Positions 1-64,000 of a stretch of 64,000 bases of DNA are shown here, piece after piece. Origin of the DNA: Synergistaceae bacterium OttesenSCG-928-D05. GTDB lineage: Bacteria > Synergistota > Synergistia > Synergistales > Synergistaceae. The DNA is taken from contig JAJDJB010000004.1 in the NCBI GenBank assembly GCA_030266985.1, forward strand, positions 1-64,000, in the 5' to 3' direction. Position 1 is the first letter of the stretch. The number at the start of each line of letters is the position of its first letter. Below the pieces are notes generated by a model. The model made no database searches. It was given only the letters and a program-made list of their open reading frames with translations, and had not been told where the DNA came from. Both the position numbers and the translations under genes were made by a program.

Positions 1-635
1 CCGTTCTCATGCACATCGTCGGCAAGTTTTTTTCTGATATTTTTAATATAGCTGTCGATGGAACGCTCGAAGCCGTCATATTCATAGCCGAGCGCGTAGG
101 TGATTAGATCGTCACGGCTCCATGTTTTTTCAGGTCTGGCTGCCATCGTTGAGAGAATTAGAAATTCGTTGCGCGTCATTGGAATTTCCTCGCCGTTTTT
201 GCGCACCATAACACTGTTAGGGTCGATCTCGAGCACGGAACCGACGGTGATGATCTGCTTCGGTTCGTCACCGGGCGCATCAAACTTGCGCAGGTTCGCA
301 CGAATACGCGCCATAAGGACGCGCGGGCTAAAGGGTTTCACGATGTAGTCGTCCGCGCCGGCATCAAGTCCGGCAATCACGTCGTCCTCCGCACTCTTCG
401 CCGTCACCATCAGGATTGGGACGCTGGAAATCTTTCGAATCTCACGGCAAACATCGTCGCCCTGGAGTCCGGGGAGCATGATGTCAAGCAACACCAAGTC
501 AAAAGTATCCCTGCGAAAAACCTCGAGCGCCTGAATGCCGTCGCTCGCGATTACAGCGCTATAACCTTCGCGCTCCATATACGCACGTTCTACGTCGGCG
601 ATTGCTCTTTCGTCTTCCACTATTAGTATCTTCAT
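1..635 (-). CDS. OmpR/PhoB-family response regulator (3' end outside window)
   Basis: Two-component response regulator, read from the ATG at 635 downward and still open at base 1, so the last few residues are missing. The receiver domain fills residues 1 to about 120: acidic pocket E7-D8, phospho-acceptor D51 in a VLLDIMLPG context, and the conserved lysine in DDYIVKPF. A winged-helix DNA-binding domain follows, with MTRNEF and the recognition-helix region GFERSIDSYIKNIRKKL. A strong ribosome site (GGAAGGGGG) precedes the ATG. It lies 115 bases downstream of a Spy/CpxP-like periplasmic protein on the same strand, an arrangement like Cpx-type envelope-stress systems. A sensor kinase would be expected just left of the window (inference). 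Family call is firm; the signal sensed is unknown. Confidence 0.93.
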   Translation of the reverse strand, partial: MKILIVEDERAIADVERAYMEREGYSAVIASDGIQALEVFRRDTFDLVLLDIMLPGLQGDDVCREIRKISSVPILMVTAKSAEDDVIAGLDAGADDYIVKPFSPRVLMARIRANLRKFDAPGDEPKQIITVGSVLEIDPNSVMVRKNGEEIPMTRNEFLILSTMAARPEKTWSRDDLITYALGYEYDGFERSIDSYIKNIRKKLADDVHEN

Positions 636-750
636 AGCTTATGCCCCCTTCCTCGCTCTATTTTATATGTTAATCATACGCGATATAACGCATTTCGGCT
701 GGTTTTGAGGCGGGGCAGATTACCGGCCCCGCCTCTTCCTGTGGGTATTA

Positions 751-1554
751 CTATGGTTTCACGTCCGTCTTCAGCATCTCTTCAAATCTTGAGTCACTGA
801 ATTCGTTGCGCATATCCTGTAATTTCTTGTGCAATTCGCGCAGTTTCGTCTCGTTGCGCGGCGTTTTCAGCATTTCGCTTCTGATTTCAACATGCAGATT
901 CCTCAGCTGCTCGTACTTCGCCCTATCTACTTCAGAGAACTGGCGCTGTCCCGACCATCCCCCGCGCACCCCGTCATTGTAAAAACCGTGATGTTGACGA
1001 TTCAAGAATTCAGACGGCGATTTCAGAATCTCTTCAAAACGCTCGCGTGACTGTGCTGCAGTCAGTGTGCGAATCTTGCCGTTGATTTCGCGTACTTTTG
1101 CCGTGTCCGTTTTTTCTTTCTTTAGTTCTTCAAACATCTGCGTACGCAACGTATGTATCTCGCTGCTCGTGCGCGCTGCCCAACCACCCATCCGCTCGGG
1201 CATGCCCCGCATGCTTCCAGCGTTTTTCAGCAGTTCTTCAAGCCTATAATCTGCGATTTCTCCCCGTAATCTGAGGATGTTCTCATGCAAACCCCGCGCT
1301 TTTGCACTGTCCGGCTTCTCCTTCGCAAGTTCCGTCCTTATTTCTGCATAAGTAGAACGAATCTGATCCAATTTTGCCTTAATCTCCGAGGGCATATTTC
1401 CAAACCTATCATGCCCTTTCATATGCATACCATACCCTGGACCTTCCATTTCTAACACTGGCCTCGCCATGTGTCTCGGCATCGCGAGCGCGCTGCCGGA
1501 AGCGATCAATACCAGAACAAATGCTGATAATATTTTATTTCCTCTCATCTGCAA
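751..1554 (-). CDS. periplasmic Spy/CpxP-like protein with repeated helical modules
   Basis: Secreted, highly charged helical protein of 267 residues. It has an N-terminal signal peptide (basic start, hydrophobic stretch, cleavage after about SALA), then a Met/His-rich segment (residues 25-50) and three related helical modules. Each module has the pattern of a Leu/Arg-rich helix followed by R-x-x-x-L and RFEE(M/I)L or RLEELL. This is the architecture of the Spy/CpxP/ZraP group, periplasmic chaperones and metal-linked stress proteins whose repeats carry LTxxQ-like motifs; one such motif (LTAAQ) is visible. It precedes the response regulator at 1-635 on the same strand, supporting an envelope-stress role. 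The Met/His-rich N-terminus could bind metal (inference). Threefold repetition is more than CpxP or Spy themselves show. Confidence 0.72.
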   Translation of the reverse strand: MQMRGNKILSAFVLVLIASGSALAMPRHMARPVLEMEGPGYGMHMKGHDRFGNMPSEIKAKLDQIRSTYAEIRTELAKEKPDSAKARGLHENILRLRGEIADYRLEELLKNAGSMRGMPERMGGWAARTSSEIHTLRTQMFEELKKEKTDTAKVREINGKIRTLTAAQSRERFEEILKSPSEFLNRQHHGFYNDGVRGGWSGQRQFSEVDRAKYEQLRNLHVEIRSEMLKTPRNETKLRELHKKLQDMRNEFSDSRFEEMLKTDVKP

Positions 1555-1733
1555 ATCCCTCCAAATGGATGTTTCGATTGTGATGTGCCGTGCATTTACG
1601 GCCTCGATGGGTCAAATGATAACGACAGTCTGTGGTGATTTTATGAATCATTTGTGTGGATTTTATGGAATCTCAAATGATAATTCCCCGATCGCAAAGT
1701 AAAAAACATCCTATTATGATGCTACGAGCAATC

Positions 1734-1762
1734 TTGACACAGGCTAGCCATACCGCTATACT
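1734..1762 (+). promoter_or_regulatory. sigma70-type promoter of tRNA-Cys
   Basis: A perfect -35 (TTGACA, 1734-1739), a 17-base spacer and a near-consensus -10 (TATACT, 1757-1762) end ten bases before the tRNA 5' end. Transcription would start only a few bases upstream of the mature tRNA. This is the closest to consensus of the promoters noted in this window. Confidence 0.88.
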
Positions 1763-1771
1763 CTCCTTTGC

Positions 1772-1846
1772 GGCGGCATAGCCAAGTGGTAAGGCAGAGG
1801 ACTGCAAATCCTTTATCCCCCAGTTCGAATCTGGGTGCCGCCTCCA
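1772..1846 (+). tRNA. tRNA-Cys (anticodon GCA), CCA encoded
   Basis: The sequence folds as a complete cloverleaf of 75 bases. The acceptor stem is GGCGGCA with TGCCGCC, the D-arm region is GCCAAGTGGTAAGGC, and the anticodon arm has the loop CTGCAAA with anticodon GCA. The T-arm CCCAG-TTCGAAT-CTGGG follows, then discriminator T and an encoded CCA at 1844-1846. The anticodon reads UGC/UGU cysteine codons. No other tRNA lies nearby and no selC is visible in the window. Confidence 0.96.
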
Positions 1847-2315
1847 TTCCTTAAAATACACTCCTACAGACTCTCATATACTTACATAACAAAATCAATC
1901 ACAGACAGGAAATATCTCCTTGCTCTTATGTACTTTTATATGCTCAAATGTGCTTATATAAATGAAAACTGGTAACCAACTGGTAACCAGAAACGGCTTT
2001 CCGAAAAATCACACGTAACCCAACTTATAGCCTCTGAAAGCATGGCTAGATGTTACTTCTCCCCTCTAAATATCGAATATTTTAGTTTTTTTGAAATAAG
2101 ATAAAATGTTATACTACTCGTGTCCCTTTTCAAACCAAGATTAATTTTTAATCTTGGTTTCATCCATCTTTATAGAGGATTATTTTTGATTGAGCGGGTT
2201 CAATGACAACGATTCGAACCGATTGGTCTCGCCGTCACATTTATTTCGCACCCCTAAAAGCTGGCAAAGTACAAACTTTTGCGAAATGGACCAAATCAGA
2301 CAGGGGGAACATTCA
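1847..2315. other. AT-rich intergenic region with a 12-bp hairpin
   Basis: No convincing gene lies between tRNA-Cys and the acetyltransferase. The region has short repeats around ATGTACTTTTATATGCTCAAATG and GGTAACCA. It also holds a perfect 12-bp stem (AAACCAAGATTA, 2132-2143, with 2149-2160; 5-base loop). The hairpin lies about 155 bases before the next start codon and has no following T-run, so it may be a leader structure rather than a terminator. An upstream in-frame start at 2190 for the next gene was rejected. Confidence 0.6.
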
Positions 2316-3092
2316 ATGCCATATGAAAATTCGAAATACACAATATATCTTCACCGCCTTCTCGGAGGCGGCAAATCTCAACTTGTCCCCTGTACGATGG
2401 AGATCCTGGCACCGGAGCACGTAGAGCAGTCGGTAGCTCTGCACGACAGAGTGGCCAGAGGTTTGAGCGGCGACATCTACCTGCCTAGCGACAGAGAGGA
2501 TATCGTTCGCTATCTGACCGATGATGGAATAACGATCGGCGTTTGGTTTGAAGACCGACTCATTTGTGCAAGGACGGTAAAGACGGGAGCCGCATGGGTC
2601 GAGAAATCACTCGCCGCAATAGAGGAACCTCTCGATCCTACGCATAAGACAGCCGTGACAGGCTACACTATAGTGGACAGAGAATTCCGCGGCAACAACG
2701 TACAATTCCTGAGTTATTTTTTGTCCGAGAATTTGCTCGCACAGGATTTCGATACAATTCTAACCACCGTAGCGCCGAAAAATATCTTCAGCCTTCAAAA
2801 CGTAATGCATTGCGGTTTTTACATCACAGATTTGCGAGATTTGTACGGGAGCTACCTGCGCTATATTCTGCGAAAAAAACTTAAAACGGGCGTGCCGATC
2901 TGGACGAGCTGGCACCACGCTATACCGATTCGCAACGTAGAAGCACAGCAAGGCGCACTTTCGGAAGGCAAGGTAGGTTACAAAATCGTGCACAAGATGA
3001 GGGGTCTTTTTATTTTATATGGGCATCTGGGAGACGCTCCGCCGGAAGACCGAAGGCACTTTCATCCGCGCCCGCCAATCCGGTTGCTGTAA
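2316..3092 (+). CDS. GNAT-fold acetyltransferase-like protein
   Basis: Predicted N-acyltransferase of 258 residues. The ATG at 2316 is chosen because it has a good ribosome site (AGGGGG, ten bases upstream) and starts a protein-like sequence; the in-frame extension to 2190 reads like noise. GNAT features are the motif-A region TGYTIVDREFRGNNVQ, in which RGNN takes the place of the acetyl-CoA loop, followed by a long helix and the motif-B signature NIFSLQNVMHCGF. Substrate is unknown. The next gene, 108 bases on, is an alanyl-tRNA editing protein, so both may be one transcript. A link to tRNA or amino acid chemistry is possible but only inferred from the neighbour. The C-terminus beyond about residue 200 has no recognisable domain. 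Confidence 0.65.
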   Translation: MPYENSKYTIYLHRLLGGGKSQLVPCTMEILAPEHVEQSVALHDRVARGLSGDIYLPSDREDIVRYLTDDGITIGVWFEDRLICARTVKTGAAWVEKSLAAIEEPLDPTHKTAVTGYTIVDREFRGNNVQFLSYFLSENLLAQDFDTILTTVAPKNIFSLQNVMHCGFYITDLRDLYGSYLRYILRKKLKTGVPIWTSWHHAIPIRNVEAQQGALSEGKVGYKIVHKMRGLFILYGHLGDAPPEDRRHFHPRPPIRLL

Positions 3093-3199
3093 GAAACAAA
3101 AAAACAGAAACAAATCTTTTTCGAAATTTCACCGGGCGATTTTGAAATTTGAAATAGGCATTCGGCAAATCAAAACGTGCGATAAGGGGTAGGTAAACG

Positions 3200-3838
3200 A
3201 TGGATAAAGTTTTCTGGCAAAATCCCTATCAAACGGAATTGAAAACTTGTGTCACGCAAGTAAATGGCCAAAATATCCAGCTTCAAGAAACTATTTTTTA
3301 CGCTTTTTCAGGCGGCCAGCACTCGGACTGCGGAACAATAGGAGGATATCCGGTCGTCAATGCAGAGAAACATGGCTGCGATATCGTTTATTCCTTGCCA
3401 CGAGACCATCACCTTCAGACAGGGGACGAAGTCCTCATCACAATTGATTGGAAAACGCGTTACGCGCTGATGAAACTTCATTTTGCGGCAGAATTGGTTT
3501 TGGAATATGTTTATCAGAACTATGGGCATCCGCGTAAAATAGGCGCCGATATAACAACGGAAAAAGCCCGTGTCGATTTCGAATGGAACGGCAGTATTGC
3601 TTCTCATCTGGACGAAATTCATCGGGGCGTGTTTTGTTTGATATCAGCCGACCATCCCATTGTCAGCGAATTTGAGTACGAGGAAAAAGAGCTTCGCTAT
3701 TGGGAGATTTCCGGTTTTGCCCGTGTTCATTGCGGAGGCACGCATATAAAATCTACAGGCGAAATTGGAGATATCACGCTCAAAAGAGTAAATATTGGAA
3801 AAGGGAAGGAGCGCATCGAAATATATTTAAAGCCATAA
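3200..3838 (+). CDS. AlaX-type alanyl-tRNA editing protein
   Basis: Stand-alone editing domain of 212 residues, related to the C-terminal half of alanyl-tRNA synthetase. AlaX proteins hydrolyse mischarged Ser- or Gly-tRNA(Ala). Family features are the N-terminal FYAFSGGQHSDCGTIGG segment and the C-terminal zinc signature HCGGTHIKSTGEIG near residues 178-191. The first zinc motif, usually HTAxH, reads HFAAE here, so one histidine ligand is replaced by glutamate. The enzyme may still bind metal through Glu, but activity should be checked. ATG at 3200 has GGGGTAGG upstream. It follows a GNAT protein and ends shortly before a bidirectional terminator. Confidence 0.87.
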   Translation: MDKVFWQNPYQTELKTCVTQVNGQNIQLQETIFYAFSGGQHSDCGTIGGYPVVNAEKHGCDIVYSLPRDHHLQTGDEVLITIDWKTRYALMKLHFAAELVLEYVYQNYGHPRKIGADITTEKARVDFEWNGSIASHLDEIHRGVFCLISADHPIVSEFEYEEKELRYWEISGFARVHCGGTHIKSTGEIGDITLKRVNIGKGKERIEIYLKP

Positions 3839-3894
3839 AAACCGAAACTCTAGATCGAGCCAACAATTTCCAAAAAACACTTAAAAAAACAAAA

Positions 3895-3926
3895 AAGAGG
3901 ATGTGCCGTAATCGGCGCGTCCTCTT
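3895..3926. terminator. hairpin terminator between convergent genes
   Basis: A 14-base stem with a few G-T pairs (AAGAGGATGTGCCG with CGGCGCGTCCTCTT) and a TAAT loop. It is A-rich on the left and pyrimidine-rich on the right. It sits between the AlaX gene (+) and the YqjK-like gene (-), so it can serve both. Confidence 0.75.
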
Positions 3927-3949
3927 CTTACCATCTACTGTCTTCTCTT

Positions 3950-4198
3950 CTACAATAGCCTTCTCACGATCTCATAAGCAATGGAAGGGTGAAAAATCGT
4001 TTTCCGCAGCAGGCGAAGGCCGGCGTAACCCATAAAGATTCCCACCGCAACTGTCGCACCCAGCGTTAGGAGCGGACGTTCCTTCGCAGTCCTTAACGGA
4101 TCAATCCCGTCAACCGAAGCTGCAAAATTCGCCTTTGCCTCCGCGAGAGTCGGCTTGTTGCCATTACTCAGCCTGCTCAAGAAGCTCGCCTCCGTCAT
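3950..4198 (-). CDS. small membrane protein, third gene of a YqjD/E/K-like set
   Basis: Protein of 82 residues with a hydrophilic N-terminal half and one membrane segment (about residues 44-64, LLTLGATVAVGIFMGYAGLRLL) followed by a basic tail. Its start overlaps the end of the preceding gene by 35 bases, so the two are probably translationally coupled. In enterobacteria yqjD-yqjE-yqjK encode a ribosome-associated membrane protein, a two-TM protein and a small basic protein. The gene order and topology here resemble that set, although sequence identity is not evident by eye. Function is unknown. Confidence 0.6.
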   Translation of the reverse strand: MTEASFLSRLSNGNKPTLAEAKANFAASVDGIDPLRTAKERPLLTLGATVAVGIFMGYAGLRLLRKTIFHPSIAYEIVRRLL

Positions 4199-4535
4199 CC
4201 TGCAACGCTATCTGCGTTTCTGCGTGTGATTCTTCATCGCCGCCAAGTAGAGATTTTCCCTCTAACGCACCGCTGTGCCCCTTCAAAAGAAGGATTGCGC
4301 CCAGAACAAAAAGCGCAGCGCCCACGGCGGAGGCCGCACCGGCCCTGCCGATCAGCGTGCTAAGCCACAAGTAGAGCGAAATGCCTCCAACGACTACGCC
4401 GAAAAACATTAATGCAAAGCCGAAGAAAATGACTAACATATTTTCAACGACTGCTACGCTTGATTTTCGAAGCGCTCTTCCCTCAGCTTCGACAAGTTCG
4501 AAAAATCGCAAGATCGCTTCCGAAATACTGCGCAT
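4164..4535 (-). CDS. YqjE-like (phage holin superfamily III-like) two-TM membrane protein
   Basis: Protein of 123 residues starting at the ATG at 4535, which has GAGGTGAG upstream; the longer in-frame reading to 4616 overlaps the upstream gene and is rejected. It has a short amphipathic N-terminus (SISEAILRFFELVEAEGRALR) and two long hydrophobic helices separated by WLSTLIGRAGAAS, then an acidic tail. This is the YqjE/holin-III-like topology. It lies between a DUF883/YqjD-like gene and a small TM gene, all on the minus strand. Role inferred as envelope or stress-associated; no catalytic motif. Confidence 0.65.
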   Translation of the reverse strand: MRSISEAILRFFELVEAEGRALRKSSVAVVENMLVIFFGFALMFFGVVVGGISLYLWLSTLIGRAGAASAVGAALFVLGAILLLKGHSGALEGKSLLGGDEESHAETQIALQDDGGELLEQAE

Positions 4536-4566
4536 TCCGCTCACCTCACGCCTACGTTTATAACGT

Positions 4567-4890
4567 TTAGCGCCTTCCGTTGTCAAGCAATCTGCCGATA
4601 ATAAGCCCCGCGCCAAATGCGACTGCCAGTGAGAGCAACGGATTGTCGCAAACCTTATTCTCTACGCGTTCGACTACTTCACGGCCCGACCCCTGGTACT
4701 TCTCAATGATCGGCATGAGTTCATCCAAAAGTTCTTCTGACCTTCTGCCGATATGTTTCTTCATTTTGCGCATACACCCACGGCCATCCTCCGCCGCATC
4801 TTCCGCGTAATCCTCGGCAAGTTCCCGAATTTCCTGAAATTCCTCTTTCAACTCCTCGATATCCTTCTTGATCTTCTGTTCGTCGGACAT
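4567..4890 (-). CDS. YqjD/ElaB/DUF883-like protein with C-terminal membrane anchor
   Basis: Protein of 107 residues: a long charged coiled-coil region (residues 1-75, rich in Glu/Lys/Arg) and a C-terminal glycine-containing membrane helix (LLSLAVAFGAGLIIGRLL) ending in NGRR. This is the YqjD/ElaB layout; those E. coli proteins anchor to the inner membrane by the C-terminus and bind ribosomes in stationary phase. ATG at 4890 is preceded by GGAGGG at good spacing; upstream in-frame ATGs lack support. First gene of a three-gene minus-strand operon, divergent from the gene at 5050. Confidence 0.7.
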   Translation of the reverse strand: MSDEQKIKKDIEELKEEFQEIRELAEDYAEDAAEDGRGCMRKMKKHIGRRSEELLDELMPIIEKYQGSGREVVERVENKVCDNPLLSLAVAFGAGLIIGRLLDNGRR

Positions 4891-5049
4891 TGTTCCGATC
4901 CCTCCTATTTTTTCATGCTCATGATTTGCTAATAGCAACGTGCATATATCCCAGGTTCTCTCCAGGATGTTTCTATTGTCCTCCTGCTCGTGTAAAATCA
5001 TATCGTGAAAGCTACTGAATCCTAAGACGGTAAAGAGGAGGATATTGCC

Positions 5050-5523
5050 TTGCGAAAAGACAACGAACAAATCGACCTGATTAAACAGAGGGAAATCGAA
5101 ATCAAAGTGCTTGGCCCGGTGATTCGCGCATTTGCCAAGGAATTCGGGGAAGAAAAAACGTTCGACGTCGTGCGCCGAACGATGCAGGATCTCTCACGCA
5201 AACAAGGCGCTGAAAAAGCAGCCTCGGGTGGCGGTGGGCTTGAAAGCCTAAAGAAAAACTGCATCTCCGCGTGGAACAAAAACGGAGAACTGGCAAGCAC
5301 CACGCTCGAAGACACATCCGAAACGCTGCGTTTTGACGTCTCGCGTTGTGACTTTGCAAGCCTCTATAAAGAACTTGGATTCGGTGATATCGGCGCGCTG
5401 ATTTCGTGCGATAGGGATGCGGCTTTTCTCGAAGGCTTCGACAACTCGTTTGAACTCCTACGCGAAAAAACAATCATGGCGGGCGATGACCTCTGCGATT
5501 TCTGTTATAGAAAGAAGTCCTAA
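5050..5523 (+). CDS. L-2-amino-thiazoline-4-carboxylate (ATC) hydrolase-like protein
   Basis: Protein of 157 residues with the C-terminal signature of the ATC-hydrolase-like family: LGALISCDRD-type segment, FLEGFDNSFEL, then KTIMAGDDLCDFCYRKK. Named members open the thiazoline ring in cysteine synthesis, but most homologues in anaerobes have no proven substrate. The start is a TTG at 5050, with GAGGAGG eight bases upstream; a second TTG at 5044 is too close to it. Residues 55-65 contain a glycine run. Divergent from the YqjD-like operon. Confidence 0.68.
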   Translation: MRKDNEQIDLIKQREIEIKVLGPVIRAFAKEFGEEKTFDVVRRTMQDLSRKQGAEKAASGGGGLESLKKNCISAWNKNGELASTTLEDTSETLRFDVSRCDFASLYKELGFGDIGALISCDRDAAFLEGFDNSFELLREKTIMAGDDLCDFCYRKKS

Positions 5524-5603
5524 AAACAGGGCGATGATATTATTAGCGTTGCATACTCGCCCGGAAACTTAGTTATGACGTATCAGTGACGACAAAAAGC
5601 AAA

Positions 5604-5643
5604 GTGGCAGCCCTTCAGCTTTATGCGCCTGAAGGGCTGCCAC
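5604..5643. terminator. bidirectional terminator, 15-bp perfect stem
   Basis: GTGGCAGCCCTTCAG (5604-5618) pairs perfectly with 5629-5643 around a 10-base loop. AAGTTTTTC follows on the plus strand and a short T-tract on the minus strand. It lies between the ATC-hydrolase-like gene (+) and degP (-). Confidence 0.88.
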
Positions 5644-5685
5644 AAGTTTTTCTAAATCATTGATGCGTAAGTACTGCGATTCTCA

Positions 5686-7170
5686 TTACATTTGGACAGA
5701 GATGAACAACGTAGCTCCTCCGCGCGAAACCAGAAAACCAAGCGCTTTGTTATCCTTGCCCATTACGCGGTCCCAGTCCGAAACACGATTCATCTTTTCT
5801 TTATTCACTTCCAGAATCACATCGCCGGGCTGAAGGCCGAGACGCTGCCCCTGAGAACCACGCTCTACGTCTGTGACGATGAGTCCGTCTCCGCTTTTGA
5901 GTTTATTGCTTTCCTGCGTCTCTTTCGTTATTTCGCTGACCGTGATCCCGATATGAGTCGAACTCTTAGGCGTTACTGATGAATCAGAGCTTGATGACTT
6001 CTGCTTCGATTCGTTTTTCCCGCCCTCGATTTCGCCGAGCGTTACGTTGATCGTGCGTTTTTTTCCGTCGCGATATAGCTCGACCGATACTTTTTCACCC
6101 TGCATTTTGTTGCGAATCAGGAAAACGACATCCTGCGAATTTTTGACTTTCTGCCCGCCGATTCCAACAATCACATCACCACGCTCGATACCCGCTTTTT
6201 CAGCCGGACCGCCCACGCTGACATCTGCGATGATCGCGCCCTCTTTGACGGGGATCTTATACGCTTCCACGAGGGACGGCGTAAGCTGCTGAACCGTCAC
6301 GCCGAGCCAACCGCGGCGTACTTCTCCGTGGCGAATCAAGTCGTCCATGACCTGTTTCGCCATGTTGATCGGAACCGCGAATCCAATACCCTGCGCATAA
6401 GGAACGATTGCCGTGTTGATGCCGACGACTTTCCCGTTCAGGTCGATCAGCGGACCGCCGCTGTTGCCGGGGTTGATGGACGCGTCGGTCTGCAGGAAAC
6501 CCTGGAAGTTGATCCCCGGAGCCTGCAGTGTACGGTTTTTAGCAGAGATAACGCCCGCCGTCACCGAATTTTCAAAACCAAGGGGGTTACCGATCGCGAC
6601 CACCCACTCCCCGACTTCTGTTGCATCGGAATCCCCCAGCTCTAGAATCGGGAGCGCGGAAGCTTTGATTTTTATCACGGCAAGGTCAAAGGTCGGATCT
6701 TGTCCTACCTTTTCCGCGTCAAAACTGCGGCCGTCCATCAGCGTTACCTTGATATTATCGGCGCCGTCAATCACGTGGTTATTGGTGAGTACATAGCCCT
6801 CTTTGCTGACGATAAACCCGGAACCCTTGCCGCGGCGCGGAACTTGCTGCTGCATCGGTTCACGCGGCATAATCTGACCGAAGAATTCTTCAAAGAACGG
6901 ATCGCCTTCAAACGGGAAACCGCCGAAGCGTGAGCGCGTCACCATCGTTTCCGTATCGATGTTCACAACCGCCGGAGAGCTGTCTTTTACGATCTTCACG
7001 ATCGGATTGCCCGTGTAAACGTCCAGTGCGTGCGCATTCCCCGCCGAAAGCGAAAACGTTTGTTTTTCCGGGGCCTGCGTGTACGCCATCCCCCCCGCAA
7101 ATAAAAGCGTTGCAAACAGCATTACTACCGTGATTTTTTTGATTATTGCATTCTTTTTCTGCCTATCCAT
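5686..7170 (-). CDS. degP: DegP/HtrA (Do family) periplasmic serine protease
   Basis: Envelope quality-control protease of 494 residues. An N-terminal signal or anchor (residues 10-30) is followed by a trypsin-like domain with catalytic triad H132 (TNNHVID), D162 (FDLAVIKI) and S237 (GNSGGPL). Two PDZ domains follow, about 285-370 (RRGWLGVTVQ, GGPAEKAGIERGDVI) and 405-490 (GSQGQRLGLQPGDVI). Length and order match the Do family; a Gly/Phe-rich Q-linker-like loop near residues 83-110 is also typical. ATG with GGAGG upstream. Single-gene unit ending at the terminator at 5604-5643. Family and activity are certain; the symbol is by family resemblance. Confidence 0.96.
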   Translation of the reverse strand: MDRQKKNAIIKKITVVMLFATLLFAGGMAYTQAPEKQTFSLSAGNAHALDVYTGNPIVKIVKDSSPAVVNIDTETMVTRSRFGGFPFEGDPFFEEFFGQIMPREPMQQQVPRRGKGSGFIVSKEGYVLTNNHVIDGADNIKVTLMDGRSFDAEKVGQDPTFDLAVIKIKASALPILELGDSDATEVGEWVVAIGNPLGFENSVTAGVISAKNRTLQAPGINFQGFLQTDASINPGNSGGPLIDLNGKVVGINTAIVPYAQGIGFAVPINMAKQVMDDLIRHGEVRRGWLGVTVQQLTPSLVEAYKIPVKEGAIIADVSVGGPAEKAGIERGDVIVGIGGQKVKNSQDVVFLIRNKMQGEKVSVELYRDGKKRTINVTLGEIEGGKNESKQKSSSSDSSVTPKSSTHIGITVSEITKETQESNKLKSGDGLIVTDVERGSQGQRLGLQPGDVILEVNKEKMNRVSDWDRVMGKDNKALGFLVSRGGATLFISVQM

Positions 7171-7428
7171 GATGGCACCTCCAGAGTTACGTCACATAAA
7201 ATTGAAACATAGTCCGACTGAGACTCTCTAACGAAAGATCGAATACAGCATCGCAATTCTGACGCCCGATCTTTTTTCGTTAACAGAACACAGCCCGCCT
7301 CACAATTAGGTTTACTCCCGCGTAAAGGAGAAAGTCCGAAGCGCAAAAGGGGTCGTATTTCGGCTAACCCTGCTAAAAAGTCTGCGATTATTTTATAAAG
7401 CAAATATGTGAATTTTGTGGAGATTTTT
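7171..7428. other. untranslated leader of the degP-like gene
   Basis: About 260 bases without a credible gene between the degP start and the terminator of the next operon. It presumably holds the degP promoter on the minus strand. No conserved structure was recognised. Confidence 0.5.
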
Positions 7429-7481
7429 AAAAAAAGCAATCGGGCATTTCTATGCTTTTACAGCATAATAGTGCCCGATTG
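7429..7481 (-). terminator. rho-independent terminator of the cupin-ADH-lipoprotein-AKR operon
   Basis: On the minus strand a 10-bp stem (CAATCGGGCA with TGCCCGATTG, 7437-7446 and 7472-7481) encloses a smaller TATGCT...AGCATA hairpin and is followed by a run of seven T (7429-7435). It lies 66 bases past the aldo/keto reductase stop. Confidence 0.88.
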
Positions 7482-7546
7482 AAAATCTACGATATTTTCT
7501 CTGTGCTTTTATATGCCGTTTTCTGCAACAACAGGGACGTATCTGC

Positions 7547-8695
7547 CTACATCCCGAAAATGTCTGCAGCCCGCTGCATATTCTTCATGATCAGCACATC
7601 AAATGGGCAGCGCGTTTCACAGGCGCCGCAACGAATGCACTCTCCCGCATGATGATCCAGAATAGCATAATGTACCCGAACGGTTTCAGGGATTTCGCCT
7701 TGCGCAACAACGAGATTCAAAAATTTGGTCACGTTTGCCACATCAATTCCTTTTGGACAGGGTGCACAATGCCCGCAGTACATACAATGCCCCTGCCAAC
7801 TGATTTTCGGCAGGGAAGCGAACGCTTCAGCATAGTCCTTTTCGCTTTCGGATGCGTATTCGTAGGCGATACTGTTTTTCAGGTCGTCAAGAGAACGCGC
7901 ACCTACCATTACAGACGCCACGCCCGGCCGGGTCAGCGCATAATGAATGCATTGAAATGCAGTTAAGGCCTTGCCTGCCGGTGAAAGTTCTGCATCAAGC
8001 AAATCCCCGCCGCCAAATGCCTTCATCACCGTGATACCTACACCTAGCCGATAACAAGCTTCATACAGCTCCTGCCGTTGTGGATCCATATTTACGAGCT
8101 GCTTTTCGTAATTTTTATCATCCCACAGGGATTCCACATCCTCATTAGCAGGCAAGAGGTCGTAACACGGATTAACGCTGAACATCAGCACGTCGATCAG
8201 CCCGCTGTTTACGGCAGCCAACGCCGCCTGAGGATTGTGACTGGACAAGCCTACGGCCCCAATCACGCCATTTCGCTTCAACGATTGGGCATACTCTATC
8301 ACCGCGCCATTTTTACAGGCTTCCCAATCCGTCAAAGAATCGACATAATGGATCATACCAATCTCAGCATAGTCTGTTTCCAGCCGCTGGAGTTGATCAG
8401 CAAAGCCCCGCTTTACTTCCTCAAGGTTGCGTGTTCGTTCGTACTGCCCGTCCTTCCAAATAGTGCATAAATGAGTCTGAAGTACAAATTTGTCGCGCCG
8501 ACCGCGTAACGCACGCCCAAGGTTGGAACGCACATCGGGGTTGGCCGTATACAGATCGACGCAATTAACACCTTCCGCTTCCATGAAATCCACAAAAGCG
8601 TTTACTTGTTCAAAGGACTTCTCAACAAACCCTTCGCAGCCCATGCCAATTTCACTTACGTTCAAGCCGGTCCGCCCCAACGCACGGTATCGCAT
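7547..8695 (-). CDS. aldo/keto reductase with C-terminal 2[4Fe-4S] ferredoxin domain
   Basis: Oxidoreductase of 382 residues. The AKR barrel (about 1-280) shows RYRALGRTGLNVSEIGMGC at the start, the D47/Y49 pair in CVDLYTANPD, K69 in GRRDKF and H116 in IGMIHY. The C-terminal domain carries two cluster motifs, CMYCGHCAPCP and CIRCGACETRCP. Such ferredoxin-tailed AKRs are common in anaerobes and probably exchange electrons through the clusters (inference). Last gene of the minus-strand operon controlled by the MerR-type promoter at 10957-10987; the terminator follows. Substrate unknown; aldehyde or quinone reduction is a reasonable guess from the neighbours. Confidence 0.92.
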   Translation of the reverse strand: MRYRALGRTGLNVSEIGMGCEGFVEKSFEQVNAFVDFMEAEGVNCVDLYTANPDVRSNLGRALRGRRDKFVLQTHLCTIWKDGQYERTRNLEEVKRGFADQLQRLETDYAEIGMIHYVDSLTDWEACKNGAVIEYAQSLKRNGVIGAVGLSSHNPQAALAAVNSGLIDVLMFSVNPCYDLLPANEDVESLWDDKNYEKQLVNMDPQRQELYEACYRLGVGITVMKAFGGGDLLDAELSPAGKALTAFQCIHYALTRPGVASVMVGARSLDDLKNSIAYEYASESEKDYAEAFASLPKISWQGHCMYCGHCAPCPKGIDVANVTKFLNLVVAQGEIPETVRVHYAILDHHAGECIRCGACETRCPFDVLIMKNMQRAADIFGM

Positions 8696-8784
8696 TTATA
8701 TTTCCTCCACCTTAGATTAATTGATCTACAAAAAGTTCCAGCAAAAATGCAAAGACAATTACCATATTATTCCCATCATGCTTT

Positions 8785-9297
8785 TCAATCGCCAACAGAA
8801 AATGAAATTTCTACACCGCCATTTCCAAGCGCATCTTTCAAACCGGATGGATCAATGATATACCCAACCGGGACATAATTATAATTATTTGGAAACGTAG
8901 CGTAAAAAAGTACCAGATTATTGCCTGACCAAAGGTATATATCACCAATATTAATGACAGACGGCGTTTCGGCAGGCACATGCGGCAGCTCAAATGGCAA
9001 TCTGGCTACCTTTTCCTGCGCGGCATAGTCATCCATCGCCAACACAAACGGCATTTGAGCGATAATTGCCCGGGTCGATGCACTGCGAAAGAGCCTTGCG
9101 TGAAAAACCTGATCGTTTATGGTCATTTTTATTTTCATCATATCATCTTGATTCGATGCCGGTTCAGCTATTATCGTATCATCCGCAAAGGCAGCTGCAA
9201 CTTCAATAGAGAATCGACCGCCGGGAACAACACCGTAACATGACAGAAGAACAACCAGAAGCGATACGAGAAAAATGCAATCGTCATCCGTTGGCAA
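8785..9297 (-). CDS. cyclophilin-like-fold lipoprotein
   Basis: Protein of 170 residues. The start is taken as TTG at 9297, 16 bases after the stop of the upstream dehydrogenase and behind a GGGGGGAG ribosome site; the longer in-frame reading would overlap the dehydrogenase by 59 bases. This start gives a lipoprotein signal with lipobox-like LLSC near residue 22. The mature part resembles the bacterial cyclophilin-like domain: MKIKMTINDQVFHARLF, LPFELPHVPAETP, GDIYLWSGNNLVLFY and a GYIIDPSGLKDALG-type ending. Members of this fold often sit beside flavodoxins and aldo/keto reductases in anaerobes, as here. Biochemical role unknown. Confidence 0.72.
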   Translation of the reverse strand: MPTDDDCIFLVSLLVVLLSCYGVVPGGRFSIEVAAAFADDTIIAEPASNQDDMMKIKMTINDQVFHARLFRSASTRAIIAQMPFVLAMDDYAAQEKVARLPFELPHVPAETPSVINIGDIYLWSGNNLVLFYATFPNNYNYVPVGYIIDPSGLKDALGNGGVEISFSVGD

Positions 9298-9313
9298 ATC
9301 ATTATCTCCCCCC

Positions 9314-10480
9314 TCACATACTTTGCTTGAGGATTTCGATAATCTCATCACACGATAAAACCCTGTAGCCACCCTTCATGGCAGGTGAACCCTTTGCAAT
9401 ACCGTCAAGCATTTCTTCGGTAACACCCAATTTGCGAAGGTTCATTACCAATCCCATTTCCTTCATCCATGCCGCCATGCGGTCAAGCCCTTCCGCTGCA
9501 ATTTGCTCATCCGCTTTCCCTGCGAAATCGACATTCCATACATTCACTGCGTATTTCTTGAATTTTGCAAGACCGAAAGGCATAATGTGACGGTAATAAG
9601 CCATGGATACGGCGGAGAGCGTCATGCCATGGGCGGCGTCTGTATAAGCACCGACAGACTGTCCGATCATGTGTACCATCCAGTCGCTGGTTTTTCCTTT
9701 GGCAATCAAAGTGTTCAGCGCCCAGGTTGCCGTCCACATAATATTGCTTCGCGCTTCATAATCCCCAGGATTTTCCAACGCAATCCGGGAGGAATGGATC
9801 AACGAGCGCAACAAACCCTCGCTAATATAGTCGGAGGTATTATCATCCTCGCCGGAAAAATACTGTTCCAAAATATGCGACATGATGTCAAAGAAACCGG
9901 CCACCATTTGATACTGAGGTACTGAGAAGGTATATACCGGATTCAAAATAGAGAATTTTGGGAACACATTGTCGCCAAATACATGACCAATCTTCAGCTT
10001 GTTTACTGGGTCGGAGATCACAGCGCCGCCGTTCATTTCGGAGCCGGTGCCCACCATCGTCAAAACGCTGCCGACCGGGATAATTCTGTTATCGACATCT
10101 TCCATACGCAGGTAATACTTTTCCCACGGGTCCTCTTCACACCATGCAGAAACCGAAACAGCCTTAGCATAATCGCACACCGAGCCTCCGCCCACGGCGA
10201 GAATTAAATCCACATTATTTTCTTTGGCCAACTCACAGCCTTCATACAGCTTCTGTACCGTAGGATTGGGCATCACGCCGGCATCGTCAAAAATCACTTT
10301 ACCGTTAGATTTCAGTATTTCAACAACCTGATCGTATATGCCGTTTTTCTTAATGGAACCGCCTCCGTACACCAACAGCACATTGGGTCCGTATTTCGGC
10401 AGTTCTTTATTCAGATAATTCAGAGAATCTTCCCCAAAGTACAGTTTTGTGGGATTCGAATAACTAAAATTTCCAAGCAT
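9314..10480 (-). CDS. iron-containing alcohol dehydrogenase (butanol dehydrogenase/YqhD type)
   Basis: NAD(P)-dependent alcohol dehydrogenase or aldehyde reductase of 388 residues, usual length for the group. The Rossmann part has YGGGSIKKNGIYDQV and ILAVGGGSVCDYAKAV; the metal site uses the D/H ligands in FFDIMSHILEQY, VHMIGQ and DAAHGMTLS. Second gene of the operon, after a cupin and before a lipoprotein and a ferredoxin-AKR. YqhD-type enzymes scavenge reactive aldehydes, which fits a MerR-controlled carbonyl-stress operon (inference). Confidence 0.93.
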   Translation of the reverse strand: MLGNFSYSNPTKLYFGEDSLNYLNKELPKYGPNVLLVYGGGSIKKNGIYDQVVEILKSNGKVIFDDAGVMPNPTVQKLYEGCELAKENNVDLILAVGGGSVCDYAKAVSVSAWCEEDPWEKYYLRMEDVDNRIIPVGSVLTMVGTGSEMNGGAVISDPVNKLKIGHVFGDNVFPKFSILNPVYTFSVPQYQMVAGFFDIMSHILEQYFSGEDDNTSDYISEGLLRSLIHSSRIALENPGDYEARSNIMWTATWALNTLIAKGKTSDWMVHMIGQSVGAYTDAAHGMTLSAVSMAYYRHIMPFGLAKFKKYAVNVWNVDFAGKADEQIAAEGLDRMAAWMKEMGLVMNLRKLGVTEEMLDGIAKGSPAMKGGYRVLSCDEIIEILKQSM

Positions 10481-10532
10481 GTTTTTATCCTCCTGTGGCC
10501 TCGTTGTATTCCGTATCTGTTACACGCACAAT

Positions 10533-10889
10533 TCATTGGGTTCCGCCTTTTTGTGTATTGGGACTGATACCGATATGGCTGAACGCACTATTTGGCGCAG
10601 CACCATGCCAATGTTCTACATGCGGTGGTATCTCTACAACATCCCCTTTTTCCAGCCTGCGCGCCAGTTTCCCCTCTTCCTGATAATAACCAATACCATG
10701 CGTACAGAGCAGTAACTGGCCGCCTTCATGAGTATGCCAATCGTTTCGGCAACCCGGCTCAAAGAAGACATCATAGACTTGGCAGTTATAGACGCCTTTC
10801 TTATCGGGCACTAGCATTTTGACGTAGGCTGTACCAGTAAAGTTTTCAGATGCTTTACCGCCTTTTTCGAAGATTTGATTTGACTCCAT
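10533..10889 (-). CDS. small cupin-domain protein
   Basis: Single-domain cupin of 118 residues starting at the ATG at 10889, with AAGGGA nine bases upstream; earlier ATGs at 10904 and above are less well placed. Cupin motif 1 is visible as WHTHEGGQLLLCTHGIGYYQEEG and motif 2 as PPHVEHWHGAAPNS, with the His ligands. Similar proteins accompany carboxymuconolactone decarboxylase- and alcohol-dehydrogenase-type stress operons. First gene of the MerR-type operon; leader of about 60 bases from the promoter. Confidence 0.85.
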   Translation of the reverse strand: MESNQIFEKGGKASENFTGTAYVKMLVPDKKGVYNCQVYDVFFEPGCRNDWHTHEGGQLLLCTHGIGYYQEEGKLARRLEKGDVVEIPPHVEHWHGAAPNSAFSHIGISPNTQKGGTQ

Positions 10890-10956
10890 TCTCAACATTC
10901 CCTTCATGCGTGACACATAAATAACTTGACAGCTGGAATCATGACAAGCTATCATT

Positions 10957-10987
10957 AGTGTAGAACCTAAAGTTAGGTTTAGGTCAA
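10957..10987 (-). promoter_or_regulatory. MerR-type promoter/operator with 19-bp spacer
   Basis: On the minus strand -35 TTGACC (10982-10987) and -10 TACACT (10957-10962) are separated by 19 bases, which contain the dyad CCTAA-CT-TTAGG. An overlong spacer filled by a dyad is the hallmark of promoters that MerR-family activators untwist. The divergent merR-like gene starts 44 bases away, so the same site probably autoregulates it. Confidence 0.86.
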
Positions 10988-11030
10988 TAGGCTTTGTAAA
11001 TTTATTAGAAAAGATTGGAGTGCCGCAGAT

Positions 11031-11480
11031 ATGCCGTATTCTATAGGCGAAGCAGCTCGCATGACGGGCGTCAACATATCAACCCTACGCTACTATGACC
11101 GGGAAGGGTTATTCCCGAAAATTTCACGCACTGACGGAGGTATTCGCATATTTTCCGATGTGGAAATGGAAACGCTCCAGATAATTGAATGCCTGAAAAT
11201 GACAGATATGCCTATCAAGGACATCAAACAGTTTCTGGATTGGTGTCAAGCTGGCGACAGCACTTTGCAGCAACGTCGGGATATGTTCTATGAAAGGCTT
11301 GATTGCATGAATCGAAAAATGCAGGAATTGCAGCAGACTATCAATACCGTCAAGTATAAGTGCTGGTACTACGACACAGCACTAAGCGCCGGTACCGAAG
11401 AAGTATCAAAGAATATGTCTGAGAAGGATATGCCCGAAGAAATTCAAATATACAAGCGTGAAATGATGAGAAAGAAGTAA
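11031..11480 (+). CDS. MerR-family transcriptional regulator
   Basis: Regulator of 149 residues: N-terminal winged helix (YSIGEAARMTGVNISTLRYYDREGL, then GGIRIFSDVEMETLQIIECLK), followed by a long dimerisation coiled coil (about 75-115) and a short C-terminus. There is no clear pair of effector cysteines of the metal-sensor type, so an organic or carbonyl effector is more likely (inference). It faces the four-gene detoxification operon and shares its promoter region at 10957-10987. Confidence 0.93.
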   Translation: MPYSIGEAARMTGVNISTLRYYDREGLFPKISRTDGGIRIFSDVEMETLQIIECLKMTDMPIKDIKQFLDWCQAGDSTLQQRRDMFYERLDCMNRKMQELQQTINTVKYKCWYYDTALSAGTEEVSKNMSEKDMPEEIQIYKREMMRKK

Positions 11481-11557
11481 CCTGCTACCATGCCACCTGC
11501 AACACTGGACAAGGAGGAACGAAAGATAAGTAAAAAGCTGATTGCATACTTTGCAGG

Positions 11558-12358
11558 TTATAAGAGAGCTTCGTTCTCCCGCTTGCGTGTTCTGTACGTC
11601 CAGTAAAGCCAGGCAATTCCGAGAAGGAGCGATACAAGCCCCAGGAAATGGCCCATGCGAAACGCCATCCCAGGCGCAAGCTCGCGAAAACCGTCAAAAA
11701 TCAGTCGGTATGCGCCATAGAGGATATTGAAAAGCGGCCACAAAATCGCAGTCCCGCCACCAATCTTTATCCCGCGTTTTGGGGCATATTTTTCTATTAT
11801 GAAAAGCAATATTCCGATCAAGAGCGCAGCGATGGACTCGGACATCTGCGCAGGGAAACGGTAGAACCCCGGCGAGTCGAACGGGAAATGCACACTGCAG
11901 GCGGATGGATTTACGGAAAAAGCGCCAAATCCAAGACAACAGCCCTCGAGGAAACAGCCAATGCGTCCGACAGAAAGCATAAACGCCATCGGCAACGAAG
12001 CTGCCTCTGCAAAATCGTTCAAAGAAACACCTAGCTTCCGCGTACGATAGATACCGCCAAGACCTCCGCATAGGATGCCGCCCCCCGAAGAAAGCCCGCC
12101 TCTTGAGATATCTCCCGCGAAGACTTCCGGATGTCTGATCAGAGTTGGAAGTTTTTCAAAAAATCCAAAGACCATCGCACCGATGATCGCCGAAAAATAG
12201 ACCCACAGCAACACCGACGCCACATCATCCGCATCTATCCCGTACCTTTTGACCGCGCGCCGTTTCGTCCAAACAAGGAACAGTAATAAAGCAAAAGCCC
12301 ACAGCGTGTAATAGCTGCGGACCTCTATCGGACCAATTTGAAAAAGTGCGGGGTACAT
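11558..12358 (-). CDS. lgt: prolipoprotein diacylglyceryl transferase (Lgt) family protein
   Basis: Polytopic inner-membrane protein of 266 residues that transfers diacylglycerol to lipobox cysteines. Family features: N-terminal FQIGPIEVRSYYTLWAFALLLF, the glycine-rich GGLSSGGGILCGGLGG segment, the signature GRIGCFLEGCCLGF, and the C-terminal GHFLGLVSLLLGIAWL. The canonical HGGL histidine position reads RGGL here, which is unusual, so some caution about full activity is justified. Last gene of the yidC-jag series, its ATG at 12358 meeting the jag stop. A lipoprotein substrate is encoded nearby at 8785-9297. Confidence 0.85.
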   Translation of the reverse strand: MYPALFQIGPIEVRSYYTLWAFALLLFLVWTKRRAVKRYGIDADDVASVLLWVYFSAIIGAMVFGFFEKLPTLIRHPEVFAGDISRGGLSSGGGILCGGLGGIYRTRKLGVSLNDFAEAASLPMAFMLSVGRIGCFLEGCCLGFGAFSVNPSACSVHFPFDSPGFYRFPAQMSESIAALLIGILLFIIEKYAPKRGIKIGGGTAILWPLFNILYGAYRLIFDGFRELAPGMAFRMGHFLGLVSLLLGIAWLYWTYRTRKRENEALL

Positions 12359-13050
12359 CAGCGCCTCCGCGGGCGCCGGTCGAACTTACCGCCGCGCTGA
12401 TTTCTTGCGCCGTGTTTCGGGGCGACCAGGACGCGGCGCGCTGGTTCTTCGCCGATGGAGCGGGTTTCAACATCCCGGCTCTCCTTGAGGGCGAGGTGTA
12501 CGATGCGGCGTTCCCAGCTCGACATTGGTTCCAAGCTCACAGCTTCTCCCTTATGCGCGACTTCTCTGGCGATAGATTCCGCCAGACGCGACAGAGTTTT
12601 TTCACGGTGTTTGCGGTAGCCGCCGCAGTCAAAGCGAACGCGGCGTGTGCTCATATCTTCGTGGCACGCAAGGTTCGTCAGGTACTCAAGGGCGCGCAGC
12701 GTTTCACCGAACCTGCCGATGACGACGCCCGTGTCTTCTCCCACAAGGTTAATGATGCCATCCTCCGTAAGTTCAGGGATCAGGTCAAGTTCCATCTGTT
12801 CCATAACTTCATTGACAAAATAACAGGATTTAATATAGGAAACCGGCGCACAGGGGCGCACCTCCACGCGATAGGAACTGCCAAGCAGGCCAAAAAGTTT
12901 TTTGTCCTCTTCAAGCACCTCGACGTCGATGTCTTCGATGTTTATTCCCCAGAGGTTCGCCGCTTTCTGCCGCGCCTCGTCCAGGGATTTCGCCTCCAGG
13001 ATGATCGTCTCAACTTCGGGCATCGGAGCCTGTTCCATGCGTTCCATCAT
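12358..13050 (-). CDS. jag: Jag/KhpB-type RNA-binding protein (Jag-N, KH, R3H)
   Basis: Protein of 230 residues. An N-terminal Jag_N domain (ILEAKSLDEARQKAANLWGI to KKLFGLLGSSYRVEV) is followed by a KH domain (INLVGEDTGVVIGRFGETLRALEYL) and an R3H domain (SIAREVAHKGEAVSLEPMSSWERRIVHLAL, R...H spacing as expected), then a basic tail. Jag/EloR binds RNA and is encoded beside yidC in many bacteria, as here: its start overlaps the yidC stop by four bases. Confidence 0.94.
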   Translation of the reverse strand: MMERMEQAPMPEVETIILEAKSLDEARQKAANLWGINIEDIDVEVLEEDKKLFGLLGSSYRVEVRPCAPVSYIKSCYFVNEVMEQMELDLIPELTEDGIINLVGEDTGVVIGRFGETLRALEYLTNLACHEDMSTRRVRFDCGGYRKHREKTLSRLAESIAREVAHKGEAVSLEPMSSWERRIVHLALKESRDVETRSIGEEPARRVLVAPKHGARNQRGGKFDRRPRRR

Positions 13051-14021
13051 TTATCGTCCTCGTCTTCATCGACATAGATATATTCATATTCGTCGTCATT
13101 CGGATCGATTTGATCTTCCGTCACGTATTCGTATTCGCCGTCTTCCTCTTTTTTCGCCTTTTTATCTTTCTTGGAGCCTTTGTTTTCTTTCTTATTTTCC
13201 TTCGCGCCGAGCACGTACTGTTCCGCGTTCTCCGCGGGTTTATTTTTGTAAAGTGTTGGCTTCTGCTGCATTTCCACCTGCGTCTTTTTCGTCACCCAGT
13301 ACTGCTGCGCTACACCAATCAGAGAGGAAAGTCCCCAATAGATCATGACGCCGCCCGGCATCGAAAGACAGATGAACGCCATAAAGAAGGGCATAATCGT
13401 GTTCATCGTTGCCATTTGCGGGTTATTGCCTGCGCCGGAGAATTTCTGCTGCGCCCACGTCAGGACGGAGATACCAATGAGCAACAGGAGGCTTGGGCCG
13501 TAGACTCCAAAATGCGCAAGACCGCCGGGATTTTTAAGCACCGCCGAGAGAACCGACATGATACCGATCGTTCCGGCTTCGTTCGGCAGAACACCCAGCA
13601 CATTCGCCAAGCCGTCGATCGTCGACGCATCAAGGGGTACGCCAATAAACGTTGCACCGCCAAAACCGTGTGTACGAAGAACGTTAAACAGCAGGATCAG
13701 GATTGGCAGCTGCACCAGAAGGGGGAAGCAACCCGCGGCGGGGTTGACTTTGTTTTCTTTGTAAAGCTTCATCATTTCCTGATTCAGCTTTTCTTTGTCA
13801 TCCGCATATTTTTCCTGCAGCACTTTTATGCGAGGCTGTATCTTCTGCATGTGCTGCATGCTCGTCATCTGTTTTTGGTTGAGCGGGTAAAGCAACACCC
13901 TTACCAAAATTGTCAGTAGAACGATCGCCAATCCATAGGAGTTTGTCAAACCATAGAAAAATTCAAGTAACCTGAGCAGGAGTTCACCCGCGCTGCTCCA
14001 AATTGCGCCCAACACCTTCAC
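13047..14021 (-). CDS. yidC: YidC/Oxa1/SpoIIIJ membrane insertase
   Basis: Inner-membrane insertase of 324 residues. The conserved core runs from about residue 20 to 230: GLAIVLLTILVRVLLYPL with the hydrophilic-groove arginine, a long cytoplasmic coiled coil with KQMTSMQHMQKIQPRIKVLQEKYADDKEKLNQE, NPAAGCFPLLVQLPI, and the terminal helices with MIYWGLSSL. There is no large periplasmic domain at the N-terminus, so it is the short form. The C-terminus is very Lys-rich and then Asp/Glu-rich (YEYVTEDQ, DEDEDDK), unusually charged. Part of rpmH-rnpA-yidD-yidC-jag. Confidence 0.95.
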   Translation of the reverse strand: MKVLGAIWSSAGELLLRLLEFFYGLTNSYGLAIVLLTILVRVLLYPLNQKQMTSMQHMQKIQPRIKVLQEKYADDKEKLNQEMMKLYKENKVNPAAGCFPLLVQLPILILLFNVLRTHGFGGATFIGVPLDASTIDGLANVLGVLPNEAGTIGIMSVLSAVLKNPGGLAHFGVYGPSLLLLIGISVLTWAQQKFSGAGNNPQMATMNTIMPFFMAFICLSMPGGVMIYWGLSSLIGVAQQYWVTKKTQVEMQQKPTLYKNKPAENAEQYVLGAKENKKENKGSKKDKKAKKEEDGEYEYVTEDQIDPNDDEYEYIYVDEDEDDK

Positions 14022-14046
14022 CTATCCTTTCGGAAATAAAAACGCG

Positions 14047-14310
14047 TCAAAATTTACCGATCCAAATCCACCTTTTCATTTCTTCGGGCCCGGGAACGGG
14101 GTCGTACCCGCCCGGACTCCACGGCCCGCAACGCAGAAACCTGCGCAAGCCGAGCTGTGCACCGTAAAAAAATCCATATTCCCGGAACGCTTCCGTCGCG
14201 TAATCCGAACAAGTCGGATAAAAACGACATTTACCGCCACCCAGGACGGGCGAAATGGCTGTCTGGTAAAACCTTACGAAAAAAACACCAAATTTAGATG
14301 CTAGTGACAT
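14047..14310 (-). CDS. yidD: YidD membrane-insertion efficiency factor
   Basis: Small amphipathic protein of 87 residues with the family signature RFYQTAISPVLGGGKCRFYPTCSDYATEAF and RFLRCGPWSPGGYDPVP. Start taken at the ATG at 14310, overlapping the end of rnpA by 17 bases as usual for this gene pair. Assists YidC-dependent insertion. Confidence 0.95.
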   Translation of the reverse strand: MSLASKFGVFFVRFYQTAISPVLGGGKCRFYPTCSDYATEAFREYGFFYGAQLGLRRFLRCGPWSPGGYDPVPGPEEMKRWIWIGKF

Positions 14311-14701
14311 GCCCCTGTGCCTTATCGACTTCCCAGTCGGATCCCGGCCAGCCATCCTTCATCAATCCGCGGCGCTCCATGGATCGTGCTAAGTCGAAAT
14401 AAACGTCCTGCGCCGAAGCCCGAAGCGCACCTTCGCGCAGAGAACCTACGACCCAAACTCCGTCTTTCATCCATGGCAGAAGTCTTCGAAAAGACTCCCG
14501 CAGCATCCGCCTGCCCCGCGCTCGCTCCACCGCGTTTGCGATTTTTTTACCAACCGCTGCGCCTACAAGCGGCGCGCCTTCCTGCGCCTGTACATAGAAC
14601 AACCGCACCAGCTCGCCGGTTTCGCGACGTCCGGTGCGGAATACTAAATCAAACTGCCAGCCGCATTTAAGTCTGACGTCAGACGAGAAACCAAAACCCA
14701 C
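14294..14701 (-). CDS. rnpA: ribonuclease P protein component
   Basis: Protein subunit of RNase P, 135 residues. Typical features: FDLVFRTGRRETGELVRLFYV, GAAVGKKIANAVERARGRRMLRESFRRLL with the RNR-like basic helix. The start is GTG at 14701, six bases after the rpmH stop, the standard rpmH-rnpA junction. The C-terminal 15 residues overlap yidD. Confidence 0.94.
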   Translation of the reverse strand: MGFGFSSDVRLKCGWQFDLVFRTGRRETGELVRLFYVQAQEGAPLVGAAVGKKIANAVERARGRRMLRESFRRLLPWMKDGVWVVGSLREGALRASAQDVYFDLARSMERRGLMKDGWPGSDWEVDKAQGHVTSI

Positions 14702-14707
14702 GACTGG

Positions 14708-14842
14708 TTAAACGGCAAGACGTGCTCGACCCTTGCGGCGACGATTTCTCAAAATGCGGCGTCCGCTCGGGGAGGCAGAACGTACAAGAAAACCCATTGA
14801 CCGCTTGCGTCTCGTATTGTGCGGTTGATATGTTCTTTTCAC
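14708..14842 (-). CDS. rpmH: 50S ribosomal protein L34
   Basis: Forty-four residues, read from a GTG at 14842 with GGAGG eight bases upstream: starts [14 protein letters not shown], then [15 protein letters not shown] and a terminal [12 protein letters not shown] complete, canonical L34. It is the first gene of the rpmH-rnpA-yidD-yidC-jag-lgt series. Confidence 0.97.
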
Positions 14843-14913
14843 AGACTACACCTCCAGTGGTTCTTATATCATAAGCTTGATATCATAATATCTATCATTT
14901 TCGCAACCGGATA

Positions 14914-14942
14914 AATATAACACACGATGGCCTGCAGGGCAA
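14914..14942 (-). promoter_or_regulatory. probable promoter of the rpmH operon
   Basis: On the minus strand: -35 TTGCCC (14937-14942), 17-base spacer, -10 TATATT (14914-14919), with about 70 bases of leader before rpmH. No DnaA boxes or dnaA gene are visible in the neighbouring intergenic sequence. Confidence 0.62.
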
Positions 14943-15012
14943 GAACGAACTTTATACCCTGCGCGAACTACGATCAATTTTATCGAAAAAACGAAGAAAA
15001 TACAAACGGGTA

Positions 15013-15042
15013 TTGCAGATTTGGTACAAAGTGTGCTAATAT
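15013..15042 (+). promoter_or_regulatory. probable promoter of rpsT
   Basis: -35 TTGCAG (15013-15018), 18-base spacer and -10 TAATAT (15037-15042), roughly 25 bases before the ribosome site of rpsT. It diverges from the rpmH promoter. Confidence 0.62.
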
Positions 15043-15074
15043 GACCTCTGTCTTTTGAGAAGGAGGTGACGGCA

Positions 15075-15341
15075 TTGCCAAACAAGAAGTCAGCGAAGAA
15101 ACGAGTTCTGGTCTCTGAGAGAAACCGCATCTACAACCGCTTCTGGAAAACGCGCTGCAAAAATGCGGTGAAGAAGGTTCTGGAGGCTGTGGAGCAGAAA
15201 GACACCGAGCTTGCAACGAAAAGACTAAATGTGGCTCAGGGTGTTCTGGATAAGGCGGTAGTAAAGGGCGTCGTCCACCGGAATACGGCGGCACGGCGCA
15301 AGTCGAGCATGGCCGCTAAGGTGAAATCCCTCTCTGCGTAG
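15075..15341 (+). CDS. rpsT: 30S ribosomal protein S20
   Basis: Eighty-eight residues. The TTG at 15075 is chosen as start because the family begins MPNxKSAxKR and AGGAGG lies eight bases upstream; the in-frame GTG at 15066 sits inside the ribosome site. The sequence shows the basic helix pattern of S20 (KNAVKKVLEAVE, VLDKAVVKGVVHRNTAARRKS). A strong terminator follows. Confidence 0.96.
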   Translation: MPNKKSAKKRVLVSERNRIYNRFWKTRCKNAVKKVLEAVEQKDTELATKRLNVAQGVLDKAVVKGVVHRNTAARRKSSMAAKVKSLSA

Positions 15342-15371
15342 GTTGTAGATTTTCATCGTTCCGATAAAATG

Positions 15372-15406
15372 ATCGAGGTCCCTTTCGGGCGCCTCGATTT
15401 TTTTGT
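15372..15406 (+). terminator. rho-independent terminator of rpsT
   Basis: ATCGAGG pairs with CCTCGAT around an inner CCC...GGG hairpin, followed by a T-rich tract. It lies about 30 bases after the rpsT stop. Confidence 0.9.
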
Positions 15407-15489
15407 TTTTTCGAAAATTTGCGATTATTGATATGGATTTTTTGCAGCCCTAAAATCTTAGCGTTGCCAGCAGCAATTGTTTTTACCGA

Positions 15490-16410
15490 TTATCTCGCTG
15501 GCGACGTCAGTTCCAGGATCAGCAGCTCCAGACTGAACCATCCGGCGCCCCTTCCGCTTTTTTCCTCTACGTTTATGAGAATGAGCCCCTTCACAAAATC
15601 AGACAACGCCTGCGGGCCATACTTACGCGCCGCCTGCCCCGCCATACGCCACGCATAATCGCGCGCACCAAGCGCTTTCGCAAAAGCGGCGCCGTTGTGC
15701 GGATATGCGGCTGCATAGGCCGCGAGCCGCATGCGATTATGCAGCGCGGATAGCAGCGGGAAGAGATCGCCGTGTTTCGCGATCTCGCGCAAACTCCGAA
15801 CCGCAGTAACGCCATCGCCGTTACAAAGGGAGTCGAGCAATTTCAATAAATTCCGACTACCGTCGTCGAGGCACAGTTCCTCCACGTCTTCTTTCGTGAC
15901 GCCGCCCTGCCTGCTCAGCATTAAGAGGCTCAAAAGCTGCCCCCGTATCTCTTCAGGATCTTCCAGCAGTTCGACGAGCATCGCGACTGCGTCGCGATCA
16001 ATTGTGACGTTCATTTTCTGCGCAAGCGCGCTCACCCAGTTTTGACGCTCACGCGGCCAGCGCGGATATTCTTCCGCCTTCAGCACTTCGCATTTTTGAA
16101 AAACTTCTTTGGGGAATAATTTCGATGGGTCGGCATCGTAGACAAGCAGGATAATCGTATCGCTTTCCCGTTCGACCATCGCGCCGCAGTTCTCGGGCAT
16201 CGGCCCCAGAAGCGCCGCGGACTCCACGATAATCAGCCTGTTTTCGTCAAAGAGGCCGCCTGACAGGTTGTCGGCAAGCAAGGAGCTCCATTCGCCGCCC
16301 TCCTGCCTGCCGCCCTGAACATAGCCTTTTTTTTCGCACTCTTTTACCGTCTCCTCCAGAAGGCGCCGCTGGCCCGTGCCGGAGGCGACAATCAGGCGGA
16401 GTTTCGGCAT
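15490..16410 (-). CDS. holA: DNA polymerase III delta subunit (clamp loader)
   Basis: Protein of 306 residues with HolA features: N-terminal RLIVASGTGQRRLLEETVKEC, a middle domain with FDENRLIIVESA and DTIILLVYDADPSKLFPKEVF, then helical domains with EELCLDDGSRNLLKLLDSL. Sequence is weakly conserved in this family, but order and length fit. Its ATG overlaps the leuS stop by one base, so it is co-transcribed with leuS. Confidence 0.85.
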   Translation of the reverse strand: MPKLRLIVASGTGQRRLLEETVKECEKKGYVQGGRQEGGEWSSLLADNLSGGLFDENRLIIVESAALLGPMPENCGAMVERESDTIILLVYDADPSKLFPKEVFQKCEVLKAEEYPRWPRERQNWVSALAQKMNVTIDRDAVAMLVELLEDPEEIRGQLLSLLMLSRQGGVTKEDVEELCLDDGSRNLLKLLDSLCNGDGVTAVRSLREIAKHGDLFPLLSALHNRMRLAAYAAAYPHNGAAFAKALGARDYAWRMAGQAARKYGPQALSDFVKGLILINVEEKSGRGAGWFSLELLILELTSPAR

Positions 16411-18908
16411 CAGCCTTTCACCACGATGTTGACGAGTCTTCCGGGCACAGCGATTACTTTGACGATCTCTTTGCCTTCGATGCGCGCTTTCGTTTCGCTG
16501 CGTGAGAGCACTTCTTTTTCAAGTTCCACCTTCGAAAGACCGGACTGCACAGTAAATTGCTCGCGCACCTTGCCGTTAATCTGGAGCACGATTGTTTCTT
16601 CCTCTGCGGCAAGGGCATCCTCATCGACAGCAAACCACGGTGCGACCGAAAGGCAGTCCGTGTTGCCAATCATCTGCCAGAGTTCCTCCGTCATATGCGG
16701 CGCATAGGGAGAGAGACAGGAAAGCAGAGTTTCCACGCCCTCACGTTTAATACTGTTGCCAACTGCGGTTTCCGGTTTATAAGAGAGCAGCGCGTTTGTC
16801 AGTTCCATAAGCCGCGCAACAGCGGTGTTGAACTGCCGCTCGTAGCGAATATCCCTCGTAACGCGCTCAAGCGTACTGTGGATGATGCGCTTGATTTCCT
16901 TGTCCGACGCCTCCGCGATCTCCTTCACTGCCACACGTTCACGCGGTGCGTTTTTGATATTTTCCAAATCTGTTTCGACGAGTCGCCAAACGCGGTTCAG
17001 GAAACGGTTTGCTCCTTCTACGCCGCGGTCGGACCAGTCGAGATCCTTATCTGGCGGCGAGGCAAACAGAATAAAGAGCCTTGCCGTATCGGCGCCGTAT
17101 TTGCTCATGATTTCGTCCGGGTCGACGACGTTGCCGATAGACTTCGACATTTTCGCGCCATCTTTAATGACCATCCCCTGCGTGAGCAGGTTCTTGAACG
17201 GTTCGCGTACGTCCTTCGGCAGCAGGCCTAGATCCGAGCAGACTTTCGTGAAGAAACGTGCGTAGATTAAATGCAGGCACGCATGCTCAATGCCGCCGAT
17301 GTACTGATCAACGGGCATCCAGTATTTCGCGTCGTGTGCGTCAAACGGTGTATCTGTTGTCCAGGGCGACGTATATCGGTCGAAATACCATGACGAGCAG
17401 AAGAAGGTATCCATCGTGTCCGTCTCTCGTTTTGCGGGCTTGCCGCAAACGGGACAGGTCGTATTAACGAAGTCCGCGCGGTTCACCAGCGGATTGCCGC
17501 CCGTCGGCGGAATCTCCACGTCGAGCGGAAGTTCGACAGGAAGCTGATCTTCCGGTACTGGAACAACACCGCAGTCTTCGCAGTAAATCATCGGAATCGG
17601 CGTACCCCAATAACGCTGACGCGAGATTAACCAGTCGCGCAGACGGTACTGGACTTCGCGTTCACCAAGTCCTTGTTTTTCAAACCAATTGGAAATCTTT
17701 TCGATCGCTTCCTGCGTGGGCAGGCCGTCGAACTCGCCAGAGTTGCAGGCAACGCCGTCGGCCGGCGTGGCCTCCGTCATTTCGTCGCCGTTTGGAATCG
17801 GACCGTCCGCAGGGCGAACGACGGGAATCACGGGGATATCGTACTTACGCACGAAATCAAAGTCGCGCTGGTCGTGCGCGGGCACGCCCATGATCGCGCC
17901 TGTGCCGTAATCTGTAAGGATATAGTCCGCGATCCAAATGGGAACTTTTTTGCCGTTCACCGGATTGATCGCGAAGAATCCCGTATTCATGCCTTCTTTA
18001 TCGCCGCCGACGGCTGTCCGCTCAATCGCACTGCGCGACGCGATGCGCTTTGCAAACGCGCGAAGTTCGTCCGCTTTCGCGCCGCCCGCAATTTCGGCGA
18101 ACGCTTCAACAAACGGATGCTCCGCCGCAATCGCAACAAAGGTCATCCCAAACGTCGTGTCGATACGCGTCGTAAACGCCTCTATCGTCAGATCCGTATC
18201 CGCAATATCCATCTTAAAATGAACACCTTCGGATCGCCCAATCCAATTGCGCTGCATCGTAACAACACGCTCCGGCCAGCCGGTCAGATCGTCCAGGCAG
18301 ACGAGCAGTTCTTCCGCGTAGTCCGTGATGCGGATGAACCACTGATCAAGGTCGCGTTTTACAACAGGCGTTCCGCAGCGCCAGCACACGCCTTCATCAA
18401 CGACCTGTTCGTTCGCGAGAACGGTCTGACAGTCTTCACACCAGTTCACAGGCGCATGCTTACGATACACAAGACCCTTTTTATAGAATTGGAGGAAAAG
18501 CCACTGGTTCCATTTGTAGTAATTAACGTTACAGGTCTCTACCCTGCGCCGCCAGTCGTAGCTGTATCCGGCGCGCTTGAGCTGCTCAGTCATATGCTCG
18601 ATGTTTGAGAATGTCCATTTTGCGGGAGAAAGTTTCATTTTGATCGCCGCGTTCTCCGCGGGCATGCCAAACGCATCGAAGCCCATCGGATACAGCACGT
18701 TATATCCCTGTTTGCGGAGGAAACGCGCCAGCAGGTCGCCGATCGAATAATTTCTGAGGTGCCCCATATGGAGCGCGCCGCTCGGGTACGGGAACATCTC
18801 GAGGCAATAGAATTTTTCCTTGCTGTCGTCCGCCTCGACCTCGAAAACTTTCTGTTCGGCCCAAATTTTCTGCCATTTTGGTTCAATCGCGGCAAAGTCG
18901 TAAGCCAT
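16410..18908 (-). CDS. leuS: leucyl-tRNA synthetase
   Basis: Class I aminoacyl-tRNA synthetase of 832 residues. Visible landmarks: the HIGH-type motif HMGH in [17 protein letters not shown] near residue 40, the editing domain ([19 protein letters not shown], and [26 protein letters not shown]), a zinc-knuckle-like [18 protein letters not shown], and KMSKS in [15 protein letters not shown] near residue 580. The C-terminal domain ends [14 protein letters not shown]. Normal length; single unit with holA. Confidence 0.98.
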
Positions 18909-19085
18909 GTGAATCTCTCTCCTGTCGTTAAAGTTCTCTATATTTATAAAAGCGTATTATATACGCCTTACCATATACATGCAAAATTTATCCCGCGGCA
19001 AAATCGCTTTGCGTTTGTGCTGCCGGATTTTTCCACGTATCGGCTATTATCGCAAAAGAACACGCAAAAAGGCAAGCATTTTCTT

Positions 19086-20231
19086 TTATATAAATCGCAT
19101 AATCACAAACGCGCTCCAAAGTTCGAACGCGTCCCGGAAATTCCACGGATCTTTCCCCGTTAAACTTCTGATTTTTTTTAGCCTGTACTGAAGACTGTTT
19201 CGGTGCATTGATAATTTTGCCGCCGTTTCCGCCATTGCAAACGGCGATTCACACCATGCCATGAACGTATCGCACAGTTCGCCATAATCGGCGCGCTCGG
19301 GCAGCGTGCCTAGCACCTGCCGCGCAAAATTCCGGCGATCTTCCGCAGGCAGCGAATCTAGTATAATCTCGCCGCCGTAATACCGGGCCGAAAAGACGCC
19401 CCCCGCACCCAGCCTCGGCGCCATACGCGCCAGCTTGCGCGCTGTCGCCAGAGAACGCCCTAACGCGGGCAGTGCTCCCCCGTCAAGGCCGCAAGCGCAA
19501 TAAAGGTTCATGCCCTTTTCGCGCGCGGCATGGTACAGATCGCGTAGCAGCCCTTCAGCCTGCTCTTCCGGAAGCATACCCGATACGGAGCGCGGTGCAA
19601 ACAGCAAGGATATCCGGTAATCCCCCTGCGCGGCAATCACGTTTCTTGGATTTGAAAAAAGCGCTTTCGTTTCGCGCAAAAGCGTTTGAAACGACGATTC
19701 CACAGCGGCGTTCCCCCGCGGGTCCAGCACAATTTCGACTCCGACGCGACAGTGTGACAGGTTAAAGCCCAAGTCCCTGCCCTGCAGGTCTATCAGATCG
19801 CACATATCCTTGCCGCCGTCGCAGGACACAACATTTTCTACAAGATCGCGCAGCGCGCGTTCGCGCAAAAGACTCGATTCTAGATAAGCCTGCTCTCGCA
19901 GCATAATCTCTGACTGCTTCTGCACGAGCGTGCCGTACCGCGCAACCTCCTCCGGCGCGCCGGTGATTGAAACCGATCCGACCACACGCTCCATAAGACG
20001 GATCGGAAGCGTGTATCCCGGAAAAACGCCCGCTATCTTCTCTGCTTCTTGTGCTGTGGTCGACAGAGGCTGGTTCTCAGCCATGACTTTGATCGAAGGT
20101 TCGTGAAAGGTGCCGATTCGGCTTTCGTCGTCGCAGCCGACGATCATGCCGTGTTCGTCCGTAACGAGCACTCCGCAGCCTATGACCTCACTAGTGCTTT
20201 TCGCGATATTCTGCGCCATTTTTTTGAACAT
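19086..20231 (-). CDS. CdaR-family regulator (sugar-diacid-recognition plus PucR-type HTH)
   Basis: Transcriptional regulator of 381 residues. The N-terminal diacid-recognition-like domain (about 1-130) has VIGCGVLVTDEHGMIVGCDDESRIG and the GYTLPIRLMERVVGSVSITG strand. A central GGDEF-like PucR domain follows, and the C-terminal helix-turn-helix has AETAAKLSMHRNSLQYRLKKIRSLTGKDPWNFRDAFEL. The start is ATG at 20231 with GAGGTG upstream; the 10-residue extension to 20261 lacks a ribosome site. It diverges from the glycine reductase genes and is the obvious candidate regulator (inference). A dyad ATTATTTT...AAAATAAT lies between them at 20282-20303. Confidence 0.88.
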   Translation of the reverse strand: MFKKMAQNIAKSTSEVIGCGVLVTDEHGMIVGCDDESRIGTFHEPSIKVMAENQPLSTTAQEAEKIAGVFPGYTLPIRLMERVVGSVSITGAPEEVARYGTLVQKQSEIMLREQAYLESSLLRERALRDLVENVVSCDGGKDMCDLIDLQGRDLGFNLSHCRVGVEIVLDPRGNAAVESSFQTLLRETKALFSNPRNVIAAQGDYRISLLFAPRSVSGMLPEEQAEGLLRDLYHAAREKGMNLYCACGLDGGALPALGRSLATARKLARMAPRLGAGGVFSARYYGGEIILDSLPAEDRRNFARQVLGTLPERADYGELCDTFMAWCESPFAMAETAAKLSMHRNSLQYRLKKIRSLTGKDPWNFRDAFELWSAFVIMRFI

Positions 20232-20368
20232 GTTCAACACCTCTATTTTATTCAATCGCATAATTTTTTACTAATTATATCATTATTTTATGTTCAAAAT
20301 AATAATGTTTTTTTACTTCCAACGGGCTAGAATGAAGGTGTCATAACGTAAGTAAAGGAGGATGAAAA

Positions 20369-21664
20369 ATGCGGCTGGAACTTCACAAAGTAAAAATTGA
20401 GAAGCTGGCCTTCGCGGAAAAAACGTACGTCCAAAAGAGGACACTCTACATCGGACGCGCAGAGGCGGAGCAGCTCATACTGGAGGACACGCGTTTCATC
20501 AGCGCGAAGATCGATCTGGCAATGCCCGGAGAAAAAACAAGGATCATCCCTGTAAAAGATGTCGTCGAACCGCGCGTGAAGTTGGACGGCGAAGGTTATT
20601 TCCCCGGTTTCTTCGCCCCGATGAAAAAAACAGGCGAAGGACAGACGCTTGTGCTTGACGGCGCCGCAGTGGTTACATGCGGCCCAATTGTCGCGTTCCA
20701 AGAGGGCTTTATCGACATGAGCGGCCCAGGCGCGCCCTATTCTCCATTCTCTCAGACGTGCAACGTCGTACTCTCGGTTGAACCGAGAGAAGGGCTCGAA
20801 AAACACCAATACGAAACCGCGCTGCGCGAAGCGGGGCTCAAACTCGCGCTTTTCATCGCAACGGCATGCCGCGACGGTGGAGCCGCTTCTCAGGTAGAAG
20901 AAGTACAGGTTTTTGAAAAGGAAGACACCTACAAGGAAAACGCAAAATATCCGGACCTGCCGAAAATTATTTATGTCTGTATGAATATCACGCAAGGACT
21001 TTTACACGATACCTACCTTTACGCAGCGGACCTCCGTCCCGCACTCCCCACCCTCCTGCACCCAAACGAAGTGCTGGACGGAGCGATGGTTTCTGGCAAC
21101 TGCGTTTCCGCATGCGATAAAAACACCACGTGGCATCACCTTCACAACCCGATCGTACAAGAACTTTACAAACGTCACGGCAAGGAGCTTAATTTCCTAG
21201 GCGTGATCCCAACGCAGGAAAGCACAATTTTGGACGGCAAACTGCGCGCCGCGGCACTCAACCTCTCTATCGCGCAGCAACTGGGCGCTGACGGCGTAAT
21301 CGTCTCCGAAGAGGGTTACGGCAACCCTGATACGGACCTGTGCCTCAACGCGAAATTTTTCGAAAACGCGGGCATCAAATCGGTCGTCGTCTCCGACGAA
21401 TCGGCGGGCACAGACGGCGCGAGCCAAAGCCTTGCAGACGCTACGCCCGAAATGACTGCCTTCATCTCAACGGGCAACGTCAATGAAATGATCGAAGTAC
21501 CCGCAATGGAACGCATAATCGGCTACCCGGCGGCAATCGCAGAACTCTCGGGCGGCTCGACGGAAAGCCTGCGCGAAGACGGTTCCATGTACGTCGAGCT
21601 GCAATCCGTCATCGCGTCCACAGCCGAGATCGGATTTAACAAACTCGGCTGCGAGTGGATTTAG
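20369..21664 (+). CDS. grdE: glycine reductase component B alpha/beta precursor GrdE
   Basis: Pro-protein of 431 residues for the substrate-specific component B of glycine reductase. In known GrdE the chain is cut at an internal Asn-Cys bond and the cysteine becomes a pyruvoyl group that binds glycine. The conserved site is present as GNC245VSAC in this protein. Other conserved stretches are YIGRAEAEQLILEDTRF and the C-terminal LGCEWI. ATG follows AAGGAGG. First gene of grdE-grdB-grdX-trx-grdA; grdB starts 11 bases after its stop. Confidence 0.96.
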   Translation: MRLELHKVKIEKLAFAEKTYVQKRTLYIGRAEAEQLILEDTRFISAKIDLAMPGEKTRIIPVKDVVEPRVKLDGEGYFPGFFAPMKKTGEGQTLVLDGAAVVTCGPIVAFQEGFIDMSGPGAPYSPFSQTCNVVLSVEPREGLEKHQYETALREAGLKLALFIATACRDGGAASQVEEVQVFEKEDTYKENAKYPDLPKIIYVCMNITQGLLHDTYLYAADLRPALPTLLHPNEVLDGAMVSGNCVSACDKNTTWHHLHNPIVQELYKRHGKELNFLGVIPTQESTILDGKLRAAALNLSIAQQLGADGVIVSEEGYGNPDTDLCLNAKFFENAGIKSVVVSDESAGTDGASQSLADATPEMTAFISTGNVNEMIEVPAMERIIGYPAAIAELSGGSTESLREDGSMYVELQSVIASTAEIGFNKLGCEWI

Positions 21665-21675
21665 GAGGTGCGGTC

Positions 21676-22986
21676 ATGACATATCGTATCGTACATTACA
21701 TCAACCAGTTTTATGCAGGAATCGGCGGCGAAGAAAAAGCGGACTACGCGCCCGAAGTGCGTGAAGGCGTTGTCGGACCGGGCATGCAGATACAGAAACT
21801 CCTTGAAAACGACGCCGTCGTCGTAGGCACCGTGATCTGCGGAGACGGTTTCTACGGAGAGAACACCGAAGAGGCGCGCGCGAAGTGTTTGGAGATGATC
21901 GCGGCGCTCAAACCCGACGCTTTTGTCGCGGGCCCCGCCTTCAACGCGGGACGCTACGGTTTTGCGTGCGGCGATATCGCCGCCGCAGTCGGCGAAAAAC
22001 TCGGCATTCCAACCGTGACGGCAATGTATCACGAAAACCCAGGCGTTGAACTTTTCTCCAAGAAAACTTACATTGTAGCGACGGGAGACAGCGCCCGCGC
22101 AATGGGGCAGGCGCTGCCCGCGATGACAAAACTTTTACATAAGCTTGTCATGAAGGAAGAAATGGGCCCCGCACGGCTTGAGGGTTATATCCACCGCGGC
22201 ATGCGCAAATCTTTCTTCCACGAAAAAAGCGGCGCGGAGCGTGCAGTCGATATGTTGCTCGCGAAACTCCGGGGCGAACCATATCGTACCGAATACGAAA
22301 TGCCGGTGTTCAACAAAATCCCACCCGCTCCGCCTGTTAAGGACCTCAAAAAAGCAAAAATTGCGCTGATCTCCTCCGGCGGCATCGTACCGAAGGGAAA
22401 TCCAGACCACATCCGCGTCTCGTCCGCCGAAAGCTACGGTGCATACGACATATCGAAGCTCGAAGACATGACGCCGGAAAACTACGAATCCATCCACGGC
22501 GGCTACGACCGTGAATGGGCGAACATCGACCCCGACGTCGTACTGCCGCTTGACGTGATGCGCGAACTGGAAGCGGAGGGCGTCTTTGCGAAAATCCACC
22601 CCGTTTTCTACACCACCACCGGAACGGGAACCGCCGTTGCGCATGCGGAGCGTTTCGGTCAGGAAATCGGAGAATTACTCAAAAACGCGGAAGTCGATGC
22701 CGCGATCCTCACATCCACCTGAGGAACCTGCACGCGATGCGGTGCATCGATGACCAGAGAAATAGAGCGTGTGGCAGGAATTCCCGTCGTCCAGATCGCA
22801 ACGATCGTACCGATCATGCTGACGGTCGGAACGAATAGGATAGTACCGGGCGTTGCAATTCCACACCCCACCGGTGACCCTGCGCAGGGACCTGAGGGGG
22901 ACAAAAAAATACGGCGAGAGATCGTAATGCGTGCGTTCCGTGCGCTCACAACGCCCATCGACGAGCAGACCATCTTTGAAAAATAA
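21676..22986 (+). CDS. grdB: glycine reductase component B gamma subunit GrdB, selenoprotein
   Basis: Selenoprotein of 436 residues if the in-frame TGA at 22720-22722 is read as selenocysteine (residue 349). The context AAILTST-U-GTCTRCGASM is the known GrdB active-site motif, and the downstream part (EIERVAGIPVVQIATIVPIMLTVG...) is the normal GrdB C-terminus. Without recoding it would look like two genes. The start at 21676 (MTYRIVHYINQFYAGIGG) follows AGGAGG; GGEEKAD is conserved. The selenocysteine accepts the carboxymethyl group from glycine and passes it to GrdA. A hairpin suited to SelB lies 12 bases after the TGA. Confidence 0.97.
22735..22749 (+). promoter_or_regulatory. candidate bacterial SECIS hairpin of grdB
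   Basis: CGATGC-GGT-GCATCG forms a perfect 6-bp stem with a GGU loop, starting 12 bases after the UGA at 22720-22722. Position and a G/U-bearing apical loop fit bacterial SECIS elements bound by SelB. Fold seen by eye only. Confidence 0.66.
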
Positions 22987-22993
22987 AATATCA

Positions 22994-23019
22994 GGGCGGC
23001 CCATCTACTCGGGCCGCCC
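22994..23019 (+). repeat. GC-rich 9-bp hairpin between grdB and grdX
   Basis: GGGCGGCCC (22994-23002) pairs perfectly with 23011-23019 around an 8-base loop, five bases after the grdB stop. No T-run follows, so it is more likely an mRNA-stabilising or attenuating hairpin than a full terminator. It overlaps the leader of grdX. Confidence 0.7.
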
Positions 23020-23035
23020 GCGTATGAGGTTCGCA

Positions 23036-23416
23036 ATGACAAAAAAAATCCTTCAGATCGTTACCAATAACCCAGAAATTTACTGGACGCCGGAACATCC
23101 CTATGGCGTCGTCACTGTAGATGGTTCCCCGCTTGACGTGCTGGACAGGACGGAAGAATTGCTCCAGCAAAACTGGCGCTTACTGTCCGCGCCGCTGCCG
23201 CCGAACGTACCGATCATGCGCGGCCCCTACCGCTCACTTGTGATCGAAGAATCAGAGAACCAGTTCGATGCGGCGGGCATAATCGCCACCCAAAAAGCGC
23301 GCGAAAGATATAAAATGGAAAGGCAGAACGACGTAAAAGAACCAAACCCGGATTTCGCGGAAATCGACAGGCAAATGTTACTCCGCGCTTTGGATGCGAT
23401 CACGCAGCTGATTTAA
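23036..23416 (+). CDS. grdX: GrdX family protein
   Basis: Protein of 126 residues of the GrdX family, small proteins of unknown function found in glycine/sarcosine/betaine reductase operons. Recognisable features are the N-terminal ILQIVTNNPEI and the middle region with GSPLDVLDRTEELLQQNW and NVPIMRGPYRSLVI. ATG at 23036 starts the conserved part; the reading frame remains open upstream but overlaps grdB. No catalytic residues are evident. Confidence 0.85.
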   Translation: MTKKILQIVTNNPEIYWTPEHPYGVVTVDGSPLDVLDRTEELLQQNWRLLSAPLPPNVPIMRGPYRSLVIEESENQFDAAGIIATQKARERYKMERQNDVKEPNPDFAEIDRQMLLRALDAITQLI

Positions 23417-23569
23417 TAAAAAAACAGCAGGACACTTTTATACTAGATTCCTGCGCACTGACCGTGATAAAATCGAAAACAGCACGAGGTTTCAGCTTTT
23501 TTGCGGTGAATATAATTCATCAAAATTATTAAAATTATATTCTACGCTCTTTTAGAAAAGTAAAGGACG

Positions 23570-23588
23570 TTGTATACTACGTATACAA
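23570..23588. promoter_or_regulatory. 19-bp perfect palindrome overlapping the trx -10 region
   Basis: TTGTATACTACGTATACAA has 8-base perfect arms around TAC. It contains TATACT (23573-23578), a good -10 box, 36 bases before the thioredoxin start. Such a site is likely an operator that blocks or gates a promoter internal to the grd cluster. TTGTATAC-type half-sites are common for GntR-family regulators, but none is encoded here. Confidence 0.68.
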
Positions 23589-23613
23589 AATAATGATTCT
23601 GGAGGCGAGCTAC

Positions 23614-23937
23614 ATGATCGAACTGACAAAAGAGAATGCGGACGCTGAAGTACGCGAAGAAAAAACGCTGCCCGTCGTCGTAGACTTCTGGGGCCCGCAG
23701 TGCGTGCCATGCATGGGACTCATGCCCCATTACACGGAAATGGCAAAAGAATACGAAGGCAAAGTGAAATTCACGAAAGTGGATTGCTCGGTGAATAAAA
23801 GGGTCGCGATGGGTTTCCGCGTTATGGGACTTCCAACCTTCCTCTTCTTCAAAAACGGCGAAGAAGTAAAGCGCCTTTCGAAAGAGGAATGCACCCCCGA
23901 AACGATCCGCGCGGAGATCGAGAACCTCATTAAGTAA
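23614..23937 (+). CDS. trxA: thioredoxin of the glycine reductase cluster
   Basis: Thioredoxin of 107 residues with active site C30-V-P-C33 in [18 protein letters not shown], cis-proline region [18 protein letters not shown], and normal fold order. The CVPC motif is not the usual CGPC; glycine-reductase thioredoxins are known to depart from CGPC. It should supply electrons to reduce GrdA after each turnover. ATG at 23614 has GGAGG at good spacing. A palindromic operator and a promoter-like -10 sit just upstream, so it may also be transcribed separately from grdEBX. No thioredoxin reductase gene lies in the cluster. Confidence 0.93.
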
Positions 23938-23996
23938 GCAACGGAACCAAACGATATCAACGACAAAAAATACATTTTACAAGGAGGTGTTCAGTC

Positions 23997-24473
23997 ATGG
24001 GCAAATTGGCAGGTAAAAAACTTCTTCTGCTCGGGGAAAGAGACGGCGTCCCCGGACCGGCCATGGAGGCATGTCTGAAGGACAGCGGCGCCGAAGCGGT
24101 ATTCTCGGCGACCGAATGTTTTGTCTGAACCGCGGCAGGAGCAATGGACCTGCAAAATCAGCAGCGTATTATCGACGCGGCTGAGAAGTACGGGGCCGAG
24201 AACTGTGTAGTGATACTCGGTTCTTCGGACGCAGAAGGCGCAGAAATTTACGCCGAAACCGTCACGAATGGCGACCCGACTTTCGCAGGACCACTTGCAG
24301 GAGTCCCGTTGGGACTCGCAGTGTACCACGTTTTCGACGAAGCAATCCGTGAAGAGTGCGACCCGGCGCAATGGGAAGAGCAGATCTCTATGATGGAGAT
24401 GGTGCTTGATCCGGAAGCGCTTGCAGCAGCAGTTAAGGGAATGCGCGACGAATTCAGCAAATATAAACTGTAG
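23997..24473 (+). CDS. grdA: glycine reductase complex selenoprotein A GrdA
   Basis: Small selenoprotein of 158 residues when TGA at 24126-24128 is read as selenocysteine (residue 44). The motif C41-F-V-U44 followed by [12 protein letters not shown] is the known GrdA active site. It carries the carboxymethyl-selenoether between component B and component C. Start ATG at 23997 ([21 protein letters not shown]) follows AAGGAGGTG. The downstream part ([27 protein letters not shown]) is typical. Last gene of the cluster; the expected partners grdC and grdD are not adjacent, because the next gene is on the other strand. Confidence 0.97.
24135..24153 (+). promoter_or_regulatory. candidate bacterial SECIS hairpin of grdA
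   Basis: GCAGG (24135-24139) pairs with CCTGC (24149-24153) around AGCAATGGA, beginning seven bases after the UGA. The stem is short and the fold is by eye. Position fits SelB-dependent recoding. Confidence 0.52.
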
Positions 24474-24502
24474 GACGCGCGCTTGCGCGCTATTGACCAA
24501 GA

Positions 24503-24560
24503 AACACAAAGCCCCGTGATCCTCAGCGTAGTGAAAATACGCTTTCGGTTCCGGGGCTTC
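24503..24560. repeat. dispersed hairpin repeat, copy 1 (terminator of grdA and convergent gene)
   Basis: A ~58-base element bounded by AAGCCCCG and CGGGGCTT with an inner AGCGTA...TACGCT stem. It is nearly identical, in opposite orientation, to 50645-50703. It lies between grdA (+) and the convergent unknown gene (-) and very likely terminates both. Being repeated almost letter for letter makes it more than a chance terminator. Confidence 0.8.
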
Positions 24561-24594
24561 ACTTTTCGTCGTCACCAGCACACCATCGCGCGTT

Positions 24595-25215
24595 CTACAT
24601 TTGATCGCGTGTGGAGCTCAGTTTAGTTTTATCCTTCGCGTGCGGCAGCATGCCGAGCGCAACGTTGAACATGTGAACGTTTTTCGTCCAGAGGAAAGAA
24701 GTTCCCGCGAGGATTTTTTCGGGATCATCGTGCGTCGCGAAACTCAGGTATCCGCTGATTGTGCCCCAGCGCAGATCGGCCCAGGGATAAAACTTCGATT
24801 CTGTTGAAAACATCTGTTTGTTCGTGATCGTAACGCCCTTATCTTCAACGGCAATCGCATCGAACTGATAAACTTTCCCCGCGGCGAGGCCGTCCAGCAT
24901 TTCGGAGAGCAGACGCCTGCCGACCGCTTTCCAAAATCGCTGCGTCAGGTGGTCGTAGAAATCCTGATCCCGCGTTTTGATCACGTGCTCGTTTGTATCC
25001 GTGCTAAAGGCGGCGACGTAGACGCGTTTTTTGAAAATCCCGCCCCGGACGAGGTCCACACCCCAGCGAAGTCCCGTAATCTGTTTTAGGGGAATCAACT
25101 CCCCGCACCATTCAAAACCTTTGGGAGAGATATTCAGCGTTCTTTTAAAAAGCGGCAGGCCGAAGCTGCATTGAAAATCGATATCGTGCTGCCAGGAAGT
25201 CGTTTTGTTTGCCAT
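24595..25215 (-). CDS. conserved-looking protein of unknown function
   Basis: Protein of 206 residues without a signal peptide or membrane segment. It is rich in aromatic residues and has alternating short strands (LFKRTLNISPKGFEWCGELIPLKQITGLRWGVDLVR, RVYVAAFSTDT), suggesting a beta-rich PH-like fold. I do not recognise the family. The first gene of the minus-strand series lies upstream at 28939; this is the last. A pseudopilin gene is 14 bases upstream, so they are probably co-transcribed, but no shared role is obvious. Confidence 0.7.
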   Translation of the reverse strand: MANKTTSWQHDIDFQCSFGLPLFKRTLNISPKGFEWCGELIPLKQITGLRWGVDLVRGGIFKKRVYVAAFSTDTNEHVIKTRDQDFYDHLTQRFWKAVGRRLLSEMLDGLAAGKVYQFDAIAVEDKGVTITNKQMFSTESKFYPWADLRWGTISGYLSFATHDDPEKILAGTSFLWTKNVHMFNVALGMLPHAKDKTKLSSTRDQM

Positions 25216-25229
25216 CGCAAAGCCTCCGT

Positions 25230-25694
25230 TTATAGCGTTCCTACCGAGACATAGCCCAATCCGGAAAGAGAGACCGGGATCCCGGGCGCGTTACTTCCGT
25301 CTTTTGAAAGAATACGGAACGTGACTGCCGGCGTCACTGTGTGCCATTCGCCGCTGTACGTGAAATTCCATGATGCGTTCTGGTTGGCAAGCCGCACTTT
25401 CTGCGTTTTATAAACTTCAACTTTGTTTGATCCATCAAGCCAGCGCAGGCGAATTTCATAGTTATAGGGCTGCCACTGCGAAAGCTGCACGCTGAAGCCG
25501 CAGTTTTGCATCTGCGCCTGCGTTATTTTATTCGACAGCCATATCGCAAGCCCATCCGCCTCTCTTTTCAGAAGTTCGGACTCCCTTTCCCCGCCGCTGC
25601 CGATGAGAAAAATGCAGGAAAGCAGCGCACCCATTACCGCAACGACGAAAAACGTCTCGACGAGCGTAAAACCTTTTTTACGCGTCCGACGCAT
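25230..25694 (-). CDS. type IV pseudopilin-like protein
   Basis: Protein of 154 residues with a prepilin signal: basic leader MRRTRKK, cleavage motif G-FTLVE with the conserved Glu+5, then a hydrophobic helix (TFFVVAVMGALLSCIFLIG). It should be processed by a prepilin peptidase and inserted as a minor pilin or pseudopilin. The rest is beta-rich without cysteine loops. No other pilus or secretion gene is present in the window, so its assembly machine must be elsewhere. Its start overlaps the thioesterase gene by 17 bases, hence translational coupling. Confidence 0.8.
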   Translation of the reverse strand: MRRTRKKGFTLVETFFVVAVMGALLSCIFLIGSGGERESELLKREADGLAIWLSNKITQAQMQNCGFSVQLSQWQPYNYEIRLRWLDGSNKVEVYKTQKVRLANQNASWNFTYSGEWHTVTPAVTFRILSKDGSNAPGIPVSLSGLGYVSVGTL

Positions 25695-26115
25695 CTTTTT
25701 CCCCGCACGATTTCATCCACAGATAAAAGGGATGTTCTTTTTTGTAGAGTTTCCCCGCCGCGTCGGTGCATCCGTGCTTTGTCCAGCCCTCGGCGATCAG
25801 CTTGCCGTCTTCTTCTCGCAATAACCTGTATTCGAAGGTCACGCTGTGCACTTTAAGCTCCGCCACGCGGCACCAGAGCCCAATCCTGTCGTCGTAAAAA
25901 GCCGGGTGCTTGTAGCGGCAATGGCTCTCAACCACGGGCAGGAGCAGGCCGTCCTTTTCCCATTCCGTATAGGAGACGCCCCACGCGCGGCACATTTCGG
26001 TGCGCGCGACTTCAAACCAGTCGAAATAGTTGGCGTTGTAGACAATCCCCATTTTGTCCGTCTCGCTGTAGCGCACGCGGATCGTCGTGGCCAATTCATA
26101 ATTTTTCTGCGTCAT
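25678..26115 (-). CDS. YbgC/4HBT-type acyl-CoA thioesterase
   Basis: Hot-dog-fold thioesterase of 145 residues. The active-site segment is RYSETDKMGIVYNANYFDWFEVARTEM, with the catalytic Asp replaced in register by the Y-N of this subgroup, and HCRYKHPAFYDDRI follows. This matches the YbgC/FcbC family that hydrolyses short or aromatic acyl-CoA. In many bacteria ybgC sits beside tol-pal; here it sits between a pseudopilin and a translation GTPase. Overlaps the pseudopilin start by 17 bases. Confidence 0.88.
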   Translation of the reverse strand: MTQKNYELATTIRVRYSETDKMGIVYNANYFDWFEVARTEMCRAWGVSYTEWEKDGLLLPVVESHCRYKHPAFYDDRIGLWCRVAELKVHSVTFEYRLLREEDGKLIAEGWTKHGCTDAAGKLYKKEHPFYLWMKSCGEKDASDA

Positions 26116-26183
26116 TAAAAAACCTCCGTTGCTGAGAACATTGCGCCCATATTATAACGGTTGGGGCCGTAACGCGCATTCGT

Positions 26184-28118
26184 CTAAATCGCGCCGCGTT
26201 TATATAGGATATATTTCGCGCGGTCAAGAGGGCTCACGCCGACGTAGGGCGTTTCTTTCCCCTCGCCCGGAGGACAGACTTCGTAGCCGTGGAAGCGGGC
26301 ATTCAGCGCCGCGCGCCCGCCAGTGAGGGACGCGAGGCGAATCGGGAAATCCATCGACGTCGCGGCGGGAAAGAAGCCCTCCATCGTAACGGACGCGCCC
26401 TTTATGACGGGCGAATCAAAACGCCCGCGCATGGACAGGATCTCCCCCACGATTTTGCCGCTGTATTCTTCGGGAAAGGTGAGACGGTATTTCATAACGG
26501 GCTCCAGCAATTCCGTTCCCGTGTTCACAAGTGCGTCCATGACGCCCATCGGCGTCGCGAGCGCGAAGTCGAGCGGGTGCGTGTGCACGGTGTGGTGCTC
26601 GCCGTCGATCAGCGTGATTTTAATGTCCGTCACTTCCCAGCCCTTCGGTCCCTGCCGCAGCGCTTCTGGAATCGTCTGCGCAACCTGCGACTGGTAACGC
26701 TTATAAATTTTGTCGTTGTGTACCGTGCTTTCAAAAATGACGCCAGCCCCAAGCGGCAGCGGCTCGATCAGAAAACGCATCACGGCCCAGCAGGGTTTCG
26801 GCATCGTGTATTCGACGAAGCCTTCTCCTTTTTTTACAGGACGTTCCTTATATATGATCTGTGGGTCACCGGTCGTAATCTCGAGCGAAAAACGGTCGCG
26901 CAAGAGCGCTTTCAATACTTCGATCTGGATCAGCCCTGTCACATGCACGGAAAGTTCGCGCGTCTCCTTTTCCCAGACGACTCCGAGCAGCGGATCTTCC
27001 GCCGAGAGTTTCTCCAGCGCCTCCGCCAGAACGGGAAGGTCTTTTGCGTCCGTCGGTACGCAGGATATGCGAAGCATCGGCGCGGCCAGCGCAATGCCGC
27101 CCGGCACGCCCTCTCCTGTGCCGATCACGTCCCCGCTGCGAACGGTAGAAAGCCCGTAGACAGCGCCAATATCGCCCGCCGCAAGCGTTCCCTGATCGAC
27201 GTCCTTCTGCCCGCGCACTTTCCGGATCTGGACGACCTTGTCCTGCGCATCCCTACACGGATAACGCACGGCGTCGCGATTGTTGAGCGTTCCGCGGTAA
27301 AGCCGCACATAGGCGACCTTACCAAGCGCATCGTCATGCTCCAGTTTGAACACAACGCCCGAAACCGGGTCGGCGGCGAGTGCGTTCCCATCACGCGCAA
27401 ACGAGGCGATCAGGTCGAGCAGTTCGCGCACGCCTTCGCCTTTGAGCGCAGCGCCGCATAAAACGGGCTGAATTTTGCTCGCGTAAAAATTTTCGAGAAA
27501 CGCGGACGCGATTTCTTTCGGAGAAATATTTTCCGCGTCGCCCGCGAGATATTTTTCCAAAAGCACATCGTCTGTCTCGACGAAGGATTCAAAATCCGAA
27601 AAATTTACTGAAGAAAGATTGTTCAGAGAAGATACCGCGGACACCATGACGGGGCGCGCGCCGGGAAGCGCCCGCACTTCCGCCAGGACTTTCTGCACGT
27701 CCGCGCCCGTGCGGTCCGTTTTATTTATGAAAAGGATCGCTGGAATGCCGAGCGCACGAAGCGCATCCCAAATGACCTCCGTCTGCGCCTGCACGCCTTC
27801 GACGGCGGAAAGAACGAGCACCGCAATATCCAGCGCGCGAAGCGCGCGCTCCACTTCGCCGGAGAAATCGTTGTGTCCCGGCGTGTCGATCAGGTTCACT
27901 TGCCGGTCGTTCCATATAAAGTAGGTCGAGGCCGCGCGTACGGATATGCCGCGCGCGCGTTCCACGCCCATAAAGTCCGTATGCGCGGTGCCGTCGTCGA
28001 CGCGGCCCGGCGACCGGATTGCGCCTGAGAGATAGAGCATCTGCTCGGTCAGCGTCGTTTTCCCCGCGTCAACGTGCGCAAGAATCCCGACGTTGACCGG
28101 GGCGCCTTCTTTGCTCAT
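26184..28118 (-). CDS. Tet(M)/Tet(O)-like ribosomal-protection GTPase
   Basis: Translation GTPase of 644 residues, close to the 639 of Tet(M). G1 is GILAHVDAGKTT, G3 DTPGHNDF and G4 NKTD; EF-G-like domains II-V follow with YKERPVKKGEGFVEYTMPKP and a C-terminal YEVCPPGEG. Start is the ATG at 28118, overlapping the nitroreductase stop as ATGA; the extension to 28289 lies inside the nitroreductase and is rejected. Tet(M)-type proteins dislodge tetracycline from the ribosome. There is no leader-peptide attenuator and base composition matches the neighbours, so this is probably a resident homologue. Actual resistance is uncertain. Confidence 0.9.
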   Translation of the reverse strand: MSKEGAPVNVGILAHVDAGKTTLTEQMLYLSGAIRSPGRVDDGTAHTDFMGVERARGISVRAASTYFIWNDRQVNLIDTPGHNDFSGEVERALRALDIAVLVLSAVEGVQAQTEVIWDALRALGIPAILFINKTDRTGADVQKVLAEVRALPGARPVMVSAVSSLNNLSSVNFSDFESFVETDDVLLEKYLAGDAENISPKEIASAFLENFYASKIQPVLCGAALKGEGVRELLDLIASFARDGNALAADPVSGVVFKLEHDDALGKVAYVRLYRGTLNNRDAVRYPCRDAQDKVVQIRKVRGQKDVDQGTLAAGDIGAVYGLSTVRSGDVIGTGEGVPGGIALAAPMLRISCVPTDAKDLPVLAEALEKLSAEDPLLGVVWEKETRELSVHVTGLIQIEVLKALLRDRFSLEITTGDPQIIYKERPVKKGEGFVEYTMPKPCWAVMRFLIEPLPLGAGVIFESTVHNDKIYKRYQSQVAQTIPEALRQGPKGWEVTDIKITLIDGEHHTVHTHPLDFALATPMGVMDALVNTGTELLEPVMKYRLTFPEEYSGKIVGEILSMRGRFDSPVIKGASVTMEGFFPAATSMDFPIRLASLTGGRAALNARFHGYEVCPPGEGKETPYVGVSPLDRAKYILYKRGAI

Positions 28119-28939
28119 TTGACCCAATCGACTGTGATATTCTTCCTCGGCGGAAACTGTCTCGTCGGCAGAAGCGCGGGATAACCGATCATTTGCGCGC
28201 CGCAGACATGCTCCTCTTCCGTAATGCCGAAAAACTCGCGCAGCGGCTCGAAGTTCCGCGTCGCATGCGTTAAAAACCCGCCCCAGCAACAGCCAAGTCC
28301 CGAAGCATGCGCTGCCAGTTCAAGATAAGTCAGCGCGATTGCGCCGTCCTCCGGCCACATATAAGATTTCGGCGTAACGGCGACTATCACGTGGGGCGCG
28401 CCCCGCAAAACGCCGTCCCCGCCTTCCTTTGCCTTGGCAATGAGCCGCGCGCCGGTCAGCGCGTTCCGGCTGGTCGGGTCCTTGAAAATCTCCTCGCGCA
28501 TCCAGCAGAGCACCAGATTCGCGGCCTCTGCCGTCTTTTCCCTCGTCTGCGTGACAATCCAGCGCACATTCTGCGAATTTACCGCGGTCGGCGCCATCTT
28601 CACAGCATCAAGAAGCGCCGCGATCTCCTCTTTTTTCAACGTCTGATCCTTATACTTTCGCGTTGAACGCCGCGTTTTCAGTAAATTCAGCGCATCTTCC
28701 TTCCCCGGCATCGCGAGGTCGCCCGCGCGGACAAGCTCGTTCTCATTCTGAAAGGCGAGCGTATTGGCACAGGTCGGACAATAAAGCACGCACTGCCCGC
28801 ACTTGATACACATATTCGCGGCGAGCGACGCCACCTCGGGCAGCCCCTGATCCCCGAAAGAAACAATCTCCGCCGGACATATCGCGGCACATATCCCGCA
28901 TTGCGTACATTTCGATTCATCAACCTTTAAGAAAGACAT
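28115..28939 (-). CDS. nitroreductase-family flavoprotein with N-terminal 2[4Fe-4S] ferredoxin
   Basis: Protein of 274 residues. The ferredoxin domain (1-60) has CTQCGICAAICP and CIKCGQCVLYCP. The nitroreductase domain starts near 85 with LLKTRRSTRKYKDQTLKKEEI, and includes MAPTAVNSQNVRW and GLGCCWGGFL, the FMN-binding features. Start at ATG 28939, with GGAGGGGAATCG upstream; the ATG at 28954 overlaps that ribosome site. Ferredoxin-nitroreductase fusions are common in anaerobes and reduce nitro compounds or act as flavin oxidoreductases. It is coupled by ATGA overlap to the Tet(M)-like gene. Confidence 0.92.
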   Translation of the reverse strand: MSFLKVDESKCTQCGICAAICPAEIVSFGDQGLPEVASLAANMCIKCGQCVLYCPTCANTLAFQNENELVRAGDLAMPGKEDALNLLKTRRSTRKYKDQTLKKEEIAALLDAVKMAPTAVNSQNVRWIVTQTREKTAEAANLVLCWMREEIFKDPTSRNALTGARLIAKAKEGGDGVLRGAPHVIVAVTPKSYMWPEDGAIALTYLELAAHASGLGCCWGGFLTHATRNFEPLREFFGITEEEHVCGAQMIGYPALLPTRQFPPRKNITVDWVK

Positions 28940-29084
28940 CGATTCCCCTCCCATTCGAATAAATCAATTTTACACTAAGCCCGTGTATACATGAAAGGGA
29001 CTTGCGAAAAAGAGGCGGATGTTCGTCTGTTTTAGAATGAATCGTTTATAATATGCGCAGTTACTCGAATCCGGAGGCGAAAAA

Positions 29085-30620
29085 ATGAAAAATGTTATAT
29101 GTACTGTCTTGCTCTTCACACTAATGTTCTCCGCCACTGCGTTTGCGGCGGAACCGGGCAGACTGATCCCTCCCTACCACTGGTCCTATCATGATTTGGA
29201 AACGCTGGCGAACAGAGGGCTTATCAACGAAACGATAACCCCCGGAAAAACCGCGCTGACGGCGGAACAGGTGGTCGGTTACGTCATCTTCGCGCTAAAC
29301 CGCGTCGAAGCCAACCCGAGAAAACTCGGCGAAGAAGAACTCGCGAGCCTGCGGCAGCTAATCAACGGCTTTGACAAAGACTTTGAAAGGTTGGGCTTTC
29401 GCGTGCTGAGACTGAAGACAGACCTTGAAAACTGCGCCGCCGCCGCGGGAATCTCGCAACACGGCACATCCGAGCCAGGCACTTTCGGCGTACCGCTCAG
29501 CGCAAGAGCGGCAACCGCCGTAAACGACTTCTCCTTCCGCCTCTTCAACGAAGTCGGAAAAGGCGAACGGGGCAACATCTTCCTCTCGCCCTACAGCGTC
29601 TCCTCGGCGCTCGCGCTCGCCTATGCCGGCGCACGCGGCGCGACGGAATCCGAAATGGACTATGTCCTGCGCTTCAACCCCGACATCCACCGCAGCATGT
29701 CCGCGCTCATCCGAGAGATTAACAACGTTCCCGCAGAGACAGCGGTCATCAGGACGGCAAACGCAATCTGGCCCTCAAAAGAAGAAAAACTGCTTGTAGA
29801 TTACGTTTCAACGGTTGAGGAATTTTATCATGCGACAATCCAGCCGCAGAATTACAAAACCTCCTCAGAACGCGCCCGCAGAACCATCAACCAGTGGGTC
29901 GCCAAAAACACGGAAGGGAAAATAACCGACATCATCGCCGACGGCGTATTAAACCGTGACACGGCAATGGTGCTCACGAACGCAATCTATTTCAAATCCG
30001 AATGGCTCGAAAAATTCACGTCCAACAACACGCACGTGATGCCCTTCTGGGTCTCGCCGATCCAGTCCGTCGGCACGACCATGATGAACCGCACCGGCGA
30101 AGCAATCCGCCACGGCGCATTCGGCGAAGCCGACATGGTGGAACTGCCCTACCAAAACGAGCGTTTCTCCATGCTCGTCATCCTACCCGAACAGGGAAAA
30201 CACATTGCGGACATCGAAAAGAAACTGGACAACGTGCTGCTCTCTGAATGGCTCGGCAAAATGGAGCCAAAACGCGTGGAACTCACAATCCCCAAATTCA
30301 AGACCGAAAGCGCCTATTCCCTCTCGAGCGCGCTGGAAGCGATGGGCATGAAAACAGCCTTCGACGCGGGCAACGCCGATTTCTCGGGCATCAACGGCGA
30401 CTTCAATTTGTTCATCAGCGAAGTGGCGCATAAAACCTTCATCGACGTTGCCGAAGAAGGCACCGAAGCGGCAGCCGCAACCGCGGTCATCATGACGCGT
30501 ACCTCCATGCCCATGCCGCAGGAAACCGTAATTTTCAAAGCGGACCGCCCCTTCATCTACCTGATCCGGGACAACCCATCCGGCGCAATCCTCTTCATCG
30601 GAAGGTACGCGAAGCCGTAA
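29085..30620 (+). CDS. secreted serpin with N-terminal SLH-like segment
   Basis: Serine (or cysteine) protease inhibitor of 511 residues. Signal peptide 1-22 (AFAAEP), then an S-layer-homology-like stretch (WSYHDLETLANRGLI to ALTAEQVVGYVIFAL), a short coiled coil, and a full serpin domain from about 140. Serpin landmarks: NIFLSPYSVSSALALAYAGARG, INQWVAKNTEGKI, VLTNAIYFKSEW, VELPYQNERFSM and the C-terminal ADRPFIYLI. The hinge EEGTEAAAATAV is intact, so it can be inhibitory. The reactive loop puts Arg472 or Thr473 at P1, about two residues longer than antithrombin's loop. Envelope-anchored protection against host or community trypsin-like proteases is inferred. Confidence 0.94.
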   Translation: MKNVICTVLLFTLMFSATAFAAEPGRLIPPYHWSYHDLETLANRGLINETITPGKTALTAEQVVGYVIFALNRVEANPRKLGEEELASLRQLINGFDKDFERLGFRVLRLKTDLENCAAAAGISQHGTSEPGTFGVPLSARAATAVNDFSFRLFNEVGKGERGNIFLSPYSVSSALALAYAGARGATESEMDYVLRFNPDIHRSMSALIREINNVPAETAVIRTANAIWPSKEEKLLVDYVSTVEEFYHATIQPQNYKTSSERARRTINQWVAKNTEGKITDIIADGVLNRDTAMVLTNAIYFKSEWLEKFTSNNTHVMPFWVSPIQSVGTTMMNRTGEAIRHGAFGEADMVELPYQNERFSMLVILPEQGKHIADIEKKLDNVLLSEWLGKMEPKRVELTIPKFKTESAYSLSSALEAMGMKTAFDAGNADFSGINGDFNLFISEVAHKTFIDVAEEGTEAAAATAVIMTRTSMPMPQETVIFKADRPFIYLIRDNPSGAILFIGRYAKP

Positions 30621-30647
30621 ATAGCCTCGACACAAGAAAACAACGCC

Positions 30648-30682
30648 GCTGCCGGGAGAAAGCCTGCCCGGCAGCATTTTTA
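30648..30682 (+). terminator. rho-independent terminator of the serpin gene
   Basis: GCTGCCGGG (30648-30656) pairs with CCCGGCAGC (30667-30675), followed by ATTTTTATA. It marks the left boundary of the accessory island. Confidence 0.9.
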
Positions 30683-30748
30683 TATACTTACAAAAGCCGA
30701 TTCCTTAGACTCAGCGCGAAGACGATTCCGTACGCCTCCTCTATACCA

Positions 30749-30777
30749 CTTATCTTGTCGCACCCTATTGCTACAAT
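30749..30777 (+). promoter_or_regulatory. island promoter P1 (CTTATC-17-TACAAT)
   Basis: CTTATC (30749-30754), exactly 17 bases, then TACAAT (30772-30777). The whole stretch CCACTTATC-T-TG-T-CG-C-ACC matches P2 (38911) and P3 (39573). -35-like CTTATC is far from TTGACA, so a dedicated activator or sigma factor may be needed. An ACAATTG...CAATTGT dyad (30773-30799) overlaps the -10. Confidence 0.74.
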
Positions 30778-30834
30778 TGAAACCACCACGGCAATTGTTC
30801 TGCAAAACCATGCAACAGGAAGGCGGTACATACC

Positions 30835-31080
30835 ATGCCCAAAGATATCAGTTCTATCAGGATCGCCCGGCTCAACACACTAATCAGAATCCTAATGAAC
30901 GGTCCTGTCAGAAAAAGTGAGATCTTTGAAAAAATACAATACACGGGACAGCGCACCTTTGAAAGAGACATCGCATACCTTCGGGACGAATTCCGCGCAG
31001 GCATCGTCTACGACGCGAAAACAAGGTCTTACGAACTCGCGGATAAAGGCATCTTCTCCCTAAGCTTTACGGAAGAATGA
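30835..31080 (+). CDS. short winged-helix protein, paralogue of the WYL regulator next door
   Basis: DNA-binding protein of 81 residues. MPKDISSIRIARLNTLIRIL, then an HTH with EIFEKIQYTGQRTFERDIAYLRDEF and a wing ending VYDAKTRSYELAD. It aligns along its whole length with residues 1-80 of the following HTH-WYL protein but has no WYL sensor domain. It could be a stand-alone repressor, or a dominant partner that forms mixed dimers with the full-length paralogue (inference). Preceded by P1 and by AGGAAGG. Confidence 0.8.
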   Translation: MPKDISSIRIARLNTLIRILMNGPVRKSEIFEKIQYTGQRTFERDIAYLRDEFRAGIVYDAKTRSYELADKGIFSLSFTEE

Positions 31081-31083
31081 TTT

Positions 31084-31110
31084 CAGCACCGTCAGAATAT
31101 GGCGGTGCTG
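31084..31110 (+). repeat. 8-bp hairpin between the two HTH genes
   Basis: CAGCACCG pairs perfectly with CGGTGCTG around an 11-base loop, directly after the stop of the short HTH gene. No T-run follows; probably a weak terminator or attenuator. A -10-like TACAAT lies at 31128-31133, just downstream, without a clear -35. Confidence 0.6.
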
Positions 31111-31185
31111 TATCCATAATCTAATGTTACAATGGTGTTGAATGAAGCGGTTCATAATTCTATCAGTTCGAAGGGGCTCTCGACA

Positions 31186-32160
31186 TTGCCAAGAGATCTT
31201 TCATCTGTCAGGCTGGAACGCCTCAACACTATGATCAATCTTCTGCGCAGCAAACGCGGATACTCCAAACAGGAACTCATGGACAGGCTCGAAATCGGGT
31301 GCAACAGAACCTTCGAGCGTGATATGGAATTGCTGCGCGACCGTTTCCACGTCGAAGTCCATTACGATACGTCAAAAAAGAAATATTACTGCACGGACAC
31401 GGGCATGCTTGAACTTCACCTGAGCCTCACTCAGGAAGAAATGACCGCCGTCGCGGCAGGACTCAAAATGGCTGCGCACTTTCTCCCCCACCTCCAACAT
31501 GGCTCGGATACTTCATGGGATAAAATCAAACAGTTCGTTCCTGCAGGGATCCTGCACGAAGGAGAAAAACTCAGCAGCGCGGCAGTCGTCTCACTGCCCG
31601 TCTCTCCTTTGGATTCACACGTATTCCAGCAGTTGATCGACTTCATCAACCTGAAACAACCGGCAAAAGTCACATATGCCTCCCCTTATAAAGGAAACGA
31701 ACCGAAAAAACGAACCCTATTTCCCTGGGGCGTTTACTTCCAGTCACACGCATGGTATCTGTGGGCGGCATCACCGGAACATCCTGAAGGCGCGACATGG
31801 CGCGTATCAAGGGTTTTGAGCTGCGAACCCGCAAATGCGGAATGGCTCGCCCCGCCTCCGGACGTCACGGTCGAACAATACGCCGGCACCGCGTGGTTCG
31901 CAAGCCCCGGAGAATTAAAATACGACATTACTCTGCATCTCTTCCCTCCACTCTCCCACATCGTAGCAGAAACGCAATGGCATCCAACGCAGAAAATCGA
32001 AGAACAGGCAGATGGCTCCATCATCTACACAGCGAAAGTTCCTGATCTGGAAGAAGTCGCCCGCTGGGCGATGAGTTGCGCCCCGCATATTAAAGTGGTG
32101 GGGCCAAAGGAGTTGGTAACTCGTGTGGAAGGTTTGGCTACTTCGTTTTATAATAAGTAA
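31186..32160 (+). CDS. HTH-WYL transcriptional regulator
   Basis: Regulator of 324 residues. TTG at 31186 is taken as start: it has GAAGGGG nine bases upstream, and it makes the protein begin MPRDLSSVRLERLN, in register with the paralogue at 30835. The ATG at 31132 lies inside a -10-like box. Residues 1-80 are a winged helix (RTFERDMELLRDRF). A WYL domain covers about 155-235 (VTYASPYKGNEPKKRTLFPWGVYFQSHAWYLWAASPEH, R-x-SRVLSCE), followed by a WYL-C-like end. WYL proteins sense nucleic-acid-like ligands and often control phage-defence islands (BrxR, CapW). It precedes the dynamin/HerA/toxin genes. Confidence 0.9.
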   Translation: MPRDLSSVRLERLNTMINLLRSKRGYSKQELMDRLEIGCNRTFERDMELLRDRFHVEVHYDTSKKKYYCTDTGMLELHLSLTQEEMTAVAAGLKMAAHFLPHLQHGSDTSWDKIKQFVPAGILHEGEKLSSAAVVSLPVSPLDSHVFQQLIDFINLKQPAKVTYASPYKGNEPKKRTLFPWGVYFQSHAWYLWAASPEHPEGATWRVSRVLSCEPANAEWLAPPPDVTVEQYAGTAWFASPGELKYDITLHLFPPLSHIVAETQWHPTQKIEEQADGSIIYTAKVPDLEEVARWAMSCAPHIKVVGPKELVTRVEGLATSFYNK

Positions 32161-32214
32161 GAGATTTTAAAACCAATCATAAAAAATTCTCGCTACGAAA
32201 GGATTTGAAATAAA

Positions 32215-34563
32215 ATGTCCGACACTGTAATATCTATTAAGTACAATCCCTATACTATAAAAACTGAAGTCAAAATCAATGGTCAGACTCCGAAACCCAA
32301 CAGCAAATTAAATTATGGGAACCATCGTCTGCAGGAATGGATCGAGGAATTGCCAGCAACCTTAGAAGCTGAGTACAATGGCAAGGAATTCGACATTTAT
32401 TTTTGCGGTACGGAAGAAGATTACGAAGATTTGCTCGATGTTGTTGAGCACGCCAACAAAGATAGTTTTAAAATCCGTTGCGAGCATACAACCAAACCCA
32501 AAATGGCCATCTCAGAGCGAATTGCAACGCTAAATGATACTTTCGCGAAAATTCAACAGGGGCCAGTAGAAAAATTAAAAACAAAAGAAATCAAGGATGC
32601 TTTTAGCCAGGCGAGTAACGACATGCTTTCGATTTATGTTGTCGCCACCATGAGTGCGGGCAAAACAACCTTAATCAATGCATTGCTAGGTAACAAGCTA
32701 ATACCCTCACAGCAGCAAGCGTGTACTTCGGGCGTTACAGAGATAACGAATCATGATGGACTGGAGAGCTTTGAAGGGACAGCATTAAACAAAGAAAACG
32801 AAGAAATTAAGGTAGAGAAAGATTTGGACCTAAAAACTCTAGAAAGCTGTGACAACGACCTCGATATTCACGCTATCGAAATACACGGAGAGATTCCCCT
32901 CGTGACATCCAAAAACATCGCACTCAGGCTTATTAGCTTGCCAAGCCCCAGTAGCTCAAAGAATAAAGATGCACAGGTACGCATCCTCAAGGAGGCGCTA
33001 AATTCACATAAACATATTATTCTATACGTCCTAGACACCTTTCAGCTAGGACCGGAGGATGACGAAAATCTATTGGGTTCAATTGCAAAACTAATAAAAA
33101 ATGGTGGCAGGGAGGCTAACGAGCGCTTCCTTTTCGTCGTTAATAAACTGGATGAATTTAAGCCTGAAGAGGACATCCAAAGCGAGCTACAAAATCTGAA
33201 AGAAAATCTTAGGGCTATCGGCTTTCTTGACCCCAAGATTTTCCCGGTGTCTACGCAGACCGCCCTATCCCTTTGTACAACATTCAAGGACAAAACCCTA
33301 GACGATAAAAATTGCCATACGGATATAATCGACTTCCCCAGTGTAAGGACAATGATCGACAATGAACAATTACATTTGGAACAATATGCACCTCTTTCAG
33401 AAAAGCTAAAAAAAGAGATAGAAACAAAGGCCACTCAGATATTCCAATCCGACCATAAAATGCAAAATCTCCTTATAGCCTTCATGCATACAGGAATCCC
33501 TTCCTTAGAAACAGCGATCATGACCTATGTTACAAAATATGCGTACCCTATGAAAATTAAAAACATCTCCGATTCATTTTTGCCATTCTTAAACCATGAA
33601 TTATCTACCAGAAGCATTAAGCAGAGCGTTATTGGTAGCGAGGCAGAGAAAATACATCTTCTTAGCAAAACAATTGATACAATCGAAAACACGCTTAGCC
33701 ATGCTAAAGCAAACGATGAATTTAAGGCCACCCTAGATGCAAAAATTAACGATGTACAAAAAAAAGCAACAGAGGAAATAGAATCGTTTAAAAAAAATAT
33801 ACACAACCTCAAAACAATACTCATAAACAAGCATAGTGATAGTTTTTCAAAAAAGGAAATACAAAAAACTCAAGCAGAGGATATAGTTAATGAATTTAAA
33901 GAAATGGTAGAAAGAGTCGAAGCAGACACAGCACCCCATTTGCGTGAATCTCTCAAAAAGTATTACCAAGATACTTTTAAGAACATACCAGACGAGTTTG
34001 CACGCTGGACAGATACGCTCATGCCGGATTATCACAAGCGAGAGGACCAATTCTTAGCGCACTTCAAAAATGAAGCTGATTCAAAAGGTAAAACCATTTA
34101 TTTTAGTGGGGTTATGTTGAGCACCCACTACGTAGGATCAGGATCAACGCAAAACGCCCGTAAGGACAATCTCTCAAAAGCACTAATGTCTGGCGCAATC
34201 CTAGGAACAGCACTTGGACTTGGAGCCCCCGTTGCTGTGGCAGCAACAGTTTCTTTAATGCGATTGATCGCGCCTGAAGCATCTACAGTAAAAACTTCGG
34301 ATTTATACAAATATCTTACGCAAACCACAGAATCTCTCGAAAGCAAATTATGCAACGCTCTAAGTGAAAACATAAGATGCGCAACAGAAGGAATACAAAA
34401 CTATGTCGCTGAATACTTTGATAATATCCATACGTACCTGGACGAACAGAGAAAAAGATTGCCGGAAGCACAGCTTGAGAAAAGCAAGCTTGAAGAAGAC
34501 CTGAAACCTGCAAAATGGCTAATGGAAATAAAAGAACAGGTCGAATCTACAATAGCAATATAA
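32215..34563 (+). CDS. bacterial dynamin-like GTPase with degenerate G3
   Basis: Large GTPase of 782 residues. An N-terminal domain (1-135) is followed by the G domain: G1 ATMSAGK150TTLINALLG, a G2 Thr near 171, and G4 NKLD (310-313). G3, normally DxPG, reads S241-LPSPSS, so both the aspartate and the glycine are lost. A long helical region (about 400-640) with coiled coils and a hydrophobic AG-rich segment (about 661-695, SGAILGTALGLGAPVAVAATVSL) resemble the membrane paddle of bacterial dynamins. Base composition is visibly AT-richer than the flanks. Bacterial dynamins can delay lysis or protect membranes under phage attack. Its position after a WYL regulator supports such a role (inference). 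Confidence 0.86.
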   Translation: MSDTVISIKYNPYTIKTEVKINGQTPKPNSKLNYGNHRLQEWIEELPATLEAEYNGKEFDIYFCGTEEDYEDLLDVVEHANKDSFKIRCEHTTKPKMAISERIATLNDTFAKIQQGPVEKLKTKEIKDAFSQASNDMLSIYVVATMSAGKTTLINALLGNKLIPSQQQACTSGVTEITNHDGLESFEGTALNKENEEIKVEKDLDLKTLESCDNDLDIHAIEIHGEIPLVTSKNIALRLISLPSPSSSKNKDAQVRILKEALNSHKHIILYVLDTFQLGPEDDENLLGSIAKLIKNGGREANERFLFVVNKLDEFKPEEDIQSELQNLKENLRAIGFLDPKIFPVSTQTALSLCTTFKDKTLDDKNCHTDIIDFPSVRTMIDNEQLHLEQYAPLSEKLKKEIETKATQIFQSDHKMQNLLIAFMHTGIPSLETAIMTYVTKYAYPMKIKNISDSFLPFLNHELSTRSIKQSVIGSEAEKIHLLSKTIDTIENTLSHAKANDEFKATLDAKINDVQKKATEEIESFKKNIHNLKTILINKHSDSFSKKEIQKTQAEDIVNEFKEMVERVEADTAPHLRESLKKYYQDTFKNIPDEFARWTDTLMPDYHKREDQFLAHFKNEADSKGKTIYFSGVMLSTHYVGSGSTQNARKDNLSKALMSGAILGTALGLGAPVAVAATVSLMRLIAPEASTVKTSDLYKYLTQTTESLESKLCNALSENIRCATEGIQNYVAEYFDNIHTYLDEQRKRLPEAQLEKSKLEEDLKPAKWLMEIKEQVESTIAI

Positions 34564-34573
34564 TCCCAAATTG

Positions 34574-34609
34574 CTGGGCACGATTATACCCGGTACCAAT
34601 CTCGCCCAG
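34574..34609 (+). repeat. imperfect hairpin between dynamin-like and HerA-like genes
   Basis: CTGGGC...GCCCAG (6 bp), a two-base mismatch, then GATT...AATC around a 12-base loop. No T-run follows. It may attenuate read-through from the dynamin gene into the HerA operon. Confidence 0.5.
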
Positions 34610-34652
34610 TAATACATTGGTTCTTAGTTTTTTTTGAAAGGAAGCTGAGGAT

Positions 34653-37600
34653 ATGCAATCAGGAAACAACATTATGCCCGCGCAGCAGGATTTGCTCCAA
34701 ATTATGCCCGCGCAGCAGGATTTGCTCCAAAAGTTCGGTGCCGCGCTTGAGAGCGTAAACGATATCTTGCTGAAAAACTATTTGCTGCATTTGAAGGAAT
34801 TCGAAGTCCTCCCGTTCGAAAAAAAAGATATTGCCGCAATACCGAGCAAGGACGTTCGCTTATTCAAAATAACGAAAATGGTTTACGAAAAAGATGAATA
34901 TGCCCTGCATAAATTCGAAAGCGTCTTCAGTTCCATTTCTGAAACCGCGTCCTCCTTGTTTGTCATTATCGACGGGAACAAAGATACGACTGATTTCTAC
35001 ATGGGGGTGCGAGGTGATGATCCTGTCCGTACAACCCATTCAATATATGACACCTTAAAAAAATCATTTCGAGGGCATTTTCCGGGAACATCTTTAGAAG
35101 AAGAATATGATGCTAAAAAAATTTCAACCCTTGTCCAGCGCATACAGCGACGCGATAAATCTATTGCGTCCGTTTCGTGTATACCAGGCCCTAAAGATGA
35201 TAGTATTCGTGAAAACCGCACTTTCCTTCAGGGCCTTGAAAAATTGGCGATTGCTATGCAGGGCGAGGAATACACAGGCATTCTCCTTGCAAATACCTCC
35301 GACAGGGCGCAGCTTGCTATGCTGAGGCAGGAATATGAAAAACTCTATACTGATTTATGCCCTTTCGCATCTCTACAACTTAATCTAGGAAAAAATGAAT
35401 CCCTTAGCTTTGCCTTCAGCGAAAGCGAAACGAAATCTCAAAGTACAACGATTTCTCAACCCCTAAAAAGTATATTTGCGCAAGCAGCAACAAGCGCTGT
35501 CGGTATAATAAGCAAAGTGCTTGCGCCAGCCACAGGAGGGATAAGCACTCAAGCTGGAATAGTAGTCTCAGCCATACTAGCACCAGCTATAAAACCGACA
35601 AAGACCGAGACGGACTCGCAGAGTGAAACAAAGACCAAAACACGGCAAAAAGGATCTTCACATGCAATGACGTTTACCCTAACAGATAAATATCTGCAAA
35701 ACACATTGGAACGCTTGGAAGAACAAATTCAACGGCTACAGGAATTCGAAAGCTTAAGCATGTGGGAATTCGCCGCCTACTTCCTCGCCGACGACACCGC
35801 CTTAGCGGAGACAGCGGCCGCAACATATAAGGCCATGGTAACAGGAGAGCATTCCGGGGTTGAAATCTCGGCATTAAATACATGGCTTTCAAACGCGGAG
35901 CCGGATAAAACAAACATGCTGCGGACATATATTTCGAACTTTGAGCACCCTCTTTTCATCTACCGCCATTTTGGAGGGGCGGACAATGTCGCACCTGCCA
36001 ATTATGTTAGCGGCAGAGAGCTTGCATTTGCGATGGGGCTCCCGCGTAATTCCGTAGCAGGCTTCCCTGTTGTTGAGCATTCCGCGTTCGGCAAAGAAAT
36101 TGTTCAATATGCACCCGAGAAGACAGAAGGCCATTTAGAGTTGGGACATATTTTTAATATGGGAAGCGAACAGCGCAATACTGTAACACTAAACAAAGAG
36201 AGCCTGTCAATGCATACTTTTATAACAGGTTCCACGGGTTCCGGGAAAAGCAATACGGTGTATGAGATCTTGCATCAGTTGGATAAGTCGGGTGTGCGTT
36301 TTCTGATTGTCGAGCCCGCAAAGGGTGAATATAAGAACATTTTCTCTCACAACAAAAACGTTAATTTTTATGGAACGAACCCCAAACTTGCGCCGCTTTT
36401 ACGAATCAACCCCTTTCGTTTTCCGCAAGGAATACATGTTTTGGAACACATAGACCGTTTGTCCGAGATCTTTAACGTTTGCTGGCCAATGTACGCCGCT
36501 ATGCCTGCCATTCTAAAAGATGCACTTTTACAATCTTATGAATCCTGCGGGTGGAATCTTACCACTTCAAAAAACGAATATTCGGAAGACCTTTTCCCCA
36601 CTTTCAGCGACCTTCTTGACGAGCTTGTTGCTGTCATCGAACAGTCGGCATATTCAGACGAACTAAAAAGCAACTACATTGGTTCTCTTGTGACACGCGT
36701 GAAATCGCTGACAAACGGTTTAAACGGACAATTGTTTTCCGCAGATGAGTTGGACAACAATATCCTATTCGACCAAAACACACTGATAGATTTAAGCCGT
36801 GTTTTCTCGACTGAAACTAAGGCGCTCATTATGGGTGTGCTCATTATGAGATTGAATGAACACAGGATTGCTTTTTCGGAGGGAATGAACGTGCCACTCC
36901 GCCATGTAACAGTTTTGGAAGAAGCGCACAACATTTTGAGACGCACGTCCGGCAATGAACAATCGGCGGAAAGCCCAAGTCTTGCTGCAAAATCTGTGGA
37001 ATTGCTATCGAACTCTATCGCTGAAATGCGCACCTACGGGGAAGGATTTATCATCGCAGATCAGTCTCCTAGCGCGGTGGATTTCTCTGCGATTCGCAAC
37101 ACAAATACAAAAATCATAATGCGGCTACCGGACGAATCGGACCGGCGTTTCGCCGGAAAAGCAGCTGCTCTGAAAGACGAACAACTGGATGAAATCGCGA
37201 AACTGCCCCGTGGCGTAGCTGTCGTCTATCAAAACAACTGGCTGGAACCTGTGTTATGTAAAATCAAAAAATGTGGGCTCAAAGAGGAGCCATATCACTA
37301 TAATCACGAGGAAGTTTCGAAAGAAACGCCCAGTCTCAATTTCAAGATTGAGTTTGTGAAACTGCTACTGAAAGGCCGTTCGCTGGAACCAATCACACCG
37401 GAGATTGATTTCCTTAGGCAGAATCTAACCGCAGCAGAACTTCCAACAAAATATAAGTTGGCTCTCGATGTGCTACTCAAAGAATACAAAGAAAAGCAAA
37501 GACTAGAGATATGGCAAAATTCCAACTTCCATACTTTGGCAAAGATGGTCACAGATTTGTTCTGCAACAGGAATCGAATCGTGAACTGTGTGACAGCGGC

Positions 37601-37781
37601 AGACGACTTCCTTGTCTTAAACGCTGAGATGAACGCGATCATTGATTCACAAGCAGCCGGCCTTTCAGATGAATTCAAGTTACATATCAGACACTGTTTT
37701 ATGAGAGAATATTACAGAGACAAACCTGAGAACATCAAAATATACGCAGCTTGGCGCAAAAGCGTTGAAAGGGGGATGTAG
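34653..37781 (+). CDS. HerA/VirB4-type (DUF87) pump ATPase with large N-terminal domain
   Basis: ATPase of 1042 residues. Walker A is G526-STGSGKS533 in MHTFITGSTGSGKS, followed by VRFLIVEPAKGEYKNIF; Walker B is TVLEEAHN (E756/E757); IIADQSPSAVD follows, as in HerA. The ~520-residue N-terminus has no family I can name and contains a hydrophobic, Ala/Gly-rich stretch (273-313) flanked by Ser/Thr/Lys-rich runs. This could be a membrane-dipping hairpin. Ten residues (IMPAQQDLLQ) are duplicated at the start by a 30-bp tandem repeat. It ends at the start of an LHH-nuclease gene, as HerA partners do in defence operons; a toxin-exporting pump is the alternative. ATG at 34653 has AGGAAG upstream. Confidence 0.87.
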   Translation: MQSGNNIMPAQQDLLQIMPAQQDLLQKFGAALESVNDILLKNYLLHLKEFEVLPFEKKDIAAIPSKDVRLFKITKMVYEKDEYALHKFESVFSSISETASSLFVIIDGNKDTTDFYMGVRGDDPVRTTHSIYDTLKKSFRGHFPGTSLEEEYDAKKISTLVQRIQRRDKSIASVSCIPGPKDDSIRENRTFLQGLEKLAIAMQGEEYTGILLANTSDRAQLAMLRQEYEKLYTDLCPFASLQLNLGKNESLSFAFSESETKSQSTTISQPLKSIFAQAATSAVGIISKVLAPATGGISTQAGIVVSAILAPAIKPTKTETDSQSETKTKTRQKGSSHAMTFTLTDKYLQNTLERLEEQIQRLQEFESLSMWEFAAYFLADDTALAETAAATYKAMVTGEHSGVEISALNTWLSNAEPDKTNMLRTYISNFEHPLFIYRHFGGADNVAPANYVSGRELAFAMGLPRNSVAGFPVVEHSAFGKEIVQYAPEKTEGHLELGHIFNMGSEQRNTVTLNKESLSMHTFITGSTGSGKSNTVYEILHQLDKSGVRFLIVEPAKGEYKNIFSHNKNVNFYGTNPKLAPLLRINPFRFPQGIHVLEHIDRLSEIFNVCWPMYAAMPAILKDALLQSYESCGWNLTTSKNEYSEDLFPTFSDLLDELVAVIEQSAYSDELKSNYIGSLVTRVKSLTNGLNGQLFSADELDNNILFDQNTLIDLSRVFSTETKALIMGVLIMRLNEHRIAFSEGMNVPLRHVTVLEEAHNILRRTSGNEQSAESPSLAAKSVELLSNSIAEMRTYGEGFIIADQSPSAVDFSAIRNTNTKIIMRLPDESDRRFAGKAAALKDEQLDEIAKLPRGVAVVYQNNWLEPVLCKIKKCGLKEEPYHYNHEEVSKETPSLNFKIEFVKLLLKGRSLEPITPEIDFLRQNLTAAELPTKYKLALDVLLKEYKEKQRLEIWQNSNFHTLAKMVTDLFCNRNRIVNCVTAADDFLVLNAEMNAIIDSQAAGLSDEFKLHIRHCFMREYYRDKPENIKIYAAWRKSVERGM
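34671..34730 (+). repeat. 30-bp exact tandem duplication at the 5' end of the HerA-like gene
   Basis: Positions 34671-34700 and 34701-34730 are identical, encoding IMPAQQDLLQ twice. The unit length is a multiple of three, so copy-number change would keep the frame. Each unit contains an in-frame ATG (34674, 34704), so alternative starts are possible. Confidence 0.97.
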
Positions 37782-38429
37782 TTGGATATGGACAAGGTTT
37801 TCGGCATGTTTTCAGAATGCTTAGAAACAGAAAGTGCGCTTTCCAAATTGGCAGAGAGCATGAAGGATTTGCCCCTTGATATAGCGAAGTTGGATGTGCC
37901 AATCCTTTATGGGGATACACACCGCGTGCCTGAGGACAAAGAAAGCGACGGCGACGATATTAACACCTCCCCCGAAACAAATGAGACACAAAATGAAGGA
38001 CTAGCTGAGGAAGAAAAACAGCAAATTGAAAAAGAGTCTGGTTGGTCTAAAGAGATCATCGACGCCATCGGTTCTATGGCTGAGTATGAAATCTATAAAA
38101 ATGCGGGACTACAAGAAGCAGAGATCAACGGAAAAAAGTGTCTGATTCGTTCAGATATTGATATGAATCAAAAAGATGCAGACGGTATGACCAATAAAGA
38201 ACGCATGGAAAAAGGATTGTCCCCGTTAACAAAAAGCGGAGAGACTGTTGAATTACACCATATCGGTCAACGTTCCGATGGTCCTCTGGCCGAGCTTACT
38301 ACGAAGGAACATCGAGGAACAGGGAACGATACCATCCTACACGATAAGACCAAGGAAAGCGAAATTGACAGGAATCAATTCGCGACAGAAAGACGCGAGC
38401 ACTGGCAAAATCGTGCCGACCAGCAATAG
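37782..38429 (+). CDS. LHH-type HNH/EndoVII nuclease toxin
   Basis: Protein of 215 residues. The C-terminal half (about 85-215) is a recognisable LHH nuclease: ESGWSKEIIDAIGSMAEYEIYKNAGL, LIRSDIDMNQKDADGMTNKERMEKGL, then VELH159H160IGQ, PLAELTTKEHR and HWQNRADQQ. LHH domains are usually the toxic tip of polymorphic toxins. Here the N-terminus (1-80) is short, acidic and has no WXG, LXG, RHS or signal peptide. It starts at TTG 37782 immediately after the HerA stop (GGGGG ribosome site six bases upstream); the ATG at 37788 is the alternative. The SUKH gene 12 bases downstream is its expected immunity protein. Confidence 0.9.
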   Translation: MDMDKVFGMFSECLETESALSKLAESMKDLPLDIAKLDVPILYGDTHRVPEDKESDGDDINTSPETNETQNEGLAEEEKQQIEKESGWSKEIIDAIGSMAEYEIYKNAGLQEAEINGKKCLIRSDIDMNQKDADGMTNKERMEKGLSPLTKSGETVELHHIGQRSDGPLAELTTKEHRGTGNDTILHDKTKESEIDRNQFATERREHWQNRADQQ

Positions 38430-38441
38430 GGAGGGATAAAC

Positions 38442-38840
38442 ATGTCTACAATAGTAGAAAAAATAGAAAAACTGCCAAATATGATCTCTTTTACAAATGC
38501 AACAGCGGATCAAATCAAAAATGCGGAGGCAGAGCTAAATCTCCGTTTTGCCGACGAATACAGAGACTATCTCGCTGCTTTTGGTGCGGTTGTGGCAGAC
38601 GGCACAGAATTGACTGGTATAGCAAACTCTGAGCACAGGAAAGTAACTGCTGTCACAAAACGAGAATGGGAGCTCAATCCCCAAGTTCCCCATTCTATGT
38701 ACGTCGTTGAGAACGTTGGCATAGATGGCATCATTATCTGGCAAGATGCCAGCGGTACAATTTATCAATCCTTGCCAAAAAAAGATCCGGAGAAAATTTT
38801 CGAAGACTTGGCCGACTACTTATCTTCAAAAGAAAAATAG
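38442..38840 (+). CDS. SUKH/SMI1-KNR4-family immunity protein
   Basis: Protein of 132 residues with the SUKH pattern: ATADQIKNAEAELNLRFADEYRDYLAAFGAV, a middle GTELTGIA, then MYVVENVGIDGIIIWQDASGTIYQSLP and a C-terminal FEDLADYLSS. SUKH proteins neutralise nuclease toxins, and an LHH toxin gene lies just upstream, so the pair is typical. ATG follows AGGGAGG. It closes the HerA-LHH-SUKH operon, which ends at the terminator at 38863-38894. Confidence 0.92.
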   Translation: MSTIVEKIEKLPNMISFTNATADQIKNAEAELNLRFADEYRDYLAAFGAVVADGTELTGIANSEHRKVTAVTKREWELNPQVPHSMYVVENVGIDGIIIWQDASGTIYQSLPKKDPEKIFEDLADYLSSKEK

Positions 38841-38862
38841 TCTTCCTTAGAATAAATGCACC

Positions 38863-38894
38863 AAAAGCCTCCGACATCCAGGGGGCTTTTTTTT
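38863..38894 (+). terminator. rho-independent terminator of the HerA-LHH-SUKH operon
   Basis: AAAAGCC-T-CC (38863-38872) pairs with GG-G-GGCTTTT (38881-38890) around an 8-base loop, followed by a T-run. P2 begins 17 bases later. Confidence 0.88.
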
Positions 38895-38910
38895 GCCTCA
38901 AACGCACCCA

Positions 38911-38939
38911 CTTATCATGTCGTACCTCCGATGTAAGAT
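38911..38939 (+). promoter_or_regulatory. island promoter P2 (CTTATC-17-TAAGAT)
   Basis: CTTATC (38911-38916), 17 bases, TAAGAT (38934-38939). It shares CCACTTATC-A-TG-T-CG-T-ACC with P1 and P3. A start near 38946 is expected, which would leave the left arm of the overlapping inverted repeat mostly untranscribed. Confidence 0.74.
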
Positions 38940-38999
38940 GAATTTGTAAACGCGAAAAACAGAGTTTCTCGCGCATACAAATTCAAACGACATCGGAGG
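38925..38999 (+). repeat. 75-bp imperfect inverted repeat spanning the P2 -10 box to the ribosome site
   Basis: CCTCCGATGT (38925-38934) pairs with ACATCGGAGG (38990-38999), TGAATTTGTA (38939-38948) with TACAAATTCA (38976-38985), and GCGA (38952-38955) with TCGC (38969-38972). Short unpaired stretches separate these and an inner AAAC-AGA-GTTT closes the loop. The right arm contains GGAGG, the ribosome site of the gene at 39008. RNA begun upstream would hide that site; RNA begun at P2 would lack most of the left arm. Confidence 0.9.
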
Positions 39000-39007
39000 A
39001 GTTTTTT

Positions 39008-39454
39008 ATGGCGTTACCTTGGCTAGTTATCAAAACGGTTGGCTATATTGGATTGGGAATATACGCATTAGGGGAATCATACAGTATGGGAAAATCGGCA
39101 GGAAATGAGGAAGGCAAGCAAAATATTCTGACAAAATTCTCAAACGCTTATCGTGTAAAATTAAAAGAACAAGCCATGCAATTTATAAATGACTCGCATA
39201 TATATATAGCAGAAGAAGCAAGAGTAAAAGAAAAATTTGAGGAATACGAAGAGCTAAAACAAAATTACATTGAATATATTGCAACGCTCGAAGAGATGCT
39301 AAAGATTGAGGACTCAGAATTGATAAAAGAAAGATTATCAGAGGCCTCGGCAATATTAAACCAGCTTGAGGGATTTACAAAAACATGTATCGCAATGCTG
39401 CGCCAGAAGCTAAACGCAGAGCTCGAAGATAACGGCGCGGTTTTGGAGTCATAA
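39008..39454 (+). CDS. small protein with N-terminal membrane segment and coiled coil
   Basis: Protein of 148 residues. The N-terminus is hydrophobic (LVIKTVGYIGLGIYALGESYSMG, residues 6-28). The rest is a charged helix pair (about 45-140, KEKFEEYEELKQNYIEYIATLEEMLKIED). I recognise no family. It has its own promoter P2, a read-through-sensitive hairpin over its ribosome site and its own terminator, so its expression is tightly isolated from the toxin operon upstream. Tight control of a small membrane protein is typical of a toxic or lysis-type product, but that is inference. Confidence 0.75.
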   Translation: MALPWLVIKTVGYIGLGIYALGESYSMGKSAGNEEGKQNILTKFSNAYRVKLKEQAMQFINDSHIYIAEEARVKEKFEEYEELKQNYIEYIATLEEMLKIEDSELIKERLSEASAILNQLEGFTKTCIAMLRQKLNAELEDNGAVLES

Positions 39455-39501
39455 ACAAAGACAATCTGATATTTTGAGTACCATACCTCACTCCTAGAAG
39501 C

Positions 39502-39538
39502 AGCGGGCGGCCGACCCTTACGGCCGCCCGCTACGTTT
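39502..39538 (+). terminator. strong 12-bp hairpin terminator
   Basis: AGCGGGCGGCCG (39502-39513) pairs perfectly with 39521-39532 around ACCCTTA, followed by ACGTTTTG. Sequence resembles the hairpin at 22994-23019 (GGGCGGCC core). Confidence 0.85.
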
Positions 39539-39572
39539 TGTGTAAAAAACGCGCTTCGTTTCTCGAACCCCA

Positions 39573-39601
39573 CTTATCCTGACGCACCCGAATACTAGAA
39601 T
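39573..39601 (+). promoter_or_regulatory. island promoter P3 (CTTATC-17-TAGAAT)
   Basis: CTTATC (39573-39578), 17 bases, TAGAAT (39596-39601), sharing CCACTTATC-C-TG-A-CG-C-ACC with P1 and P2. It precedes the small membrane gene at 39643. Confidence 0.74.
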
Positions 39602-39642
39602 AATCGTAACAAATTTCTTCTTTAGAAGGGAAGACGAACAGA

Positions 39643-39972
39643 ATGAGCGATACGTCAAAACAAGGTCAGTCCAGCAGCGTGAATCCGGTCATATGGATCT
39701 ATGCGATTCTCTCACCCTGCGCGGTGGTTTATTTTGTGCTATGGGGCAACGGTCACGGTTTCTTCCGAAACTTACTGCCGTTTGTTTGTTTTTCGATTGT
39801 CGCGTTTATCGGCGCGCTGGTGGGCGATTTCATCAGAAGGCTGCTGATGCCCGCTTTTATTGTGGGGCGGGATACTTCGGACATGATCCTGTCTCAAATA
39901 TTTTGGTGGATAGGCCCGCAGGCTATCGGAATGGCGTTGGGCGTCGGGTTTATTCGTAAATGGTTTTTCTGA
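39643..39972 (+). CDS. small polytopic membrane protein
   Basis: Protein of 109 residues with a polar N-terminus and three likely membrane helices (about 15-33, 40-62, 84-104) with conserved-looking glycine and aromatic residues (IWIYAILSPCAVVYFVLWGNGHGF, FWWIGPQAIGMALGVGFI). No family recognised. GAAGGGAAG lies upstream of ATG 39643. The next gene starts 72 bases on without a terminator, so both are likely driven by P3. Confidence 0.72.
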   Translation: MSDTSKQGQSSSVNPVIWIYAILSPCAVVYFVLWGNGHGFFRNLLPFVCFSIVAFIGALVGDFIRRLLMPAFIVGRDTSDMILSQIFWWIGPQAIGMALGVGFIRKWFF

Positions 39973-40044
39973 TTGCCAATCAGTTTTTTAAGCATCCCCG
40001 CATTCGCGGATATTTAACATAACAGTTCAAAGGAGGCGCGTAAG

Positions 40045-42147
40045 ATGCCAGTAACATTTCATGTGTACGGTCAGAAAGTGGAAATCAACGACCGATATGT
40101 TCTGTATAACGAAATTCGCCGGAAATATGCGCAGCTGGCAAAGGAAGCTGCCGAGAAATTTATGGAAGCATATGACGATTACGGCGATATCGAGACCTTT
40201 GCCAAGGACGGCTACGGGGACGGCACGAAGATTATCATCGGAGTGGCGGAGGCCAATGTGATTAATCCGCTGGTGCAGGAACACGGCGTGCTTCATATCG
40301 ATATCGATCTCTTTATAAGGACATATTATCATTCTCATTTTGTATGGGAAACGTACAGCGATAAGATCATCGACAAATATATGGAGATCAAGCTGGACCA
40401 GGAACAATTGGACGAGTACCGTACGCAGCGCCGCGAAAGCCGCGGACGCGTGATTGGCGGCGGTTTTGGCGTCGGCGGCGCGGTCCAGGGTATGATGACG
40501 GCGGGCGCGGTCAATATGGCGGCGGGCGCGGTCCACGGAGCGTTTAACCTGATCGGCAAGGGTTTCAGCATGCTTGGCGAAAGCTTTGAAAAATCCAGAC
40601 TCTACTCGAGTGAGGAGACAAAAAACACACTTTACACCGGGATATATCAATCCGTCTTCAACATGCACTTTGCGCACTGGAAAGTATTCAACGACCTGAA
40701 CCTCATACCCGTAAAGGACGGTATTATTCAATATCTCTCAGAAAGCGAGCGTGAAAACGCGAAATCCGTTCTAAAAAATTTGCCGAAAATGACGGCAGAA
40801 AAAGCCGCTTCTTTGGTGCCGGGAATTCTCCTTCAGAATCCTTATGACCTTCACACCTATCAGAGCATGCTGCAGTTCCTCGGCGACAGTGCGAACGAGC
40901 TGGAACAGGTCGGAAATTATTTCGGGAATGACATCGTGCACGTCAAGCGAGATATGCTCGAAGATGTCTTTGAAAAATACAGCCCGGAAGTGACGGACAC
41001 GGAAGAAGAAGTTCTGCAGGCAAGAGAGGCTTATTTCGGCGAATACAAAAAACTCGGCGGCGGCAAGGATGGAGAAAAACGGCTCGAAGAGATTGACGCC
41101 ATGCTTGCGGAGATTGACCTGGAAGCCCGAACTGTCGACTCATTTGTTTTCGATACGCGCGAAGAAGCCGATCAGGCGAAACGCCATTTATCGATTGTCC
41201 ATAAAGCATTGGAAGACATAGACTATAAAAAATCTGAGGATCAGGCAAAGATGGCCTTTGCAAGGCTTTCCAAGCACGATCAATCATCCCCCATCATCCT
41301 AAAATATTTGGAAGATATACAAGCGAAATTGACCGCTTTCGATATCGAGGCCCGTACATCCAATAATATTCTCTTTGATACGAGAGGAGAAAAAAATGCG
41401 GCGGATACCGTTTTCACGACTTTAGCCAAAATCAAAAAGATGAACGGTATAAACGATGAAAATATTTTTGGTGTAATTCGTTCCGCGACATCACTTACTT
41501 TGTTGAAATCAGCACAGCACAATATCTTTCTGACACAATTCGTCGACGATCTTCTTGAATCGAACGACGAACGACTGGCACTGCAAACAAAGGATTTTAT
41601 CGCAGCCGCTGAAGTGACGCCGGAAACAAGAAAAGCAATGGATACGCTCAAAAAACTTGTTGCAAAGAAACTAATTTCGATTGATACAGGACTGCGTTCA
41701 GTTGTATGCCACGACAACACTTTTGTTTTTGAGACACGCGAGGAAGCAGCCGTTGTAAGAGAAGAAGCGGAACGACTGGAAGACGCTTATACAAAATTCA
41801 CAAAATCGCCCGAGGAAAAAAAGCTTTTTTCCGAACTTCTGGAAAAAACCAATCATCAGGGCGTAAAAGATACTTATGCAAGTTTGTCGGATACCTTCCT
41901 GCAGGAACAAGAGAAAATCGTAGCGGAATCCGAAGGCTTAATGGACCATATCGGAGGCATCGCTCTGGGGGCTGCGTTTACATTTATTCCGCTTTACTTT
42001 ATGTTGAAAAGTTGGAGTACCTGGAGCTGGTTCGGCAAGAAAACAATCGTCGGGTTCCTGTTCTTGTCCGGAATTTTCGGCATGTACGATCAGACAATGA
42101 CTTTGATAAAAACACGAAAAGCTATGAAATACCACGCTGACAAGTAA
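40045..42147 (+). CDS. large membrane protein with three FDTREEA-type repeats
   Basis: Protein of 700 residues, family not recognised. The N-terminal domain (1-130) is followed by a Gly/Ala-rich hydrophobic stretch (138-170) that could insert in a membrane, a helical middle, and three similar units at about 349-388, 427-464 and 544-582. Each unit has an I-D-x-x-x-R-(T/S) start, an F-(D/E)-T-R core and a following charged helix (FVFDTREEADQAKR, ILFDTRGEKNAAD, FVFETREEAAVVRE). Two C-terminal membrane helices (about 635-655 and 670-688) end with a basic tail. AAAGGAGG precedes the ATG. Last gene of the island; terminator at 42173. Confidence 0.75.
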   Translation: MPVTFHVYGQKVEINDRYVLYNEIRRKYAQLAKEAAEKFMEAYDDYGDIETFAKDGYGDGTKIIIGVAEANVINPLVQEHGVLHIDIDLFIRTYYHSHFVWETYSDKIIDKYMEIKLDQEQLDEYRTQRRESRGRVIGGGFGVGGAVQGMMTAGAVNMAAGAVHGAFNLIGKGFSMLGESFEKSRLYSSEETKNTLYTGIYQSVFNMHFAHWKVFNDLNLIPVKDGIIQYLSESERENAKSVLKNLPKMTAEKAASLVPGILLQNPYDLHTYQSMLQFLGDSANELEQVGNYFGNDIVHVKRDMLEDVFEKYSPEVTDTEEEVLQAREAYFGEYKKLGGGKDGEKRLEEIDAMLAEIDLEARTVDSFVFDTREEADQAKRHLSIVHKALEDIDYKKSEDQAKMAFARLSKHDQSSPIILKYLEDIQAKLTAFDIEARTSNNILFDTRGEKNAADTVFTTLAKIKKMNGINDENIFGVIRSATSLTLLKSAQHNIFLTQFVDDLLESNDERLALQTKDFIAAAEVTPETRKAMDTLKKLVAKKLISIDTGLRSVVCHDNTFVFETREEAAVVREEAERLEDAYTKFTKSPEEKKLFSELLEKTNHQGVKDTYASLSDTFLQEQEKIVAESEGLMDHIGGIALGAAFTFIPLYFMLKSWSTWSWFGKKTIVGFLFLSGIFGMYDQTMTLIKTRKAMKYHADK

Positions 42148-42172
42148 GGCATCTGCACTTTTCAAGATTTTG

Positions 42173-42200
42173 CCGGGGTGGGATTCCGCCCCGGTTTTTT
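42173..42200 (+). terminator. rho-independent terminator at the right end of the island
   Basis: CCGGGG (42173-42178) pairs with CCCCGG (42189-42194), extended by inner GG-CC pairs, then six T. Confidence 0.9.
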
Positions 42201-42216
42201 GTGCCTGCGTACATGC

Positions 42217-42255
42217 AAAAAACACCGCCCGTTGCTGTGGACGGGCGATGTTTTT
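42217..42255 (-). terminator. rho-independent terminator of rmuC
   Basis: AAAACACCGCCCGT pairs with ACGGGCGATGTTTT (one mismatched step) around an 8-base loop, flanked by A-run and T-run so it works in both directions. It lies 28 bases past the rmuC stop. Confidence 0.86.
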
Positions 42256-42283
42256 GTCATATTTGCGGGATAGGAAATCTGTT

Positions 42284-43657
42284 TTATTCTTCTTCGGCGG
42301 GGTCGCTTTCGGATTCCGCTTCCGGCGCGGCGAACTGGTCTTCCAGCTCGACGAGGGCGCCTTCGGGGAGCGGGCTTTTTTCTACGTTGCGCAGCCTGCG
42401 GTTGATTGCGCGCGTGCGCACTTCCGCCTGCTCCAGCTCTTTGCCTGCCTGTTCGATCTTCTGCTTTGTCTTCGCGAGCACCGCGCCGAACTTTTCAAAC
42501 TCCGTGCGCACCTGCCCCAGCAAGATCCACACTTCGCTCGAGCGCTTTTCCAGCGCCAGCGTACGGAAGCCCATCTGCAAACTGTTGAGCAGGGCGGTGA
42601 ACGTGGTCGGTCCCGCCAGCGTCACGCGGAATTCGCGGGAAAGGCGCTCGCAGAGTCCGTCGATCTGGAGCACTTCCGCGTAAAGCCCCTCGATCGGCAG
42701 ATACAAGATGCCAAAATCCGTCGTGTAAGGGGGCTCGATATATTTTGTCTTGATCGTCTTCGCTTCTTCCAGCACGCGCGCCGAAAGCTCCTTGCGCGCC
42801 CGCTCCACCGCTTCTTTATCCGCGTTCGCCGACGCTTCCACAAGCCGCTGATAATCCTCGAGCGGGAATTTCGAATCCACCGGCAGATAAACGTTCCCCA
42901 TGCCCTCGTCCTTGCCGGGCAGGATGATCGCGAATTCGACGTTCTCCTTGGAATCGGGCTTCGTGCGCACGTTCTGCGCGTACTGCTCGCGCGTCAGCAT
43001 CTGCTCAAGAATCGAGCCGAGCTGCATTTCGCCCCACGTGCCGCGCACCTTGACGTTCGACAGCACTTTTTTCAGGTCGCCGACGTCGGACGTGAGCGCC
43101 TTCATCTCGCCGAGCCCCTTATGTACCTGCTCAAGCCGTTCCGAAACCGACGAGAACGCCTCGCCGAGCCGTTTCTCAAGCGTCTCGTGCAGTTGTTCAT
43201 CTACCGTCTTGCGCATTTTTTCCAGCTTTTCCTCGTTGCCCTTCTGGAGCGCAAGAATCTTTTCCTCCACCGTCGCGCGCATCGCCTCAAGCTTCTCCTC
43301 ATTCAGACGGCTGATGTTCGTAAGCTGCTGCGAGAAAGATTCCAGACTCTCACGCTGCATATCGCCAATCTCCTTGATCCGCTTCGCCTGCGTGTCGCCG
43401 AGCGCGGCGACGCCCTTCGTCTGCTCCTCGCGCCCCGAACGCGCGTCCTCGCGCTGCTCCCGGCGCATCGCAGTCAGATTTTCGCGCACCGTTTCTTCCG
43501 TCTGCCCTACGCGCTCTTCCAGCGCCTGCAAACGCTGCAAAAGCTCACGCGAAATCTGGCCGAACGCCCCGGCCTGTTCCTTCAATTTTGAAACCGCGAG
43601 GACGATCGCAAGAACCGCCGCAAGCGCGGCAATGACGACAATGTAAATGACCGGCAT
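42284..43657 (-). CDS. rmuC: RmuC-family DNA recombination protein
   Basis: Protein of 457 residues. N-terminal membrane anchor (YIVVIAALAAVLAIVLAV), long coiled coil (25-200), then the RmuC domain: VRGTWGEMQLGSILEQML, FAIILPGKDEG, LPVDSKFPLEDYQRLVEA, YTTDFGILYLPIEGLYAEVL, and GPTTFTALLNSLQMGF, the nuclease-like core. RmuC limits DNA inversions between short repeats. The C-terminus is acidic. Single gene, convergent with the island. Confidence 0.95.
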   Translation of the reverse strand: MPVIYIVVIAALAAVLAIVLAVSKLKEQAGAFGQISRELLQRLQALEERVGQTEETVRENLTAMRREQREDARSGREEQTKGVAALGDTQAKRIKEIGDMQRESLESFSQQLTNISRLNEEKLEAMRATVEEKILALQKGNEEKLEKMRKTVDEQLHETLEKRLGEAFSSVSERLEQVHKGLGEMKALTSDVGDLKKVLSNVKVRGTWGEMQLGSILEQMLTREQYAQNVRTKPDSKENVEFAIILPGKDEGMGNVYLPVDSKFPLEDYQRLVEASANADKEAVERARKELSARVLEEAKTIKTKYIEPPYTTDFGILYLPIEGLYAEVLQIDGLCERLSREFRVTLAGPTTFTALLNSLQMGFRTLALEKRSSEVWILLGQVRTEFEKFGAVLAKTKQKIEQAGKELEQAEVRTRAINRRLRNVEKSPLPEGALVELEDQFAAPEAESESDPAEEE

Positions 43658-43859
43658 AAATAAAACTCCCTTCTTTCATCTTTATTATATTCCATTTGCG
43701 GGCGTTGGGTGCGGCGGGACATATTCGAACAAAAAAAGAATAAAGGAATGAAAGTACTGCGAAAAAACATTTGTAAAAGTTTTTTGCCCAATAAAAGAAA
43801 AACTCACGAAAGCTTATAATCAGAGAATTTTAGAAGCGTCCGGCGATAAAAATTTTACC
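43658..43859. other. intergenic region upstream of rmuC and the BIG2 gene
   Basis: No gene seen. It presumably carries the rmuC promoter on the minus strand; nothing else recognised. Confidence 0.5.
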
Positions 43860-43888
43860 TAGACAAAGCGATTGAACATTGATAAAAT
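43860..43888 (+). promoter_or_regulatory. probable promoter of the BIG2 surface protein
   Basis: TAGACA (43860-43865), 17-base spacer, TAAAAT (43883-43888). About 150 bases of leader follow before the start at 44045. Confidence 0.62.
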
Positions 43889-44044
43889 GCAGTTTAATGT
43901 GATGTAAAGAAATACAAGAAGAATTCGGGAGGTATGGAATCCGGCGTTTTTATTTCGGTTCGGTCATTCGGGCAAAAGCGGGGGAAAACAGTATTTGGCG
44001 CGGCGCATTCAGGCCGTAGATCAGAACATAAAGGGGAATTTGTC

Positions 44045-45178
44045 ATGAGAAAAAAGAGTTTATTGTTTTTCACTGTTTTAGCGCTATCCATGCTGCTGGC
44101 GCTGCCCGCGTTCGCGGCGCCGCCGCTGACGGGTCTGACGTTCAGCGTTGGAACGCTCGATAAGGCGTTTGTGTCTGCGGATACGGTTTACACGCTCTCG
44201 GTGCCTGCGGGCACGACCGAGGTCGACGTGACGGCGACGTGGGACATTGCCACCGTCGAGGCTTACTGGCAAGTCATGATTGAAAACGGCGGGAATGGAC
44301 CTCTTTTCAACGGAACGCCTCAGAGGCTTGCCGAAAACAGCTTCGTGCTGCCGTTTGAATTGCAAATCGTCACCACCGATATCGGCAACAACAACGAAAC
44401 GACGACCTATTCCATCTGGATTAAGGAACAGAGCGACGCCGAAGACATCCTACCGGAAGAAATCACACTGGATAGGACAGAGCTTTCCATAGATGTCCTC
44501 GATACGGCAACCCTGACTGCTACGATTCTTCCTGAGGACACGACAGATAAACGCGTCATATGGTCTTCTGATGTCTCTTTTATCGCCAACGTCGATGCGA
44601 ACGGTAAAATTACCGCGCGCCAGCCGGGTACGGCGACAATCACCGTGCGCGCCGTATCGTCTCCGGATGTTAAAGCCGCTTGCACGGTGAATGTAACAGG
44701 GGATCCGGTCGGGCCGCTCCTCAAATCCCTTGAATTCCGGCATGGAAATTCCGACAATCCTTTTCTTGGCGGCTCCACAATGACCCCCACCTTCCAGAGC
44801 AACGTCTTCATGTATGTTCTACAGATGTTGCTCCCAGGGCATAGCGCTTTTAAAGTCCTGCCGGTTGCGATGAACGAGGGCGACGTGATCACCGTAAACG
44901 GCAAAGTCGTAGAAAGCGGCGAACTGAGCGAACGCATGGACGTACCCTTCACAACAGACGCCGCGCAAGGCGCGCAAGTGTTGATTACGGTCTCCGACGG
45001 CGCAATGGCGAATACCTATCTTGCGGTTGTATATAACCCGATCGATCGAGACGACCCTGCATGGGCTAGGTCCGATGCTTTTCCCTGCAACAACAACATC
45101 GGCGTCGGAACGCTCTTCACATTTACGCTGATCGGCGCGAGCATCCCCTTCCTCGGCAAACGGCGTAAAAAGAAATAA
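44045..45178 (+). CDS. secreted BIG2-domain protein with Synergist-CTERM-like tail
   Basis: Surface protein of 377 residues; ATG at 44045 has AAGGGGAA upstream and begins a clean signal peptide (MRKKSLLFFTVLALSMLLALPAFA). A cadherin-like or unknown beta domain is followed by a bacterial Ig-like group 2 domain (about 140-220): ITLDRTELSIDVLDTATLTATILPE, VIWSSDVSFIANVDANGKITARQPGTATITV. The C-terminus has PCNNNIGVG, a hydrophobic helix and GKRRKKK, the cysteine-helix-basic layout of Synergist-CTERM sorting tails, though with a weaker core than the protein at 47226. Adhesion or wall association is inferred. Confidence 0.86.
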   Translation: MRKKSLLFFTVLALSMLLALPAFAAPPLTGLTFSVGTLDKAFVSADTVYTLSVPAGTTEVDVTATWDIATVEAYWQVMIENGGNGPLFNGTPQRLAENSFVLPFELQIVTTDIGNNNETTTYSIWIKEQSDAEDILPEEITLDRTELSIDVLDTATLTATILPEDTTDKRVIWSSDVSFIANVDANGKITARQPGTATITVRAVSSPDVKAACTVNVTGDPVGPLLKSLEFRHGNSDNPFLGGSTMTPTFQSNVFMYVLQMLLPGHSAFKVLPVAMNEGDVITVNGKVVESGELSERMDVPFTTDAAQGAQVLITVSDGAMANTYLAVVYNPIDRDDPAWARSDAFPCNNNIGVGTLFTFTLIGASIPFLGKRRKKK

Positions 45179-45217
45179 ATCAAAGAACACAAAAAAATCG
45201 TAAAAACGATTGCCCAT

Positions 45218-45253
45218 AAGCCGGCCCCGCAATTTCCGCGGGGCCGGCTTTTT
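45218..45253 (+). terminator. rho-independent terminator of the BIG2 gene
   Basis: AAGCCGGCCCCGC (45218-45230) pairs perfectly with 45238-45250 around a 7-base loop, followed by T-run. Confidence 0.93.
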
Positions 45254-45356
45254 CCGTCTGCAGGGAAAATCATCGCCGCTCCTGCAACGATCATCGCCGC
45301 TTGTAGCACTGGCGCCTTTACATTGGCATTACGGGCAAACGCAAAAAACGATGCGA

Positions 45357-45400
45357 TGCACACAATGTTACACGCCGCGAAATTTTTCGCGTTCGAAATT
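45357..45400 (+). repeat. inverted-repeat family copy A (left of the DUF1659-like gene)
   Basis: TGCACACAATGTTACACGCC followed by GCGAAATTTTTCGCGTT and CGAAATT. The same ~37 bases recur with two or three changes in the opposite orientation at 46747-46783, and the first 19 bases recur at 47091-47109. Copies A and B flank the gene at 45731-46495. Confidence 0.85.
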
Positions 45401-45730
45401 GCAAACATAATGACCGAAACATAATTTTTTCTCCTTTCTCCCCCATTTCCCTAAAAACTGTTACATTCCCCGGGTTGCCAAATCACCCGCTTTTTGATAG
45501 CATTGAAGTTTGCGAAAGCTGTAATAGTAACGTTTCATAATTTACTTTTACTATTTTTCCAAATCATAGATAAACGTCCGGTTCGCAGGTGATGAATCAG
45601 GATAGAAATGTAATTCATGGAAGCGACACAGCTCTTTTTCGCTTCGCCGGTTCGTTTGTTGTCTTTAAAAATTACGCTTCTTCGGAAGCGATATATATAG
45701 AAAGAATCCAATCTTAAAGGAGAGCGGTAT
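45401..45730. other. AT-rich leader region of the DUF1659-like gene
   Basis: About 330 bases without a credible gene. It holds only AT-rich sequence and, presumably, the promoter of the next gene. No terminator or structure was recognised besides repeat copy A to its left. Confidence 0.5.
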
Positions 45731-46495
45731 ATGGGTACGATAACAACAACGGCAAGACTTGCGATGCAGATGGAGGTCGGCTTGACGCCGAAGGGAAAGG
45801 TCGCGCACAGGACGACGAGTTTCAGTGTGCGGCCGGATCTTTCAACGGAGGATGCGCGTGAAGTGGTGGCGGCGTTTCAATTGCTTGTGGAGTTTCCGAT
45901 CACGAGCGCGCGCCTGATTGTGAAGGATGTAAACCGTATCTGGGACCCTGAGATGCGGAAAGAGAAACTGGAAGAGGAAGAGACGAACAGCGCGCAGATG
46001 CAGCGCATGCAGCAGCGGCATGCGACACAGATGGGCGTTTCGGCTTCCGGTTCCTCCGGTTCGGGCGTTACGGCGTCCGCTTCCGTTCCTGTTTCGGGCA
46101 GCGCGCCCGTTCAGCAGAGCGCGCCGGTTCAGACGGCGCCGTCGGTTTTGGCGGAAGAGGCCATGCCGATGAAGGCGATGCCCGCTGCGCCCGATAAGCC
46201 GCGCTGCTTTGAAGCGGTTCCCTACGAATATGAAGAAACAGGGAACGGCGATTCGGAGCCGCTGGCGCTAGAAGGCGGCGTTTCCCTTGCGGAACGCGCG
46301 GCGGCGCTCTTCACGCAGGAAAAAATCGCGCAGTCGCAGAACTTCATGACGCGGATGCGGGCAAACGGCTATCAGGTACATATAGACGAGCTCACGCGCA
46401 ATCCCTTCATGCATACCATCGCGCAAAAAGGGACGGAGCAGCGGATTGAAACGCTCGAGCCGCCGATCTACGGCGATGGCAATCAGGTGCAATAA
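45731..46495 (+). CDS. DUF1659-like N-terminal domain fused to a low-complexity Ala/Ser/Gln protein
   Basis: Protein of 254 residues. Residues 1-70 resemble the small DUF1659 family (RLAMQMEVGLTPKGKVAHRTTSFSVRPDLSTEDAREVVAAFQLL). This is followed by a Gln/Met-rich stretch (QMQRMQQRHATQMG), an Ala/Ser/Val/Pro-rich linker (100-150) and a C-terminal charged domain (190-254). No signal peptide or membrane helix. Function unknown. GC-rich coding sequence sits between AT-rich flanks that carry inverted copies of a ~37-bp repeat, so the gene may have been inserted as a unit (inference). GGAGAG precedes the ATG. Confidence 0.7.
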   Translation: MGTITTTARLAMQMEVGLTPKGKVAHRTTSFSVRPDLSTEDAREVVAAFQLLVEFPITSARLIVKDVNRIWDPEMRKEKLEEEETNSAQMQRMQQRHATQMGVSASGSSGSGVTASASVPVSGSAPVQQSAPVQTAPSVLAEEAMPMKAMPAAPDKPRCFEAVPYEYEETGNGDSEPLALEGGVSLAERAAALFTQEKIAQSQNFMTRMRANGYQVHIDELTRNPFMHTIAQKGTEQRIETLEPPIYGDGNQVQ

Positions 46496-46746
46496 AAGTT
46501 AAAATCTAACACAGTTTCCTTTTCCTTTCTCCGCGCGTAATAATTAGCGGATCATAAAGCGCGCGTAAAAAGACGCGTAAACGCACCGCGTAAACCGGTG
46601 CGCTGGATGGCCAATTACCGTTTCACGGAAAGCGGGTGCGCGGACGAAAAGCGGGCGCAGAGATTTTTACGAAATGTGCGCGAAAATCCCCGCGCGGAAA
46701 AATTCTCGGAAATTTACGGAAATTTTTCTAAATTTCGACGCGATGA

Positions 46747-46783
46747 AACGCGAAAAATTTCGGGGCGTGTAACAATGTGTGCG
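46747..46783 (-). repeat. inverted-repeat family copy B (right of the DUF1659-like gene)
   Basis: On the minus strand this reads CGCACACATTGTTACACGCC then CCGAAATTTTTCGCGTT, matching copy A at 45357 almost base for base. The similarity resumes as CGAAATT after an 8-9 base insertion (about 46731-46738). Confidence 0.85.
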
Positions 46784-47090
46784 TTTTAAGAAAACGTAAA
46801 AAGGCATAGCCGGCGCGGCGAGCCTCCCCTGGCGTTTTTTTCTTATAAATTAAACCCTATTCGGTAAAAATAAACTCCTTTCATCTCTTCTCTTTTCTAC
46901 AGATAAATCTTCTCTACAAGCGATAAAATTAAACGTCATACCTTCTCGTTTTCCACAAAAAAATGAACCGTTTTCGACATAAATCCCTGAACCGTTTTCG
47001 TTTTTCGAAAAAACGAAAAATCTTGCGCGGAACGACGGCGTATATGCATTAGCGTTACGGAAAATTTTATTTTTCGCTTTTTTTCTGCAA

Positions 47091-47109
47091 TGCACACGTT
47101 GTTACACGC
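47091..47109 (+). repeat. inverted-repeat family copy C (partial)
   Basis: TGCACACGTTGTTACACGC, 18 of 19 bases matching the 5' part of copy A; the GCGAAATTTTTCGC part is absent. Confidence 0.75.
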
Positions 47110-47162
47110 ACCTATGAAAGAGGGAAACTGCAAAAAAATAATCTGTTACGGTTTGCAAACAG

Positions 47163-47202
47163 AATCACGGGGCTTTCGAGAAAAACCGAAAGCCCCGTGA
47201 TT
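47163..47202. terminator. 16-bp perfect hairpin terminator
   Basis: AATCACGGGGCTTTCG (47163-47178) pairs perfectly with 47187-47202. It lies 24 bases past the stop of the beta-helix protein on the minus strand; the following TTATTTAT suits the plus direction as well. Its ATCACGGGGCTT core is shared with the dispersed repeats at 24503 and 50645. Confidence 0.85.
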
Positions 47203-47225
47203 TTATTTATGTTTGCGTTATCCGG

Positions 47226-50200
47226 CTATTTGTCCCGCTTCCTTGTATAGATGAGGGGAAGCAGAGCAAAGGCAAGCAGCCCTGCGCCTGCCGCATTACA
47301 GCCGCTGCTCTTCGAGCATTCTGGCGTTGGCGGCGTTTCTTTGTTCAGGATGGAGAGCAGAATCTGCACGTCTTCCACGGGCACGCCGTTTACTGTGAGC
47401 TGTACGTCGATCACGTAGTCCCCCGGCCTTTTTGCAGTGCCGCCGATGTGGACGGACCCGTCCGGGCCGACGGTGACTTCAAGCCCGCTCAGTTCCCAGC
47501 CTTCCCGGCCTGCCGCTCCGGCGACTTCGATGAGCACGTCGGGGATGTCGGAGCCGAAGCCGTATGTGATGTCTACGGGGTCATCTTCCCGGATATTGTC
47601 GGGGTCCGTATCGCCTTCTGTCTGTTTGACGGTGATGTCTTCCGCTTTTGCGGCGATGGCGACGGGGATTGTGATTTCTTCCACGGGCACGCCGTTCACT
47701 GCAAGCAGTACGGAGATTTCATATTCACCTGGAATGTTTGCCTCGCCCATAATGTGGAGTGCTCTTCTGTTATTGGCAAGTGCGTTGTCGGCGTCGTTTG
47801 CTGTGAATGTTTCGACTATTATGATGATGGGCTCGATTGTGAGTCCGCTTTTCTCCCAGCCGTCCGCGCCTTTCGCTCTGATGATTTTCATTTCAGCATC
47901 GGGGAATTCTTCGAGTACGAAGGCGAACCCGATGTCTACGATGTCGCCGTGCAGGATGTCTTCGGCGTCGCCGTCCGATATTACGGTGATGTCTTCTTCT
48001 TTCGCGTGTATCGTGTAGGTAAGGGATTCTGTGGCAACTTTGTAATCGCCGAGTTTGAGGTCGACGGAGAGACCGTAAATGCCGGGAGCTGCCGCGGTTC
48101 CGGTGAGCGTAAAGGCGTCCTTGCTCTCGGGTACGGGTTCGGCGATGAAGCCGCAGTCGTCCCAGTTAGCGGATTTTGTGATGTCGCCGATGCTTGCTTC
48201 AAGTTCCGAGAGGTCGGACGCGATTTTTACGGCGGTGTAGGTTGCGTCCGCGACGGTGCCGATGTAGATGTCCGGCTGCGGGGCATTCTCCGCGATAAGC
48301 CGCACGTCGGACGAGTCCGCGGCGCGCAGTACGTCAATCGAAACGCCGATTGGGCCGAGCCACATGCCGCCCGCTATCACGTCGAATTGGGCGGTGTAGT
48401 TTTTCCCTTCTACCGCCGAGGCCGCCTGCAGAACGGCTTCGTTGTCCCCGCTGATGGCTGCGGTGAAGCCGCTGCCCGCCAGACCGCTGTCATCCGCGAT
48501 GGTGACGGAGGTAACGGGGTATTCTTCGTTCGCAAAGGTGTAGGTGATTTTGGGGCTGTCGCCCGCGCGAATCGGCACAGGAAGGTTATGCGCCGTGACG
48601 CTGATGTCTTCTTTCGTAACGTCAGGGATTTTGGCGGCAGCTGTGTTCGAGTAGATATCGCCCGAAAAAGCGTTATCGCCATAGGTGAGAGTGCCTTTCG
48701 CACGGTAGGTATAGGATCCGCCGGGGACGATCCCGTCGGTCAGGAGCGCCGAACCGGAGGAAATGTCGCCGGTGGCAAGGACGCTGTCTCCGCTGACCCG
48801 CTGCCAGACAAGGGGCGAAGCGGCGCCGGTGACGGTGGCCGTCAGCTGCACGCCGGGGGTGTTGTACGCCGCAGAGACGACGTCTGCTGAGAGCGAGATA
48901 GAGCCTTCCGCTTCCGGAGGGGTAATCCCCTCGGGCAGCCAGATGTACGCTTTATCGTCCGATTGAACGCGGAAGCTGTATTGGTATGATTCGCCGGCTG
49001 TCGGAACGACTGTAAAGGCAAGTGTCTGCTCCGCCAGGTACGGGTAGTTTTCGCTTGTGAGGAATAATTTCGTGTTTGCGGCGTTCACGGGCTCGGCTTT
49101 GATATGTTCCGCTCGCGCGTTGACAGAACCGCCGGTGATTATCACGTCCGCCGGGGCTCCGTCGGAGACTTCGCCGTGCGTGCCTTTTCCGGGACCGATG
49201 TCGTATCCGGATTCGGAGTATGCGTATACTGTGCCGCCGGTGATTGTGACTGTGCCGCCGTCGCCGCCGGGTATTTCACTGGCCCATCCGCCGCCGATCG
49301 CCGCGGCGTCTCCTTCCACAGAGGCGATTACGACTGCACTGTCGGAAATCACTACGGTGCCGCCGTCGCCGCCCAGAAGTCCCGCGCCGCCGCCGATTGC
49401 GGCGCTGCCTTCCGCCGCGGTTATGGTGACCAATGCGTTGCCGGAGACTGTAACGCTGCCGCCCGCACCGCCGGTGCTCTCAGCTTCGCCTTCACCGCCG
49501 ACTTCTCCGCTGCGTGTGCTGTGTCCGCCGCCGATTGCCGCAGCGCCCCCTGTCGCAGAGAGCGCAACGGTTGCATAATCCGTGATCGTGACAATGCCGC
49601 CTGCGCCGCCTACGCCGGTGATGTTTCCGCCGCCGCCGATCGCAGCGCCCAATCCCGACGCGGAAGCAGTCACAGCTGCGTTGCCTGTGATTGTGATTGT
49701 TCCTGCGTCTTCAGCGTGCATTCCGCCTATCGCCGCGCCAAATCCGCCAAACGCAGTGAGCGTTCCCCTGGTGCCGGACGTGATTTCGATACCGGCCGCA
49801 GACGGCACGCGGACAGCGGCTGTGTTCGAATCGCCCAGCAGGTCGTTTGAAGCTTCAAGGGTAAGCGATGCGCCTGTGCTTTCCACGTCCACCGGATGCC
49901 AGGTGTCCCCCTGATCCGTGTTGTCGATCTTCAGGCTTTGGATCGTGAGGTCCGCGCTCTGCAAAAGCACGAACTTCAGTCCCTGATATGCGACTTCGGA
50001 GCTGCCGATTACTTTTACTTTCGCGCTTGCGGGAATTGTAATCGTCTTTCCGCCCGCCGCCGCCTGCAAGCCGCTCAAATCGAGCGTGTCGCCGTCTGCG
50101 AGCGTGTATTCATCTGGTACGTCGTCCCACGTGTCAGGGACAATCGGCTCCGCCGCAAACAGCGGCGCGCCTACGATCAGAACAGAGAGAAAAATCGTAA

Positions 50201-50258
50201 ATAAAAAGACCTGTCTCCATTTTGAACAGAACACTTTCATTGATTGTTTCGTTTGCAT
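47226..50258 (-). CDS. large secreted repeat protein with Synergist-CTERM sorting tail
   Basis: Surface protein of 1010 residues starting at ATG 50258 (GGAGGGAAAGCAG upstream) with a signal peptide ending near PLFAAEP. Residues about 130-400 form a glycine-rich, beta-helix-like array in which AAIGGG-type motifs recur five times with GGTVTIS-like strands between. Next come several Ig-like modules (about 480-1000), the last three opening with (A/K)EDITV and closing with NGVPVE(E/D). The C-terminus SKSSGCNAAGAGLLAFALLPLIYTRKRDK is a clear Synergist-CTERM: SSGCN, hydrophobic helix, basic end. It should be exported, cut and anchored near that cysteine. Adhesin or sugar-binding role is inferred. 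Its high-GC code creates long antisense frames that are not genes. Confidence 0.92.
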   Translation of the reverse strand: MQTKQSMKVFCSKWRQVFLFTIFLSVLIVGAPLFAAEPIVPDTWDDVPDEYTLADGDTLDLSGLQAAAGGKTITIPASAKVKVIGSSEVAYQGLKFVLLQSADLTIQSLKIDNTDQGDTWHPVDVESTGASLTLEASNDLLGDSNTAAVRVPSAAGIEITSGTRGTLTAFGGFGAAIGGMHAEDAGTITITGNAAVTASASGLGAAIGGGGNITGVGGAGGIVTITDYATVALSATGGAAAIGGGHSTRSGEVGGEGEAESTGGAGGSVTVSGNALVTITAAEGSAAIGGGAGLLGGDGGTVVISDSAVVIASVEGDAAAIGGGWASEIPGGDGGTVTITGGTVYAYSESGYDIGPGKGTHGEVSDGAPADVIITGGSVNARAEHIKAEPVNAANTKLFLTSENYPYLAEQTLAFTVVPTAGESYQYSFRVQSDDKAYIWLPEGITPPEAEGSISLSADVVSAAYNTPGVQLTATVTGAASPLVWQRVSGDSVLATGDISSGSALLTDGIVPGGSYTYRAKGTLTYGDNAFSGDIYSNTAAAKIPDVTKEDISVTAHNLPVPIRAGDSPKITYTFANEEYPVTSVTIADDSGLAGSGFTAAISGDNEAVLQAASAVEGKNYTAQFDVIAGGMWLGPIGVSIDVLRAADSSDVRLIAENAPQPDIYIGTVADATYTAVKIASDLSELEASIGDITKSANWDDCGFIAEPVPESKDAFTLTGTAAAPGIYGLSVDLKLGDYKVATESLTYTIHAKEEDITVISDGDAEDILHGDIVDIGFAFVLEEFPDAEMKIIRAKGADGWEKSGLTIEPIIIIVETFTANDADNALANNRRALHIMGEANIPGEYEISVLLAVNGVPVEEITIPVAIAAKAEDITVKQTEGDTDPDNIREDDPVDITYGFGSDIPDVLIEVAGAAGREGWELSGLEVTVGPDGSVHIGGTAKRPGDYVIDVQLTVNGVPVEDVQILLSILNKETPPTPECSKSSGCNAAGAGLLAFALLPLIYTRKRDK

Positions 50259-50644
50259 CTGCTTTCCCTCCTTAATGTTTCCATACCCATTGAAATGAGC
50301 GCTGCGAGCGCTTATCATGACCTTCGCCCTCCGTTTTCGCACCCGCCGGTTACCGCTGTAAATTGACCGAAAGACAGCCCGGGCAACCCAGACAAGTTTT
50401 ATACATAAATCATATCGATTTATTTTATTAAGTACAATGGTATTAATATTTTCTTTGAAAAGTTATTACGTACTTTTTACATTTATTTTTGAATGGGGTG
50501 GTTATCGATGTATTTATTTCAAATGTAAGAGTTGATAAGTATTTTAGACTTTACATTATATTGGAAACAACTTATTTATGTTTTTAATCTTACACTTTAC
50601 AAAGTTTATATTTTTTAGTTTCTTCACCAGCAGCGACGCAATGC
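50259..50644. other. AT-rich intergenic region
   Basis: About 385 bases with strongly AT-rich sequence around 50400-50620 and no credible gene. It presumably holds the promoter of the surface protein (minus strand). Confidence 0.5.
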
Positions 50645-50703
50645 GAAGCCCCGGGATCGAAAGCGTATTTTCAACTACGCTGAGGATCACGGGGCTTTGT
50701 GTT
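50645..50703. repeat. dispersed hairpin repeat, copy 2 (terminator of hcp)
   Basis: Reverse complement of 24503-24560 with one extra base and about two substitutions. Ends GAAGCCCCG...CGGGGCTT and inner AGCGTA...TACGCT stem. It lies 38 bases past the hcp stop on the minus strand. Confidence 0.82.
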
Positions 50704-50741
50704 GCTATGCTAATGGCGCGTTAGCGCCGCGTTCTTTATCT

Positions 50742-52337
50742 TTATCCGAGGATGGTGTGCAGGTCCTCGTCCGCTGTGGTCGTCGGTGCGATGCCAAAGT
50801 TCTCCACCAGCACGTTCAATACTTCCGGTCCGATGAACGACGGCAGGCTCGGCCCGAGGCGGATATTTTTGATGCCCAGGTGCAGCAGCGTCAGGAGGAT
50901 GCAGACTGCTTTCTGTTCGTACCAGGAGAGTACAAGAGAGAGCGGCAGACCGTTGACGTCCGTCTTGAACGCTTCGGCGAGCGCCACCGCGATGCGGATC
51001 GCGGAGTACGCGTCGTTGCACTGTCCGCAGTCAAGCAGGCGGGGAATACCTTCGATGTCGCCGAATTCCATTTTGTTGAAGCGGAATTTGCCGCAGGCGA
51101 GCGTCAGGATGACGGTGTCTTTCGGTGCTTTTTCGGCGAATTCGGTGTAGTAGTTGCGTCCCGGTTTCGCGCCGTCGCAGCCGCCGACGAGGAAGAAGTG
51201 GCGGATTTTGCCGGCCTGTACGAGTTCGATTACCTTCCCGGCCGCACCCATAACCGCATTGTGCGCAAAGCCGATCATGATTTTCTGCTCGGGTGCGTCT
51301 TCCGCAAAGCCGGGCGCCGCGAGCGCCGATTCGATCACGGGCGCGAAGTCCCTGTTTTCGATGTGTTTCACGCCGGGCCATTCAACGAGTCCGCAGGTAA
51401 AGATGCGGTCCATGTAGCTCGGTTTCGGACGCTGGATGCAGTTTGTGGTCATGAGGATCGCGCCGGGGAATTCGTCGAATTCCTTCTGCTGGTCCTGCCA
51501 CGCGCCGCCGTAGTTGCCGACGAGGTGCTTGTATTTTTTGAGTCCCGGGTAAGCGTTGCAGGGCAGCATTTCGCCGTGCGTGTAGATGTTGACGCCTTTG
51601 CCTTCGGTCTGTTTCAGGAGCGCTTCAAGGTCGGCAAGGTCGTGTCCGGAGACGAGAATCGCTTTGCCTTTGATTGGCGTCACGCGAACCATCGTGGGTT
51701 CGGGATGGCCGTAGGTGCCCGTGTTGCCTGCGTCGAGCAGTTCCATGACGCGCAGGTTGACTTCGCCGATTTTCAGGTTGAGCGCGAGCATTGAGTCGAC
51801 AGTGATGTTTTCATCGAGCAGGGCCGCCATAGATTCAACGAAGAAGTGGTTGACCGCGTCGTCCTGCTGGCCAAGGACGCGCGCATGGTGCGCATAGGCC
51901 GCCGTGCCTTTGAGTCCGTAGATCGCAAGCCATTTGAGTCCGCCCAGATCCGCGCCGTATTTTTCGATGTCGTGCATCGGAGAAAGTTCTTTTGCCGAGG
52001 CGACCATTTCATCGAGCGTCATTGCGTTGCCGCATTGGCAGGCGTCGTTGCAGCCTTCGCCGTTTTCAAGAAAGCTGCGCAGTTCGCGCGTTTCTTTGAT
52101 GTCGCGTACGATCGTTTCCGCGTCGAAGTTGACGTTTGTGACGGTCGTGAAAAGGTTGTCGACCACCGTTTTCGCGGCTTCCTTCACCTTATCTTTCCCC
52201 AACGCCGTCTTCGAGAGCAGCATCGTCTCATGGACGAGCAGGTCCTGCAGGTCCGAGGTTTTTTCGTCTTTGCCGCATACGCCGGCTACTGTACATCCGG
52301 TTCCTTTTGCGCGCTGTTCACACTGATAACAAAACAT
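50742..52337 (-). CDS. hcp: hydroxylamine reductase / hybrid cluster protein
   Basis: Hybrid cluster protein of 531 residues. The N-terminal cysteine set CYQCEQ...GTGC...GVCGK (C3, C6, C15, C21) binds the [4Fe-4S] cluster. The hybrid-cluster ligands lie in GHDLADLEALL, LVGGCDGAKPGRNYYTEF, LACGKFRFNK and LDCGQCNDAYSAI. Hcp reduces hydroxylamine or NO in anaerobes under nitrosative stress. It is preceded by a Fe-S partner protein (28 bases) and an Rrf2 regulator, all on the minus strand; ends at a dispersed hairpin repeat. Confidence 0.98.
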   Translation of the reverse strand: MFCYQCEQRAKGTGCTVAGVCGKDEKTSDLQDLLVHETMLLSKTALGKDKVKEAAKTVVDNLFTTVTNVNFDAETIVRDIKETRELRSFLENGEGCNDACQCGNAMTLDEMVASAKELSPMHDIEKYGADLGGLKWLAIYGLKGTAAYAHHARVLGQQDDAVNHFFVESMAALLDENITVDSMLALNLKIGEVNLRVMELLDAGNTGTYGHPEPTMVRVTPIKGKAILVSGHDLADLEALLKQTEGKGVNIYTHGEMLPCNAYPGLKKYKHLVGNYGGAWQDQQKEFDEFPGAILMTTNCIQRPKPSYMDRIFTCGLVEWPGVKHIENRDFAPVIESALAAPGFAEDAPEQKIMIGFAHNAVMGAAGKVIELVQAGKIRHFFLVGGCDGAKPGRNYYTEFAEKAPKDTVILTLACGKFRFNKMEFGDIEGIPRLLDCGQCNDAYSAIRIAVALAEAFKTDVNGLPLSLVLSWYEQKAVCILLTLLHLGIKNIRLGPSLPSFIGPEVLNVLVENFGIAPTTTADEDLHTILG

Positions 52338-52365
52338 CTTCTAATTCCTCCCTGTTTTCTTGCGC

Positions 52366-53205
52366 TTATGAAAAGATTTCGCGCGTTTCTAATTTTTTTC
52401 CGTTTAACGACAATTTTATTAATTTAAGGGTAACCGATGCACCCGATCTTGTAACCGCGTCTTCTACCAGTCTGACGAGTCCGCCACAACACGGAACTTC
52501 CATATAGGCAACGTCGACTTTCCTGATGCCGTTTTTCGTAATAATCTCGCTCAGCTTCTGGATGTAAGGCTCCGTTTCGTCCAATTTCGGACAGCCGACG
52601 AGGCAGATTTTCCCCGGCAGAAGATCCGGGTGGAATCCCGGGTACGCAAACGCCGTGCAGTCCGCGGCGATGAGCAGGTGCGCGTCTTTCAGGTAGGGCG
52701 CTTCGGTCGGCACCAGCCTGAGCTGTACGGGCCAGTTAATGAGTTCCGATTCCTGCGCGCTGCAGCACCCTGTTTTTTCCGCGTGCGCGGCGGGCGCTGC
52801 GCCTTTAAGTTCCTGCACCATCGATCCGGAGCATCCGCAGGGCAAAGGTCCGTCATGCGCTCCGGCGGCTTTTTCAGCATGCGCGGCTGGCGCGGTTTTT
52901 TTGAGTTCCTTGGCCATCGAGCCCGGGCATCCGCAGGGCAGAGGCCCGTCGTGCCCTTCCGCTGCTTTTTTCGCGGCCATACGCGCTTTTACCGCAGCTT
53001 CGTCGTAGGGCGCCGCCTCACGCATTTCAAAAGAGATCGCGCCGCGCGGGCACTCGCCGATGCAGTCCCCCAAGCCGTCGCAGTAGCTGTCGCTCACGAG
53101 TTTTGCCTTGCCGTTTTCCATGATGATCGCGCCTTCGTGGCATGCCTGTGCACAAAGTCCGCATCCGTCACATTTGTCTTCGTCGATTGTTATGATTTTT
53201 CTCAT
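52366..53205 (-). CDS. 4Fe-4S binding partner of Hcp with duplicated Cys-rich linker
   Basis: Iron-sulphur protein of 279 residues. A ferredoxin domain (1-60) has CDGCGLCAQACHEGAI and CDGLGDCIGECPRGAI. Two tandem copies of a ~32-residue unit follow at 85-112 and 117-144, each with HDGPLPCGC-(P/S)-GSM and an Ala-rich tail. A C-terminal domain (150-279) contains CTAFAYPGFHPDLLPGKICLVGCPKLDE and EVPCCGGL. Proteins of this type are encoded next to hcp and are thought to deliver electrons or sense redox state. The duplicated PCGC units are unusual and could bind an extra cluster or metal. Confidence 0.88.
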   Translation of the reverse strand: MRKIITIDEDKCDGCGLCAQACHEGAIIMENGKAKLVSDSYCDGLGDCIGECPRGAISFEMREAAPYDEAAVKARMAAKKAAEGHDGPLPCGCPGSMAKELKKTAPAAHAEKAAGAHDGPLPCGCSGSMVQELKGAAPAAHAEKTGCCSAQESELINWPVQLRLVPTEAPYLKDAHLLIAADCTAFAYPGFHPDLLPGKICLVGCPKLDETEPYIQKLSEIITKNGIRKVDVAYMEVPCCGGLVRLVEDAVTRSGASVTLKLIKLSLNGKKLETREIFS

Positions 53206-53226
53206 TTCCCGTTTCTCCTATCCGCG

Positions 53227-53640
53227 CTATTCGCCAAAATTTGCAAAATCCGCCAATGTATTTGCCTTGAGCCATGCTCTCGTTTCTTCCGTCATTTTCG
53301 AGATGAAATCGCCGAAAATGCACTTTTCGCACGCGCACTCGTCGCGCCCGAACACACATCCCGCCGGTTTGAGCGGTCCTTCGATCGCTTCGAAAATTTC
53401 AAGGTAGGTCGTTTCGTCGGGTTTTTTCGCCAGAACAACGCCGCCTTTGGGACCGCGCGTCGTTTGTACTAAACCGGAGCGTGAGAGGCGCTGAATGACC
53501 TTCGCAAGATGCGCTTCCGACGCCTGCAGCGTTTCCGCCATACCGTGAATCGAGAGAGGCGTTTCTCCCGATGCCGCAGCCAATGCCATCGCATGCAGCG
53601 CAAGATATGTCGCTTCTGTAAAATTGACCGGTCTTGACAT
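53227..53640 (-). CDS. Rrf2-family Fe-S transcriptional regulator
   Basis: Regulator of 137 residues: winged helix (FTEATYLALHAMALAAA, MAETLQASEAHLAKVIQRLSRSGLVQTTRGPKGGVVL) and a cysteine cluster C95-x6-C102-x-C104-x2-C107, able to hold a Fe-S cluster. ATG at 53640 has AAAGGGG upstream; the longer frame to 53721 runs through its operator. It heads the hcp operon and probably responds to NO or redox state. The palindrome at 53661-53676 lies directly in its promoter, so autoregulation is likely. Confidence 0.93.
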   Translation of the reverse strand: MSRPVNFTEATYLALHAMALAAASGETPLSIHGMAETLQASEAHLAKVIQRLSRSGLVQTTRGPKGGVVLAKKPDETTYLEIFEAIEGPLKPAGCVFGRDECACEKCIFGDFISKMTEETRAWLKANTLADFANFGE

Positions 53641-53660
53641 GATGTGCCCCTTTCGTATTG

Positions 53661-53676
53661 AGGTATTTAAATACCT
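53661..53676. promoter_or_regulatory. 16-bp perfect palindrome, probable Rrf2 operator
   Basis: AGGTATTTAAATACCT, 21 bases upstream of the rrf2 start and overlapping the likely -10 region (TAAATA-type). A TTGATT -35-like box lies just upstream on the minus strand. Size and AT-rich centre resemble known Rrf2 sites. Confidence 0.78.
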
Positions 53677-53721
53677 TAATTCGCTAATCAAGATTCTATT
53701 CCCCTTTGAGCTCAAAAGCAA

Positions 53722-53957
53722 TAGGTAAAATTACTGATTGGGAAAATTAAAAACGCAGGCGTTTTTGCCGCCGTTTCGCGGGCGTTATTTTTCCTTGCCG
53801 CTTCAATCCTTGCCACAACGTGCGCCGTGACGCCCGGGATCACGCCAACGCGTGCCGGGGCCACTCAGTTTTTCAATATCCTTCTTTGTATATATGGAAT
53901 TTACAGGGCGATTATCACTTTATAAGTTCTATTGCTCTATTTGTTTTTCCCAATATG
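53722..53957. other. intergenic region between the Rrf2 operon and livK
   Basis: No gene recognised. GC-rich to 53870, then AT-rich sequence leading into the livK promoter. Confidence 0.5.
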
Positions 53958-53986
53958 GATACATCTGTCAAAAATTACGATATAAT
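53958..53986 (+). promoter_or_regulatory. probable promoter of the livKHMGF operon
   Basis: GATACA (53958-53963), 17-base spacer, perfect TATAAT (53981-53986), about 70 bases before the livK start. Confidence 0.68.
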
Positions 53987-54057
53987 GAACGGGTCGCGTG
54001 CATCGTTAAAGCGTTATCGGCGACGCATTCTAAAATGAGAAAAGAAGGTGCATTACA

Positions 54058-55191
54058 GTGAGATTGGGCAAAAAACTTTTACTGGCATTTTGTATCGTTC
54101 TTGTAACAGCCGGATTCGCCATGGCGGCGGACGTCGTGAAGATTGGCGTTTATCTTCCGGTTACGGGCGGCAATGCGGTTGGCGGACAGTTGGAGCTTGA
54201 TGGCGTAAAACTCGCGCATCAGGAAATGCCGGAGATCCTCGGCAAAAAAGTGGAACTTATCGTTATTGACAACAAGAGCGACAAGGTTGAGGCCGCAAAC
54301 GCGGTTAAGCGCCTTGTGGAGAGAGACAAGGTCAACGCAATCATCGGAACCTACGGTTCTTCCCTCGCGATGGCGGGCGGAGAGATCGCCGAGCAGGCAA
54401 AGATCCCGATGGTGGGAACTTCCTGCACAAACCCCCTCGTAACGCAGGGCAAGAAATACGTTTTCCGCGTCTGCTTCATCGACCCCTTCCAGGGAGCCGG
54501 TGCGGCGGCGTTCGCGCTTGGTGACCTGAAAGCGAAGACCGCGGCTATTCTGATCGAAGTCACGGAAGACTACAGCGTCGGCCTCGCGTCTTTCTTCGAG
54601 CGCAGCTTCAAAAAGGACGGCGGCCAAGTCGTCGCGAAGCTGAACTACCAGAAGGGCGACCAGGACTTCACGGCGCAGCTGACGGAAATCATCAGCAAGA
54701 ACCCCGACGTTCTTTACATCCCCGCGAACTTTGCGGAGGGCGCAATCATCATGCGTCAGGCAAGCGAGCTCGGCGCGAAGTTTAAGGTCCTCGGCGGCGA
54801 CGCGATGGACAACCCCGAGATCGTAAGCATCGGCGGAAAATCGGTCGAAGGATTCAGCTTCACGACATTCGCGTACGCGCCTGAAATGCCGAACATGAAC
54901 GCGATCGCGAAGAAATTCACGGATAACTGGGCGAAAGCGTTCCCCGGCAAACAGCCGAACGCACTGTCCGCAGTCGCTTACGACAGCTATATGCTGATCA
55001 TGGACGCAATCAAACGCGCGAACAGCGACGATCCCGAGAAAATCACGGCAGCGCTCGCAGCCACGAAGGATTTCCCGGGCGTGACGGGCAATACGACGAT
55101 CAACGCGACGCACGACGCGGAGAAGTCCGTCGGTATCATGCAGATTAAAGACGGCAAACGTATCTTCCTTACGATCGTTGACCCGAAATAA
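54058..55191 (+). CDS. livK: branched-chain amino acid ABC transporter, substrate-binding protein
   Basis: Periplasmic binding protein of 377 residues. GTG start at 54058 (AAGAAGGTG upstream), signal peptide ending AGFAMAAD, then the Leu/Ile/Val-binding fold: VKIGVYLPVTGGNAVGGQLELDGVKLAHQE, IGTYGSSLAMAGGEIAEQAKIPMVGTSCTNPLV, GAGAAAFALGDLKAKTAAILIEVTEDYSVG, YQKGDQDFTAQLTEI. First gene of livKHMGF. The ligand may be a branched-chain or other neutral amino acid. Confidence 0.95.
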   Translation: MRLGKKLLLAFCIVLVTAGFAMAADVVKIGVYLPVTGGNAVGGQLELDGVKLAHQEMPEILGKKVELIVIDNKSDKVEAANAVKRLVERDKVNAIIGTYGSSLAMAGGEIAEQAKIPMVGTSCTNPLVTQGKKYVFRVCFIDPFQGAGAAAFALGDLKAKTAAILIEVTEDYSVGLASFFERSFKKDGGQVVAKLNYQKGDQDFTAQLTEIISKNPDVLYIPANFAEGAIIMRQASELGAKFKVLGGDAMDNPEIVSIGGKSVEGFSFTTFAYAPEMPNMNAIAKKFTDNWAKAFPGKQPNALSAVAYDSYMLIMDAIKRANSDDPEKITAALAATKDFPGVTGNTTINATHDAEKSVGIMQIKDGKRIFLTIVDPK

Positions 55192-55216
55192 AATTTTTTC
55201 TTCTCGCACAATAATC

Positions 55217-55247
55217 ATGGGGGCGGGCGGCGCGCCGTCCGCCCCCA
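55217..55247 (+). repeat. GC-rich hairpin between livK and livH
   Basis: ATGGGGGCGG-G-CGG pairs with CCG-T-CCGCCCCCAT (14 bp, one G-T) around CGCG. No T-run follows. In binding-protein operons such hairpins keep the livK mRNA abundant relative to the permease genes. Confidence 0.75.
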
Positions 55248-55268
55248 TTCAGGAATGAGGGGCTTCCC

Positions 55269-56162
55269 ATGAATTCTGATATGTTTATCCAGCATTTTTT
55301 CAACGCGCTGATGCTGGGCAGCCTTTATGGTTTGATCGCGATCGGCTACACTATGGTGTACGGTATATTGCGGCTGATTAACTTCGCACACGGCGACATC
55401 TTCATGCTCGGTTCCTATTTTGTCTTTTTCGGCGTAACGGCCTTCCACATGCCGTGGTGGGCAGCTGCACTTTTTTCAATTGTCGCAACGGCTGCAACCG
55501 GCATTATGGTAGACAGGGTCGCATATAGACCGCTGCGTGAGGCGCCCAGAATCTCCGCACTGATCAGCGCGATCGGCGTTTCTTTCTTTATAGAAAATAT
55601 GTGTCTCGTTCTTTTCACCGGCGTTCCGAAGCCGATGCCGCGCCTTGAGGCGCTTGTGCAGGTCCTTCAGTTCGGGAATATCAGAATTCTTCCGCTCACG
55701 CTGATTGTTCCCGTCGTCTCCTTCCTTCTGGTTGCGGGTCTTTTATGGATGCTCTACCGCACGAAACCGGGGCTCGCGATGCGGGCGATTTCAAAAGATA
55801 TCGAAACGACGCGCCTGATGGGCGTCAAGGTAAACAGAATCATCGCGCTGACTTTTGCGATCGGCTCGGCCCTTGCGGCGGCCGCGGGCATCATGTGGGC
55901 GCTCCGCTATCCGCAGATCAACCCCTTTATGGGCGTCATGCCGGGCTTTAAGGCGTTTATCGCAGCAGTCTTCGGCGGAATCGGTTCCGTGCAGGGCGCG
56001 ATGATCGGCGGACTCATCCTCGGTTTTATGGAGATTATGATCGTCGCATTTTTCCCGGCGCTTTCCGGGTATCGCGACGCGTTCGCCTTCATCCTGCTGA
56101 TCCTGATCCTCTTCGTGAAACCGACCGGGCTGATGGGCGAGAAACTGGAGGATAAGATCTAA
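55269..56162 (+). CDS. livH: branched-chain amino acid ABC transporter, permease LivH
   Basis: Inner-membrane permease of 297 residues, eight or so helices. LivH features: LMLGSLYGLIAIGYTMVYGILRLINFAHGDIFMLGSYF near the N-terminus and the EAA-like LGVK loop AMRAISKDIETTRLMGVKVNRIIALTFAIGSALAAAAG. Stop overlaps the livM start by one base. Confidence 0.96.
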   Translation: MNSDMFIQHFFNALMLGSLYGLIAIGYTMVYGILRLINFAHGDIFMLGSYFVFFGVTAFHMPWWAAALFSIVATAATGIMVDRVAYRPLREAPRISALISAIGVSFFIENMCLVLFTGVPKPMPRLEALVQVLQFGNIRILPLTLIVPVVSFLLVAGLLWMLYRTKPGLAMRAISKDIETTRLMGVKVNRIIALTFAIGSALAAAAGIMWALRYPQINPFMGVMPGFKAFIAAVFGGIGSVQGAMIGGLILGFMEIMIVAFFPALSGYRDAFAFILLILILFVKPTGLMGEKLEDKI

Positions 56163-57205
56163 TGAAGCATTCAACGAAGATCATCCTCAATATCGCGCTT
56201 ATCGCCTGTTTCGGCGTGTTTCTTTTCTGGGCGCAGGGCAACCTCGACGGTTACAAAGTCCAGATTCTTAACCTGATCGCGGTGAATACGATCCTTGCGT
56301 TAAGCCTGAACCTGATCTACGGCTACACGGGCATGTTCTCGCTTGGGCACGCGGGGTTCATGGCGATTGGCGCCTACGTCTGCGCGATTCTGATTTTGCC
56401 CGCCGCGCAGAAAGAAATGATGTATATCCTGGAACCGGTTATCTGGCCATTCTCCGTGATGCACGCGCCTTTCTTCGCGGCTGTGCTGGCCGCGGGGCTG
56501 GTTGCGGCTCTTCTGGGACTTTTGATTGCGCTGCCCGTACTGCGTCTGGGCGGCGACTATCTGGGCATCGCGACGCTGGGCTTCGCGGAAATTATCCGCA
56601 TCGTGTTCACGAATATCACCCCGATCACGAACGGCGCGCTGGGCCTGAAAGGGATTCCCGCGTACGCGAACCTTCCGTGGAACTTTTTCTGGTGCATTCT
56701 CACAATCTACGTGATTGTAAAACTGCTGTCGAGCAACTTCGGAAACTGCCTGCGCGCGATTCGCGACGACGAGGTCGCGGCGAAGGCGATGGGCATCAAT
56801 ACGTTCCGGTGCAAAGCGATCTCCTTCGCGGTCGGCGCGTTTTTCGCGGGCGTCGGCGGCGCGCTTATGGGGAGTTTGATCACGACGATCGACCCGAAAA
56901 TGTTCAACTTCCAGCTGACGTTTAATATCCTCATGATCGTCGTCGTGGGCGGGCTCGGCTCTATTACCGGCTCCGTCATCGGCGCGGTCGTTATCACAAT
57001 CCTGCTTGAGTGGCTGCGGTTCGTAGAATACACCGTCGAGATCGGCTCGTTCGTAATCCCCGGCGTTCCGGGCATGCGAATGGTCATTTTCTCGCTCGTG
57101 CTTCTTCTAATTATCCTTTACCGCAGAGAGGGAATCATCGGCGGGTATGAATTCAGCTGGGATGATCTCGTTAAAAGAGTAAACGCGAGGAGGGGCCGCA
57201 AATGA
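56162..57205 (+). CDS. livM: branched-chain amino acid ABC transporter, permease LivM
   Basis: Inner-membrane permease of 347 residues. Features: LNLIYGYTGMFSLGHAGFMAIGAYV, LRLGGDYLGIATLGFAEIIRIVF, and the ATPase-contact loop LRAIRDDEVAAKAMGINTFRCKAISFAVGAFFAGVGG. Overlaps livH by one base and livG by four (ATGA). Confidence 0.96.
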   Translation: MKHSTKIILNIALIACFGVFLFWAQGNLDGYKVQILNLIAVNTILALSLNLIYGYTGMFSLGHAGFMAIGAYVCAILILPAAQKEMMYILEPVIWPFSVMHAPFFAAVLAAGLVAALLGLLIALPVLRLGGDYLGIATLGFAEIIRIVFTNITPITNGALGLKGIPAYANLPWNFFWCILTIYVIVKLLSSNFGNCLRAIRDDEVAAKAMGINTFRCKAISFAVGAFFAGVGGALMGSLITTIDPKMFNFQLTFNILMIVVVGGLGSITGSVIGAVVITILLEWLRFVEYTVEIGSFVIPGVPGMRMVIFSLVLLLIILYRREGIIGGYEFSWDDLVKRVNARRGRK

Positions 57206-57990
57206 AAGATCCTGTCCTGAAGACGACGGGCGTCACGATGAAGTTCGGCGGCCTCACCGCAGTGGAAAAATTCGACATCGCGGTCGAAGAGGGCACCATC
57301 TCCAGTCTCATCGGCCCGAACGGCGCGGGAAAGACAACCTGCTTCAATATCATAACGGGTTTTTACCGTCCGACATTGGGCAGCGTTATTTTCATGGGGC
57401 GCGATATCACCGGCATGAAACCGCATCAGGTCTGCGAGGCAGGGATCGCGCGAACCTTCCAGAATATTCGCCTCTTTGCCGGCGGCACCGTACTGCAGAA
57501 CGTCATGACCGCCTGCTGGGTGCGCCAGAAATCGCCGTGGTGGTCCGCGCCGCTTTTGCTGCCGGGCGCACTGCGCGAAGAGCGTGAAATGCGCGATAAG
57601 TCGATGGAACTGCTCGAGGCGGTGGACCTTGCACACCTTGCGAAAGAAATCGCGACGGGACTCCCCTACGGCGCGCAGCGGCGTCTTGAAATCGCGCGCG
57701 CGCTCGCAACGCAACCGAAATTCCTCCTGCTCGACGAGCCTGCCGCTGGAATGAACCCGCAGGAAAGCAGCGAGCTCATGGATTTCATCAGAAAGATACG
57801 CGAGCAGTTCAAAATCACGATTCTGCTAATCGAACATGACATGAAGGTCGTCATGGGGATTTCCGAATGGATCCGCGTGCTGGACTACGGCGCTTTGATC
57901 GCGGAGGGAACGCCGGACGAAATCCGCGCGAATCCAAAAGTAATCGAGGCCTACCTGGGCAAGGAGGCGGCCGTTTATGTTAAAAATTGA
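57202..57990 (+). CDS. livG: branched-chain amino acid ABC transporter, ATPase LivG
   Basis: ATPase of 262 residues: Walker A GPNGAGKTT, the LivG-specific insert after the Q-loop (GIARTFQNIRLFAGGTVLQNVM), signature region LPYGAQRRLEIARALA, Walker B LLLDEPAAGMNP, and switch H in LLIEHDMKVVM. Coupled to livM by ATGA; overlaps livF by 14 bases. Confidence 0.97.
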   Translation: MKDPVLKTTGVTMKFGGLTAVEKFDIAVEEGTISSLIGPNGAGKTTCFNIITGFYRPTLGSVIFMGRDITGMKPHQVCEAGIARTFQNIRLFAGGTVLQNVMTACWVRQKSPWWSAPLLLPGALREEREMRDKSMELLEAVDLAHLAKEIATGLPYGAQRRLEIARALATQPKFLLLDEPAAGMNPQESSELMDFIRKIREQFKITILLIEHDMKVVMGISEWIRVLDYGALIAEGTPDEIRANPKVIEAYLGKEAAVYVKN

Positions 57991-58681
57991 GAATCTAAAG
58001 GTCCGCTACGGCGGCATTCAGGCAATCCGCGGCATTTCCCTGGAAGTCCCGCTTGGAAAGATCGTCACCCTGATCGGCGCGAACGGCGCGGGCAAGAGCA
58101 GCACGCTGCGCTCGATTGCGGGTTTGGTCAAGTCCAAGTCTGGAACGATCTCCTGGAAAGAAAAAAACATCACGACGATGCTGCCCGAAGAGATCTTAGC
58201 GCAGGGCGTGGCGCTCTGCCCCGAGGGCAGGCGGATATTCCCGCAGCTGACCGTGCTCGAGAATCTGAAGCTCGGCGCTTACATCCGCAGCGACAAGAAC
58301 GCGGTCGAGGAATCGATCGAACGTGCGTTCAAACTTTTCCCCAGGCTAAAAGAACGTTCGTGGCAGAAGGGCGGCACACTCTCCGGCGGCGAACAGCAGA
58401 TGCTGGCGCTTGCGCGCGCGCTGATGAGCGATCCTGAACTCCTCATGATGGACGAGCCTTCGCTCGGCCTGGCGCCGCTTTTGGTGGAGGAAGTCTTCCG
58501 CGTCATCCGCGAGATCAACAAAGAGGGCAAGACGGTCCTGCTGGTCGAGCAAAACGCTTTCGGCGCGCTGCAGATTGCCGATTACGCATACGTGCTTGAA
58601 GTCGGCGAGATCACGCTGGAGGGAAAGGGCGAGGACCTGCTCAGAGACGAACGCGTCATCAGCGCTTATCTCGGCGGCTAG
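57977..58681 (+). CDS. livF: branched-chain amino acid ABC transporter, ATPase LivF
   Basis: ATPase of 234 residues: Walker A GANGAGKSS, LivF-type CPEGRRIFPQLTVLENLKLGAY, signature LSGGEQQMLALARALM, Walker B LMMDEPSLGLAP, and LLVEQNAFGAL where the switch histidine is replaced by Gln/Asn as in other LivF. Last gene of the operon; terminator 20 bases on. Confidence 0.97.
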   Translation: MLKIENLKVRYGGIQAIRGISLEVPLGKIVTLIGANGAGKSSTLRSIAGLVKSKSGTISWKEKNITTMLPEEILAQGVALCPEGRRIFPQLTVLENLKLGAYIRSDKNAVEESIERAFKLFPRLKERSWQKGGTLSGGEQQMLALARALMSDPELLMMDEPSLGLAPLLVEEVFRVIREINKEGKTVLLVEQNAFGALQIADYAYVLEVGEITLEGKGEDLLRDERVISAYLGG

Positions 58682-58701
58682 CGCTGCCGCACAAAACAAG
58701 C

Positions 58702-58736
58702 AAAAATGGGAGACGTTTCTTATCTCCCATTTTTTA
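58702..58736 (+). terminator. rho-independent terminator of the liv operon
   Basis: AAAAATGGGAGA (58702-58713) pairs perfectly with 58723-58734, running into a T-rich tail. Confidence 0.92.
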
Positions 58737-58803
58737 TTTGCTTTTTCGCATGTTCAGTGGTAATCTCCGAATATCTAAAACGAAGTGAAAGGAAGCGCAT
58801 GGA

Positions 58804-59643
58804 ATGGTTCTTTGCTATCACAACAACACGTTCGGCCCCGTAGAGGAGTGCCGCCTGCCGGTCACGGACCTCATCATTCAGAGGGGGGTCGGCGTTTTTG
58901 AATCGATTCGAACATACGATAAACACACGTTCGCGATGGGACCGCACTTGGATCGTCTCGCGGAAAGCGCGCGGCTTTCCGGCATCGCAGCCGATAAAAT
59001 TCTGTCTCAGCTTCCCGATATTATTAACGAAGGACTCCGGCACCCTGACGCGCCCGAGGGTGACATGCTTATAAAGCCCTTCGTCACGGGCGGACTCATT
59101 AACAACAGAGGCCATTTCCCCGCGCCCGATTTCTTCGTTATTTTTGAAGAGATGCATCCGATCGCTCCGGAAACAATCAAAAACGGAATCACGCTGCAGC
59201 CTAGCTATCTGGAGCGTCCTTTTCCGCTGATCAAAACAACGTCGTACCTGACCGGTTTGATTCCAATGCGGGATGCGCCGTCAAATGTTTACGAAACGCT
59301 CTACTGCTGCGGGGGCGAGATTACCGAATCCCTGCGGAGCAGTTTTTATCTTTGTATAGACGGGAAACTCATTACAGCGCCCGTGGGGAAAGTTCTGCGC
59401 GGCGTCACGCGTGAAATCATCCTCACGCTCGCCTCGGAGAACGGCTTCCAGATCGAAGAACGCTGCCCGCACATGGATGAACTTCCAAACGCTCAGGAGG
59501 CGTTTATTTCTGGCTCCGCCAAAGAGGTGCTGTCCGTTGTGAAAGTCGGTACGCAGAAAATCGGACTTGGCCGCCCCGGCCCTGTCGCAAAACACATTCA
59601 CAAGCTCTTTCTTTCCAACATCAGCCGCTGGCTGGACAAGTAA
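58804..59643 (+). CDS. class IV PLP aminotransferase (branched-chain/aminodeoxychorismate lyase type)
   Basis: Fold-type IV PLP enzyme of 279 residues. Landmarks: GVGVFESIRTYDKHTFAMGPHLDRLAESARLSG at the N-terminus, PLP lysine K144 in FPLIKTTSYLTGL, and CGGEITESLRSSFYLCIDGKLITAP followed by LRGVTREIILTLA. It could be a branched-chain or D-amino acid aminotransferase, or PabC; the sequence does not settle it. Location right after livKHMGF favours amino acid transamination in fermentation (inference). Ends at its own terminator. Confidence 0.9.
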   Translation: MVLCYHNNTFGPVEECRLPVTDLIIQRGVGVFESIRTYDKHTFAMGPHLDRLAESARLSGIAADKILSQLPDIINEGLRHPDAPEGDMLIKPFVTGGLINNRGHFPAPDFFVIFEEMHPIAPETIKNGITLQPSYLERPFPLIKTTSYLTGLIPMRDAPSNVYETLYCCGGEITESLRSSFYLCIDGKLITAPVGKVLRGVTREIILTLASENGFQIEERCPHMDELPNAQEAFISGSAKEVLSVVKVGTQKIGLGRPGPVAKHIHKLFLSNISRWLDK

Positions 59644-59657
59644 AAATCGCAGGATAC

Positions 59658-59690
59658 AAACGGCCGCCTTTGCGCGGCCGTTTTGCTTTA
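59658..59690 (+). terminator. rho-independent terminator of the aminotransferase gene
   Basis: AAACGGCCGC (59658-59667) pairs with GCGGCCGTTT (59674-59683) around a 6-base loop, followed by T-rich sequence. Confidence 0.88.
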
Positions 59691-59782
59691 TCAAAGTTTT
59701 ACGTAAGGCACGGTGCAAAAAGCATACTTTTACGGTACAATCTTGCATGCAAAAAATAGTACCGGCAGAGGTGTAAAAAATT

Positions 59783-60997
59783 ATGAAATTCATGATCTTT
59801 TTCGACATGATCCAAACGGTCGCTTTCGCGGCATTCCTGCTGTTCATCGGAACCCTCCTGTGCAGGAAAATTTCCTTTCTCAACAAATACAACATTCCCG
59901 CGCCCGTCGTCGGCGGTCTGATTTTCGCGTTCCTCAACTGGGGACTGCAATCCGCGCTGATCGGAATGCGTTTCGATACGACGCTCCAGGACCCCTTCAT
60001 GATCGCCTTCTTCACGACAATCGGACTCGGCGCAAGTATGAAACTCCTGAAAGAAGGCGGGAAGCATCTTGTTGTGTTTCTCGCAATCGCATCGACTCTG
60101 CTTGTTCTGCAGAACGCCGTAGCGTGGGGACTCTCCATCGTGACCGGCATCAACCCGCTGCTCGGTTTGCTCGCGGGCTCGATCACGATGAGCGGCGGAC
60201 ACGGAACAGGCGCGACTTTCGCGCGCTTTTTTACGCAGGAATATCATTTGGCGGGCGCAATGGAGCTTGCGATGGCGGCGGCGACGTTCGGCCTCGTATC
60301 GGGCTCGCTGATTGGCGGACCGATCGCGCGGCGGCTGATCCTCAAAAAACAACTGCGCTCCGGGATAGCGGCGCAGGATGAGCAGGCCAAAGCGGTCGAA
60401 GAAACGATCCTTGAAGCGGAACAAGCGCCGGTGACAAAGGAAGATATCCTGTCCGCGATTTTCCAGATCACGTTCTGCATGGGCGTAGGCTCTGTCGTCT
60501 ACGGCTTTTTCCTGCAAATGAACATTAAAGTGCCGACTTATCTCTTCGCGCTCTTTGTGGGAATCATCGTGCGCAACCTCGCGGACTTCACGGGGATTTA
60601 CAAAGTCAGCACGAGACTAATCGACCTCATGGGAAGCGTCTCGCTCTCGCTCTTCCTCGCGATGGCGCTGATGTCGCTCAAACTGTGGGAGCTCGTGGAT
60701 CTCGCGCTGCCCATGTTCGTCATCCTCCTGGGGCAGGTCGTGCTCATGGCGTGCTTCGCAACCTTTGTCACGTTTAAATTGAACGGCGCGGATTACGACG
60801 CGGCGGTGCTCGCGGGCGGACACTGCGGATTTGGGCTCGGGGCAACGCCGAACGCAATTGCGAACATGCAGGCAATCACCAACAAATACGGCCCTGCGCC
60901 GCGCGCCTTTTTCCTCGTCTCCATCGTGGGCGCTTTCTTCATCGACGTCGTCAACGCCTTCGTGATTCAAGGTTTTGTCTCGTTGATGATGATGTAA
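59783..60997 (+). CDS. gltS: sodium/glutamate symporter GltS
   Basis: Polytopic carrier of 404 residues. GltS features: two inverted halves, with YNIPAPVVGGLIFAFLNW and the first re-entrant loop AGSITMSGGHGTGATFARFF, and in the second half GGHCGFGLGATPNAIANMQAITNKYGPAPRAFFLV. The family imports glutamate with Na+. A hydrophilic loop rich in Glu (about 195-220) links the halves. Fits an amino-acid-fermenting lifestyle. Confidence 0.95.
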   Translation: MKFMIFFDMIQTVAFAAFLLFIGTLLCRKISFLNKYNIPAPVVGGLIFAFLNWGLQSALIGMRFDTTLQDPFMIAFFTTIGLGASMKLLKEGGKHLVVFLAIASTLLVLQNAVAWGLSIVTGINPLLGLLAGSITMSGGHGTGATFARFFTQEYHLAGAMELAMAAATFGLVSGSLIGGPIARRLILKKQLRSGIAAQDEQAKAVEETILEAEQAPVTKEDILSAIFQITFCMGVGSVVYGFFLQMNIKVPTYLFALFVGIIVRNLADFTGIYKVSTRLIDLMGSVSLSLFLAMALMSLKLWELVDLALPMFVILLGQVVLMACFATFVTFKLNGADYDAAVLAGGHCGFGLGATPNAIANMQAITNKYGPAPRAFFLVSIVGAFFIDVVNAFVIQGFVSLMMM

Positions 60998-61023
60998 AAA
61001 ACAGAAAAATATTTGTAAAAAAG

Positions 61024-61065
61024 AAAGGCCTTCGCGATCCCTTTGGGGAAACGAAGGCCTTTTTT
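61024..61065. terminator. bidirectional terminator between gltS and radA
   Basis: AAAGGCCTTCG (61024-61034) pairs perfectly with 61052-61062, with T-runs on both strands, between convergent genes. Confidence 0.92.
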
Positions 61066-61077
61066 ATTCTTTCTTTT

Positions 61078-62421
61078 TTATTTTAGAAACAGCGTCAAAA
61101 CTTCGTGGAGCGAAGCTACCTTAATCGTTTCAAGCGGCCAGTCATCCTTCGGGGTTCGTTTGCTGATGACCGCGCGTTTGAATCCCAACCGCGCGGCTTC
61201 CTTCAGGCGCATCAAAGTCCGCCCAGCAGGACGCACTTCGCCGGCTAGCCCGACTTCTCCGATAAAGCAAACGTCCGCGGGCAGCGGAAGGTCTTTCAGC
61301 GCGGAGGCCAGCGACACGCAGATACCAAGGTCCGCGGATGGATCGCGCAGCGAAAGTCCGCCCGTTACGTTCAAATAGACGTCGCTCGTGCGCGAAGAGA
61401 GACCGCAGCGCCGTTCCAGTACGGCGAGCAGCAGCTGCAGACGGTTCGTTTCGATTCCGCGCGCGGTTCTTCTCGGGTAGGGAAAGGGCGTCGTACAGGA
61501 AAGCGCCTGTATTTCCGCCGCAAGCGAACGGGAACCTTCCAGCACCATCGCAATCGAAACGCCGGAGCTGCCAAGGTCGGTGCCGTTCCAATAAAGTCGA
61601 CTGGGATCCATGACTGCGGACAGTCCTTTGTCCGACATCTCGAAGATGCCAAGTTCTTCCGTGCTGCCATATCTGTTTTTTTCAGCGCGCAGCAACCGGT
61701 TCGGCGAGTTTTGTTCGCCGGAGAATAACAGGACGACGTCGACAAGGTGTTCCAGAAGTTTTGGCCCTGCGATCTGTCCCTGCTTCGTGATATGTCCGAC
61801 CAGCACGGCCGGAATCTGGCAGCGCTTCGCGACTTCGACCGCCATGGAGGCGACGCCCCGCACCTGATTCGGAGAACCCGCCCAGCCTTGCTCCTCGTCT
61901 GCGCGAAAAGCCTGCACGCTGTCAACGACCATGAATTCGTATCCCTCGGCCGCTTCCAGCGAGGATACCAAATCGCTCTCGCACAAAAGGTCGAGCCCGT
62001 CTACCATGAGGCCAAGTCTACGTCCGCGCAGCGCAAGCTGCCCGGATGATTCTTCGCCGGAAATATATAAAACCTTATGTCCCTTTTTCGCCATTTCCGC
62101 GCAAACCTGAAGCAGCAGCGTCGATTTCCCGACGCCGGGTTCGCCGCCAAGCAGCGTAACGCCGCCCGCAACCCAGCCGCCGCCAAGCACGCGGTCAAGT
62201 TCTTCAATCCCAGATGGAATGCGACTCTGCTCTTGTACGTCGAGCCCGCGAATCGGCGAAACTTTTTTATGCGCCGTAACCGCTCCTTTTTTGGAGAGCG
62301 GCAGAGGCGCTTCTGGTTCCATCGTTCCCCATTCGCCGCACGAGGGGCATTTGCCTACCATCGTGAGGCTGATGTGCCCGCAGTCTGCGCACTTATATCG
62401 TGAAATGTCTTTTTTCGCCAT
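61078..62421 (-). CDS. radA: DNA repair protein RadA/Sms
   Basis: Branch-migration ATPase of 447 residues. N-terminal zinc finger CADCGHISLTMVGKCPSCGEW, RecA-like core with Walker A GGEPGVGKSTLL, the RadA motif KNRYGSTEELG, and the C-terminal Lon-protease-like domain (LSSRTSDVYLNVTGGLSLRDPSADLGICVSLASAL). The next gene (PHP) is seven bases upstream on the same strand, so they are co-transcribed. Confidence 0.97.
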   Translation of the reverse strand: MAKKDISRYKCADCGHISLTMVGKCPSCGEWGTMEPEAPLPLSKKGAVTAHKKVSPIRGLDVQEQSRIPSGIEELDRVLGGGWVAGGVTLLGGEPGVGKSTLLLQVCAEMAKKGHKVLYISGEESSGQLALRGRRLGLMVDGLDLLCESDLVSSLEAAEGYEFMVVDSVQAFRADEEQGWAGSPNQVRGVASMAVEVAKRCQIPAVLVGHITKQGQIAGPKLLEHLVDVVLLFSGEQNSPNRLLRAEKNRYGSTEELGIFEMSDKGLSAVMDPSRLYWNGTDLGSSGVSIAMVLEGSRSLAAEIQALSCTTPFPYPRRTARGIETNRLQLLLAVLERRCGLSSRTSDVYLNVTGGLSLRDPSADLGICVSLASALKDLPLPADVCFIGEVGLAGEVRPAGRTLMRLKEAARLGFKRAVISKRTPKDDWPLETIKVASLHEVLTLFLK

Positions 62422-62427
62422 TAATCT

Positions 62428-63177
62428 CTACCCCCACGGCCACGAAATCCGCCGGCCGTCTTCGCCGCGAATTGCCTTTTTTACTTCCTCGAACGTCGGC
62501 TCTTCCAGCATCATCTTCGTGCAGTTTGCGCGCGAAAGGCTTTCAAGCATGTGCGAGTCGGAGGATCGGATAAACGTACGCCCGGGATACTGCTCGCGCC
62601 ATTCGTTCGCCTCAACGGAATCGACGCGGCGCGAAAGTTCGAACGCGTCCGCGGGATAATCAAGCGGCATCGGCCCGAGTGCAGCCGGGAAAGAAAACGC
62701 GGGGCGGTCGACATGCGCCAGAATCGCAAGCCCGCCCATCTCGTGCACTTTTTCCACGATCTGGTCAATTTCATAGCCCGCGCCTTGAATCAGCAGCACG
62801 TCTTCCTCTTTTACGATGTTGTTGTTTTCGTCGACGACGACCTGATAGCCGAAGTAGTCGACGTCATTCGGAATTTTTCTGACGCGCTCCCAGAGCCACG
62901 CTTTATAGGCAAGCGCGACGTCATAATCCGGAAAAACGCACAATGTATGAATGTCTTCCGCGCTTTGCGTTTCGACGCAGGGAAGAACGACGGGGTTTCC
63001 GGCCGCGGCCGCCGCAACGCCCGGATAATTTTCACAGGTGTTGTGGTCCGCGATCCCGATGATGTCAATCTCGGCTTCGCGCACTTTCCGCACGATGTCG
63101 GGCGCGCCCATTTCCAACTCTCCGCAGGGCGAAAGTGCGGTATGGATGTGAAGATCCACCCAGAAAGGCTTCAGCAA
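62428..63177 (-). CDS. PHP-domain phosphoesterase
   Basis: Metal-dependent phosphoesterase of 249 residues. PHP motifs: DLHIHTALSPCG, IGIADHNTCENY, LAILAHVDRPAFSF and a C-terminal SDSHMLESL, supplying the histidine/aspartate metal ligands. Such proteins with an inserted DEDENNIVKEEDVL-like segment sit next to DRTGG and hydrogenase-like genes in anaerobes, as here. Substrate unknown (nucleotide or histidinol-phosphate-like). Confidence 0.9.
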   Translation of the reverse strand: MLKPFWVDLHIHTALSPCGELEMGAPDIVRKVREAEIDIIGIADHNTCENYPGVAAAAAGNPVVLPCVETQSAEDIHTLCVFPDYDVALAYKAWLWERVRKIPNDVDYFGYQVVVDENNNIVKEEDVLLIQGAGYEIDQIVEKVHEMGGLAILAHVDRPAFSFPAALGPMPLDYPADAFELSRRVDSVEANEWREQYPGRTFIRSSDSHMLESLSRANCTKMMLEEPTFEEVKKAIRGEDGRRISWPWG

Positions 63178-63186
63178 AACGGCCCG

Positions 63187-63522
63187 TTACTCTCCCAGCC
63201 CGAGTTCGGCAAGTTTCCCGCAAATTCCGTAGATCGTTTCGCCAACGGTGGCGATGCAGATTTTTTCTTCCTCGCAGCGCAGCTTGAGTTCCGGGGTCGC
63301 TTTTCTGCCCGCAGCGATGAGGATCAGCGGGAGATCTTTCAAAACGGCGACTGCTGCCACGTTCAGATGTGTCTGAATCGTTACCCATGCGGCGCCCTCA
63401 GGTGCGGTGCCCATCACAAAACTCAGCAGGTCACCCGCCGTAACTTGCGTGACTTCGCGCTCCCCGTCTCCGGGGGTCTGCACGTCGGCGCCAAGCGCCT
63501 TACATAATTCATTTATTTTCAT
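63187..63522 (-). CDS. DRTGG-domain protein
   Basis: Protein of 111 residues beginning at ATG 63522 (MKINELCKALGADVQTPG), one base after the stop of the hydrogenase-like gene, with GGAAGGATCAAT upstream. The DRTGG-like core is VTQVTAGDLLSFVMGTAPEGAAWVTIQTHLNVAAVAVLKDLPLILIA followed by CIATVGETIYGICGKLAELG. In Clostridia-like anaerobes these small proteins lie in clusters with iron hydrogenase, PHP and anti-sigma-type kinase genes. Role not established; probable ligand-binding regulator. Confidence 0.85.
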   Translation of the reverse strand: MKINELCKALGADVQTPGDGEREVTQVTAGDLLSFVMGTAPEGAAWVTIQTHLNVAAVAVLKDLPLILIAAGRKATPELKLRCEEEKICIATVGETIYGICGKLAELGLGE

Positions 63523-63523
63523 T

Positions 63524-64000
63524 CTATTGATCCTTCCTCTTAGAGGTGTGCGGCTGCGATTCCGAGAGGAATACGATTCTGTTCGCGAGAGACGCGATCC
63601 CTTCCCGGAGTTTAAAAATGCAATCCGTAATAGAACCGTGCCCGCGCACAATCTCTTCCGCCATAGCCTGGCAGGAAGGGCGTCCGCAAGCGCCGCAGTC
63701 GATGTGCGGCAGCCCGGCATAGACTTCTTTCATCTGCTGGAGCTTCAACATTGCGTCCGCCACGTTATCGGACAACGGCATACGCGGACGCGGCTGGTAT
63801 TCGCTCGTGATGGACCAGAAGTCCATGGAATAAAGATCTTCCGCCCGCGCAAGCTCACGCGGCGTGATTTCCCAGTCCGCCTCGATATTATTCAGGCGCA
63901 GGTTCGCGAGGAAACGGGATTCCGCCGTGCCAATGCCGCCGACGCAGCCTGTGTCGCAAACGCGGCACTCGACAAAATCGACGCCGCGCAGACGCCCGAG
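63524..64000 (-). CDS. iron-only hydrogenase large-subunit-like Fe-S protein (N-terminal part outside window)
   Basis: C-terminal 158 residues of a longer protein; the frame is open to base 64000. It contains VDFVECRVCDTGCVGGIG, a segment typical of hydrogenase-like proteins that lack the full H-cluster, and then a Fes/[4Fe-4S] domain with LPHIDCGACGRPSCQAMAEEIVRG and the fourth Cys in TDCIF. It overlaps operon-fashion with the DRTGG gene. Electron transfer or redox sensing rather than H2 production is likely (inference from family members with this tail). Confidence 0.85.
   Translation of the reverse strand, partial: LGRLRGVDFVECRVCDTGCVGGIGTAESRFLANLRLNNIEADWEITPRELARAEDLYSMDFWSITSEYQPRPRMPLSDNVADAMLKLQQMKEVYAGLPHIDCGACGRPSCQAMAEEIVRGHGSITDCIFKLREGIASLANRIVFLSESQPHTSKRKDQ

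What the first reader, a model, noticed from the sequence alone, without database searches (positions are those of the whole stretch)
38925..38999. 75-bp inverted repeat could act as a lock against read-through expression
The arms run from the P2 -10 box to the GGAGG of the gene at 39008. RNA entering from the upstream toxin operon would contain both arms and bury the ribosome site in a long stem. RNA starting at P2 (about 38946) lacks the outer left arm and leaves GGAGG free. IS10/IS50 transposase genes use the same trick to stay silent when read from outside. Such protection suggests the small membrane protein is dangerous when made at the wrong time.
Basis: partly seen in the sequence, partly recalled or inferred. 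Interest (0 to 1): 0.74.

Follow-up and report, generated by a model that had tools for sequence, protein, structure and literature searches.

The report
RNA lock against read-through expression
A long hairpin in front of a small gene next to a bacterial toxin cluster is predicted to block its translation when RNA arrives from the neighbouring genes but not when the gene's own promoter is used, the same design phage T4 uses to keep its lysis enzyme silent until it is wanted.

Summary
The inverted repeat is real: arms 38925-38960 and 38964-38999, 29 of 36 positions complementary, 3-nt loop. It is the strongest fold for its G+C content in the window and the only strong inverted repeat there that covers a start site. 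Its -35/operator (38908-38926) and -10 (38934-38939, spacing 17) match two other promoters in this island, promoters of small genes directly upstream of WYL-regulator genes in related genomes, and one cas3 promoter. A matrix built only from relatives ranks these three window sites first. The -10 lies in the left arm, so P2 RNA loses the part that pairs with GGAGG.

Computed cost of freeing the Shine-Dalgarno is 13-15 kcal/mol in read-through RNA and 2-6 in P2 RNA. T4 lysozyme gene e, a published case of this lock, gives 12.5-14 versus 2-5.5 with the same code. T4 gene e and I-TevI are closer models than IS10/IS50.

Not shown: transcription start, read-through RNA, translation. Covariation is untestable because the gene has no detectable relatives. 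That its product is dangerous is unsupported, and a membrane segment is only borderline. Weaker lock-like pairing occurs in one other WYL-linked operon, not as a general feature.

The parts
38925..38934 (+). outer left arm CCTCCGATGT, pairs with 38990-38999 (covers GGAGG)
38939..38948 (+). second left helix, pairs with 38976-38985
38951..38973 (+). inner hairpin (5 + 4 bp, loop 38961-38963); stays at the 5' end of the predicted P2 RNA
38990..38999 (+). outer right arm ACATCGGAGG containing the Shine-Dalgarno GGAGG 38995-38999
39002..39007 (+). T6 tract 2 nt after the stem (possible weak terminator element)
38908..38926 (+). promoter/operator motif CCACTTATCATGTCGTACC; CTTATC 38911-38916 in the -35 position
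38934..38939 (+). P2 -10 box TAAGAT, 17 bp from CTTATC, inside the left arm
38946..38946 (+). predicted transcription start of P2 (inferred from the -10; not mapped)
   Evidence: inference; folds for starts 38935-38950
39008..39454 (+). 148-aa protected gene, no known family, predicted helical
38863..38890 (+). intrinsic-terminator-like hairpin ending the toxin/immunity operon, upstream of the lock
37782..38429 (+). LHH nuclease toxin-type gene (Pfam LHH, 1.5e-25), part of the read-through source
38442..38840 (+). SUKH-family immunity-type gene, last gene before the terminator
30746..30777 (+). sibling promoter P1: same operator, -10 TACAAT, upstream of an HTH gene (30835-31080) and the WYL regulator
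39570..39601 (+). sibling promoter P3: same operator, -10 TAGAAT, upstream of gene 39643; no lock
31132..32160 (+). WYL-type regulator, candidate binder of the operator (PADLOC WYL 4.7e-25)

Best explanation
The repeat is a cis-acting translational insulator. Gene 39008 is meant to be expressed only from P2, a promoter that shares its operator with WYL-regulator operons. RNA that enters from the upstream dynamin/HerA/LHH/SUKH operon past the terminator at 38863-38890 contains both arms and buries GGAGG in a 29-bp stem, so it is not translated. RNA starting at P2 (about 38946) lacks the outer left arm and most of the second helix, so the Shine-Dalgarno is open and a small 5' hairpin remains. 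Shown by sequence or computation: the repeat, the promoter motif, their overlap, and the energy difference. Inferred: the start site, the existence of read-through RNA, the translation effect, and binding by the WYL protein.
For: Repeat beyond chance. P2 motif CCACTTATCNTGNCGNACC-N7-TANNAT occurs three times in the window and nowhere else in the genome with fewer than 2 mismatches in the operator. Relatives' promoters, found by scanning around WYL-homologue genes, carry it with the same 17-bp spacing; the downstream genes are small ~115-aa genes directly before WYL genes, and one further site precedes a cas3-like gene. A matrix from relatives alone ranks the three window sites 1-3 (23.1-29.0 versus 12.7 for the next). 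Freeing the Shine-Dalgarno costs 13-15 kcal/mol in read-through RNA and 2-6 for any start from 38935 to 38950. Shuffling the leader from 45 nt upstream of the motif to the start site never reproduces this (5.8 +/- 1.7 versus 13.8, 0 of 100). Third highest of 173 start sites. T4 gene e gives 12.5-14 versus 2.3-5.5 with the same code, and its read-through mRNA is reported to make about 100-fold less lysozyme (PMC3014915). No ORF of 30 aa or more on the + strand crosses the left arm, so upstream ribosomes would not open it.
Against: No mapped start site, RNA or protein data. The gene has no relatives, so base-pair covariation cannot be tested. The upstream terminator already limits read-through. 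P3, under the same operator, has no lock. P2 RNA still has moderate alternative pairing at the Shine-Dalgarno (3-6 kcal/mol).
Confidence: 0.68

Rival explanations
1. The hairpin plus the T6 tract acts mainly as a transcription terminator for read-through RNA polymerase; P2 RNA lacks the left arm and escapes it. The insulating effect would be the same, but at the level of RNA synthesis, alone or together with the translational lock.
For: Stem ends at 38999 and six T follow at 39002-39007.
Against: The T tract starts 2 nt off the stem, and a terminator score (d'Aubenton Carafa form) is -39 versus +28 for the core of the upstream terminator. The score is poorly calibrated here: other hairpins with T-rich tails also score negative.
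Confidence: 0.13
2. The arms are a DNA element: binding sites for a regulator, or a cruciform, around the start of P2.
For: WYL regulators BrxR and CapW bind palindromic promoter DNA (PMC9122601, PMC9122588). ATGTCGT of the operator recurs inverted as ACGACAT in the right arm.
Against: The conserved operator lies upstream of the left arm and overlaps it by only 2 bp. No second operator scores in the arms. The pairing runs without gaps down to a 3-nt loop, and the siblings P1 and P3 have the operator without this repeat.
Confidence: 0.1
3. A recent inverted duplication or insertion without function, which happens to cover the start site.
For: Arms align without gaps, as in a local inverted duplication. 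The repeat is unique in the genome and no relatives exist.
Against: The outer helix that covers GGAGG is 10/10 paired and four of the seven mismatches fall in the -10 box (chance about 0.8%, post hoc), which fits a constrained element. Promoter and lock overlap as in T4 gene e.
Confidence: 0.09

Closest known systems
Phage T4 gene e (lysozyme), soc, gene 49 and I-TevI translation locks
   Same: Long RNA from upstream sequesters the Shine-Dalgarno or start codon; the proper promoter sits in the left arm, so its RNA is free (PMC3014915, PMC2988022). Energies computed here are nearly equal.
   Different: Bacterial chromosomal island next to a toxin/immunity operon; promoter carries a WYL-type operator instead of a T4 late promoter; longer stem (29 bp, 75 nt).
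IS10/IS50 and IS200 protection from outside transcription
   Same: Read-through RNA hides the ribosome site (IS10/IS50 from general knowledge; IS200 has a stem that terminates impinging transcripts and one that occludes the ribosome site, cited in PMC3196728).
   Different: Not a transposase, single copy, not at a mobile-element end.
WYL-regulated defence promoters (BrxR, CapW)
   Same: WYL-type regulator in the island and an operator in the promoter (PMC9122601, PMC9122588).
   Different: The operator here overlaps the -35 and spacer and has another sequence; those papers concern DNA binding and repression, not an RNA lock.

Membership tests
Read-through translation lock (T4 gene e type) | Shine-Dalgarno paired in RNA that starts upstream | tested here: met
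   13-15 kcal/mol to open; leader shuffles 0 of 100
Read-through translation lock (T4 gene e type) | Own promoter lies within the left arm so its RNA lacks that arm | tested here: met
   -10 at 38934-38939 inside the arm; motif shared with relatives. The start site itself is not mapped
Read-through translation lock (T4 gene e type) | Energy gap comparable to a published case | tested here: met
Read-through translation lock (T4 gene e type) | Read-through RNA exists and is poorly translated in cells | not testable with these tools
   needs RNA and reporter data
Read-through translation lock (T4 gene e type) | Pairing kept by compensatory changes in relatives | not testable with these tools
   no relatives of the gene found
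IS10/IS50-type transposon self-protection | Protected gene is a transposase at the end of a mobile element | tested here: not met
   no transposase family hit; repeat single-copy in the genome
Intrinsic terminator | Stem followed at once by a T tract | tested here: inconclusive
   T6 starts 2 nt after the stem; score -39, poorly calibrated
WYL-controlled promoter | Operator sequence shared with promoters of WYL-gene operons | tested here: met
WYL-controlled promoter | WYL protein binds the operator | not testable with these tools
   needs a binding assay

The most novel reading that the evidence does not exclude
WYL-controlled genes in bacterial islands carry a second key: besides the regulator, an RNA lock with its left arm in or just upstream of the promoter blocks translation of read-through RNA. 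Besides gene 39008, a small-gene/WYL operon in three genomes of another family shows pairing of TTCACGATCCCTCC with the Shine-Dalgarno and GTG start.
Probability: 0.12. Interest if true: 0.66.

Novelty: new member of a known kind. Interest (0 to 1): 0.5.

Why it matters
If true, an insulating trick known from phage late genes and transposons also protects a chromosomal gene beside a toxin/immunity operon. It would give a direct, cheap test (two reporter RNAs) of whether genes in such islands are shielded from neighbouring transcription, and it offers a sequence signature, with the promoter's -10 inside the left arm of a Shine-Dalgarno-covering repeat, that can be searched for elsewhere. The promoter motif also gives a candidate operator for a WYL regulator family of Synergistota.

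Tried and rejected
Relatives of gene 39008 were sought in 101 related genomes, then 188 of the phylum, in viral contigs, GTDB genome contigs, plasmids and phages: none at a convincing E-value, so no covariation test. Repeat as a multi-copy element: single copy; short matches in relatives are at chance level. Rfam: only a tRNA in the window. General lock in WYL promoters: leader shuffles give significance only for 39008 and one orthologous operon family (L093, L094, L055); 30747 is marginal (5 of 100) and the others are not significant. The CTCC upstream of the operator in relatives may be part of the DNA site. Motif in GTDB genome contigs: two hits, one inside an amylase-like coding gene (chance), one the cas3 site; none in viral contigs. 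One-mismatch motif hits in the phylum are no more frequent than the reversed-pattern control. Structure prediction of the 148-aa protein from a single sequence: helices only, mean pLDDT 60, not used further.

Full report
What is there. The window lies in an incomplete assembly (1.77 Mb in 107 contigs, 67% complete). A genome the search places in the same order carries the motif at the same contig position and length as a record titled 'uncultured Synergistaceae', so the source is probably of the Synergistota. The island reads: promoter P1 (30746), a small HTH gene (30835-31080), a WYL-type regulator (31132-32160), a dynamin-like GTPase (32215), a HerA/DUF87 ATPase (34653), an LHH nuclease toxin-type gene (37782), a SUKH immunity-type gene (38442-38840), a terminator-like hairpin (38863-38890), P2 and the repeat, gene 39008, a hairpin at 39502-39532, P3 (39570), gene 39643 and gene 40045.

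The observation. The inverted repeat is present at the stated coordinates: arms 38925-38960 and 38964-38999, 29 of 36 positions complementary, no gaps, a 3-nt loop. Its fold is beyond chance by shuffling (z -6.5), is the most extreme in the window after correction for G+C, and exceeds ten Markov surrogates as a palindrome. Among the strongest palindromes of the window it is the only one that ends on a Shine-Dalgarno and start codon.

P2 is very probably a real promoter, by comparison. A 19-base motif, CCACTTATCNTGNCGNACC, occurs exactly three times in the genome, all in this island and on the same strand. In each case CTTATC is followed 17 bp later by TACAAT, TAAGAT or TAGAAT. Scanning the loci of WYL homologues found the same operator and spacing in other families of the order (L043, L047, L051, L052, L055, and L098). 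There the first gene downstream is a small ~115-aa gene followed by WYL genes. One more site precedes a cas3-like gene in L028/L097. A matrix made only from relatives' sites puts the three window sites at the top, 29.0, 24.0 and 23.1 bits against 12.7 for the next. This is not fully independent, because the relatives' sites were first found with the window pattern. In the scan of GTDB genome contigs the strict pattern has two hits, one of them inside a coding gene, so the signal is confined to this group.

The lock. The -10 box lies inside the left arm. In RNA that starts upstream the cost of freeing GGAGGAG is 13-15 kcal/mol; for any start from 38935 to 38950 it is 2-6. Shuffling the leader from 45 nt upstream of the motif to the start site, with the rest kept, gives 5.8 +/- 1.7 and never reaches 13.8. 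Among 173 start sites in the window and related loci it is third; the top site looks like a doubtful start call and the second is the L093 operon described below. As a yardstick the same code was run on T4 gene e, where the long RNA is known to be locked and the late promoter lies in the left arm: 12.5-14 in long RNA, 2.3-5.5 in late RNA (literature). The two cases are nearly equal in the quantity that matters. No + strand ORF of 30 aa or more crosses the left arm, so upstream ribosomes should not open it.

Details that fit a constrained element. Four of seven mismatches between the arms fall in the -10 box (chance about 0.8%, a post hoc count). One reading is that the right arm avoids copying the -10, which would create an opposing promoter; this is inference. 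The P2 RNA keeps the inner 9-bp hairpin at its 5' end, which may protect it from decay; this too is inference.

What is not shown. There is no start-site, RNA or protein evidence. The gene has no relatives, so compensatory changes cannot be sought. The upstream terminator makes read-through rarer, which weakens the need for a lock but matches the two-level protection described for IS200. The T6 tract could add a terminator function; the score used here argues against it but is not well calibrated.

Is it general? P3 has no lock; P1 is marginal. In an operon of three genomes of another family the segment upstream of the operator pairs with the Shine-Dalgarno and the GTG start (L093, L094, L055; 0, 0 and 3 of 100 shuffles), but these are orthologues and count as one event, the native RNA is also partly closed, and part of the pairing uses CTCC next to the operator, which may be conserved as DNA. 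The remaining WYL-type promoters show nothing beyond chance. So the strong lock is a property of gene 39008, not of the regulon.

Verdict. It works like T4 gene e; it is not an IS10-type element.

Noticed in passing
window 30746-30777, 38908-38939, 39570-39601: Three co-oriented promoters with one operator motif (CCACTTATCNTGNCGNACC, -10 at 17 bp), a likely WYL regulon; related sites precede small genes upstream of WYL genes and one cas3-like gene in relatives.
   Followed up: yes
L093 7752-7880, L094, L055: In a small-gene/WYL operon just downstream of a branched-chain amino acid transporter operon, TTCACGATCCCTCC upstream of the promoter can pair with the Shine-Dalgarno and the GTG start.
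   Followed up: partly
window 30835-31080: 81-aa HTH-only gene resembling the N-terminal part of the WYL regulator next to it (39% identity), directly behind P1; may be a partner or a truncated copy.
   Followed up: no
window 32215-38840: Dynamin-like GTPase, 1042-aa HerA/DUF87 ATPase, LHH nuclease and SUKH immunity gene in one apparent operon; matches to the HerA-type ATPase in 14 of 188 phylum genomes (own included), only some over most of its length. Possible defence or competition system.
   Followed up: no
window 38917-38923 and 38987-38993: Operator core ATGTCGT recurs inverted as ACGACAT in the right arm, a possible second half-site or alternative RNA pairing.
   Followed up: no
window 39643-42147: Two genes behind P3 (109 aa with two hydrophobic stretches, 700 aa) without any significant family match.
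   Followed up: no

Follow-up and report, generated by a model that had tools for sequence, protein, structure and literature searches.

What are the short repeats that stand in opposite orientation on either side of a DUF1659-like gene, with a third copy close by? The window, by which we mean the whole 64,000-nt stretch of DNA analysed here, holds three copies (A, B and C) of a 19-mer that we call class I, and a sequence-only reading had proposed that they are either the ends of a small element or a paired binding site for one protein. The locus is laid out as follows.

45357..45375, plus strand: copy A, exact match to the class I 19-mer, TGCACACAATGTTACACGC
45376..45393, plus strand: extension of copy A, common to B, near-palindromic, CGCGAAATTTTTCGCGTT
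45731..46495, plus strand: DUF1659-like gene between A and B (Pfam DUF1659)
46747..46764, minus strand: extension of copy B, CCCGAAATTTTTCGCGTT, 17/18 identical to the extension of A
46765..46783, minus strand: copy B, class I 19-mer, inverted relative to A, CGCACACATTGTTACACGC
47091..47109, plus strand: copy C, class I 19-mer without the extension, TGCACACGTTGTTACACGC
47161..47204, plus strand: strong intrinsic-terminator-like hairpin adjoining copy C

The inverted pair and the gene it encloses

The inverted repeats and their third copy are present as first described: A (45357-45393, plus) and B (46747-46783, minus) lie on opposite strands and form arms of 36 nt that are 94% complementary, with a spacing of 1353 nt. 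The 19-mer occurs three times in the window at up to 3 mismatches, against 0.09 expected by shuffling. The picture of a GC-rich gene in AT-rich surroundings also holds, the middle of the gene reaching 59-63% GC and its flanks falling to 35-40%. Copy C had been said to keep the first 19 bases; it does keep the 19-mer, but slightly more is conserved on its left, where A and C form a 24-nt direct repeat (88%). Beside copy C the terminator-like hairpin at 47161-47204 is a separate structure; the repeats need not act as terminators there, and we rejected the idea that they are required as such.

Could A and B be the terminal inverted repeats of a small mobile element with the DUF1659-like gene as cargo? 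The 36-nt arms around one gene suggest as much, yet we consider this reading barely credible and have rejected it. Target-site duplications of 2-10 bp were sought beside A-B and beside three of three hairpin-forming pairs elsewhere in the genome, and none was found; the open reading frames read between A and B include no transposase gene; and copies of the repeat stand alone, in tandem or as inverted pairs, with the inverted pairs other than A-B enclosing unrelated DNA of differing length (13 to 38 bp). The gene itself points the same way. Its product matches DUF1659 at its start, weakly above the Pfam cut-off (E 4.9e-6, 26.8 bits vs 24.1), and at least three paralogues exist in the same genome (C86:51560, C57:675 and C1:87401; L173, L179, L183), near which the genome-wide match lists hold no class I sites. 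Because these paralogues do without the repeats, we judge the gene between A and B to be a bystander. DUF1659-like matches were found in 8 of 51 relatives; the own genome has a small multi-copy family of these proteins, and two relatives (G065 and G068) have 7-8 matches each.

Two families of dispersed intergenic sites

In the genome of the window (1.77 Mb in 107 contigs, 67% complete), class I amounts to 20 copies of TKCACACAATGTTACACGS. A genome-wide search with its 16-base core, CACACAATGTTACACG, returned 19 copies at up to 1 mismatch, copy C being the twentieth at 2 mismatches; at 1 mismatch the reversed control gave 0 and the chance expectation is 0.04. Seventeen copies thus lie outside the window, and the A-B pairing is one arrangement among many: the expectation that the ends would always be paired and inverted failed, copies also being single and in tandem in the genome-wide lists.

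When the 20 copies were aligned with 40-bp flanks (one of them cut by a contig end), the information content came to 31.8 bits (~32) over 19 positions and was near zero directly outside. Such sharp limits would fit the profile of a recognition site, not that of a longer transposed unit. To mark 20 sites, however, 17.4 bits suffice; the surplus suggests that the likeness of the copies is not due to binding alone and that they are probably also related through recent copying. The 19-mer is not a palindrome and the aligned copies carry no GTAG-type head; by eye, two YACACR words lie 10 bp apart, one helical turn. Some neighbouring sequence recurs as well: the 11-mer GAAATTTTTCG has 4 intergenic occurrences in the 305 kb read, three of them within ~10 bp after a class I 19-mer (at A, B and C14:27331), and CGTTTTCTTAAAA or close variants stand to the left of several copies (by eye). 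Close inverted pairs (C22:11061/11093, C14:26832/26864 and C14:27946/28003) form strong hairpins (z ~-7) around interiors that differ in length and sequence, whereas neither A nor B gives a stable hairpin as a single copy, folding no better than shuffles.

A second family, class II, consists of ATTCACACGTTCGTTTGAAT and variants, a near-palindrome first spotted beside some class I copies. Its genome search gave 37 rows, or 27 distinct places after strand merging (control 0), and two inverted CACACG words can be made out by eye. Class I adjoins class II at C14:14239/14287 and C20:84097/84141, as does a weak class I match at C41:4335/4369, so that the two classes form mosaics. Class II also occurs in tandem arrays with differing units, 58 bp at C19 (C19:1146-1281) and 134 bp at C25 (C25:14041-14328), with further periods of 105 bp (C75:20093-20322) and 70 bp (C86:27309-27398); given these different periods, the palindrome seems to have been duplicated at each locus along with the local flank. 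In several flanks (L054, L060 and L094, on C13, C25 and C27) the class II half-sites are separated by a GC-rich CCCCGGATCGAAGTCCGGGG-type hairpin, by its appearance a third small repeat inside class II. Of the 47 sites in the two classes, five are no more than ~105 bp from a contig end (C33:13, C35:16149, C50:103, C26:48, C27:22899), an excess with p ~3e-4 as computed with 46 sites where the correct total is 47; true copy numbers are therefore probably higher.

The sites could be chromosome-organising, like parS or matS, and bound by an architectural protein. They are short, highly conserved and non-coding, and dispersed with one dense cluster, which would suit such a role; systems of the parS/matS type are conserved, with the site shared among relatives. 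Here, 0 of 59 relatives share the class I site at up to 1 mismatch, and we hold this explanation to be quite improbable. The host is Synergistota-like, a protein encoded near the window repeats ending in a Synerg-CTERM domain, which we take to be a mark of that phylum. A family-wide search for class I, which covered 51 relatives and overlapped with the 59 in many genomes, was likewise negative, no copy of the motif was found in viral contigs, and a scan of 84,980 species, from which records of the own genome may have been omitted, returned two single matches, one in a Cytophagales and one in a Paenibacillus record, that are probably chance.

Are the sites ordinary operators, through which a regulator controls the adjoining genes? 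The sharply bounded 19-bp profile would fit, as would one site 25 bp before a RelB-type start (C14:27255) and another 147 bp before a called gene (C14:14239). Their placement argues otherwise. With genes called by a home-made codon-score script, not a standard gene finder, all 20 class I sites come out as intergenic, distributed over 14 gaps. Against a baseline taken from stretches selected for holding sites, class I regions lie between convergent 3' ends in 7 of 12 cases vs 24 of 119 gaps (p 0.004; 2 of the 14 regions, at contig ends, are left out), and class II regions in 6 of 10 (p 0.007), 5 of 15 being left out (C27:22899, C50 and C26 at contig ends, C20:57445 in a gene, and C75:20093). 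The class II word at C20:57445-57464, which has one mismatch, lies inside the called gene at 57239-57664. The sole divergent class I gap adjoins a RelB-type gene itself, and copy A stands ~100 bp ahead of the nearest promoter-like match of the DUF1659-like gene. Since most sites are not upstream of genes but between convergent 3' ends, they are not ordinary promoter operators of a regulon, and we regard the operator explanation as improbable. The sequence-only reading would have settled for an ordinary regulatory site had the motif occurred singly in front of many genes; the motif is indeed often single, but it lies mostly behind genes. In placement, both classes resemble REP-like repeats, unlike the operators of a regulon.

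Lone RelB-type genes at the sites

A genome-wide search found six RelB matches in the own genome. Two of the six genes adjoin toxin genes, one YafQ-like and one YoeB-like, and the genome-wide lists place no class I or class II site near either pair. Beside the remaining four, no recognisable toxin was seen among the called ORFs read alongside (on C27, 81 bp of contig remain beyond the gene). Three of these four lone genes (on C14, C27 and C64) encode fusions with a C-terminal SEC-C zinc motif, two of the three having a long acidic middle or linker.

C14:26930-27229, minus strand: RelB-like gene, 99 aa; class I site 25 bp before the start (C14:27255)
C14:27402-27761, minus strand: RelB-SEC-C gene, 119 aa (L093); class I site 16 bp past the stop
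C27:22213-22863: RelB-SEC-C gene (L094), bracketed by class II at 22161-22180 and 22899-22918
C64:37787-38470: RelB-SEC-C gene (L092); the adjacent gap holds a class I site, ~780 bp off

All four lone genes match PF04221 above cut-off, while TIGR02384 is above cut-off in two and just below it in the other two; among solved structures the front comes closest to DinJ (4q2u, 4ml0) and the tail to the zinc motifs of SecA or YchJ. Class I is densest at C14:26832-28021, where 7 of the 20 sites stand within 1.2 kb around two lone RelB/DinJ-like genes, and on C27 class II stands 32 bp before the ATG and 35 bp after the stop of the RelB-SEC-C gene, with another class II site at 21894. Lone RelB genes neighbour four of the 14 class I regions, where gaps of this kind number ~7 among an estimated 727, with a p of 3e-6 that treats all gaps as equal and belongs to a link noticed after the fact; the corresponding class II value (2 of 15 gaps, p 0.008), which makes the same assumption, is closer to a test.

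From these observations we propose that A, B and C are members of a set of REP/BIME-like sites, dispersed through gaps mostly free of promoters, that may be bound by the lone RelB-type proteins, a reading to which we give about an even chance. Lone ribbon-helix-helix proteins of the RelB/DinJ type, mostly with a C-terminal SEC-C motif, would recognise the sites of each class; the YACACR and CACACG words would suit related proteins, to judge from the protein family. Sites beside the RelB-type genes would serve their autoregulation, the scattered copies could be extra docking sites, maybe titrating or tethering the protein, and copies would have multiplied by duplication on the spot and, now and then, by being copied into neutral gaps. 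The family, its sharp limits, its placement and its clustering are evident in the genome sequence; we infer the protein binding, the autoregulation and any effects of distant copies. The earlier notion of a binding site for one protein thus stays plausible, and the clustering of the family at genes for lone RelB-like DNA-binding proteins sharpens it. Several points weigh against the proposal: class II is the sole test of the RelB link; AT-rich gaps might gather both repeats and lone antitoxin genes; class I is more conserved than the marking of sites needs, to which recent copying probably contributes; and the RelB-SEC-C gene on C64 lies far from its class I site and lacks a dispersed family of its own, a genome search with its upstream DNA yielding none (E 0.07 for the next-best match).

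Alternatively, the sites could be REP-like selfish repeats whose transposase is missing from the 67%-complete assembly and whose nearness to RelB genes comes from shared AT-rich gaps. We see this as unlikely, if still a serious contender: the position behind genes, the hairpins of inverted pairs, the class I/II mosaics at C14 and C20, the tandem arrays and the excess conservation all suit such repeats, but the aligned copies have no GTAG-type head, A and B alone form no stable hairpin, and both families cluster at lone RelB genes. A RAYT mobiliser was sought and rejected: Y1_Tnp (PF01797), the family to which RAYTs belong, gave no match in the assembly, the same search being positive in 5 of 14 controls, although a third of the genome is missing, so that the gene may be too.

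Does the association of RelB-type genes with repeats extend to other genomes? At E 1e-9, a level at which weaker fusions could escape, RelB-SEC-C was found in none of 185 phylum genomes other than the own genome, which is one of them; a pattern check for the SEC-C signature in long open frames at the RelB loci of 12 relatives gave 0 of 12, and viral contigs yielded no match to the query. Among plasmids three records matched, candidates only by the query, of which at least 80% was covered in two. Around 35 loci from relatives, some with just a SEC-C match in a long frame, no pairing of RelB with a dispersed repeat family was established. In the relative G008 a different palindrome lies near a RelB-YafQ pair, repeated locally alone: in a search of five genomes its matches lay together on C46 (12.3-15.2 kb) apart from a single weak one, roughly what the control gave, and such a local repeat weighs against the generality of RelB-bound dispersed sites. 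Another relative, G025, has a local GCGAACATGTTCGC palindrome array ~1 kb after a RelB-YafQ-like pair, beside phage-like genes (L108 2926-3250).

Comparison with known repeat and antitoxin systems

The nearest known kind is that of REP/BIME repeats with a RAYT gene. REP-like repeats are usually attributed to a dedicated transposase, and the RAYT transposases are related to IS200/IS605. Class I and II share with them (i), the nature of dispersed, genome-specific, extragenic short repeats that occur singly, in inverted pairs and in mosaics; and (ii), a dedicated gene bracketed by the repeat, here RelB-type at C14 and C27, though this gene is not a transposase. They differ in that no catalytic domain was seen in the bracketed RelB-type gene, no Y1 tyrosine transposase flanked by the repeat was found in the assembly, and class I has neither a palindromic unit nor the GTAG head. 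Copy numbers differ too, 20-27 per family here vs the 37-427 perfect REP copies given for Stenotrophomonas, with fewer in some other hosts, in PMC2817692. Two of these departures, a bracketed gene other than a transposase and a non-palindromic class I unit, keep us from classing the system as REP-RAYT.

The RelB/DinJ antitoxin operators of type II toxin-antitoxin autoregulation offer a second comparison: they have the ribbon-helix-helix RelB family in common with our sites, as well as sites before and after the gene. Unlike them, the genes described here have no recognisable toxin gene beside them among the called ORFs read, three of the four are SEC-C fusions, and the sites are scattered genome-wide. 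MITEs resemble the sites as short inverted-repeat units in gaps, but in contrast to MITEs and IS ends there is no target-site duplication and no shared interior, and conservation stops at 19 bp. Finally, the lone genes are like orphan antitoxins in being antitoxin-like genes without a recognisable toxin; the portion of PMC7354431 available to us discusses orphan antitoxins as anti-addiction factors or decayed modules, not as partners of dispersed site families.

A bolder form of the proposal, speculative and in our view rather doubtful, would be a transposase-free analogue of REP-RAYT, in which lone RelB-SEC-C proteins each have a private site family that brackets the gene and spreads through gaps, so that antitoxin operators would have turned into self-propagating or architectural repeats. 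In the open-access literature we recognised no description of RelB-SEC-C proteins with dispersed repeats. The protein-site pair is small and open to a direct binding assay. If RelB-type proteins do bind these sites, genome-wide bacterial repeats would have a second route, via a non-catalytic, antitoxin-like DNA-binding gene, and lone antitoxins would gain a role besides toxin neutralisation.
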